The position numbers and the translations under genes are program-made. DNA of 36,101 bases from Chloroflexota bacterium (GTDB lineage Bacteria > Chloroflexota > Anaerolineae > Aggregatilineales > Phototrophicaceae): the NCBI GenBank assembly GCA_026707665.1, contig JAPOWK010000047.1, forward strand, positions 1 through 36,101. Direction: 5' to 3'. Positions 1 to 36,101 of this stretch are shown here, piece by piece; positions within the stretch are counted from its first letter, which is position 1; every line of letters begins with the position of its first letter. The notes beneath the pieces are model-generated. The model saw nothing but the letters and a program-made list of their open reading frames with translations. It made no database searches and was not told the origin of the DNA.

Positions 1-1940
1 GTATTCATCTGGGCGCGGCTCTCGCATTGGAAGACGCCGAAGGTCTTGGCTTCGGTGATCATCTGATAGACGCGCGGGTCATCGAAGGGGATGCTTTCGG
101 CATCAATGCCCACCCGCTCGACCATTTCGCTGATCGCCGCCAGCATGCGCAAGCCCAGCACATCAATCTTGATGATGCCGGCGTCTTCCAGCGCTTCCTT
201 GTCCCATTGCACCACGGTGCGGTCGGGCATTGCCGCCGGCTCGGTGGGCAAGCGGCGCGAGAGCGGCACATCGGAGATGATCTCGCCGCCGTTGTGGATG
301 CCGATATGCCGCACATTGCCCAGCAGCTGCTCACAGATATCAAAGAAGAGTCCCAGATGCGCCGGCGTATTTTCGCCGCGCTCTTCCCAATGATCGCGCA
401 AGATTGGGTGCATGGCCGGCGCAAAGCCCCAGGCTTTCGCCACATCGCGGATGACGCTGCGGTGGCGGTAGGTGACGAAGGTGCACGCCATCGCCGCGTG
501 CGTCCGTCCGTATTTCTGATAGAGGTACTGAATGACCTCCTCGCGCGTCTCGGCGTCGAAGTCCATATCAATATCGGGCATCATCTGCCGCTCTTCCGAC
601 AAGAAGCGCTCGAAGACAAGCCGGTGCTCGATCGGGTCGATCGGCGCGATCTTCAGCAGGTAGGCGACTACTGAATTAGCCGCCGAGCCGCGCCCCTGGC
701 AGCGAATGCCGCGCTCCCAGGCGAAATGCACAATATCCCATACCACCAGAAAATAATTGGCCAGCCCGGTCGTTTCGATGATGTCCAATTCATGCCGCAG
801 GCGCTCTTCCATCTGCGGGCGATAACGATCCGAGCCGCGGCAGAGCGCCGTCAGAAAGGTCTGCGCGTCCATGCCCTCCGGCAGCGGATACTGCGGCAGC
901 GCCTGCAATTGGGAGGGCAGCTGATAATGGCAGGCTTCCGCGATGCGCAGCGTGTTGCTCAAGGCTCGCGGATAACGATGAAAGAGCGCCGCCATCTCCG
1001 CGGCCGGCTTCAAGTAGTGCTGCCCGTTGGGGAAGAGTTGCCCGCGCGCCTCGTTCAAGCTGCGGTTGTGGCGGATGGCGGCTACCACATCGCCCAAAGG
1101 TTTCTCCGCCGGCGTGGGATAGTGGACGTGGTTCGCCGCGACATAACCCAGCTTCAGCGATTCCGCCAGCTCGACCAAGGCAGCGATCCGCTGATCATCA
1201 TAGGGACGGCGGTGATGATGCAGCTCGATCCAAAAGCAGCCCGGGTCAAAGAGCGCCGCATATCGCTGCGCGGCCTCGCAGGCGGCGCGCATCCCCTCCG
1301 TTTCCAGCGCGCCTGCTATTTCGCCTTCGCGCCCGCCGGACAAGGCGATCAGCCCGTCAGTCCGCCCCTCCAACTGCTCGAAACGCAGCAGGCCTTCGCC
1401 CTTCGGCGCTTGATGCTGCGCCTGGGTGATCAACCAGCAGAGGTTCTCCCAGCCGGTTTCATCGGCGACAAGGAGGGTCAGGGCGTGATTACCCCTCCCC
1501 CCGGCGGTTTTCTTACCCCTCCCCAGCGAGCTAGGGAGGGGGGCTTTCTTACCATCCCTCCCCACTTCTGTGCCAACCCCTCCCCCCGGCCCCCTCCCCG
1601 TCTGTAGGGGCGAGACTTGTCTCGCCCTCCCGCGACCCCCAACCCCAGCCTTTAGCGCAGACTGTAGGGGCGACTTACCAAGTCGCCCGCCAGCCTCATC
1701 GTCAAGGGCTGCCAACTCGGATTCGATAGTCAGTTCAGCGCCAAGGATGGGCTGGAGGTCGAAGGCTTGAGCCGCCTTCTGGAAGCTGACTGCGCCGTAG
1801 ACATTGTTGTGGTCGGTCAGCGCCAGCCCGCGCATGCCCAGGTTGGCGGCGCCCGCGACGAGAGTTTCGGGCGGCGAGGTCCCGCGCAGCAGGCTGTAGG
1901 CGGAGTGGGCGTGGAGTTCGATGTAGGCGGGGGTGGTCAT
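1..1940 (-). CDS. dnaE2: Error-prone DNA polymerase III alpha subunit DnaE2 (N-terminal ~646 residues, cut by window edge)
   Basis: C-family polymerase for translesion synthesis, expected to work with ImuA and ImuB. I translated the minus strand from the ATG at 1940 and found the frame open to the window edge, so the C-terminal part is missing. The PHP domain begins with YIELHAHSAYSLL and LALTDHNNVYGAV. The palm has GRGSAANSVVAY, then PDIDMDFD (catalytic D456 and D458), then GIIKIDVLGLR (D593). FQCESRAQM lies at the edge. Residues about 74-151 are a Gly/Arg/Pro-rich insert encoded by intergenic-type repeats, between GAELTIE and HALTLLVADETGWENL, where relatives have only a few residues. It puts the catalytic aspartates about 55 residues later than in E. 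coli DnaE. The neighbouring imuA-imuB argues for DnaE2 rather than the replicative DnaE1. The 486-base gap to the preceding gene could hold its own promoter. Confidence 0.93.
   Translation of the reverse strand, partial: MTTPAYIELHAHSAYSLLRGTSPPETLVAGAANLGMRGLALTDHNNVYGAVSFQKAAQAFDLQPILGAELTIESELAALDDEAGGRLGKSPLQSALKAGVGGRGRARQVSPLQTGRGPGGGVGTEVGRDGKKAPLPSSLGRGKKTAGGRGNHALTLLVADETGWENLCWLITQAQHQAPKGEGLLRFEQLEGRTDGLIALSGGREGEIAGALETEGMRAACEAAQRYAALFDPGCFWIELHHHRRPYDDQRIAALVELAESLKLGYVAANHVHYPTPAEKPLGDVVAAIRHNRSLNEARGQLFPNGQHYLKPAAEMAALFHRYPRALSNTLRIAEACHYQLPSQLQALPQYPLPEGMDAQTFLTALCRGSDRYRPQMEERLRHELDIIETTGLANYFLVVWDIVHFAWERGIRCQGRGSAANSVVAYLLKIAPIDPIEHRLVFERFLSEERQMMPDIDMDFDAETREEVIQYLYQKYGRTHAAMACTFVTYRHRSVIRDVAKAWGFAPAMHPILRDHWEERGENTPAHLGLFFDICEQLLGNVRHIGIHNGGEIISDVPLSRRLPTEPAAMPDRTVVQWDKEALEDAGIIKIDVLGLRMLAAISEMVERVGIDAESIPFDDPRVYQMITEAKTFGVFQCESRAQMN
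1485..1721 (-). repeat. Repeat-derived in-frame insertion inside dnaE2
   Basis: About 235 bp inside the PHP-domain coding region consist of elements otherwise found between genes here. Two copies of the TGTAGGGGCG palindrome lie at 1603-1627 (arms GAGAC/GTCTC) and 1663-1689 (arms GACTT/AAGTC). A CCCCTCCC/GGGAGGGG hairpin lies at about 1516-1541. C-rich stretches between them match the spacers at 2160-2200 and 4751-4765. The reading frame stays open throughout and encodes roughly 78 low-complexity residues. Confidence 0.85.
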
Positions 1941-2426
1941 TTTTGTTCACCACAGAGGCACAGAGGGCACAGAGAAAACTTGCCATGGAATTGAAATTTT
2001 ATTGATAATCTTATTGATAGAGCGAAATATTTTTTGTCTCATAAAACGGTTTTTGTGATACACAATGGCAGGCGGAAGCGGCCTTGCCCACACAAGATTG
2101 AGACATTTCGGACGACTCACAGGGTCGTCCCCGTTTACGTTGCGAGCGGCGCACCCCATCCCCCGGCCCCTGTTCCCCCCTCGGTCCCCCCCGCTCAACG
2201 GGGGGCGGACTTCCAGCGAGCTAGGGAAGGGGAGCTTGACCTCGCGAGCACTGTATTCATCCCGTTCCTTGCCCACAACAGAACGCAATGTAATTTGCGT
2301 GGGCGGCGGGCGTTTCGGCGAAACGCCCCTACAGATTTCGCGTGGTGACGCATGTCGCCGCAAAGCGCTTTGTGTCCTTTGTGGTCAAAAATCTCTGCGT
2401 GCTCTGCGCCCTCTGTAGTTATATTT
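1941..2426. other. Gene-free spacer between the DUF6504 gene and dnaE2, rich in repeats
   Basis: No convincing gene. On the dnaE2 side is a CACAGAGG-type repeat (about 1949-1975), then an AT-rich stretch at 1986-2060 that could hold a minus-strand promoter, though no clear -35/-10 pair is visible. Next come a C-run/G-run hairpin (2186-2205), a TTCCAGCGAGCTAGGGAA element (about 2211-2228), a TGTAGGGGCG-type palindrome in reverse orientation (2308-2333, arms GTTTC/GAAAC) and another CACAGAGG-type repeat (about 2368-2420). Short open frames here are repeat-derived and show no family resemblance. Confidence 0.6.
2308..2333 (-). repeat. R1 palindrome (GGGCG...CGCCCCTACA)
   Basis: Stem arms GGGCGTTTC and GAAACGCCC around a short GGC loop, followed by CTACA, which is the TGTAG tail of the R1 family read from the other strand. 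The same arm sequence recurs at 7397-7422. Confidence 0.75.
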
Positions 2427-2675
2427 TCAGTCATAAACCCGCTGAATCCCCCAGTTGTCGGTCAGCAGATCGTGGTAAATCACCAGCGCCATGCCCCCCG
2501 CCAGCAGCTTGTAATAATCGCGGTAGACGCGCGCGCCCCACCAAATCACGTCCAATTGCCAGGAGAGCGCGATATGCTGAATGGGATGCCAGGCGTCTTT
2601 CCAACGGATGGCGCTCGGCAGTTCGTCGCGCGTCCGCACTTCCAGCGCGGCAGTCTCATCCGACAAGCGGCTCAT
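2427..2675 (-). CDS. DUF6504 family protein of the mutasome operon
   Basis: An 82-residue protein with the layout of the DUF6504 domain. It has a charged N-terminus, then DVIWWGARVYRDYYKLL, then a conserved ending (ALVIYHDLLTDNWGIQRVYD). In many bacteria this domain is a separate small gene, or is fused to ImuB or DnaE2, in damage-inducible cassettes; its molecular role is not established. Its ATG overlaps the imuB stop by four bases (ATGA), so it is translationally coupled and belongs to the same operon. Its position between imuB and dnaE2 supports a role in the mutasome. Recognition rests on motif memory only. Confidence 0.8.
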   Translation of the reverse strand: MSRLSDETAALEVRTRDELPSAIRWKDAWHPIQHIALSWQLDVIWWGARVYRDYYKLLAGGMALVIYHDLLTDNWGIQRVYD

Positions 2676-3832
2676 ACGCCCAGCGCCTCGCTTTCAAATT
2701 GCAGCGCCGGCGGAAAATGGCGCGGCACATCGGTCAAGCTCAATTGGTAGACCGTCTCATGAAAGCGCCGCCGCCAGGCATCGACCGCAGCCCGCAGCGG
2801 ACGCCCTTCGCGCGGGGCATCAAAGAGCGATAGCTGCTGTGGCTGCAGCGCCGCCAATTCGCTGAGCTGCAAGCGCAGTTCAATGATGCCCGTGCGGACC
2901 AGCAGCTTTTCCAGCAGAGGGGGCAACTGTTTCTCAAACTGCGCGAGCCCCCGCAGCGGCGCGCTCGGCCGCAGATGCAGTTCATGCCGTTGCCGGTTTT
3001 CATCCTCCAGCAGCAGAACCAGCCGCCCGGCTTCCCGCCCCCCCAATTGATCCAGCAGCGGGGAGGCCAGGCGCAGGCAAGCGGCCAGCAGGCTCTCGCG
3101 ATCGGCGATGGGCTCGTCAAAAGACAGCGAGCCCGTCAAGACTGGCGGCGGTTGATGGGCTTGCAGCGGGCGCGTGTCGATACCCAGCGCCAGATCATGA
3201 CAAAAGCAGCCATGCCGCTCCCATTGCTCGAAGACGGCTGCCCGCGAAAGCGCCGTGAAATCACCGATGCGGCGGATGCCCATCATCGGTAGCCGGCGTT
3301 GCATATCAGCGTTCAAGGGCAGCAGCGCCGCCGGAAATGGCGCCAGAAAAGCCGCTTCTTCGCCCGGCGCCACCTGGCAATGATCGGCGCCGCCCGCTCC
3401 AGCGACTTGCGCCACGAATTTGCCGCTGCCCGTGCCTATCGTGACCTTGCCACCCAGCAGGCATTCAATTCGCCAGCGCAGGATCTCAAGCTCGCGCGGA
3501 TGATCGCTGACCACAATCCACCAAGCCCGCCCGGGCTGATAACCGGGCTCCACCCGATCGATATGCTGCGCCAGGTCGGCCGTCACTTCGGCGAAGAGGC
3601 GGCGATAGACTTCGTCGCGCGCCGGCAAGACAGCGGCATTGGGGCAGAGCAACTCGGCTTGCTTGCGGCTGTCGCCCGTACGGACACCGGCGTCACGCGC
3701 CAAGGCATCGGTCGCCAGCACTTTGAGGTGGTGTTCGCCGCAGAGCAAAATCAGCGGTCGCTCGCCCAGCCCCGGCTGCTGCGAGCGCTCGATGGTCGCC
3801 GCCAAATCCTGAATCACCAGCGCGCTGAACAT
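2672..3832 (-). CDS. imuB: ImuB, catalytically inactive Y-family polymerase-like mutasome adaptor
   Basis: A 386-residue Y-family polymerase relative that in other bacteria links ImuA and DnaE2 to the sliding clamp. Palm, thumb and little-finger regions are recognisable, but polymerase residues are missing. The first metal-binding segment, normally like DMDxFFAxVE, reads IQDLAATIER. The SIDE(A) segment is replaced by PGYQPGRAWWIVV. Loss of these carboxylates is the hallmark of ImuB as opposed to DinB. Near the C-terminus QLSLFD (about residues 333-338) is a textbook beta-clamp binding motif. Its start overlaps the 3' end of imuA by 19 bases, and its stop overlaps the DUF6504 gene by four, so the three genes are tightly coupled. 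Confidence 0.9.
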   Translation of the reverse strand: MFSALVIQDLAATIERSQQPGLGERPLILLCGEHHLKVLATDALARDAGVRTGDSRKQAELLCPNAAVLPARDEVYRRLFAEVTADLAQHIDRVEPGYQPGRAWWIVVSDHPRELEILRWRIECLLGGKVTIGTGSGKFVAQVAGAGGADHCQVAPGEEAAFLAPFPAALLPLNADMQRRLPMMGIRRIGDFTALSRAAVFEQWERHGCFCHDLALGIDTRPLQAHQPPPVLTGSLSFDEPIADRESLLAACLRLASPLLDQLGGREAGRLVLLLEDENRQRHELHLRPSAPLRGLAQFEKQLPPLLEKLLVRTGIIELRLQLSELAALQPQQLSLFDAPREGRPLRAAVDAWRRRFHETVYQLSLTDVPRHFPPALQFESEALGV

Positions 3833-4479
3833 GTTTCCTCCCGCGGGATGGCGAAGGCCAGCTCACGCTGCCGAAATGGCAGAAAGGGGTGCGCGGTCAA
3901 GCGCAATTCGCTGCGGAAGCCAATGACATCGCCCCGTTCCATTTGCCAGGCGCGCCGCCGGCAAGCCAGCGCCACTTGCATCTGTGGCAGCGCCCCCGGC
4001 GATAAAGCCAGCAGGGTCAGGGGCGCGTCACGCAGAATCGCTTTCAACTGGGCGAGCGGCAAGGCGGCCGGCTGATCGACCGCCACCAGACAGGGGAGCC
4101 GCTGCTGCGCCAGGCTGCGGATCAGAAACAGCGCGTGTTGCAGCGAGGTCCGGCGCAAGAGCAGCAAGCGCTCGATCTCAATCCCGGCGAGAGCGGCGTT
4201 GGGCGGATCAAACAGCCCGCCCATATCCAGGTAGACAACCGGAAGCGCCTGCTCTTGCGCGCTGGCGACAGCAGCATAAAGCAAGCTGGTCGCGCCTGAT
4301 GTTGGCTGCCCGCTGATGCCATGCGCCGCGCCGCGCAACAAGCCGCCTTCCAGCAGCTCATCAACCGCCGCGATGCCGGTGCTCAAGGTCTCGCGGATGG
4401 ATACCAGCTCGGCCGCGCGCCGCAGCGTCTGATAACCGAAGCGCTGCTGAATATCCGCCACCAGTGATTCAACTGACAC
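3814..4479 (-). CDS. imuA: ImuA-like RecA-fold mutasome protein
   Basis: RecA/SulA-like ATPase-fold protein, first gene of the mutasome operon. LSTGIAAVDELLEGGLLRGAAHGISG matches the start of the RecA core seen in ImuA. The following P-loop reads GQPTSGATS, with Ala where a functional Walker A has Lys, so ATP hydrolysis may be weak or absent. ALPVVYLDMGG and LPCLVAVDQP fit the central strands. I place the start at the GTG at 4479 (221 residues), preceded by AGGAAAGGTGGGGAG. The longest frame from 4590 would run through the promoter and LexA-type operator at 4522-4555, so that start is unlikely. A GTG at 4491 is an alternative. Confidence 0.85.
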   Translation of the reverse strand: MSVESLVADIQQRFGYQTLRRAAELVSIRETLSTGIAAVDELLEGGLLRGAAHGISGQPTSGATSLLYAAVASAQEQALPVVYLDMGGLFDPPNAALAGIEIERLLLLRRTSLQHALFLIRSLAQQRLPCLVAVDQPAALPLAQLKAILRDAPLTLLALSPGALPQMQVALACRRRAWQMERGDVIGFRSELRLTAHPFLPFRQRELAFAIPREETCSARW

Positions 4480-4521
4480 TTGTCTCCCCACCTTTCCTCG
4501 CAGATAACGTGTAGAGGCAGT

Positions 4522-4555
4522 ATAGAACATTTGTACTATGTGGTCAAGACTTGGG
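4522..4555 (-). promoter_or_regulatory. SOS promoter with LexA-type operator in the spacer, driving imuA-imuB-DUF6504-dnaE2
   Basis: Read on the minus strand: TTGACC, a 17-base spacer, then TATACT, a near-consensus sigma-70 promoter. The spacer is occupied by TAGTACAAATGTTCTA, which is 4523-4538 read in reverse and an imperfect palindrome with matching TAGnACA half-sites. It fits the published cyanobacterial-type LexA consensus (RGTACNNNDGTWCB) and is close to the Gram-positive GAAC-N4-GTTC box. The promoter lies about 45 bases upstream of the proposed imuA GTG. LexA bound here would cover the promoter. Confidence 0.75.
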
Positions 4556-4764
4556 GTCGCGTAGACACCGACCGTCGGTCGCGCTGACACTGACCGCCAA
4601 CACAGAGGGTAAGCTTACCCACCGAGGTCACCGAGTTAATTTGAGATCACCGAGGGTTATTGAACACAGAGCGCGCAGAGACGGGCGAGCCAATGGGTCG
4701 CCCCTACAAGGCTTGTCCGGTACTGTGGAAAGCCGGTTTTCCCTACGTCTTACCCCATCCCCGG

Positions 4765-4790
4765 CCCTTCCCCAGTGAACTAGGGAAGGG
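4765..4790. repeat. R2 hairpin repeat (CCCTTCCC ... GGGAAGGG)
   Basis: Inverted repeat with an AGTGAACTA-like loop. Relatives lie at 4870-4899 (reverse orientation), about 2211-2234, and inside dnaE2 at about 1516-1541. Flanking C-rich sequence (ACCCCATCCCCGGCCC) is shared with the copy near 2155-2170, so the full unit is longer than the hairpin. Confidence 0.7.
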
Positions 4791-4869
4791 TGACTCGACG
4801 GCAGACATGGGAGATTCGGGTACCAAAGCAGTGAGAAACCTGCATCACCGAGTGCTCCGCTAGAGTGCT

Positions 4870-4899
4870 CCCCCTTCCTTAGCTTGCTGGGGAAGGGGG
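4870..4899. repeat. R2 hairpin repeat, reverse orientation
   Basis: CCCCCTTCC and GGAAGGGGG arms around TTAGCTTGCTGG. Same family as 4765-4790 but facing the other way. Confidence 0.7.
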
Positions 4900-4994
4900 T
4901 TGGGGGGATGGGGTGAGAATTCGCCCCTACAGCACGCTGGCGGGGCGAGGCTGAGGCGGCTAATACTGGCGTGAAGCCCATGTTATTCGGTAAG

Positions 4995-5005
4995 GTAACG
5001 GTTAC
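4995..5005. promoter_or_regulatory. Possible operator palindrome upstream of the FAH gene
   Basis: GTAACGGTTAC, 5-bp arms about one central base, 60 bases before the FAH start. The shape is compatible with LacI-family operators, but it is short and no regulator gene is adjacent, so it may be chance. Confidence 0.3.
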
Positions 5006-5064
5006 AGTGTTCGCCTAAGCAGCGCGAATCATTGCAAACGCTGCTGAATCTAACGGAGAGGGAC

Positions 5065-5967
5065 ATGACAAACGCGCCAATTCTCATTCGTTACCATCAG
5101 CCGGGCGAAGGAGCGCGCCTTGGCGTCCTGCGCGGCGACATCGTGCATGACGTCAATCATGCTTTCCCCTCGCTGGCTGAGTTCTTCCGCGATTCCTGCG
5201 GCGTCGTCGATAGCGCCATTGCCGCGGTCGCGGATGCCGCCGACGCGTCGTCGCGCCGCTTCCCGGCTGCCGACCTCGACAATGCGCCCGCGTCCAATGT
5301 ACCCCACTGGCTGCCGCCGCTGGATGAGCAGGAAGTCTGGGCGGCCGGCGTGACCTACCTCGACAGCCGCAGGGCGCGCCAGGAAGAATCGGCTGATGGC
5401 GGCGATGTCTACGCCCGCGTTTACACCGCCGAACGCCCGGAGATCTTCTTCAAAGCATCGTCCAAAAACACAGTCGGGCACCTGGACGCAGCCGGCTTCC
5501 GCGCCGACTCCAGCTGGAATGTGCCCGAGCCGGAACTGGCTCTGGTCGTCAATCCGGCGCTGGAGATGCTTGGTTTCACCATTGGAAACGACATGAGCAG
5601 CCGCGACATTGAAGGCGAGAACCCGCTCTATCTGCCGCAAGCAAAGGTCTACACCGCCTCCTGCGCCATCGGTCCCGGCATCCTGCTCGCGCCTTCGGAT
5701 GAATGGCTTGAGACCACAATTCGCCTCGTCATCCGCCGCGCTGGCGCCGACGTGTTCAGCGGCGAGGTCTCGACCGATCAGATCAAGCGCGGGATTCCCG
5801 AGCTGATCGATTATCTGGGGCGCAGCAATACCTACCCCGCCGGCGTCATGCTGCTCACCGGCGCCGGAATCGTGCCGCCGTCCGAATTCACCTTGGGGGT
5901 TGATGATGTCGTCGTCATCACCATCGACGGCATCGGTACGCTGCGAAACCGCGTCATCGAGGTCTGA
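5065..5967 (+). CDS. FAH-fold 2-keto-3-deoxy-sugar-acid (arabinonate/xylonate-type) dehydratase
   Basis: A 300-residue fumarylacetoacetate-hydrolase superfamily enzyme. The C-terminal catalytic domain carries WNVPEPELALVV (E155, E157), IGNDMSSRDIEGENPLYL (D176) and PQAKVYTAS (K194). This compact spacing of two Glu, Asp and Lys is that of 2-keto-3-deoxy-D-arabinonate/xylonate dehydratases, which convert the keto-deoxy acid to alpha-ketoglutarate semialdehyde with Mg2+. True FAH and FAHD1 have a longer gap between EPE and the Asp. AAGVTYLDSRRAR and the VYTAERPEIFFKAS segment also fit that group. The start at 5065 follows GGAGAGGGAC; the upstream in-frame codon at 5032 lacks a ribosome site. The enolase-superfamily dehydratase and sugar importer downstream support this role. 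The exact sugar acid cannot be told from sequence. Confidence 0.85.
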   Translation: MTNAPILIRYHQPGEGARLGVLRGDIVHDVNHAFPSLAEFFRDSCGVVDSAIAAVADAADASSRRFPAADLDNAPASNVPHWLPPLDEQEVWAAGVTYLDSRRARQEESADGGDVYARVYTAERPEIFFKASSKNTVGHLDAAGFRADSSWNVPEPELALVVNPALEMLGFTIGNDMSSRDIEGENPLYLPQAKVYTASCAIGPGILLAPSDEWLETTIRLVIRRAGADVFSGEVSTDQIKRGIPELIDYLGRSNTYPAGVMLLTGAGIVPPSEFTLGVDDVVVITIDGIGTLRNRVIEV

Positions 5968-5977
5968 GACAGCGCTG

Positions 5978-7375
5978 ATGACAAGCCGCGTGGAACTGGC
6001 GGAGATCAAACTGCCCGAATTTGGACTGCCCTCGCTCCAGCCGGCCATCCCCTTGGCGACCTACGAGGCGCGCCTGAATGCTGCCTGGACGCGCGCTGCC
6101 GAGGCCGGTTACGATGCCCTGCTCGTCTATGGCGACCGCGAACACTTTGCCAATCTGGCTTACCTAACTGGATACGATCCGCGCTTTGAAGAGGCGCTGC
6201 TGATCCTCATACCCGGGCGCAAGCCGGCGCTTCTGCTCGGCAATGAAGGCATGGCTTACAGCGGCGTCTCGCCAGTCGATATCGAGCGCGCTCTCTATCA
6301 AAGTTTCAGCCTGCTGGGTCAGCCGCGCGGCGATAGCCCCATGCTGGCCGACATCCTCCGCGACGCTGGCTTGCGGGCTGGCATGCGTCTCGGCATCGCC
6401 GGCTGGAAGTCCTTTGATGAGCGCGAAGCCAGCGATCCCGCGCGTGCCCTGGAGATCCCGGCCTTCATCGTCGAGGTGCTGACGGAGATCCTTGGCGCGC
6501 GCGACCGGCTCTACAACGCCACTGACATCTTCATGAGCCCGTCAACCGGTTTGCGCGCCATCAACGATGTTGATCAACTGGCTTATTTTGAGTTCGCCGC
6601 CGCGCATACGTCGCAAGCGGTTCGCAATCTGATTTTCGGCGTCGAAGCTGGCATGAGCGAGTTCGAAGCGGTCGCCTTGATGCAACTGACCGGGCTGCCC
6701 CAATCTTGCCATTTGATGTTTTCCAGTGGCGAGCGCGCCGCCCTCGGCTTGGCCAGCCCGTCGCTGCGCCGCCTGCGGGTGGGCGACCCGGTCTTTCTGG
6801 CATACGGCATCTGGGGCGCGCTCAACGCTCGCGGCGGCTGGCTGGCGCGGGATGCGGATGACCTGCCCGCCGATGTCCAGGATTACCTTGAGAAACTGGC
6901 CGCGCCCTATTTCCGCGCCATCGTCGATTGGTACGAAGCGGTCGGCATCGGCGTGACCGGCGGCGAACTGCATGCCATCATCGAGTCGCATCTTGGCGAT
7001 CCATTTTTTGGCATCGGCCTTAATCCCGGCCATCTGATTCACCTGGACGAATGGCTGCATTCGCCGATATTCGCCGGCTCCGATATCCAGCTGCGCTCGG
7101 GCATGGCGCTGCAGGTGGATGTCATCCCGGCGACGCACTCGCCCTACCACACGACCAATATCGAAGACGGCATCGCCCTGGCTGACGGGCCGCTGCGCAA
7201 AGCCTTTTGGCAGAAATATCCGGCCGCCTGGGACCGCATTCAGCACCGCCGCAACTTCATGCGCAACCAGCTCGGCATCCAACTCAAGCCGGAGGTGCTG
7301 CCCTTTTCCAACATGCCAGCCTACCTGCCGCCTTTCTGGCTGTCGCCGCAGAACGCGATGCGGGCGGTAGATTAG
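5978..7375 (+). CDS. M24 (Xaa-Pro peptidase/creatinase fold) family protein, probably not a metallopeptidase
   Basis: A 465-residue protein with a creatinase-type N-terminal domain (YDALLVYGDREHFANLAYLTGYDPRFEEALLIL) and a pita-bread C-terminal domain. The C-terminal domain has LNPGHLIHLDEW, IQLRSGMALQVDVIP and YHTTNIEDGIAL in the usual M24 order. The DxG...D pair of metal ligands normally found before the His is not visible: that region reads DPVFLAYGIWGALNARGGWL. The metal site looks incomplete, as in creatinase-like non-peptidase members. It starts 10 bases after the FAH stop, so it is probably co-transcribed and may act on a small metabolite. The substrate is unknown. The track-length start at 5900 would overlap the FAH gene heavily, so the ATG at 5978 is preferred. 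Confidence 0.75.
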   Translation: MTSRVELAEIKLPEFGLPSLQPAIPLATYEARLNAAWTRAAEAGYDALLVYGDREHFANLAYLTGYDPRFEEALLILIPGRKPALLLGNEGMAYSGVSPVDIERALYQSFSLLGQPRGDSPMLADILRDAGLRAGMRLGIAGWKSFDEREASDPARALEIPAFIVEVLTEILGARDRLYNATDIFMSPSTGLRAINDVDQLAYFEFAAAHTSQAVRNLIFGVEAGMSEFEAVALMQLTGLPQSCHLMFSSGERAALGLASPSLRRLRVGDPVFLAYGIWGALNARGGWLARDADDLPADVQDYLEKLAAPYFRAIVDWYEAVGIGVTGGELHAIIESHLGDPFFGIGLNPGHLIHLDEWLHSPIFAGSDIQLRSGMALQVDVIPATHSPYHTTNIEDGIALADGPLRKAFWQKYPAAWDRIQHRRNFMRNQLGIQLKPEVLPFSNMPAYLPPFWLSPQNAMRAVD

Positions 7376-7396
7376 CAGGCCACAGAAGTGAGAATC

Positions 7397-7422
7397 TGTA
7401 GGGGCGTTTCGCTGAAACGCCC
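7397..7422 (+). repeat. R1 palindrome
   Basis: TGTAGGGGCGTTTCGCTGAA followed by ACGCCC: stem GGGCGTTTC/GAAACGCCC with a short GCT loop, after the M24 gene. Confidence 0.75.
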
Positions 7423-7445
7423 GCGCTTGTGATTGTGCGCACTTT

Positions 7446-7472
7446 AGGGCGACTCACAGACTCGCCCCTACG
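7446..7472 (-). repeat. R1 palindrome, reverse orientation
   Basis: GGGCGACTC/GACTCGCCC-like arms followed by CTACG. It faces the copy at 7397-7422, 23 bases away, so the two form a head-to-head pair. Confidence 0.7.
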
Positions 7473-7517
7473 GATTACGCTATGATAGAAGACGGAATCT
7501 ACCAAGTTCATAAAGGT

Positions 7518-7587
7518 TGAGGACACCGAGACGGTCGAGGGCGCCGATACAAGACTCTGTGCCCTCTGCGTCCTCTGTAGTTAAAAT
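7518..7587. repeat. CACAGAGG-type repeat (R3)
   Basis: Contains GAGGACACCGAGACGG and, in reverse, CTCTGTGCCCTCTGCGTCC. Similar blocks lie at about 1949-1975, 2368-2420 and 4600-4680. Such sequence is common between genes in many environmental bacteria; its function is unknown. Confidence 0.6.
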
Positions 7588-7620
7588 CAGCACTTAGCTT
7601 GACACAGCCGGAGCCGCCTT

Positions 7621-8820
7621 ATGAAAATCACACGGATCGAAACCCTCCAGTGGAAAGCCTACCCGCGCCTGCTCGTCGTTCGCGTGCACACCGACAGCGG
7701 GCTGGTGGGACTGGGCGAAACCGTGGACAAGATCCCCGGCGCCAAAGCCGCGCTGCACGGCACAATCGCGCCGCTCGTCCTCGGGCAAGACCCGCTCGAC
7801 ATCGAGGGCTTGTGGCGCTTCGTCATGGACAATATCATGTACCACGGATACGCCGGCGCCGAGACGCGCGCCCTCTCCGCCTTTGAGCTCGCCCTTTGGG
7901 ACATCATGGGCCAGCATTACGACGCGCCGCTCTATCACTTGCTGGGCGGCAAGACCCGCGACGATATCCCGACTTACAACACCTGTATCAGCTTCGGCGG
8001 GGTACGCGATTACCAAGCCTGGCACGAAGACGCCGGCGCCCTGGCGCGCAGCCTGCTCGCCGACGAAATCTACGCGCTCAAGATCTGGCCCTTCGATCAA
8101 TTCAGCGAGCGCAGCTTCGGCCAGCGCATCACCTTAGCCGAGATTGAGAAAGGCTTGATCCCGGTCAAACAGATCCGCGACGCCGTCGGCGATCAAATCG
8201 AGATCGGCATCGAATTCCACTTTCGTTGGAATCGCGCCTCGATGGAGCGCATTGCCCGCGCCCTCGAGCCTTACAACATCCTCTTCCTCGAAGACGTCAT
8301 GCCCGCCGTTTATCCGGATGAGATCAAAGCGCTGGCGCAACGCACGACCATCCCCATCGTCGGCTCCGAGTTGCTGATGACCCGCTGGCAATTGCGCGAA
8401 TGGCTGGAGAAGGGCGTTTCCCAAATTGTCATGACCGACCCGGTCTGGAACGGCGGCATCGCCGAAACGCGCAAGATCGCGGCGCTGGCGGAGACCTTCG
8501 GCGTCCCGCTCGTGCTGCATAATGTCGCCGGTCCCATAAGCCACGCCGCCTGCATGCACCTCGGCGCCCATATCCCCAACCTCTTTTATGTCGAGTCGGT
8601 CCGCGCCTTTTACCGCGAGTACTTCCCCGTCCTCGCCGGATTCCAGCCGGCAGTCGCCGATGGCCACCTGGATATTCCCACGGGTCCAGGCTTGGGCTTG
8701 ACGCTACGAGACGCGGCTCTGGGGCGTGATGACGTCATCCGCGAAGCCACAGAGGGCGAAGGGCTGTCTGGCGGCCGCCGCACCATGGGCGATCACTGGG
8801 CGGTCGAGGAAATCCGCTAA
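7621..8820 (+). CDS. Enolase-superfamily sugar-acid dehydratase (mandelate racemase/galactonate dehydratase type)
   Basis: A 399-residue enzyme with the capping domain ([40 protein letters not shown]) and a TIM barrel. Metal ligands appear as E198 in IGIEFHF, the Glu of FLEDVMP and the Glu of VGSELLM. H200 next to the first ligand and H300 in LHNVAGPI match the two catalytic histidines of the D-galactonate/gluconate dehydratase subgroup, which removes water from an aldonate to give a 2-keto-3-deoxy acid. That product is the substrate class of the FAH-fold enzyme at 5065. GGAG seven bases upstream of the ATG supports the start. Substrate stereochemistry cannot be read from sequence; other acid-sugar dehydratases are possible. 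Confidence 0.85.
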
Positions 8821-8854
8821 AGCTCGCCTTGAAATTACGCATTCATACAGCGAG

Positions 8855-8883
8855 TTGAAAAACATTCGAATATGCGTTAGAAT
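8855..8883 (+). promoter_or_regulatory. Sigma-70 type promoter for the RbsB-type transporter operon
   Basis: TTGAAA, 17-base spacer, TAGAAT. The first gene starts at 9002, leaving a leader of about 110 bases. Confidence 0.7.
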
Positions 8884-8931
8884 ACTTCGCACTTGGCTGG
8901 CCGTGCGATCACATCGTGTGGTTTGAGCCGC

Positions 8932-8947
8932 TTGAAACCGGTCTCAA
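8932..8947. promoter_or_regulatory. LacI-family type operator in the transporter leader
   Basis: TTGAAACCGGTCTCAA is a 16-bp near-palindrome (14 of 16 positions symmetric) centred on CG, the typical shape of LacI/GalR-family operators. It lies about 50 bases past the -10, where a repressor could block elongation. A small hairpin (CAGGC TTTTT GCCTG) follows at 8947-8961. No regulator gene is in the window. Confidence 0.5.
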
Positions 8948-9001
8948 CAGGCTTTTTGCCTGAGACGAACGTACACAAGTTCACTTTGAAGGAGTTTCGA
9001 A

Positions 9002-9988
9002 ATGAGAAAGTTGCTTCGCACAATCCCGGTGCTGCTCTTGGCATTGGGAGTCATGATTGCCGGAATCGGCGGCGTCGGCGCGCAAGACCAGTTGGTCTTC
9101 AGTATGGTCAGCCACGGCGGCGTCGGCAATCCTTTTTGGATCGTCGTCATCAAGGGTATGGAAGATGCCTGCGCGCTGCTCTCCGCGGATTGCGCCTGGC
9201 TGTCTGACCCGGTCGACAACGTAGATGACATGGCTGGCTATTGGGATGATGCGCTGGCGCGCAACAACGATGGCATCGGCACCACCGTTCCCAATCCGGA
9301 AGTGATCCGCGACGGCGTCAACCGCGCGGCTGAAGCTGGCATCCCGGTCATCGTCTTCAACACCGCTGATCCCAACGCCGGCACGCCCGACGCGCTGCCG
9401 ACCCTCTTCTACATCGGCGCCAACGAATTCCTGGGCGGCCGCTCGAATGCCCGCGCCGTTCTGGGCGCCGCAGCCGACGCCGGCGTCGACATCACCCGCG
9501 GCGTCTGCCCAATTCAGGAAGTTGGACACAGTGGTCTGGAAGCGCGTTGCGCTGGTGTCCGCAGTGTCTTCGAAGAAGCTGGCATCCCGCTTGATGGCTT
9601 GACCATCAATAACGATGTGACCGCATCGGCTGGCATCCTGGCGGATTACTTCAGCGCCAACGACGATGCCAACGCCGCCTTCATGCTCGGTCCCAACCCC
9701 TCGAGCTCCCTGCACCTCTACATCCAGGAAGCGGGCGTCATGGCTGGTGAGCTCTTCGCCACCACCCACGATACCAGCGCCGAGATTTATGAGATGATCC
9801 AGGGCGGCTACCTGGTACAGGCGATCGATCAACAGCCCTACTTGCAAGGCTTCGAGACCATCATGTGGCTCTACCTGAACAGCCAGTTCGAGCTGGCGCC
9901 GGGTGGCGACATTCTGACCGGTCCCGGCGTCATCAACAACAGCAATGTCGCTGCGATCATTGAATTGACCGCAGCCGGCTATCGCTAA
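9002..9988 (+). CDS. Periplasmic sugar-binding protein of an RbsB/XylF-type ABC importer
   Basis: A 328-residue secreted binding protein. MRKLLR is followed by a hydrophobic stretch and GVGAQ, a Sec signal peptide cleaved near residue 28. The mature part has the periplasmic-binding-protein fold typical of ribose/xylose-like ligands: VSHGGVGNPFWIVVIKGMEDA at the start, DGIGTTVPNPEVI, AGIPVIVFNTADP at the hinge, and QAIDQQPYLQGFETIM near the C-terminus. GAAGGAG precedes the ATG. It captures a sugar outside the membrane and delivers it to the permease at 10224. The downstream strong hairpin probably keeps its message more abundant than the transporter's. Confidence 0.88.
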   Translation: MRKLLRTIPVLLLALGVMIAGIGGVGAQDQLVFSMVSHGGVGNPFWIVVIKGMEDACALLSADCAWLSDPVDNVDDMAGYWDDALARNNDGIGTTVPNPEVIRDGVNRAAEAGIPVIVFNTADPNAGTPDALPTLFYIGANEFLGGRSNARAVLGAAADAGVDITRGVCPIQEVGHSGLEARCAGVRSVFEEAGIPLDGLTINNDVTASAGILADYFSANDDANAAFMLGPNPSSSLHLYIQEAGVMAGELFATTHDTSAEIYEMIQGGYLVQAIDQQPYLQGFETIMWLYLNSQFELAPGGDILTGPGVINNSNVAAIIELTAAGYR

Positions 9989-10035
9989 ACCGATATCGGT
10001 TTTCGCAACGGGTGGGGAAGCGCTTCCCACCCGTT
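9987..10035 (+). terminator. Two stem-loops between binding protein and permease genes
   Basis: AAACCGATATCGGTTT (9987-10002) is a perfect palindrome at the stop codon. 10007-10035 forms a strong stem (AACGGGTGGG/CCCACCCGTT). No long T-run follows, so this is more likely a partial terminator or mRNA-stabilising hairpin than a full stop. Confidence 0.6.
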
Positions 10036-10223
10036 TCATCCCCACCCTATGGCAGCAATGCCCCAGCTACGGCATACTTGATATGCGCCGATGATTGCGC
10101 GCTGACCGCGACCCATGTGATTGGATGGGCGAGCCGCCCGCCAGTTTCCCCGCGGTGAGGGTCGCGCAAGCGCCGGGCGACAAACTTTTTCATTCTTCTT
10201 TAGTTGCTTCCCGGAAATCGCTT

Positions 10224-12329
10224 ATGATGCAAGCCTACCTGGAAAACAAAAATGAAGGGCGAAACATCGGGCTGCTGGTCACGCTCCTGATGTTTGGCTT
10301 TACGCTTATTGGCGCGCTCGTAGCCTTGATGGTCTTGCTCTGGTGGATGCCATTGGGCGAATATGAAAATATCCTGCTCGACGACTTCAACGCCTATGAG
10401 GTTATCGTCATCATCGCCGGCGTCATTTACGCGGTCTGCTGCGCCCGCACGACCTTCGGCCTCTTAAGGCGCGAGCAGTCGAGCCTGCGTTGGTCGCAGT
10501 GGATGTTCTTCATCGCGCTCATCATCGGCGGCGCCATCCTGCTAAGCGTGATCATCCCGGTTGGTCTCAAATTCGCGCTCTTGCTCGGCCAGAACATCGA
10601 CTTGCGCACGCAGATCACGGAGGAAGTCGGCGGCTTGGTGCCCACCGTGCTCTCGATTGGTGAAGGCTTGATCAGCATCAGCGTGCTAGTCCTGGTATTG
10701 ATCGCCTTGCTGGCGCTTTTCGTCTTCATCATTCCACCCCTGGAGTCGCTGCGCCGGATGGAAGGCATTCGTCTAATTGTCGCTCCACCTCGCCGGCTGA
10801 TTCAAGCCATCTTGCTCGTCTTCGCGCTGGGGATCATCTGCGTACTTATCGCCGGCATCTACGCCGTACCGCTTCACTTGGACAAAACCAAGATTCGCAT
10901 AGCGGAAGACCACCGAATTCTGGCCGGTTTGATCTTCTTCCTGCCCGCGTTTTTTGGTTATCGCCAAGTGCGCCAGATGCGCGAAGAATCGGACGAATTG
11001 CGCCGCGCGGTCGCGCTGACGCCGGGCAAATTCATCCGCGCTGAGTTGGCGAAGTCCCCCAGCGCCGGCGCCATTATCGGGTTCATCGCCATCTTTATGA
11101 CCTTCACTATGGCGACCGACCTCTTCCTGGAACCCAGCTCGATCGCCTCCTACCTCAGCAATGTGGCAACAAAGGGCGTGATCGCTATCGGCGTGACGTA
11201 TCTGATGATCTCCGGCGAGTTTGATCTGTCAGTCGGCTCGGTGCTCGGCGTCGCCGCCCTGTCATTTATGCTCTTCATGACCGAAGGCGCGCCCGTTCTT
11301 GGTGTGCTTGATCCGATTCCAGCGGCTCTACTGGCGATCTTCGTGGCGATGGTTCTCGGCGCGGTAAACGGGGTGCTGCTCATTACCACGCGTATCCCAT
11401 CCTTCATTGTCACCTTGGGCACCCTGCTCGCCTACCGCGCCATCACCCTGGTCGCGATCGCGGGCGGACGCATCCTGCGCTACCGCGATTATCATGCTGA
11501 ATTCCCCGTCTTCGTCATCAGCAACATCGTCTTCGTCGCGCTGGCGGTCATCGGCTTGGCATTGGTCGCTTTCACCGCCTATCGGGTTTTGCCGGTGCTG
11601 CTTCAAGGGGCGGGCCGCGCTTGGTCCATCCGCAGGGAAAATGGTGACTTCGGCACATCCGGCGCCATCATACGATTTGCTGTTTTCCTGGTCATCTTAC
11701 TCATTCTGCTGGCGATCGTCCTCTGGCTGGTCGCAGTCTTCGGTTATCACATCGGTGGGGAGCTGGTAGAGGTCGGCTACTTCGATCTTTTCAATGGGCG
11801 CGTGTCTTACATCGGTTCGGAAGGCGACTTCTTCCACCTGGAGATCCCGCGCGACGCCAATGTCCGCCTGGCCATCCTTTGGTGGTTCATCTTCGTGGCG
11901 ATCTTCCACATCATCCTCACCAGCACATCCTTCGGCAACAGCATATTCGCCGCCGGCGGCAATGAAGGCGCGGCCCGCGCCCAAGGTGTCAATGTCGATC
12001 GCGTCAAGGTGCAGAACTTCGTCATTGTCGCGGGCTTAACCGGGATCGCCGCCATTTATGAAACCGCGCGCAACCCCGGCGTGGATCCCCTGAAAGGGCA
12101 AGGCTGGGAGCTGGAAGTCATCGCGATGACAGTGATTGGCGGCGCCCTGCTGACCGGCGGTTACGGCAGCGTGGTCGGCTCGCTGCTGGGCGCGCTTATC
12201 TTCGGCATGCTGCAGACCGGGCTGGTGCTCGTCGGCATTGAGTCGCGCCTGTTCAGCGGCACGGTCGGCGTCATCATCATCGCGGCGGTGGTGCTCAACA
12301 CCTTCGTTCGCGGCGCGCAGCGAAACTAG
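10224..12329 (+). CDS. RbsC/XylH-type sugar ABC permease with extra N-terminal membrane region
   Basis: A 701-residue membrane protein. From about residue 270 on it is a BPD_transp_2 permease: IASYLSNVATKGVIAIGVTY, ISGEFDLSVGSVLGVAAL, the long RIPSFIVTLGTLLAYR segment, GNSIFAAGGNEGAARAQGV (coupling loop to the ATPase), and GGYGSVVGSLLGALIFG near the end. Standard members are about 320-400 residues. This one adds an N-terminal region with about six hydrophobic segments and a further insert of roughly 120 residues in the middle, with its own membrane spans and a soluble stretch (VEVGYFDLFNGRVSYIGSEG). The ATG at 10224 is chosen because upstream in-frame sequence does not look coding. It pairs with the binding protein before it and the ATPase after it. 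Confidence 0.85.
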   Translation: MMQAYLENKNEGRNIGLLVTLLMFGFTLIGALVALMVLLWWMPLGEYENILLDDFNAYEVIVIIAGVIYAVCCARTTFGLLRREQSSLRWSQWMFFIALIIGGAILLSVIIPVGLKFALLLGQNIDLRTQITEEVGGLVPTVLSIGEGLISISVLVLVLIALLALFVFIIPPLESLRRMEGIRLIVAPPRRLIQAILLVFALGIICVLIAGIYAVPLHLDKTKIRIAEDHRILAGLIFFLPAFFGYRQVRQMREESDELRRAVALTPGKFIRAELAKSPSAGAIIGFIAIFMTFTMATDLFLEPSSIASYLSNVATKGVIAIGVTYLMISGEFDLSVGSVLGVAALSFMLFMTEGAPVLGVLDPIPAALLAIFVAMVLGAVNGVLLITTRIPSFIVTLGTLLAYRAITLVAIAGGRILRYRDYHAEFPVFVISNIVFVALAVIGLALVAFTAYRVLPVLLQGAGRAWSIRRENGDFGTSGAIIRFAVFLVILLILLAIVLWLVAVFGYHIGGELVEVGYFDLFNGRVSYIGSEGDFFHLEIPRDANVRLAILWWFIFVAIFHIILTSTSFGNSIFAAGGNEGAARAQGVNVDRVKVQNFVIVAGLTGIAAIYETARNPGVDPLKGQGWELEVIAMTVIGGALLTGGYGSVVGSLLGALIFGMLQTGLVLVGIESRLFSGTVGVIIIAAVVLNTFVRGAQRN

Positions 12330-12432
12330 TCGCTCGGCGGCCAAATGGCGTAGAAGACTACTGATATATTCTAATATGGCGGAAGTGCAAGCAAGCGGGC
12401 AAAAGAGTTATATGGGTTAGGAAGCGTCAATC

Positions 12433-13236
12433 ATGGAATATAAACAGAAAAACCCCGATGCCCTGGTGGATATGATCGATATCCACAAGTATTTCGGCAG
12501 CGTGCAGGTCTTGCGCGGCATTGATTTTCATGTCGATCGGCAAGAGATCGTCGGCTTGCTGGGCGATAACGGCGCTGGCAAATCGACGCTCATCAAGGTG
12601 CTGACCGGCTTTCATACGCTGACCCGCGGGCAAATCTTCTTTGATGGCGACGGGGTCGACATCGCCTCGCCCCACGACGCGCGCGAGCTCGGCATTGAGA
12701 CGGTGCACCAGGACCTGGCTCTCGTGCCGCTGATGAGCATCGCGCGTAATTTCTGGTTGGGCCAAGAACCCACCTACAAGGTTGGCCCCTTCCATTTTAT
12801 GGACAAGAAGCTGATGGCGAGCGAATCCATCCACGCGCTGGCTGACGTGGGCATCCACATCCGCGACCCGGAAGAAACGGTCGGCACCATGTCCGGCGGC
12901 GAGCGGCAGTCCATTGCGATCGGCCGCGCCGTTTACTTCGGCAAGAAGCTGCTCATCCTAGACGAGCCGACCTCGGCGCTATCGGTCGGCGAGACGCAAA
13001 AAGTGCTCGACTACACCATCGCCGCCAAAGAAAAAGGCATGAGCGTCATTTTCATCACGCACAACATCCGGCACGTCTATGAAGTGGCCGACCGCTTCAC
13101 CATCATTGAACGCGGGCACAAGCTGGGCGATTTCTACAAGAGCGAAGTGACCGAAAACGAAGTCGCCGATATGATCGTCACCGGGCAGATCCCCGAGCGC
13201 CTACGACTGTATGAAGAAGTTGCAGTTGGAGATTGA
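12433..13236 (+). CDS. Sugar ABC transporter ATP-binding protein (single-domain RbsA/FrcA type)
   Basis: A 267-residue ATPase that powers the sugar importer. Walker A is GDNGAGKST, the Q-loop region is VHQDLALVP, the signature is MSGGERQSIAIGRA, Walker B is KLLILDEPTSAL, and the switch His is in FITHNIRHVY. RbsA, XylG and MglA usually have two ATPase domains (about 500 residues). This has one, like FrcA of the fructose system, and would act as a homodimer. GGAAGCG lies upstream of the ATG. Its stop sits two bases before the next gene's ATG, so the lipoprotein gene at 13239 is in the same operon. Confidence 0.92.
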   Translation: MEYKQKNPDALVDMIDIHKYFGSVQVLRGIDFHVDRQEIVGLLGDNGAGKSTLIKVLTGFHTLTRGQIFFDGDGVDIASPHDARELGIETVHQDLALVPLMSIARNFWLGQEPTYKVGPFHFMDKKLMASESIHALADVGIHIRDPEETVGTMSGGERQSIAIGRAVYFGKKLLILDEPTSALSVGETQKVLDYTIAAKEKGMSVIFITHNIRHVYEVADRFTIIERGHKLGDFYKSEVTENEVADMIVTGQIPERLRLYEEVAVGD

Positions 13237-13238
13237 TT

Positions 13239-13916
13239 ATGAACGCGACCGCGATATCGCCGCGCCGACCCTCCATTCTAGCGCTGATTGCCCTGCTGCT
13301 GCTTTCCGCCTGCCGCCCGCCGGTTGATTTTCACATCACCCCCTCGCCCACGCCCACACCGCTGCCCACCGCCACGCCCAGTCCCACGCCGCCTCCAGAA
13401 GACTATATCGACCCTTACCAAGTAAACCTGGACATCATGGAGCGTCTCATTGAACTGCTGCCCAACCCGCTGTCCGCCGGCGAAGAACAATGGAAGCGCA
13501 ACTATGAAGTCGGCGACGATGGCGTGGAGAGCATCCTTGGCGTGCGCAGACCCGCCGTTGGCCGGGAGATTTATTTCTTCACCCAGCAAGGCAGCAAGAT
13601 GAGCCTGAACTTCGTAGTCTTCCCGGATGCGGAAAGCGCGCTCGCCGAATTCGAGCGCAAGCAAGAGCTCCGTTCATCACTGGTAAACCTGGCGCCGGAT
13701 GATTCTTTGCCGACGCCCAACCTCACCGGCGGCGGGCTCTACGGCTCATTCGGTTTATTCCAGATCGACAATTACTTCATTGAAGTTTTCATCGAGATTT
13801 TCACCACCTCGTCAAGCCCACTGCTGCCGCTCTCGCGCGCGACGCTGCGCTTCTTTGATGACAAGCGAGCGGAGTTTGAAGCGGTGGCGACCGCCGACGC
13901 CACCGCAGGCGGTTGA
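13239..13916 (+). CDS. Lipoprotein with Pro/Thr-rich linker, first half of an internal duplication
   Basis: A 225-residue surface lipoprotein of unknown function. A hydrophobic segment ends in the lipobox LSAC, followed by a TPSPTPTPLPTATPSPTPP linker, typical of tethered envelope proteins. The globular part (from about YIDPYQVNL) includes REIYFFTQQGSKMSLNFVVFP and GGGLYGSFGLFQIDNYFIEVFIE. This is clearly related to the 13926-14369 product, which is in the same reading frame just past this gene's TGA. It is two bases downstream of the ATPase gene and so translationally coupled. The start is the ATG at 13239 rather than the TTG at 13233, which overlaps the ATPase stop. Confidence 0.75.
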   Translation: MNATAISPRRPSILALIALLLLSACRPPVDFHITPSPTPTPLPTATPSPTPPPEDYIDPYQVNLDIMERLIELLPNPLSAGEEQWKRNYEVGDDGVESILGVRRPAVGREIYFFTQQGSKMSLNFVVFPDAESALAEFERKQELRSSLVNLAPDDSLPTPNLTGGGLYGSFGLFQIDNYFIEVFIEIFTTSSSPLLPLSRATLRFFDDKRAEFEAVATADATAGG

Positions 13917-13925
13917 AGAGACGTC

Positions 13926-14369
13926 TTGCCGATCATCCTCGACAATCTGCCGCGCGAGATCTTCACCGATACCCAGTGGCGCCGCGATTTCTCTCGCTTT
14001 GACGGCGTCGAGACGCCGCCCAACGTGCAAAATGGCAATGCCGTGCGCGTCTTCTATCGCGACCAGGCCGCCAATGTCTTCAATATGACCTTCGGCCAAT
14101 TCAACAGTCCCGCCGATGCGACCGCACACTATGAACGGCTGAAGGGCATCCGCGAAGGCATCGAAGACGAGAATACCATCGAAGAATTCCCCAAACCGCA
14201 TGTCATCGGCCGCGGTCTCTACGGCTCGGTCGCGCTATTCGCGATAGACGAGTTCTTCCTCGAGGTGCTCATGGAGCGCGCCCCGGGCACCAGCGCCAAC
14301 CCCACCGTCGCCATCGCCCGCAAGGCATTGAAGCTGCTGGAGGAGGCCCGCAGCGGAGCGCTGGACTGA
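13926..14369 (+). CDS. Second half of the duplicated lipoprotein domain, separated by an in-frame TGA
   Basis: About 147 residues from a TTG at 13926, function unknown. AVRVFYRDQAANVFNMTFGQF and GRGLYGSVALFAIDEFFLEVL align with the corresponding segments of the preceding gene, so the two are tandem copies of one domain. It has no signal peptide or lipobox and only a weak AGAG upstream of the TTG. It is in the same frame as 13239-13916, with a single TGA (13914-13916) and three sense codons between. Either it is translated by readthrough or reinitiation, or a two-domain lipoprotein was cut by a nonsense change, or the stop is a sequencing error. Confidence 0.55.
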   Translation: MPIILDNLPREIFTDTQWRRDFSRFDGVETPPNVQNGNAVRVFYRDQAANVFNMTFGQFNSPADATAHYERLKGIREGIEDENTIEEFPKPHVIGRGLYGSVALFAIDEFFLEVLMERAPGTSANPTVAIARKALKLLEEARSGALD

Positions 14370-14385
14370 CGCCAAGCCGGCGCTA

Positions 14386-14394
14386 TGCTATAAT
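14386..14394 (+). promoter_or_regulatory. Extended -10 promoter for the DinB-fold gene
   Basis: TGCTATAAT, a perfect extended -10, 30 bases before the ATG. No good -35. The rarA promoter at 17123 has the same TGCTATAAT followed by a similar CGCGC. Confidence 0.6.
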
Positions 14395-14424
14395 GCGCGC
14401 CGAATCCAAACTGAGGAGCGAATC

Positions 14425-14913
14425 ATGTCTGAAATGGCCCGATACCGCCGATGGCAACTCATGGCGATAGAAAAGAATATGCTCAATATCGAGCATCTGG
14501 TTTCGACCATCAGCGATCCCGCGATCTTCGACAATCGCGATGGCGGTGATGGCTGGACCATATCCGAAGTCCTCGGCCATCTTGCCGATACCGATAGTTA
14601 CTTTCTGGCGCGGGCGCGGGCGCTTGTCGCCGGTGAGGAGCCGCCGGGCGGCTCGGGCAAGACTGTGGACGAGCGGGTCAAGGACGCCGGCTATGCCGAG
14701 CAAGACGCGATGGACCTCCTGCAAAGATGGCTCGCTGTCAGCGCCGACTATCATGCGTTTCTGGCTTCATTGCCCGAAGATGATGAAGAACTCTGGGAGC
14801 GTCCCGGTCGCCCGGCTGATGGCGGCGGCTTCACTCTCAATGACCAGCTCATCCTCAGCGCCTACCACGACCTCGATCATTTGCATCAGATCGTGAAGAT
14901 TATCCGGGGCTAA
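14425..14913 (+). CDS. DinB/YfiT-fold (DinB_2) family protein
   Basis: A 162-residue four-helix-bundle protein of the DinB_2 superfamily (unrelated to DNA polymerase IV). The metal-binding histidines are in the expected places: WTISEVLGHLADTDSYFLAR in helix 2 and ILSAYHDLDHLHQIVKII near the C-terminus, with two further His spaced HxxxH-like. Members include metal-dependent thiol transferases and many uncharacterised proteins. TGAGGAGCG before the ATG is a good ribosome site, and an extended -10 lies just upstream, so it is probably a separate transcript from the lipoprotein operon. Confidence 0.8.
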   Translation: MSEMARYRRWQLMAIEKNMLNIEHLVSTISDPAIFDNRDGGDGWTISEVLGHLADTDSYFLARARALVAGEEPPGGSGKTVDERVKDAGYAEQDAMDLLQRWLAVSADYHAFLASLPEDDEELWERPGRPADGGGFTLNDQLILSAYHDLDHLHQIVKIIRG

Positions 14914-14938
14914 GGACGTCTGCCATACAAGCTCCAGG

Positions 14939-16996
14939 TTACATGCCAAACTCCTGCAGATCGAGCTGTAGTGCATTCTTTAGCCAAAGAATGGCAGCTT
15001 GAGCGCGGTGATCCTGAAGGCTATCAATTGGACGATTGTGCTTTAGCGCTGCGCGGAAATCGCGAAAATCATCTAGCACTCTCTCGGATTCCGTCTTGCT
15101 CTTGAATAATCCCGCGAATGAATTCCAGTTCTTGTTGTTTACAATTATCCTCGAATAGTCTGAGACATCACAGAAATCCAGCTTTCTTCGCGGATCATGG
15201 AATTGGCTTCGACTACTTCCAGGCGTCTTCTTGACGTGTTTTTCAATCGCCTGTTCAACTCTTTTTCGAACATCGCCTGGTATCGTCTGCTTCCAATACT
15301 CACTTCCGTACGCCAACAACGAATCGTGGATCGTATCCCGAAGCGCAATCTCGATTCTGTTGACTACAGGATCACGCTTCTCCGGCTTCAGTGACGTTGT
15401 TATCCCACATCGTACTTTGATCTCCTCAATCAGAAGACGCGCACGTTGCAATAGAAACAACTCATAATTGTCTGACCAAAGTGCTGAGTCATTGCCAACA
15501 GGAATAAGGTGCGTACTCATCACGTTTTGAAATTCTTGGTCACTGTCATAAAGATTTCGAAGCTCACGCATATAATCGCTTGGAGCTCTGTCGCCTATCC
15601 ACTTGTTCAACTCGGCCGGAATGAAGCAGAAATTGGGTATACTGTGAACTTTTGTAATCGGGTAGCCCATATCTCGCAGAAATCCAGCAGGAAATATGTG
15701 GTGCTTTTCTGCTCTGGTAAATGTCGAGAAATGGTCAGTGCCTAGATTTGTCTCTGTCTTATTCTTAAAGTGGAGCGGTTTCATAGTGCTAAGCAGGCAT
15801 AGAATCCCATTCCTTACAGCTGACGTAGTGCTTCGCATTGATGCACTTATGAGGTCGTTTTCATCAGCAATGTTGTGGTAGCCATAAGACGAATCGTGCT
15901 TCACCAATTGCCTAATCCACGACGCGTCTTCTGTCATTCGAGTTTGACTTGCGCCACTATACCTTTGCGAAAACGTACTTCTCCAAAACCAAAAATCCAA
16001 TTGCTTTCGATGCTCTAAGGACTGAATGGCATGCGAGTCCACTTGGAAAAAATAATGGACTAGAATTGGCAACATTGCGTCGTAGGGTAAGAAGTCTTTC
16101 CGAGCAACCCCCATGTGTTTCCTGACAAATTCGACCGCAAGATGAAAACCATCAACTGTTTCATCCCATACTTCCAATATGTCTTTGGTTGTGAGTCCTA
16201 GCTGCGTAGAATGCTCGGTGCTGCCCTTCTTATTCAAGGCCAGAGCCTGAGGTATGCTCGTTTCTGCTATTGTGCCGAAACCACTTTTGTACTGTGACAC
16301 GATGTCATGCTCTGAACGATCACGAAGGTCAAAATCATCCGTCATGACGCTGGCACAGATTAGATCATATCGAGTAAGTCGTCTTCCTTGTTGGTTGATT
16401 CGCTCAAAGATCTCAATAGCGTCGTTGATACTCATTTCAGTGACGGTTACCACCGAAAACGGATAGTTTCTCAGCGCGTCACTGATTGCTGTAAATGTCT
16501 GTTTATGATCGGCGCTCGCGAGTCCTTCGTATACTGCGAATGGGGACGCTGATAGAAGTTCACTCACCGACACCCAGCGGCGGTTATCTGGGTTCCGATA
16601 CCTGAACGGCGAGCTGGATTTTCCATTACTCTCCAAATCGACAACGATCTTTCTGTAGTCTTCGCCTTCAAACTGCAAGCCTTTTATCACCGCATAAAGC
16701 GAAGTTAGTCTTTGCTGACCGTCAAGAATTAGTCGATAGCTTGTATCATCTGATGCTGTGGGTTGCTCCAACTCCTCAATATTTCTTATCATATGGTTAA
16801 AGTCTGTCGGTGCTTTCCAAAGAAAGATGGTACCGATTGGATACTCTTCGAACATGCTATCCAATAACTTTAAGATTCGACTCCGCTCCCAGACGAATTC
16901 TCGTTGAAAGCGAGGAACGCGAATATGTCCATGCTCAATATCGGACATTAATTCCGCAAGAGATTGTGGGCTAACTTTGATCTTCGGTACTCGCAT
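14939..16996 (-). CDS. DUF262-HNH (GmrSD-like) protein with C-terminal HEPN domain, probable anti-phage nuclease
   Basis: A 685-residue protein. The N-terminal DUF262 (ParB/Srx-fold) domain has RVPRFQREFVWERSRILKLLDSM, YPIGTIFLW and the signature LDGQQRLTSLY. The middle DUF1524-type HNH nuclease has FTRAEKHHIFPAGFL and later IPNFCFIPAELNKWIGDR. From about residue 530 a helical region ends with NWNSFAGLFKSK and DFRDFRAALKHNR, with R-x4-H at about 648-653. That resembles Swt1-type HEPN domains, whose R-x4-6-H motif is the RNase signature. DUF262/DUF1524 proteins include type IV restriction enzymes cutting modified DNA. The start at ATG 16996 follows GGAGG. The gene is visibly AT-richer than its neighbours and stands alone between unrelated housekeeping genes, so it is probably acquired. 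Confidence 0.8.
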   Translation of the reverse strand: MRVPKIKVSPQSLAELMSDIEHGHIRVPRFQREFVWERSRILKLLDSMFEEYPIGTIFLWKAPTDFNHMIRNIEELEQPTASDDTSYRLILDGQQRLTSLYAVIKGLQFEGEDYRKIVVDLESNGKSSSPFRYRNPDNRRWVSVSELLSASPFAVYEGLASADHKQTFTAISDALRNYPFSVVTVTEMSINDAIEIFERINQQGRRLTRYDLICASVMTDDFDLRDRSEHDIVSQYKSGFGTIAETSIPQALALNKKGSTEHSTQLGLTTKDILEVWDETVDGFHLAVEFVRKHMGVARKDFLPYDAMLPILVHYFFQVDSHAIQSLEHRKQLDFWFWRSTFSQRYSGASQTRMTEDASWIRQLVKHDSSYGYHNIADENDLISASMRSTTSAVRNGILCLLSTMKPLHFKNKTETNLGTDHFSTFTRAEKHHIFPAGFLRDMGYPITKVHSIPNFCFIPAELNKWIGDRAPSDYMRELRNLYDSDQEFQNVMSTHLIPVGNDSALWSDNYELFLLQRARLLIEEIKVRCGITTSLKPEKRDPVVNRIEIALRDTIHDSLLAYGSEYWKQTIPGDVRKRVEQAIEKHVKKTPGSSRSQFHDPRRKLDFCDVSDYSRIIVNNKNWNSFAGLFKSKTESERVLDDFRDFRAALKHNRPIDSLQDHRAQAAILWLKNALQLDLQEFGM

Positions 16997-17039
16997 AAGC
17001 ACCCTCCAGAACCTAGTAAAGCGGATCGCAGGCGCCAGT

Positions 17040-17045
17040 ATTATA
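17040..17045 (-). promoter_or_regulatory. -10 element for the DUF262-HEPN gene
   Basis: TATAAT on the minus strand, 44 bases upstream of the ATG. It is divergent from the rarA -10 at 17126-17131. No convincing -35. Confidence 0.45.
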
Positions 17046-17122
17046 TGATGCTATTTCGAAGAACAACAGCATACAATTCTACTCGCTCATTTCATCCTAG
17101 AGTCAGCCAAACCAAACTCACC

Positions 17123-17131
17123 TGCTATAAT
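17123..17131 (+). promoter_or_regulatory. Extended -10 promoter for rarA
   Basis: TGCTATAAT, 35 bases before the rarA ATG. Confidence 0.6.
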
Positions 17132-17166
17132 ACGCGCAACCGTCAGCACTGCGCGAAAGCACAGCC

Positions 17167-18393
17167 ATGCCCGCCCCAGCCCAACCCCTCGCCGAACGCA
17201 TCCGCCCGCGCGACCTGAGCGGCTTCATCGGGCAGTCCCATCTCGTCGGCGAAGGCAAGCCGCTGTACCGCGCGCTGCAGCAGCGGACCGTGCCCAGCAT
17301 GGTCTTCTGGGGACCGCCCGGCGTCGGCAAGACCACCCTCGCCCGCATGATCGCCGAAGTCACCGAGAGACCCTTCCACAATCTTTCAGCGGTCTCGGCC
17401 GGCAAAGCGGAATTGCGGCGCATCGTCGATTCGGTCAAGGGGACCGTGGCAGCCAACAGCAGCCAGCCGAGCCTCTTCGCCGCGCCGAATGCCGCAGCGC
17501 CAGCCGAAGGCGTCATCCTCTTCCTCGATGAGATTCACCGCTTCAACAAGGCGCAGCAAGATTTTCTGCTGCCTTATGTCGAGGACGGCACCATCACGCT
17601 CATCGGCGCCACCACCGAGAATCCCAGCTTTGAAGTCATCTCGGCCCTGCTCTCGCGCATGCAAGTCTTCACGCTGAATCCGCTAACGAGCGCCGAAATC
17701 GAGCAGATCATCGCTCGCGGGATCCGCGCGCTGGCGATCGACATTGATGCCGACGCTATCCACTTCCTCGCCAACTACGCCAATGGCGATGCGCGCGCCG
17801 CCCTCAATCTGCTGGAGAACGCCGCCCGCCTTTATCGCGCCGCCGCCATCACAACTGAGCACCTGCGCGATACTTTGCAGTCCAAACACCTGCGCTACGA
17901 CAAAACCGGCGAGGAGCATTACAACACCATCAGCGCCTTCATCAAGAGCATGCGCGCGGGGGATGTGGATGCCGCGCTTTACTATTGCGCGCGCATGATC
18001 GACAGCGGCGAAGACCCCAAATTCATCGCCCGCCGCATGGTCATCTTCGCCAGCGAAGACATCGGCATCGCCGATTCGGACGCGCTGAAGGTCGCCAACG
18101 ATGTCTTCCGCGCCGTTGAGACCATCGGCCTGCCCGAATGCCAATTCAACTTGGCGCATGGCGTCGCTTACCTGGCGACCGCGCCCAAAAATCGCGCCGC
18201 CGGCGATGGCTATTTCCGCGCCCTGGATGATGTCAAGGAACACGGCAACCTGTCGATCCCGCTGCAGCTCCGCAACGCGCCCACCCAGCTCATGCGCGAA
18301 CTGGGTTACGGCGATGGCTACCAAGCATACACCGACGAAAGCATGCTGCCGGAAGCGATAAAGGGCAGGCGCTACTATCGCAACGAGCGCTGA
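17167..18393 (+). CDS. rarA: Replication-associated recombination protein A (RarA/MgsA), AAA+ ATPase
   Basis: A 408-residue clamp-loader-like AAA+ ATPase acting at stalled forks. RPRDLSGFIGQSHLVGEGKPL opens the domain. Walker A is GPPGVGKTT (K55), followed by the RarA-typical FHNLSAVSAGKAELRRIV. Walker B is ILFLDEIHRFNKAQQDFLLPYVEDG, sensor 1 is LIGATTENPSFEVISALLSR, and sensor 2 is in NGDARAALNLLENA. The C-terminal tetramerisation region includes DAALYYCARMIDSGEDPKFIARRM and ASEDIGIADSDAL. Between Walker A and B it has a roughly 15-residue insert containing SQPSLFA, which resembles a beta-clamp binding pentapeptide. Confidence 0.95.
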   Translation: MPAPAQPLAERIRPRDLSGFIGQSHLVGEGKPLYRALQQRTVPSMVFWGPPGVGKTTLARMIAEVTERPFHNLSAVSAGKAELRRIVDSVKGTVAANSSQPSLFAAPNAAAPAEGVILFLDEIHRFNKAQQDFLLPYVEDGTITLIGATTENPSFEVISALLSRMQVFTLNPLTSAEIEQIIARGIRALAIDIDADAIHFLANYANGDARAALNLLENAARLYRAAAITTEHLRDTLQSKHLRYDKTGEEHYNTISAFIKSMRAGDVDAALYYCARMIDSGEDPKFIARRMVIFASEDIGIADSDALKVANDVFRAVETIGLPECQFNLAHGVAYLATAPKNRAAGDGYFRALDDVKEHGNLSIPLQLRNAPTQLMRELGYGDGYQAYTDESMLPEAIKGRRYYRNER

Positions 18394-18429
18394 CTAACAA
18401 TGATCCGCTGCTAAAGTGAGACACAAGGC

Positions 18430-20235
18430 ATGTCCAAACTCAACATCCTGCTCATCACATCGGACCAGCAGCATTGGAACACCTTGGGGCAATTCAACCC
18501 TGAGGTGCAGACGCCGGCTCTCGACAGGCTGGCGTCGCAGGGGACGACCTTTACACGCGCCTACTGCCCCAACCCGACCTGCACACCGACGCGAGCGAGC
18601 ATGATCACCGGCAAGTACCCGTCGCAGCACGGCGCCTACTCGCTCGGCACGAAGCTGCCGGAAAGCGAACCGACAGTCGGCGAGCGATTTCAAGAAGCCG
18701 GATACCGGACCGCGCTGGTCGGCAAAGCGCACTTCCAGCCCCTGCATTCAACCGAAGAATTCCCATCGCTGGAAGCCTATCCCAAGCTGCAAGATCTCGA
18801 GTTCTGGGAAGACTTCGCCGGACCCTTCTACGGATTCGATCATATCGAGCTGGCGCGCAACCACACCGACGAAGCCCATGTCGGCCAGCATTACGCCCTC
18901 TGGATGGAAGAAAAAGGGCTGAGCAATTGGCGCGACTATTACCTGCAGCCGACCGGCAAAGTGGTAGAACAGCGCCGTAAGTGGTTGATACCGGAGCGCT
19001 TTCACTACAACGCCTGGATCGCCGAACGCAGCAACTCGCTGATCTCACAGTACCACGAAGCCGGCGAACCCGACGGGTCAGTGTCGGCGGGTCTGTCTCC
19101 AGGCGACCCTACGCGACCCTTCTTCCTCTGGGCGAGCTTTTTCGATCCCCATCCCAAATACTTGGCGCCCGAGCCTTGGGATACGATGTACGATCCGGCC
19201 GCTGTCAACGTGCCCGCGGTCACGCCGGACGAGCATGACGACAGCCCGCCGCACTTACAGCTGACTCAACAGCGCGATCCCGATTTCTCAGCTTGGCAGG
19301 AACCCAATGGCAGCGGCTGCCACGGCTTCCATTCGCACCTGCACGACCGCGACGAACTGGCGAAGGACATCGCCTGCTACTACGGCATGATCAGCTGCAT
19401 GGACAAGTACATCGGCCTAATCATCGACCACCTGGACGATCTCGGCTTGGCCGAGAACACGCTCGTCGTCTTCACCAGCGATCATGGCCATTATTTCGGT
19501 CAGCACGGCTTGATCGCCAAGGGCGCTTTTCACTACGAGGATGGCATCCGCGTCCCCATGATCGCGCGCTTGCCCGGTCGCATCCCCGCCGGCCAGGTGA
19601 GCGACAGCCTGCAATCGCTAGTGGACTACGCTCCGACTCTCCTCGATTATTGCGGCCTCGACATCCCACATGACATGACCGGCATCAGCCAGCGAGCGAT
19701 CTGGAATGGGAACGTCGACACAGCCCGCGAGCACGTCATCATCGAGAATCGACATCAGCCGACTACGCTGCATCTCAAGACCTATATTGACGAGCGCTAC
19801 AAGATCACGCTCTACTTCAATCGGGAGTATGGCGAAATCTATGACCTGCTGAACGACCCGGGCGAGATTCGTAACATGTGGCTGAACGAGGAGCTGCGCG
19901 CCGACCTGACCGAAGCCTGCCTGCGCGCCGAGATGCTGAAAGAGGAGCCGCTCACGTCGGCGTGGCGCGTAGACACTGCCACCCCCAGTTTGGCGCTGCC
20001 GAACAAGTCTGCGGGGATGTACCTCAAAAGCTGCAACTTGCGCGGGATGCAGATCAACTTCGATCCCGCGATCGATCGCTACGAGCTCTTCGATCTGACC
20101 GCCGACCCAGGTTGTAAGATTAATCTGTGGGACGATCCCGCTCATCGCGAAAGCCGCGCCGAGATGGTCCGCGCTCTGCTCTTCAGCCGCTGGGGTTTGG
20201 AGCCGCTTTGGATGCCGCGGGTTTCGGGAGCTTGA
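18430..20235 (+). CDS. Cys-type sulfatase (alkaline phosphatase superfamily), cytoplasmic
   Basis: A 601-residue sulfatase hydrolysing a sulfate ester, probably on a sugar. LLITSDQQHWNTLG holds the first metal-binding Asp. CTPTRASMITGKYP has the CxPxR sulfatase signature: C51 would be converted to formylglycine, so a formylglycine-generating enzyme is required elsewhere. VVFTSDHGHYFGQHGLIAKG and DGIRVPMIARLPGRI are the C-terminal metal and substrate segments, and GEIYDLLNDPGEIRNMW is the typical sulfatase tail. There is no signal peptide, so it should act inside the cell on imported material. The MalEFG-type importer genes 135 bases downstream are plausible suppliers. It starts 36 bases after rarA but is functionally unrelated to it. 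Confidence 0.92.
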   Translation: MSKLNILLITSDQQHWNTLGQFNPEVQTPALDRLASQGTTFTRAYCPNPTCTPTRASMITGKYPSQHGAYSLGTKLPESEPTVGERFQEAGYRTALVGKAHFQPLHSTEEFPSLEAYPKLQDLEFWEDFAGPFYGFDHIELARNHTDEAHVGQHYALWMEEKGLSNWRDYYLQPTGKVVEQRRKWLIPERFHYNAWIAERSNSLISQYHEAGEPDGSVSAGLSPGDPTRPFFLWASFFDPHPKYLAPEPWDTMYDPAAVNVPAVTPDEHDDSPPHLQLTQQRDPDFSAWQEPNGSGCHGFHSHLHDRDELAKDIACYYGMISCMDKYIGLIIDHLDDLGLAENTLVVFTSDHGHYFGQHGLIAKGAFHYEDGIRVPMIARLPGRIPAGQVSDSLQSLVDYAPTLLDYCGLDIPHDMTGISQRAIWNGNVDTAREHVIIENRHQPTTLHLKTYIDERYKITLYFNREYGEIYDLLNDPGEIRNMWLNEELRADLTEACLRAEMLKEEPLTSAWRVDTATPSLALPNKSAGMYLKSCNLRGMQINFDPAIDRYELFDLTADPGCKINLWDDPAHRESRAEMVRALLFSRWGLEPLWMPRVSGA

Positions 20236-20256
20236 TTCTAGCGCCTCGCCTGCGAT

Positions 20257-20286
20257 TTGCCGATAGCGCCCCAATGATGTTATATT
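20257..20286 (+). promoter_or_regulatory. Promoter and leader hairpin of the MalEFG-type operon
   Basis: TTGCCG, 18-base spacer, TATATT. A hairpin with GCAGTTG/CAACTGC arms follows in the leader at 20301-20329. Confidence 0.45.
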
Positions 20287-20369
20287 TTGTCTAGTCATGT
20301 GCAGTTGGCTCCTTTCGCGATGCAACTGCGACCGCCGTTTCAGCATCCTATTAGCCAGGAGAAGAAACA

Positions 20370-21638
20370 ATGATCAATGAACGACGGATTTTCCTCTGTT
20401 TGTTGCTAAGCCTGACCTTGCTGATTCCTGTATCAGCGCAGGACATGGTCGACCTGACCTTGTCCATCGGCGCGCGCGGATTCGGCAACGCCGCCCCGAT
20501 CCTCATTGAAGCCTGCCAAGAGGAAGTCGGTGGCATCAACGTCGAATGGGAGCGCATTTCTGACGTGCCCAATGAATCGCGCAGCATTTATGTGACCAAC
20601 TTCACCGCGCGCAACCCCAAGCCGGATATCATCGCCGTTGACGTGATCTGGCCCGGCGACTTCGCTGCTCGCGGTTGGATTGCGTCTCTCGAAGACTATA
20701 TCGCGGAAGAAGACTTGGCCGACTATTTGCCAGGCTTCCTGGCGGCCGCGCAAGTCGGCGGCAGCACCTACGCCATTCCGCTCTATATTGATGGCATCCA
20801 CCTCTTCTACCGCGCTGACCTGCTCGACAAATATGGGCTTGACGTGCCGACGACTTGGGAAGAACTCATCGCGGCGGCTGAAACGGTAGTCGAAGGCGAA
20901 GCCAATCCCGATCTGGCCGGCTTCATCTCGATGTGGGCGAAGATCGAAGGCTTGTTCATGAACTGGCTCGCCTTCTTCCAGGGCGCTGGCGGCACGTTCT
21001 TTGACGCCGACGGCAACCTCGACATAAACAATGAAGCCGGCGTCAAATCATTGTCCACGATGGTCGGCATGCTGGAATCCGGCGTCGCGCCCGAAAGCAT
21101 ATTGACCTTCCGTCCCAACGATGCCCGCCTGCTCTTCCAGCAAGAGCGAGCCGTATTCCTGATGGTGCAGGACTTTGTCTGGGCGACGCTGACGGCGGAT
21201 GACTCGCCAGTGAAAGACGCGGTCGCGCTAACCCGCGTGCCGTATTTTGAAGGCAACGATGACACCAATACGACTGTCATCGGCGGCTTCCTGCTCGCCG
21301 TGAACGCCAATTCAGAGAACCCCGGCGCAGCGGCCGATTTCATCAAGTGCTTCACCAGTTATGAATCACAGGTGCAAGCTGCTCTGATCCAGGGCAAGGT
21401 ACCGACCAGGCCAGCGGTCTATACCGACGATCGTGTGGTCGAGGGGGACCCGGGTATCGCCGCCTTGGGCGCTAACTTCGTCTATGCCTTTGCTCGCCCC
21501 TCGGCGCAGACGGGCACAGCCTATCCGGAAATCTCGGAGATCATGCAGACCGAAGTCTCCGCTGCCTTGCTCGGCGAGAAAACGCCCGAACAAGCGCTTG
21601 CAGATGCCGAAGCGCAAATCCTGGCGATTATGCCCTGA
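20370..21638 (+). CDS. Extracellular sugar-binding protein, family 1 (MalE/UgpB type)
   Basis: A 422-residue secreted binding protein with signal peptide MINERRIFLCLLLSLTLLIPVSAQ. The family 1 fold is visible in PDIIAVDVIWPGDFAARGWIASLEDY, TYAIPLYIDGIHLFYRADLLDKYGL and VPTTWEELIAAAETV, then FMNWLAFFQGAGGTFFDADG and VIGGFLLAVNANSENPGAAADFI. This class binds oligosaccharides or sugar derivatives. GGAGAAGAAACA precedes the ATG. It is first in an operon with two permeases, and the upstream sulfatase suggests a sulfated sugar as ligand. That link is inference only. Confidence 0.9.
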   Translation: MINERRIFLCLLLSLTLLIPVSAQDMVDLTLSIGARGFGNAAPILIEACQEEVGGINVEWERISDVPNESRSIYVTNFTARNPKPDIIAVDVIWPGDFAARGWIASLEDYIAEEDLADYLPGFLAAAQVGGSTYAIPLYIDGIHLFYRADLLDKYGLDVPTTWEELIAAAETVVEGEANPDLAGFISMWAKIEGLFMNWLAFFQGAGGTFFDADGNLDINNEAGVKSLSTMVGMLESGVAPESILTFRPNDARLLFQQERAVFLMVQDFVWATLTADDSPVKDAVALTRVPYFEGNDDTNTTVIGGFLLAVNANSENPGAAADFIKCFTSYESQVQAALIQGKVPTRPAVYTDDRVVEGDPGIAALGANFVYAFARPSAQTGTAYPEISEIMQTEVSAALLGEKTPEQALADAEAQILAIMP

Positions 21639-21717
21639 TTCGGATTTGCAGATGGGGCGTGGCTCCTAGCGGCCGCGCCCCGGTACATCGCAGCCGAACG
21701 CTGCCAGGCGCTAAGCC

Positions 21718-22590
21718 ATGAAACATGCCAATCGGGCCGGCATCTATTTTCTAGTGCCGGCAGTATTGATCATCGCCTTCGTTCTGCTGTTTCCCATTAT
21801 CCAGACCGTTGTTCTAAGCTTCGGGCGCAACAGCACCAGCATCTTCATCGGTTATGAATACGCCGGGCTGGCGAATTACCAGCGCCTGCTCAAGACGCCG
21901 CGCTTCATCACCTCGCTTAACAACACCATCATCTTTACCGCCGTCACCGTGCCCTTAGAACTGCTGCTTGGCATCGCCTTGGCATTGATTTTGAATCGGC
22001 GCTTCCGCGGCAAGGGGCTCGTGCGCATGGCGGTGTTATTCCCCTGGGCGCTGCCGACCGCGCTAAATGCGCTTATGTGGCGCTGGATGTTCAATACCGA
22101 GTTCGGTCTCTTTAACTCAATGCTGACGGACACGGGCTTGGCGCTGGAGCGCGTCAACTGGCTCGGCGCGATTCCCAGTTCGATGCTTGCGATGATGTTT
22201 GTCTCAATTTGGAAGACAAGCTCCTTCATGGCGCTTTTGCTATTGGCTGGCTTGCAGACGATTCCCAGCGACCTCTACGAAGCCGGCAGCGTCGATGGGA
22301 CCAACCGTCTGACGGAGTTTCGCTTTATCACCTTGCCTCTCCTGCGTCCGGCCATTCTGGTTTCCGTGTTGCTGCGCACGATGGACGCCATGCGCACATT
22401 TGAGCTGCCTTTCAACCTCACTGATGGCGGTCCCTTGACGTCTACCGAGACCCTGTCGCTCTATGCCTATCGCGCGATCTTCCAGTATGTGAACTTCAAC
22501 CTGGGCTCTAGCGCCATCCTCATCCAGTTCATCATCATTATGTCCATCAGCGTCATATATATCCTGATTATCCGGCGAGGCGACGCATGA
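21718..22590 (+). CDS. Sugar ABC permease, MalF/UgpA type
   Basis: A 290-residue integral membrane protein with six hydrophobic segments. It has the EAA coupling loop YEAGSVDGTNRLTEFRFITLPLLRPAI typical of MalF-like carbohydrate permeases, and FPWALPTALNALMWRWMFN in the core. Its end overlaps the next permease by four bases (ATGA), so the two are co-translated. No ATPase gene follows. Confidence 0.93.
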   Translation: MKHANRAGIYFLVPAVLIIAFVLLFPIIQTVVLSFGRNSTSIFIGYEYAGLANYQRLLKTPRFITSLNNTIIFTAVTVPLELLLGIALALILNRRFRGKGLVRMAVLFPWALPTALNALMWRWMFNTEFGLFNSMLTDTGLALERVNWLGAIPSSMLAMMFVSIWKTSSFMALLLLAGLQTIPSDLYEAGSVDGTNRLTEFRFITLPLLRPAILVSVLLRTMDAMRTFELPFNLTDGGPLTSTETLSLYAYRAIFQYVNFNLGSSAILIQFIIIMSISVIYILIIRRGDA

Positions 22591-23474
22591 TACTCGGTAC
22601 CGCGAGAGCCACAACAGCGCCCAGGGAACGGGATCGAGCCAGCTTCCATAGCCGGAAGCAAGCCAGCGCGGGATTCTATATCCTGGCGGCGATTACCGTT
22701 GTCCTGTCCTTCTTCCCGACTATTTGGATCTTCCTCACATCCATCAAGACCGAAGCCGACATTTACGCCTGGCCCGTACAGTATCTCCCCGACCCGGTGA
22801 CGCTGGAGAACTACTTCAATATCATCACGGAAACCCCAGAGTTGCTTCTCTACATCTTCAACAGCTTCATCGTGGCGACCACCACCACCGCCGTGATACT
22901 CGCCTGTGGCGGTTTGGCCGCCTATTCCTTGGGTCGCTTGACCTGGCGCGGCCGCAACCTGGTTCTCATTCTGATACTCGCCGTTTCGATGTTCCCGCCG
23001 CTGGCGCTCCTGCCGTCCCTTTTCAGCATGTTCCTTGAACTGCGTCTGATCAATACTTACCCCGGTTTGGTCATCGGCCATACGGGACTGTATATACCCA
23101 TCGCCATCTGGATTCTGACCAATTTCTTCAAGTCCGTGCCTTCGGAAATTGAGGATGCCGCCCGCGTCGACGGCGCGTCCAGCCTGCGCATCTTCTGGAG
23201 CATCATCCTGCCGCTTTCCGTGCCCGGCTTAATCTCGACTGGTTTGATAGTTTTCATCTTTTCCTGGAATGAATTCCCGCTCTCGCTCGTCATCATGAGC
23301 GACAATTTCATGCGCACCGCGCCCGTTGGCATTTCTCTCTTTCCGGGGGAATACTCCTTCCCCTGGGAGATCATCACCGCCGCGACGATGCTGACTATCC
23401 TGCCTATTCTAATTATCTCGGGAGTATTTCAGGACCGGCTGATCGGGGGGCTGACCGCCGGCTCGGGAAAATAG
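22587..23474 (+). CDS. Sugar ABC permease, MalG/UgpE type
   Basis: A 295-residue partner permease. FPTIWIFLTSIKTEADIYAWP at the N-terminus, LENYFNIITETPELLLYIFNSFIVA and the EAA loop IEDAARVDGASSLRIFWSIILPLSVPGLI identify the MalG group. It forms a heterodimer with the preceding permease. It ends only 12 bases from the convergent small membrane-protein gene, with no clear terminator between. Confidence 0.93.
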   Translation: MILGTARATTAPRERDRASFHSRKQASAGFYILAAITVVLSFFPTIWIFLTSIKTEADIYAWPVQYLPDPVTLENYFNIITETPELLLYIFNSFIVATTTTAVILACGGLAAYSLGRLTWRGRNLVLILILAVSMFPPLALLPSLFSMFLELRLINTYPGLVIGHTGLYIPIAIWILTNFFKSVPSEIEDAARVDGASSLRIFWSIILPLSVPGLISTGLIVFIFSWNEFPLSLVIMSDNFMRTAPVGISLFPGEYSFPWEIITAATMLTILPILIISGVFQDRLIGGLTAGSGK

Positions 23475-23486
23475 GCGCAGCGTCGC

Positions 23487-23687
23487 TTATCCCCGCCGCA
23501 CCACGTAGTACCCAATCACCAGCGAGATCACCGTCGCCACTTCAATCGGCAGCGCCGGCTCCATGAAGCGCAGCCACAAGAGGTGAATCCCGATCAAGAT
23601 CACGGCGCCGATGAAGACGCGGTCGAAGGCATTGGTGTGAATTGGCAGAAAGCCGTCGGTTTGTTTTTTCTGTTCCCGATCCGCCAT
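23487..23687 (-). CDS. Small membrane protein of a sugar ABC operon (DUF2160-like)
   Basis: A 66-residue protein with a charged N-terminus (MADREQKKQTDGFLP) and two hydrophobic segments, FIGAVILIGIHLLWLRFME and EVATVISLVIGYYVV, ending RRG. Small proteins of this shape are found with some carbohydrate and glycerol-type ABC importers (DUF2160-like). The assignment is by resemblance and position. It starts five bases after the upstream permease stop, so it is the last gene of the minus-strand operon. The longer frame upstream in the same phase lies inside the permease gene and is rejected. It may stabilise the permease dimer. Confidence 0.7.
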   Translation of the reverse strand: MADREQKKQTDGFLPIHTNAFDRVFIGAVILIGIHLLWLRFMEPALPIEVATVISLVIGYYVVRRG

Positions 23688-23692
23688 CGCCC

Positions 23693-24533
<841 letters not shown>

Positions 24534-24535
<2 letters not shown>

Positions 24536-24775
24536 TACTCGGCCTCTCCTTTGCGCCGCCCCACTTTACCAACTTGTAGGGGCGAGCCACCGGCTCGCCC
24601 GTACACACACCTAAAAAGCGGCGTGTCGCCCGCCTTTCTAAGGCCTCTCATTCCACCTCTCCCTTGCGTCGGCCAGCCTCAACATTCGACACGGGCGGCT
24701 TGCTGTAGGGGCGACTCTGTGAGTCGCCCGCTTCATACAAGCGCATCACTCCACCTCTCCCTTGCGCCGTCCAGA
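24534..24775. repeat. Palindrome-rich spacer with three copies of a permease 3' end
   Basis: Read on the minus strand, GRRKGEVE-stop is encoded at the true 3' end of the upstream permease gene (24746-24772), again at 24648-24674 (GRRKGEVE-stop, three base differences), and again at 24536-24562 ([12 protein letters not shown], more diverged). R1 palindromes lie between copies: 24704-24730 (arms GACTC/GAGTC) and 24575-24600 (arms GAGCC/GGCTC). The copies start 98 and 112 bases apart, giving a degenerate tandem array. The last copy supplies the Shine-Dalgarno for the next gene. Confidence 0.7.
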
Positions 24776-25618
24776 TATCGCAATGAAAAGCAGCCAGCAA
24801 AGCACGACGGTCAAATACAAGGTGATAAGCGATATCGACGAGCCGTAGCCATAATCCGTGCGCGGGAACACCACCCGCCAGATATAGATGCCGGTGAAGC
24901 GCGTGCCCGGTCCGCCGCCAGCCAGCATCCAGACTTCATCCACGGTGCGAATGGCGTCCATGATGCGGATGAAGACCGTGGTCAGCAAAATTGGCCGCAG
25001 GAAGGGCAACGTCACATACCAAAAGACTTGCAGGCGATTGGCGCCATCCACCTTTGCCTGCTCCACCGGCTCGCGCGGAATCGCCGACAAACCAGCCAGC
25101 ATCGTCAAGGTGACGAAGGGCGTCCAATGCCAGACATCCATGATCACAGACGTCCACAATGCTTGATCAGGAAAGGAGCCGATCTGATACTTGATGTCGA
25201 ACCAGCGATCGAGGAAGAAGGGTACCGGACCAAAGCCCGGGATCACCAGCAGACGCCAGATTGCGCCGACGGCTATCGGCGCCACCATCAGCGGAAAGGT
25301 ATGAATGACGCGGAAGAGCGACTTTCCAGGGAACTTCCGCGTGAGCATCTGCGCCAGCAAGAAGCCCAGCACGACCTCGCTGGCGATGGCAAAGACGGCA
25401 AAGCGAATCGTCAAGCCGACCGAATGCAGAAAGTCATCATCAAAGACGAGCCGGCGGAAATTGTCCAAGCCGTTGAAGCGAAGCCCATCCTCCGCCGCGA
25501 AGATATTCCATTCGTTGAAGCCAACAAACAAAACATAAAGAAAGGGCATGAAGCCGAAGATAATTAAGATGATGAGTGTGGGGCTTAGCAGCAGCCAGCC
25601 GGTGCGAGGATTGCGCAT
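24746..25618 (-). CDS. Sugar ABC permease, MalF type (second importer)
   Basis: A 290-residue permease with six hydrophobic segments. TGWLLLSPTLIILIIFGFMPFLYVLFVGFNEWN opens the protein, LRFNGLDNFRRLVFDD is the usual periplasmic stretch, and the EAA loop is VEQAKVDGANRLQVFWYVTLPFLRPILL. It pairs with the permease at 23693. Its 3' end is repeated twice downstream. The spacer before it, after the binding-protein gene, carries three R1 palindromes. Confidence 0.93.
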   Translation of the reverse strand: MRNPRTGWLLLSPTLIILIIFGFMPFLYVLFVGFNEWNIFAAEDGLRFNGLDNFRRLVFDDDFLHSVGLTIRFAVFAIASEVVLGFLLAQMLTRKFPGKSLFRVIHTFPLMVAPIAVGAIWRLLVIPGFGPVPFFLDRWFDIKYQIGSFPDQALWTSVIMDVWHWTPFVTLTMLAGLSAIPREPVEQAKVDGANRLQVFWYVTLPFLRPILLTTVFIRIMDAIRTVDEVWMLAGGGPGTRFTGIYIWRVVFPRTDYGYGSSISLITLYLTVVLCWLLFIAISGRRKGEVE

Positions 25619-25654
25619 GAAAGCCTGATCGCAGCTATTTCACAATATAATAAC

Positions 25655-25794
25655 GGGCGACCTACTAGGTCGCCCCTACAGTTTCCTAACCGGCGATGCC
25701 TGTAGGGGCGGCATATTATGCCGCCCGATTCTGCTACTTTGCGAAAGGGCGTTTCGGCGCCGCGCGTTGACACAGCGGGTCAAACGCCCCTACA
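25655..25794. repeat. Cluster of three R1 palindromes between binding-protein and permease genes
   Basis: Copies at 25655-25680 (reverse; arms GACCT/AGGTC), 25701-25728 (forward; GCATA/TATGC) and 25747-25794 (reverse; GTTT... with a longer loop containing TTGACACAGCGG). Arm sequences differ, but each pair is complementary. The cluster could form strong hairpins after the binding-protein gene, where importer operons often carry a differential-expression stem. Confidence 0.75.
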
Positions 25795-25820
25795 CATCTC
25801 TACACGAATTGGGATGAGGT

Positions 25821-27257
25821 CTACATCCCGTAGCCCAAACGGTCGAGTTCTTCGTCCACTGCCATCGCCGCTTGCGACAAGGCCTCAGCTGGTGAGAGCT
25901 CGCCCAGAATCGCGCGCTGGATGAAGGGATCGATCACCTCACGCACCTGCGCATGGAAGGGGAAGGGCGGCGCGCCAGCAAAGAGCGGACCTTGTTCTTC
26001 CAGCAGCGTGTAGTAACCATCGACCTTGGTATCCTGCTCGGCGATCAAGGGATCATCAAAGGTGGCGGTGTGGGTGATGCGCGCGCCGGCAGCGGCCCAT
26101 TCAGCCTGCACCGACTCCTGACCGATGAATTGCAGCCAAAGCAGCGTGGCTTCCTTGTTGCGCGACGAATGCGGTACGCCAAAAGCGCCGCCATCATAAT
26201 AGCCGATGTAGCCATCGCCCATCATAGCCGCGTCAATGACGCCTTCCGCCGTGACCGGCAGGCGGACGCCAACATTGCCAGTGACAGCCGAGCGGCTCTC
26301 ATCGGTGGCGATCCAGGCGGCATTCTCGCCATAGACCCAACCCTGCGCGGCACGGCCCGCGGCGAAACTGGACGCAACCTCATCCCAGGTGCTTGAGGTG
26401 GCCTCAGGCGGGGCGAAGGGCAGCATGCTCAGCCAGAAGCTCAGCGCCTCGACAGCGGTATCGCCATCCAGCGCGCCGCCATTGGCGCTCTGCGCCGAGC
26501 CGGCATCCAGGTTGATGCCCCAGTTGTACAAGCCGAAGGAGGGACCAATAGACTCGAGGAATTCGTAGGTCGAAGCCGGGTGCCCGGTCGAACCTTGAAC
26601 CGTCGTGCCCCAGAGATCCATATCCATGCTTTCGCCATAAGCGGTGAAGAAGGCGGCGTTGTCGGCATACTGGTCGAAGCTCTCGGCCGGCGCCAGCGCA
26701 TAGCCATATTCTTCTTCAAAAGCCGCCATGATTTCGGCATCCTCAAAGAGATCCTTGCGATAGAGGTAAACCTTGACGAAGGCTTCCATCGGCACGCCGA
26801 AGAGATCGCCATCGGCGTTCTTGAAGTAATCGGCGAAGCTGGTGAAGGCGCTCTCATCGTAACCTTCATAAGCCAGGTCCGGATTGTCCGCGGCGAACTG
26901 TGTCAGGTTGACCAGGTAATCCTGCGCCAGGTAGGAGTAGATGATGTCCTGCTCGATATAGACGAAGTCATAGATGCCGGTGTTGGCTTCCATGTCGTTA
27001 ATCGCCTTGGAGTACATCTGGTCCCAAGATGTCGTCTCGAACTCGACATTGATGCCGGTGAGCTCGGTGAATTGCGCCGCCAAGACATCGGCAACATAGT
27101 TCGAGGGCGGCGTGCTCTCGGAAACGCCGCGAATCGTCGTGCCGGCGTAGGGCGCGGCCGCGTCCGCCCACCAGCCGTGCATGTCGGCTGTGACCAAACT
27201 CATGTTGGCCAGCAGCGCGAAGGCGATGAGCAGAACAATAGTGAATAGCTTCTTCAT
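25821..27257 (-). CDS. Extracellular solute-binding protein of the second MalEFG-type importer
   Basis: A 478-residue secreted protein. [24 protein letters not shown] is a Sec signal peptide. [45 protein letters not shown], then [23 protein letters not shown] and [28 protein letters not shown] segments, identify a family 1 solute-binding protein. The start at 27257 follows AGGAGACTGAAC; the longer frame to 27320 has no ribosome site. It is the first gene of an operon with two permeases and a small membrane protein and without an ATPase. The ligand is unknown. Confidence 0.88.
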
Positions 27258-27477
27258 GTTCAGTCTCCTTGGAGATATGAAAATTCGAAAGCCGGTCTCT
27301 GGTCGAGCACTCGTCGGCAAATGGCGTCAGAAACAAAATATGCCGCGTCGAGCGCGAACCGATGAAACTCGGCGCGAGCCATTATCTAACAACGATTTGA
27401 TTATTTCCAGTCACAATGATTGACTGAGAATATGTGCGCGGCTATTCAGCGAGCTTAAGCTGCGACCGTACTGTCAC

Positions 27478-27524
27478 CCACTCGCCCGCGTGATCGCATC
27501 GCCCATTGAATTGATGATGATATC
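27478..27524 (-). repeat. Left direct repeat of the restriction cassette (displaced copy of aminotransferase 3' end)
   Basis: 47 bp, 45 identical to 30609-30655. Read on the minus strand it encodes DIIINSMGDAITRASG and then a stop, against DIIINTMGDAITRASG-stop at the true gene end. Similarity stops abruptly on both sides. It is a leftover or imported copy of the last codons of the aminotransferase gene, in the same orientation and about 3.13 kb from the real end. Confidence 0.9.
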
Positions 27525-27558
27525 CGGTCAATTCGTGCGAAAACGTGTAACCAATCAC

Positions 27559-27587
27559 TTGACAGGAATAGGATATGTTTATACACT
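27559..27587 (+). promoter_or_regulatory. Promoter of the restriction-modification operon
   Basis: TTGACA, 17-base spacer, TACACT, about 70 bases before the methyltransferase ATG. The methyltransferase has an N-terminal HTH and may bind here. Confidence 0.6.
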
Positions 27588-27658
27588 TGTTCTAAATCTG
27601 TGGGACTGGTGTCTGTGATTGGCTTGCATCCGACAATATCGCGACTCGGCGACATGCA

Positions 27659-28903
27659 ATGATTGACTTTGCACGAATGCGACGTTTGGCCGGACTGTCA
27701 GTATCAGAGGCGGCCGAGGTTGCTGGATACACAGTGCGCACGATACGCAGATGGGAGCGTGGGGACACCCGGCCAAAACAGTCTGCAATTGATGAGTTGC
27801 TAGCATACTCAAAGGCGACTGGAGCGCCACAGTTTACTTTCATCGACTTGTTTGCCGGCATAGGGGGCATGCGACGAGGATTCGAGTCTATCGGTGGGCA
27901 GTGCGTCTATACCAGCGAAAACAACAAATATGCTGTGGAGACCTATCGAGCGAATTATGAATGTAATCACGAGATAGCTGGTGATATCAGGGAGATTGAT
28001 CCAGCCCACGTTCCGGCGCATGATGTACTCTTGGCGGGATTCCCGTGTCAGCCATTCTCTATCGCCGGCGTGTCAAAGAAAAACGCTCTCAACATGCCGC
28101 ATGGATTCCGCTGCGAAACACAAGGTACGCTATTCTTCGACATAAAGCGTATTCTCGAGTACCATCGTCCTTCCGCCTTTCTTCTGGAAAATGTGAAAAA
28201 CTTGGTAAACCACGACAAGGGTCGTACATTCGCCGTTATCCGAAGAACACTTGAGGAGCGGCTGGGTTACTATATTTCGGCTAAGGTAATTGACGCACGT
28301 TTGTGGTTGCCCCAACACAGAGAGCGGATATTTATTGCGGGTTTTCGCGAACCTAACGACTTCACATTTGATAATTTGATAATACCTGATCCAGTGCATG
28401 GTCCCAAATTACGTACGATTCTACATCCTGAAAATGGCACTGAACCAATCGAGAAAAGATTCACGTGGGGTAAGCTTGGGAAAGTACACGACAGGTACAC
28501 CCTGTCCGATAAACTGTGGCAGTACTTGCAAGCCTACGCGGAAAAGCACCGAAGAAAAGGGAATGGTTTTGGTTTTGGACTTGTTGGACCGGACGATATT
28601 GCTAGAACGCTGTCAGCTCGCTATTACAAGGACGGGTCGGAAATACTGGTGGAACAGTCGGGCCGGAATCCGCGCAGGCTAACTCCGCGAGAGTGTTCAA
28701 GACTGATGGGGTTTGACAAGCCCGGCCACAAACCGTTTACTATTCGCGTCTCAGATGTGCAGGCATACAAACAGTTTGGCAATGCAGTCGTCATCCCGGT
28801 TGTGGAAGCGGTCGCGAAACACATGCATCCATGGTTACCCGGATGGAAGCTTGCCGACGCCCTTACGCCGTTTTCCGAAACGGAGCCACTGGCAATTGAC
28901 TGA
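27659..28903 (+). CDS. DNA cytosine-C5 methyltransferase with N-terminal HTH (Dcm/M.EcoRII type)
   Basis: A 414-residue methyltransferase that should methylate cytosine in a CCWGG-like site and protect against the partner nuclease. The N-terminal 50 residues form an XRE-type helix-turn-helix (SVSEAAEVAGYTVRTIRRWERG). Motif I is FIDLFAGIGGMRRGF, motif IV is GFPCQPFS with catalytic C130, motif VI is LLENVKNL, motif VIII is QHRERIFIAGF, motif IX is TPRECSRLMGF and motif X is QFGNAVVIPVVE. The HTH could autoregulate the operon, as shown for M.EcoRII and M.SsoII. Its end overlaps the vsr gene by eight bases. The sequence is AT-richer than the flanking genome. Confidence 0.92.
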   Translation: MIDFARMRRLAGLSVSEAAEVAGYTVRTIRRWERGDTRPKQSAIDELLAYSKATGAPQFTFIDLFAGIGGMRRGFESIGGQCVYTSENNKYAVETYRANYECNHEIAGDIREIDPAHVPAHDVLLAGFPCQPFSIAGVSKKNALNMPHGFRCETQGTLFFDIKRILEYHRPSAFLLENVKNLVNHDKGRTFAVIRRTLEERLGYYISAKVIDARLWLPQHRERIFIAGFREPNDFTFDNLIIPDPVHGPKLRTILHPENGTEPIEKRFTWGKLGKVHDRYTLSDKLWQYLQAYAEKHRRKGNGFGFGLVGPDDIARTLSARYYKDGSEILVEQSGRNPRRLTPRECSRLMGFDKPGHKPFTIRVSDVQAYKQFGNAVVIPVVEAVAKHMHPWLPGWKLADALTPFSETEPLAID

Positions 28904-29363
28904 CGTAGTAGATCCGGCAAAGCGCAGTCAAATGATGGCAGGGATCGGCGGAAAAAATACAACTCCTGAACTCATCATAAGAAAAGGTCTTCACGCAAGA
29001 GGATTCCGCTACCGACTTCATGACCGTAGCTTGCCGGGTAGACCGGACTTGGTATTCCGGCGCTACAAGGCTGTGATTCTGGTCAATGGTTGCTTTTGGC
29101 ATGGGCACGGCTGCCATCTCTTCAAGTGGCCGGCCACTCGAGTGGACTTCTGGAGACAGAAAATCAGCGATACCATTGAACGGGATCGTCAAAATGCTAT
29201 AGCCTTGGACCGAGCCGGCTGGCGAGTACTTACGATCTGGGAATGCGCCCTCAAAGGCAAGGCCCGCTTACTTTTAGAAACAGTAATAGAGACGGCAGCC
29301 TGTTGGCTTTTGTCAATGGAGGGTGCCATGGAAATAAAGGGGCGATCTGATGTCACTGATTAG
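28896..29363 (+). CDS. vsr: Very short patch repair endonuclease (Vsr)
   Basis: A 155-residue nuclease that nicks at T:G mismatches arising from deamination of 5-methylcytosine. DVVDPAKRSQMMAGIGGKNTTPE is the N-terminal segment, SLPGRPDLVFRRYKAVILVNGCFWHGHGCHLFKWPATR has the catalytic Asp, His and zinc ligands, and ERDRQNAIALDRAGWRVLTIWECAL completes the core. Length matches the family. I choose the TTG at 28896, with GGAG 10 bases upstream, because the conserved N-terminal segment starts there; ATGs at 28932 and 28935 would cut it off. It overlaps the genes on both sides, so the three are one transcript. Confidence 0.9.
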   Translation: MTDVVDPAKRSQMMAGIGGKNTTPELIIRKGLHARGFRYRLHDRSLPGRPDLVFRRYKAVILVNGCFWHGHGCHLFKWPATRVDFWRQKISDTIERDRQNAIALDRAGWRVLTIWECALKGKARLLLETVIETAACWLLSMEGAMEIKGRSDVTD

Positions 29364-30570
29364 CATTTCAGACTGGATCGACGACGTGTCTGGGCCGGAC
29401 TACCTTTGGTTTATCAAATACCTTTCTGCCAACGATACACGGGCAAACAATACACATCAGGCTGGGCCCTACATACCTAAGCAAATAGTGTTTAGGCTGT
29501 TTCCAGATCTCAATGATTCGAACAAGAAGAATCCGGACAGATTCATTGACGCATACATTGATTCACATTCGGATGCGAAAACAGTTCGAGTCGTTTGGTA
29601 TAATACTCGGTCCCGCAACGAGTGCAGGATTACGAGATGGGGTGGAGCTGCGTCGGCTCTGCTAGACCCTGAAAGCACTGGCGCTCTTACAGTTTTCGCG
29701 TTTCGGCTCGATGATAACGCGCACGGCAATGATCTAAGATTATGGGTGTCACGACATCCAACTGAAGAGGACATTATAGAAGAGCGCGTTGGACCTGTCG
29801 AACCCGGCCGAAATGGTTGGCGCTTATGGTCACGCAATGCGCAGATTCAACAAGAGCTACTCGGACAATTGAAGGCAGCCAAGCGTTCCTGTCATTTGCC
29901 AGTAGATGATATTCCGTCTGAATGGCTTGATGTGTTCCCTTCCCCAACAGCGATCTTCGAAAAGTCGCTAGACTGGAGACCAATGGCCAATTCTAATGTA
30001 GACGTTCGCCTGATGCAGCGACGACAGTGCGAATTTCAGATTTTTCAAAGTATCGAGGAGGCAGTAACGCTTCCAGTGATACAACGTGGATTCAGCAGTC
30101 TAAATGACTTCATTGATCAAGCGCAGACGTTATTGCAGAGGAGAAAGGCACGTGCAGGTCGCTCGCTGGAACTGCATATACGGCAGATCTTAGTTGAAGA
30201 GGGGTTTAAAGAGGGTCGAGACTTTTCATGGCAACCAGAGACTGAACGGGGTAAGAACCCTGACTTTCTATTTCCATCGGAATCCGAATACAAGAATCCT
30301 GACTTTCCCTCGTCAAAATTGAATATGCTCGCTGTCAAGACTACCGCCCGAGATCGCTGGCTTCAAATTCTCAACGAAGCTGACAGGATAGGGGTAAAGC
30401 ATCTGCTAACGGTACAACAAGGAATCTCATTGAAGCAATTCAATGAAATGAGTGAAAACGGTGTACAACTGGTTATACCTGAACCTTTAATCAACGATTT
30501 CCCAAAGTCAATTCGGCCTAGCTTGAAGACCTTGGAAAGTTTCATTGGCGACATTAGGCTAAATTTGTAG
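29350..30570 (+). CDS. EcoRII-family type II restriction endonuclease
   Basis: A 406-residue restriction enzyme with an N-terminal effector/DNA-binding region (about 1-170) and a C-terminal PD-(D/E)xK domain. The C-terminal half has the EcoRII pattern: RAGRSLELHIRQILVEEGF, then GKNPDFLFPSE (D305), LAVKTTARDRWLQILNEADRI (K330), and KHLLTVQQGISLKQFNEM with VQLVIPEP. In the last catalytic segment EcoRII has KTTCKDRW; here Cys-Lys is replaced by Ala-Arg. Members cut at CCWGG-type sites and often need two sites, with the N-terminal domain as allosteric sensor. It overlaps vsr by 14 bases. Pairing with a Dcm-type methyltransferase and Vsr supports the specificity. Confidence 0.88.
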   Translation: MSLISISDWIDDVSGPDYLWFIKYLSANDTRANNTHQAGPYIPKQIVFRLFPDLNDSNKKNPDRFIDAYIDSHSDAKTVRVVWYNTRSRNECRITRWGGAASALLDPESTGALTVFAFRLDDNAHGNDLRLWVSRHPTEEDIIEERVGPVEPGRNGWRLWSRNAQIQQELLGQLKAAKRSCHLPVDDIPSEWLDVFPSPTAIFEKSLDWRPMANSNVDVRLMQRRQCEFQIFQSIEEAVTLPVIQRGFSSLNDFIDQAQTLLQRRKARAGRSLELHIRQILVEEGFKEGRDFSWQPETERGKNPDFLFPSESEYKNPDFPSSKLNMLAVKTTARDRWLQILNEADRIGVKHLLTVQQGISLKQFNEMSENGVQLVIPEPLINDFPKSIRPSLKTLESFIGDIRLNL

Positions 30571-30604
30571 CTGTGCCCGCTACTCGACATACCATTACTC
30601 TGTT

Positions 30605-31948
30605 TTAGCCACTCGCCCGCGTGATCGCATCGCCCATCGTATTGATGATGATATCGACCTCGTCGGCGCTGATGCAGAGCGGCGGGGCAAAGGCAATCGC
30701 GGAACCAATCGGGCGCGCTCGCAAGCCCATTTCCAGCGCCGCGTCGCTGATCTTCTCCGCCGTGTCCGGGTCGCCTTCGCGGCTCTCCTTGCTCTTGACC
30801 ACGTCAATCCCCGCCATCAAGCCCAGCCCGCGCGCGTTGTCGATATGGGGGAATTCATCGACCAGCGCCTCCAAGCCCTTCAGCAGCCGCTCACCCATGA
30901 CGCGGCTGTTCTCCAGCAAGCCATCGCGCTCGATGATCTCGATATTGGCGAGGCCGACGGCGCAGGCGGTCGCGTGCCCGGAATAGGTGTAGCCGTGCAT
31001 CCAGCTTTGATCTTCCGGCGCGCTATTGATCACATCGCGGATTGCATCGGTCACCTGAATGCCACCCAGCGGCATATACCCGCTCGTCACGCCTTTGGCG
31101 AATTGCATGATATCGGGGTTGATGCCAAAGGCGTCGCAGCCGAACCAATTGCCGGTGCGCCCAAAGCCGCAAATCACCTCATCGGCGATGAACAAGACCT
31201 CATACTTCTTGCAGATCGCCTGTACCCGATCGAAGTAGCCGTCATCGGCAATCATGACGCCGCCAGCGCCTTGAATCGGCTCGCTGATGAAAGCGGCCAC
31301 CGTATCCGGCCCCTCGCGCAAAATCGCCTCTTCCAATTCGCGCGCCGCTGCCTGCGCGGCAGTTTCGCCGTCTCGCAACTCGCCCTCATAGCGATAGGGA
31401 TTCGGATTCTCGACATGGATGAAGCCATCCAGAACGCCGCCGAACATGGTGTGAAACTTGCTCATGCCAGTGGCGCTCGTAGCCGCCAGCGTCATCCCGT
31501 GGTAGCCGATCAAGCGCGATATAATCTTGGTCTTCTTCACCTTGCCCAGCTGATACCAATAGAAGCGCGCCGTCTTTATTGACGTGTCAGTGGATTCGGA
31601 ACCGCCGGATGTGAAGTTGGTGAAGTTCATATTGGGCCGGAAGAAGCCGGCCAGCTTGTCCGCCAATTGCGCCGATGGCGGATTGGTCATGCCAGCGAAG
31701 CCGGAACTGTAGGCGATATCGAGCATCTGCTCATAAGCCACCTGCGCCAGCTCGCGGTTGCCGTAGCCGATATTTACGTTCCATAAGCTGGCCATCGAAT
31801 CAAGGATTCTGCGGCCGTCGGTTGTATACAGCCACACGCCGTCGCCCTTCTCGACCATCACGGCCTTCTCAGTCCGCGAAGGATGGTACATGGGATGTAA
31901 TTGCCGCTCGTCTTGCTGGACCAGCGCCGCGTAATCATTTGCGATCAT
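30605..31948 (-). CDS. Class III (omega-amino acid-pyruvate type) aminotransferase
   Basis: A 447-residue PLP-dependent aminotransferase moving an amino group from an omega-amino acid, diamine or taurine-like donor to a keto acid. GVWLYTTDGRRILDSMASLWNVNIGYG, NFTSGGSESTDTSIKTARFYW, RLIGYHGMTLAATSATG, LFIADEVICGFGRTGNWFGCDAFG (PLP Asp) and MQFAKGVTSGYMPLGGI (Schiff-base Lys) are all intact. I start at ATG 31948, nine bases after AAGAG; the in-frame TTG at 31957 abuts that site. The last 47 bp, ending GDAITRASG, are repeated at 27478, so the restriction cassette lies directly at its 3' end. The substrate is not resolved. Confidence 0.9.
   Translation of the reverse strand: MIANDYAALVQQDERQLHPMYHPSRTEKAVMVEKGDGVWLYTTDGRRILDSMASLWNVNIGYGNRELAQVAYEQMLDIAYSSGFAGMTNPPSAQLADKLAGFFRPNMNFTNFTSGGSESTDTSIKTARFYWYQLGKVKKTKIISRLIGYHGMTLAATSATGMSKFHTMFGGVLDGFIHVENPNPYRYEGELRDGETAAQAAARELEEAILREGPDTVAAFISEPIQGAGGVMIADDGYFDRVQAICKKYEVLFIADEVICGFGRTGNWFGCDAFGINPDIMQFAKGVTSGYMPLGGIQVTDAIRDVINSAPEDQSWMHGYTYSGHATACAVGLANIEIIERDGLLENSRVMGERLLKGLEALVDEFPHIDNARGLGLMAGIDVVKSKESREGDPDTAEKISDAALEMGLRARPIGSAIAFAPPLCISADEVDIIINTMGDAITRASG
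30609..30655 (-). repeat. Right direct repeat of the restriction cassette (aminotransferase 3' end)
   Basis: 47 bp within the end of the aminotransferase gene, the partner of 27478-27524 with two mismatches. The two changes alter one codon (Thr/Ser), so both copies still encode a functional-looking tail. Confidence 0.9.
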
Positions 31949-32086
31949 GCTGTTCAACTCTTTTCTACGTATACGGGCATGATGTTAGCATAACTTACAA
32001 TCGGCCGATTTTCGACTGGAATGCGGTTTAGGATCGGCGGCAAAATCAGCATAGCAACCGATTAATCGGTCACAGCGCATCATTGA

Positions 32087-32163
32087 TGTAGGGGCGACTT
32101 ATCAAGTCGCCCGCTTTACTTGGGCCTTTTCTCCAACGGGCGACCTGGTAGGTCGCCCCTACA
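32087..32163. repeat. Pair of inward-facing R1 palindromes
   Basis: Forward copy at 32087-32113 (arms GACTT/AAGTC, the same as a copy inside dnaE2) and reverse copy at 32138-32163 (arms GACCT/AGGTC). They lie in the spacer between the aminotransferase and glycosyltransferase genes, so the TGTAG tails bracket the pair. Nothing else is seen in this 274-base gap. Confidence 0.75.
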
Positions 32164-32222
32164 TGATCACATTTTTCGCGGCTATCGGCGCATAATAGTC
32201 GATGAGGCGATTGCCCGGCGGA

Positions 32223-33464
32223 TTATCGCGACCCATCCACAAGCGACTCATACAGTTTCACATAGCGTTCGCTGATGCGCTCCACGCCGTATTTGTCCAA
32301 GATCCGCGTCTGCAAGTCTTCCCGCGGCCACGAATGCGACAGTGTCCATTTAATGCCGGCCGCCAGGTCTGCGCTATCTTTCATGCGCGCCAAGTAGCCA
32401 TCCTGCTGATGCCCAATCATGTCATCGGGACCGGTGCCAGCAAAGGCGACGCAGGGCGTGCCACAAGCCAACGCCTCCATCAGCGTTTTGCCCAGCGCCT
32501 CCTGGGTTGTGGGCAGCACGTAGACATCGCAGGCCGAATACAGCGCGCTTAAACTGACTTCATCGTGCAGGCGTCCGACTTGATGAACCGGCCGGCTGAC
32601 GTCAATCTTCTCTTGGCGTGCCGAGCCAAATAGCACCAACTCGGATTGAACATCGTTCGGCAGCATGGTCAGCGCCTCGGCCAGATAGCTGAAGCCCTTC
32701 CGCCGATCGCTGGTTCCGCCGATCGCGCCGAAGAGGATCAGCAGCTTATCCAAGGGCAAATTGAATGCCCGCCGTGAGGCTTCGCGGTCCAGCGGCTTGA
32801 AAACGCCGGGATCAATCGGATTGCCGATGACCTCGAACCGCCGGTCCCCGATAATCGAGCTGCTCCGCGCGCAATCCGCCAGCCATTCGCTGATCGTCAC
32901 GATCGTTAGCGGCAGACTGGACCAAGCGCGCCGCTTGCTAAAGTGAACGCGCGCGCTGATGTCATTCGCCGAAGGCGCGACCAACTGCGGGCAATCGCCA
33001 CAATGCGCCCGATACTGCAAACATTCCCCGGCATAATGGCAGCCGCCGCTGAATGCCCACATATCGCGCAGCGTCCACACAATCGGCGCTCGAATCCCCG
33101 CCATTTGCGCAATCGGCAGAAAATTATCGCCCACCCAGTGGAGATTCACGATATCGGACCCAAATGAATTGATGACGGAAGCGATTGGGTAATTGAAAAG
33201 ATTCAAGCTCCAGTGACCGCTGCCCGGGGCACGCGGATTGTCGCGCAGACGCCGCTGATGCCGACCTTCAGCCAGCCGCCGCTGCGCCCGCTCCCAACGA
33301 TTCAGCCGGTCCGCCAGCCGATGCACACTCGGGTCCTCGGTGACCTTGCGCAGCACCAGCATCTCGCTCTCCACGCCCGCTTGCCGCAAGCCACGGTGCA
33401 GACGATAGGCGCCCATCGCCGCGCCGCCGCCGCCATCACTCATCGATAGGTGAAGTACCTTCAC
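32223..33464 (-). CDS. Glycosyltransferase, GT4 family
   Basis: A 413-residue retaining glycosyltransferase of GT-B fold. The N-terminal MKVLHLSMSDGGGGAAMGAYRLHRGL is the glycine-rich start of colanic-acid-type transferases. IVNLHWVGDNFLPI, WTLRDMWAFSGGCHYAGECLQY and the Cys-rich CGDCPQL follow. The C-terminal domain has LILFGAIGGTSDRRKGFSYL and the nucleotide-sugar site YVLPTTQEALGKTLMEALACGTPCVAF with the EX7E-type Glu pair. It probably adds a sugar to an exopolysaccharide or cell-surface glycan. It is a single gene, divergent from the prenyltransferase. A TATAAT on the minus strand at 33496-33501, about 30 bases upstream, is a likely -10. Confidence 0.88.
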   Translation of the reverse strand: MKVLHLSMSDGGGGAAMGAYRLHRGLRQAGVESEMLVLRKVTEDPSVHRLADRLNRWERAQRRLAEGRHQRRLRDNPRAPGSGHWSLNLFNYPIASVINSFGSDIVNLHWVGDNFLPIAQMAGIRAPIVWTLRDMWAFSGGCHYAGECLQYRAHCGDCPQLVAPSANDISARVHFSKRRAWSSLPLTIVTISEWLADCARSSSIIGDRRFEVIGNPIDPGVFKPLDREASRRAFNLPLDKLLILFGAIGGTSDRRKGFSYLAEALTMLPNDVQSELVLFGSARQEKIDVSRPVHQVGRLHDEVSLSALYSACDVYVLPTTQEALGKTLMEALACGTPCVAFAGTGPDDMIGHQQDGYLARMKDSADLAAGIKWTLSHSWPREDLQTRILDKYGVERISERYVKLYESLVDGSR

Positions 33465-33596
33465 AAAACTCGCCTGTGACTACGCTCTTTCTGCGATTAT
33501 ACACGGGCAGCATATGCTAGAGCCTCAGTCACAGTCCAGCAAATCTGGTATATTGATTGGGGGAAATGACATCTGTCTACTGAGAGGTTACTCGTT

Positions 33597-34526
33597 TTGG
33601 CCCCCAGCCCGCCCCAATCCAAACTGAGCGCCTGGTATCAAGCGCTGCGACCGCGCGTCTTTACCGCCACCTATGTGCCGATGGGCTTGGCCGGCATCGT
33701 CGCCCTTGATGACGGCGTATTTGATACCGTCATCTTCCTGCTGGCGCTGATCGGGACGCTCTTTCTGCAGAGCGCCGCCAACCTAATCAATGAATACGCC
33801 GATCACAGCCGCGGCGCCGACCGCCTCAAGCAAGCCGGGCAAGGCATGATCATCAAGCGCAAGATCCTCGAACCGGCAATTGTATGCGCGGGCGCCATCC
33901 TGGCGACCCTCGCCGGCTGTCTAATCGGCCTCTACCTCCTGGCGCAGAGCGGACCGCTTCTTTGGCTCATCGGCATCGGCGGCGTCCTCGTAGCCATCAC
34001 TTACACCGCCGGTCCCTTCCCGCTCGCCTACAACGGACTGGGCGAGATTGCGGTCGCCATCTTCATGGGTCCCGCCATCATCGTCGGCGCCTACTACGTG
34101 ATGTCGCCGGCGGTCATCGACGCGCGCATCGGCGAACTCTGCCTGATCTCGCTGCCGGTCGCCTTGATGGTCGCGGCTATTTTGCACGCCAACAACATCC
34201 GCGACATGGAGGCTGACCGCGCCGCAAACAAGCGAACGCTGGCGGTCATATTCGGCCTGCGCTTCGCCCGCGCCGAATTCACGCTCTTAGTGATAGGCGC
34301 TTACGTCGCGCAGTGCCTCGTGATCGCTGCCGGTCTCATGCCCCCGCTGACGCTGCTGACGCTGATCAGCTTGCCCGAGGCGCTCCGCCTCATCCGTATA
34401 ATCAATACCGGCGCCACCATCCCGCTCCTGCATCAAGCACAGGGACGCACCGCCAAGCTGCACGGACAAATCGGCCTGCTGATGGTCGTGGGCTGGTCGC
34501 TGTCGCTCGTCTTGCCGGCCGCCTGA
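33597..34526 (+). CDS. menA: UbiA-family prenyltransferase, probably MenA (DHNA polyprenyltransferase)
   Basis: A 309-residue integral membrane enzyme with about eight or nine hydrophobic segments. The two Asp-rich prenyl-diphosphate/Mg2+ motifs are NLINEYADHSRGAD and NNIRDMEADRAANKRTLAV. WYQALRPRVFTATYVPMGLAG at the N-terminus is typical of MenA, which joins a polyprenyl chain to 1,4-dihydroxy-2-naphthoate in menaquinone synthesis. The start is a TTG at 33597, nine bases after GAGAGG; no ATG is better placed. No other men genes are nearby, so related UbiA prenylation reactions remain possible. Confidence 0.8.
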   Translation: MAPSPPQSKLSAWYQALRPRVFTATYVPMGLAGIVALDDGVFDTVIFLLALIGTLFLQSAANLINEYADHSRGADRLKQAGQGMIIKRKILEPAIVCAGAILATLAGCLIGLYLLAQSGPLLWLIGIGGVLVAITYTAGPFPLAYNGLGEIAVAIFMGPAIIVGAYYVMSPAVIDARIGELCLISLPVALMVAAILHANNIRDMEADRAANKRTLAVIFGLRFARAEFTLLVIGAYVAQCLVIAAGLMPPLTLLTLISLPEALRLIRIINTGATIPLLHQAQGRTAKLHGQIGLLMVVGWSLSLVLPAA

Positions 34527-34607
34527 TCTGTCCACTGTCTTGTCATCGCGGACCTTTGCCAGTAATATTGCCGGCTAACGCCACGCCAACGCGACTGCGA
34601 GTTCCTG

Positions 34608-35606
34608 ATGCCCTCGGACGAATGCACTGACAATACTGATGATCGAGCGCTACAGGCGAAGGCGACGCCGCCAGCCGCCCCGACCACGGAGCTCGCCAAG
34701 CGATTCGGCGACGCCCTCGGCGAGACCGCCGCCAAGCCCATCGAGCAGATAGGGCAATTGATCGCCAAGTGTGGCTTGGATTTCGTCGAGAAGATCATGG
34801 AACAGACAGAAGCGACCGAAGCGGCCGGCGGCTTGCTCACCCATGATCGAAAACGCCGGCGCTCCAAGGGCGGCGTCTTCTTCTACCTGGCGAAAGGGCA
34901 AATGGACGCCCGCCTGCGCGGGGAGATTTTCCCCACCTTTGGCAAGGGCGGCGATGGCAGCATCGCCCCGCCGGGCATTGAATGGGGCGACCGCATCAAG
35001 CCGATGAAGGCGCTGGGCGAACAGCCCGGTCTAATCAGCGGGCTGACCGTAGCCTTGAGCGGACGACCCGGCAAATTACATATTGATGGCAGCAGCGTGA
35101 TGACTGTCATCGAACAGCGGCAGGTCAAGGCGCCACCCTACCCGAAAGGCGTGCCCCACTTCGATACGGTCGACGGCGTCACCACCTTCTACGTCTTTAT
35201 GAGCCTGCGCCATTGGAAGCGCGTCGAGAAGGCGCTGGAAGACGAACGGGATCTGCTGGTCATCGAAGGCAGCGCTGTATACGATGGGGCGCTCGAAGGC
35301 ATCACCATCCTGTCGACGCGCGTCTCGACCAAAATGCTCGATTATCAGAAGCGCAAGGCGAAGTCCCAGGCTGAGCGCAAAACCGACTCGCATGCAAAGG
35401 CGTCTGCGGGCCAGCTCGATTTGACCGATTTGCCTTCCGAAGCGGCTAACAAATTGCAGCAACTGCACAGTACGGCGGAAAAACTGCGCTCGAAACTCTC
35501 GGCAATGGAAGAGGGTGATCAGCAGACGGGCCTCAAGATGACGCGCCGCCTGCTCGTTCAGACTGAGAAGCAAATCGCCAACTTGCGGCGGCAGTACGAG
35601 AAATAA
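34608..35606 (+). CDS. PHAX RNA-binding-domain protein with coiled-coil C-terminus
   Basis: A 332-residue protein. Residues about 28-90 match the PHAX domain: LAKRFGDALGETAAKPIEQIGQLIAKCGLDFVEKIMEQTEATEAAGGLLTHDRKRRRSKGGVFFYLAK, with the characteristic GG(L/T)L...RRR.KGGVFF block. The domain binds single-stranded RNA in the eukaryotic snRNA export adaptor. Bacterial versions are known as a domain family, but their role is not established. The middle region (PGKLHIDGSSVMTVIEQRQVKAPPYPKG, TFYVFMSLRHWKRVEKALEDERDLLVIEG) looks globular, and the end (LQQLHSTAEKLRSKLSAMEE) is helical. Domain assignment is by eye. It follows menA by 82 bases without evident coupling. Confidence 0.7.
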   Translation: MPSDECTDNTDDRALQAKATPPAAPTTELAKRFGDALGETAAKPIEQIGQLIAKCGLDFVEKIMEQTEATEAAGGLLTHDRKRRRSKGGVFFYLAKGQMDARLRGEIFPTFGKGGDGSIAPPGIEWGDRIKPMKALGEQPGLISGLTVALSGRPGKLHIDGSSVMTVIEQRQVKAPPYPKGVPHFDTVDGVTTFYVFMSLRHWKRVEKALEDERDLLVIEGSAVYDGALEGITILSTRVSTKMLDYQKRKAKSQAERKTDSHAKASAGQLDLTDLPSEAANKLQQLHSTAEKLRSKLSAMEEGDQQTGLKMTRRLLVQTEKQIANLRRQYEK

Positions 35607-35685
35607 TCATTGCTGCTCGGTGGCAGCGATACGGTATGCCCCCCACGTAGAAGTAAGCCTTGCCCTGATACATGCTCGGCGTTTG

Positions 35686-36101
35686 TCAAGAAACGGTCCA
35701 GTGCCAGATCTGATTCCAGGCGGTCATCCAGTCCTCCGCCCGGCTGTATACTTTCTGCGCCGCCCGATCCAACTCGACGCCCGCCCGCCCGAGGAAGTCG
35801 TCCATCTTCTCCACTTTGTCAACTTCGATCGTGATCGTCACCGGCGAAACCGGCACGTAGGGCGCCACCGCTGTCAGATCCTGCAAAGCGAGGAAAGCGC
35901 CCTCCTCGATCATCTTTCGCGCCCGCCCCGGCGGAATCTGACGCGCCGAATAACGCGTCAGCCCACGCTTGACCGCGACAGTCTTCAGACCGGCGCCCAG
36001 CAGCTCGGTGACCTCGCGGCAGACGGCTTCGTCGCCCGTGACCAACAGCACCGGGCAGCCATAATGCCCGCAGAGCGCCGCATTGACACCGGACTCGCCC
36101 A
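35686..36101 (-). CDS. M55 family D-aminopeptidase (DppA-type), C-terminal part, cut by window edge
   Basis: C-terminal about 138 residues; the N-terminus lies beyond the window. The frame is open to the edge: GESGVNAALCGHYGCPVLLVTGDEAVCREV, then TVAVKRGLTRYSARQIPPGRARKMIEEGAFLAL, then PVTITIEVDKVEKMDDFL. This is the M55 pattern; DppA is a zinc-dependent D-aminopeptidase with a decameric ring. The ATG at 36051 is internal, not the start. The remaining zinc ligands are upstream of what is visible. It is convergent with the PHAX gene, 79 bases apart. Confidence 0.88.
   Translation of the reverse strand, partial: GESGVNAALCGHYGCPVLLVTGDEAVCREVTELLGAGLKTVAVKRGLTRYSARQIPPGRARKMIEEGAFLALQDLTAVAPYVPVSPVTITIEVDKVEKMDDFLGRAGVELDRAAQKVYSRAEDWMTAWNQIWHWTVS

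Follow-up and report, generated by a model that had tools for sequence, protein, structure and literature searches.

The window analysed here, 36,101 nt in length, is an entire contig (G000:C107) from the genome of an uncultured Chloroflexota bacterium, and it starts within a minus-strand polymerase gene of the dnaE2 type in which a loop of the PHP domain is expanded by palindromic sequence. The features at this end of the window are as follows.

3..1940, minus strand: dnaE2-type polymerase gene (top model NCBIfam NF004225; Pfam PHP at residues 8-243)
1482..1727, minus strand: enlarged loop of the PHP domain, 82 aa long (residues 72-153) where L032, the empty allele, has 6 aa
1516..1541, plus strand: R2, a C-rich hairpin with no GTAG tag, conceptual translation APLPSSLGRG
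1604..1627, plus strand: R1 copy 2, a GTAG-tagged REP of a second stem subtype, conceptual translation GRARQVSPLQ
1664..1688, plus strand: R1 copy 1, a GTAG-tagged REP, conceptual translation GGRLGKSPLQ
2213..2232, plus strand: R2-type copy in the spacer upstream of dnaE2
2306..2337, minus strand: R1 copy in the same spacer, an ordinary intergenic site
2427..2675, minus strand: 82-aa ORF between dnaE2 and the Y-family-like gene, with no Pfam match
2672..3832, minus strand: Y-family polymerase-like gene (Pfam IMS; candidate ImuB by position)
3814..4590, minus strand: RecA-like gene (candidate ImuA by position; weak NF033429 match)

The dnaE2 reading frame encodes 646 aa, the contig end cutting off the C-terminus. 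NF004225 (error-prone DNA polymerase) was the best NCBIfam model, with 545.6 bits over the 646 aa present, a score that falls below the full-length cut-off of 939 because the contig ends. The profile match and the mutasome-like neighborhood, with Y-family-like and RecA-like genes upstream, together support assignment to DnaE2. Judged by gene order, these two genes appear to stand where a mutasome cassette has ImuB and ImuA, the RecA-like gene scoring 22.8 bits against NF033429 (cut-off, 150); the 82-aa ORF between dnaE2 and the Y-family-like gene is a possible additional member. Residues D456, D458, and D593 of DnaE2, which we take to be the polymerase catalytic positions, lie in columns invariant across 52 aligned sequences, while R19 and A153 stand at two positions that are presumably metal ligands of the PHP domain. 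The polymerase site thus seems intact and the PHP metal site non-canonical, so that an earlier statement that the catalytic aspartates are intact holds for the former and not for the latter.

The sequence-only reading from which this work started had placed two R1 palindromes and an R2 hairpin, all of intergenic type, in frame within the PHP domain of DnaE2, and all three were located there. R1 copy 1 carries its GTAG on the plus strand and hence CTAC at its 3' end in the gene sense, and the stem subtype of copy 2 is present elsewhere in the genome too. In a six-frame check of positions 1485-1721, only the dnaE2 frame was without stops, the remaining frames having 1 to 7, and the ORF at 3-1940 is uninterrupted, in keeping with the open minus-strand frame that had been described. 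Three pieces of the linker were found only once in the third of the genome that was sampled, so the insert is only partly dispersed repeat.

The GAE-to-LVA distance is 279 nt in the window, 204 nt in L030, 219 nt in L031, and 51 nt in L032, an empty allele from a close relative with 95% identity to the window over the best segment; it is also 51 nt in L036 and L037. Compared with L032, the window has therefore gained 228 nt, or 76 codons: the in-frame gain proposed earlier is real, its size being 76 rather than about 78 residues, and an allele lacking it exists, as a comparison with relatives had been meant to establish. In L030, a separate record, R1 stands at the same two places as in the window and the linker is likewise shared, all in frame. 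At the first of these places (window 1664-1688, L030 3253-3277), the stem subtype differs between the two alleles, the changes in one arm being matched by those in the other; this might reflect either compensation or the substitution of one genomic copy for another.

R1, R2, and the RAYT-like genes of the genome

The pattern GTAGGGGCG-N8..14-CGCCC, which describes R1, gave 246 + 190 matches in the genome (436 in total, some elements matching on both strands) and 2 + 0 matches as a reversed-pattern control, which excludes a chance origin of R1. The element is common in 32 of the 34 genomes of the genus, G015 and G033 having few copies. Placement was assessed in a sample of 1,524,989 of 4,668,027 bases, made up of long contigs and contigs with known matches and hence not random, in which 1,124 ORFs called by a custom script, rather than by curated annotation, covered 83.6% of the sequence. 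The 142 R1 sites in this sample comprised 121 intergenic sites, 19 no more than 120 nt from the end of an ORF, and 2 deeper ones; the 58 R2 sites comprised 53 intergenic, 4 near an ORF end, and 1 deeper. All three deep sites were in dnaE2, so the proposed search for R1 or R2 copies inside other genes returned, for the 1.52 Mb and thus a third of the genome, just the dnaE2 three.

GTAG REPs are defined by GTAG at one end of a short palindrome with a stem of 5 to 13 bp and a loop of 2 to 20 (Table 1 of PMC3733652). Both R1 copies in dnaE2 consist of GTAG and a palindrome, the sampled copies are dispersed and mostly intergenic, and 48 of the 142 have a neighbor within 150 bp. On these features of sequence, R1 is assigned to the REP elements. 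Closely spaced, BIME-like R1 copies also lie at window positions 32086-32164 and 24573-24733, the first being an inverted pair 23 nt apart. Elsewhere in the window, two 47-nt stretches (27478-27524 and 30609-30655), 3.1 kb apart, are 96% identical. For the R2 core, 36 near matches were found in the 1.52-Mb sample, the window's own included, and 32 of them were intergenic; all 14 copies listed have a C-rich stem, most have a G-rich tail as well, and the GTAG tag is absent. For lack of that tag, we keep R2 apart from the GTAG REP superfamily, as what its sequence indicates is a separate, untagged element.

In REPtrons, RAYT genes lie between inverted REP copies (PMC3733652, PMC8266576). Searches of the genome yielded three RAYT-like loci with NF047646, a model whose cut-off the RAYT-like proteins of all 34 genomes searched fall below, and one with PF01797. 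Three of three RAYT-like loci found sit between inverted identical GTAG palindromes:

G000 C77:10863-11489: RAYT-like gene L122, flanking pair GTAGGGGCGAGGCGGTGACTCGCCC
G000 C101:5945-6630: RAYT-like gene L144, flanking pair GTAGGGGCGACCCATTGGGTCGCCC
G000 C82:18764-19452: RAYT-like gene L137, flanking pair GTAGGGGCTTGCCTTGGCAAGCCC

Two of the three pairs conform to the R1 pattern. The stem of the pair on C82 lies outside it, and the copies of that palindrome in the genome are those two only. None of the three RAYT-like genes is flanked by the R1 subtypes found in dnaE2. Each RAYT-like gene has its own stem subtype, a possible case of transposase and REP stem covarying within one genome.

Recurrence of inserts in one PHP loop

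To place the insert among relatives, we used the best 120 of 6,529 DnaE2-like proteins together with the window's own; 33 were assigned to the window's clade (P0001-P0031, P0035, and P0106 among those best 120, with the window), and P0032-P0034, close but cut short N-terminally, were excluded from the count. The survey was built on predicted proteins and is thereby biased towards open frames. Within it, 26 of the 33 aligned clade members have at least 12 residues more than P0026 at the PHP loop, and such extras occur at just two further places, in one row each, near the C-terminus. Loop lengths read by pattern were 23 to 82 residues in 25 and 6 to 13 in 6 of the 31 clade rows read; eight of the 25 (P0014-P0021) are near-identical, and some of the loops lie on contigs of 2.9 to 5.1 Mb (P0006-P0009, P0020). 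A reading by pattern of all 121 rows (the best 120 of 6,529 and the window), which missed 20 of them, gave no loop above 16 residues beyond the clade. In the clade, most of the loops combine R1-type (GGRLxKSPLQ) and R2-type (APLPxxxGRGxGGRG) peptides, most lineages being unlike one another; 12 R1-type peptides were found in 8 proteins, all in the same orientation and frame. A protein search with residues 73-152 alone matched only P0002. No unrelated conserved domain shared at this position was seen in the homologues, whose loops are short, repeat-derived, or of other low-complexity sequence (P0134, P0135).

Ten of the 34 genomes of the genus searched have a DnaE2 match at E ≤ 1e-60; the insert is read through in three of these (G000, G014, G027), contigs end within it in three (G002, G011, G019), and the loop is short in four (G017, G029, G032, G033). 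A quick tree places the empty L032 as the sister of the window's group, nested among lineages that carry the insert (support 90 and 87), a topology that points to loss or replacement in addition to gain. This tree left out 8 of 41 rows (the near-duplicates P0015-P0019 and P0021, the truncated P0028, and the outgroup P0046), and 12 of its 30 forks are weak. It gives a count of four state changes, likely three, as P0035 was coded empty although the alignment gives it extra residues.

The replicative DnaE of the same genus has a loop of 17 residues at the homologous place in 21 of 21 genomes searched; across all 30 loci, 27 have 17 residues, one has 16, one has 19, and one was unread. Among intergenic 228-nt segments with elements, a given frame was open in 661 of 6,450 trials (10.2%), a rate at which a frame kept across lineages is not expected by chance.

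A distant Chloroflexota DnaE2, L045, has a repeat-like loop at the same place in the PHP domain. Of 12 proteins grouped with it, 10 were readable, 5 with repeat-like loops (P0122, 23 aa; P0124, 39; P0178, 41; P0125, 111; P0123, 135) and 5 with short loops of 7 to 20 residues (P0126-P0129, P0137). About three tandem PHPNPLPRGEGVRSPAPLAPGGRGARGEG-type units make up part of the PHP loop in P0123 and P0125; the tandem peptide, of some 35 to 45 residues, is palindrome-like, and the loop reaches up to 135 residues. The L045 insert, searched against its own genome, matched nothing besides itself, so that a mobile origin in this lineage would follow from the peptide pattern. Repeat-like inserts occur at a second place in P0124, P0125, and P0126, and several places hold inserts in P0134-P0136, which are more distant; the PHP loop is therefore not the sole site of growth in the second lineage. 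In L044, another distant DnaE2 relative, the translated frame of 3001-3500 meets stops after about 150 residues, likely through a frameshift or an assembly error outside the loop.

Probable origin and possible effects of the insert

Two GTAG REPs and a C-rich hairpin occupy one DnaE2 PHP loop. Taken together, our results make it likely that RAYTs placed the REPs there, and predict that they are translated into a surface stretch that is disordered and tolerated. Both R1 and R2 are repeats dispersed over the genome, R1 having REP anatomy and a GTAG palindrome type that flanks RAYT-like genes. Relatives hold other mixtures or a near-empty loop, the frame being preserved, and the replicative paralogue is free of the insert. 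RAYTs would have moved R1 into dnaE2, selection would discard insertions that are out of frame or misfolding while the loop keeps the rest, and the insert-bearing DnaE2 would be made and would work. In the predicted structural model, strands 63-72 and 152-158 flank the loop, with pLDDT below 50 at residues 85-95 and 99-147, and the insert is predicted to be disordered.

The closest known systems are the GTAG REPs and their RAYTs (PMC3733652; Corneloup et al. 2021, PMC8266576), with which R1 shares a terminal GTAG tag, a short stem, a small loop, a dispersed, mainly intergenic and often paired distribution, and RAYT-like genes between inverted copies, although the RAYT-like genes here are below the NCBIfam cut-off. 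Di Nocera et al. (2013, PMC3733652) reported GTAG repeats in Chloroflexi and listed error-prone polymerases encoded by DnaE2 genes among REP-tagged proteins, which leaves the view that no such case was known in a mutasome polymerase without support and makes the GTAG-REP/RAYT system a better precedent than the Rickettsia palindromic elements previously invoked. The latter are also in-frame palindromic repeats in genes that likely make functional proteins, and R. conorii has been named as having a REP element within its DnaE gene, but the repeats of that species are CGTC-tagged (PMC3733652), a tag absent from the dnaE2 palindromes, which carry GTAG; R1 is, in addition, accompanied by RAYT-like genes. 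The 2013 report describes REPs in DNA-repair genes as scattered cases, guessed to be non-random, and in genes of the same functional category at differing sites, with recB of two Xanthomonas species as an exception (PMC3733652), whereas here one loop of one gene is used across a clade with changing content. Among the papers listed in our literature search, none dealt with repeats in this DnaE2 PHP loop. New in our work are the finding that a single loop is used again and again in a clade, the control by the paralogue, and the REPtrons of the genome, together with a likely second lineage and the coincidence with PolC.

The coincidence with PolC lies in a large insertion at apparently the same PHP gap: in an alignment to PolC 9qpc, query residues 7-57 pair with 363-413 and 139-438 with 628-935, the N-terminal piece matching weakly (E 0.0067). 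The PolC PHP domain houses an exonuclease (PMC3919608), a folded domain in contrast to the predicted-disordered, repeat-derived sequence of the window's DnaE2. The exonuclease seemingly sitting in the same gap, together with an epsilon-binding surface of the PHP domain that is described as not conserved in DnaE2 (PMC3919608), would make the loop an insertion-tolerant port of C-family polymerases. It is a rather doubtful extension that the C-family PHP loop is a reusable entry port, through which PolC gained its exonuclease and at least two Chloroflexota DnaE2 lineages keep adding mobile palindromes that change the working of the polymerase; on this view, a family of transposable elements would be adding novel, fast-changing protein to a polymerase that makes mutations.

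We also consider it unlikely that the insertions are adaptive, the palindromes altering DnaE2 activity or contacts and so tuning induced mutagenesis, a speculation similar to that of Di Nocera et al. for REP-tagged repair genes (PMC3733652). That no gene other than dnaE2 has elements deep inside it in the third of the genome sampled, and that one loop is hit repeatedly, with repeat-like inserts there in a second lineage, would fit such a role, but content and length vary freely between close relatives, the loop being nearly empty in L032, the sister of the window's group, and the structural model has no fold in the loop. A free loop in a non-essential gene would account for the recurrence without benefit, and only 10 of the 34 same-genus genomes have DnaE2 at E ≤ 1e-60.

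Decay of dnaE2 into a pseudogene that selection no longer keeps free of insertions is highly improbable. The patchy presence of DnaE2 in the genus and the non-canonical PHP positions 19 and 153 are what it would predict, but the three aspartates are invariant, frames are open in the alleles read through, and dN/dS against L030 is 0.14 before the insert and 0.13 over the 494 codons after it, a substitution pattern that places the gene under constraint. The corresponding value of 0.24 for the 42 shared insert codons comes from about 8 changes and is too small a basis to lean on.

Loss of the segment on the way to the product, whether by intron or intein splicing or by translational bypass, so that the palindromes never enter the protein, is scarcely credible. 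The insert is bounded and able to form hairpins, but it is in frame without stops and needs no removal, and the segments of relatives are unlike it in sequence and length and in frame in the alleles read through. An Rfam search of the insert gave no family at the gathering score (two far-below matches were judged to be chance), a Pfam search gave no domain, and its RNA folding was no better than that of shuffles (z 0.19); we therefore rejected an intein or self-splicing intron, a structured RNA, and exceptional folding as candidates, and splicing as RNA, which had been raised as an option, finds no support. An error of assembly or binning that joined an intergenic repeat into dnaE2 can be dismissed as extremely unlikely: the contigs of G002, G011, and G019 do end in the insert, as repeats break assemblies, but L030, another record, has the same R1 places and linker in frame, the same kind of loop stands on chromosome-sized contigs, a false join would seldom keep the frame (10.2% of segments), and extra residues recur in 26 of 33 clade DnaE2 proteins among the best 120 of 6,529 and the window, so that the insert is genuine and not the artefact that had been feared.

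We therefore favor tolerated, translated REPs in a surface loop. Across a whole clade, the loop of this one gene offers a natural series that runs from empty alleles up to 82 residues and, in the second lineage, reaches 135, while the replicative paralogue in the genus is left untouched and serves as the control; this makes the choice between tolerated junk and a tuned mutator directly testable. It would be a clean case of non-coding mobile elements turned protein, and it points to the gap where PolC seemingly gained its exonuclease.
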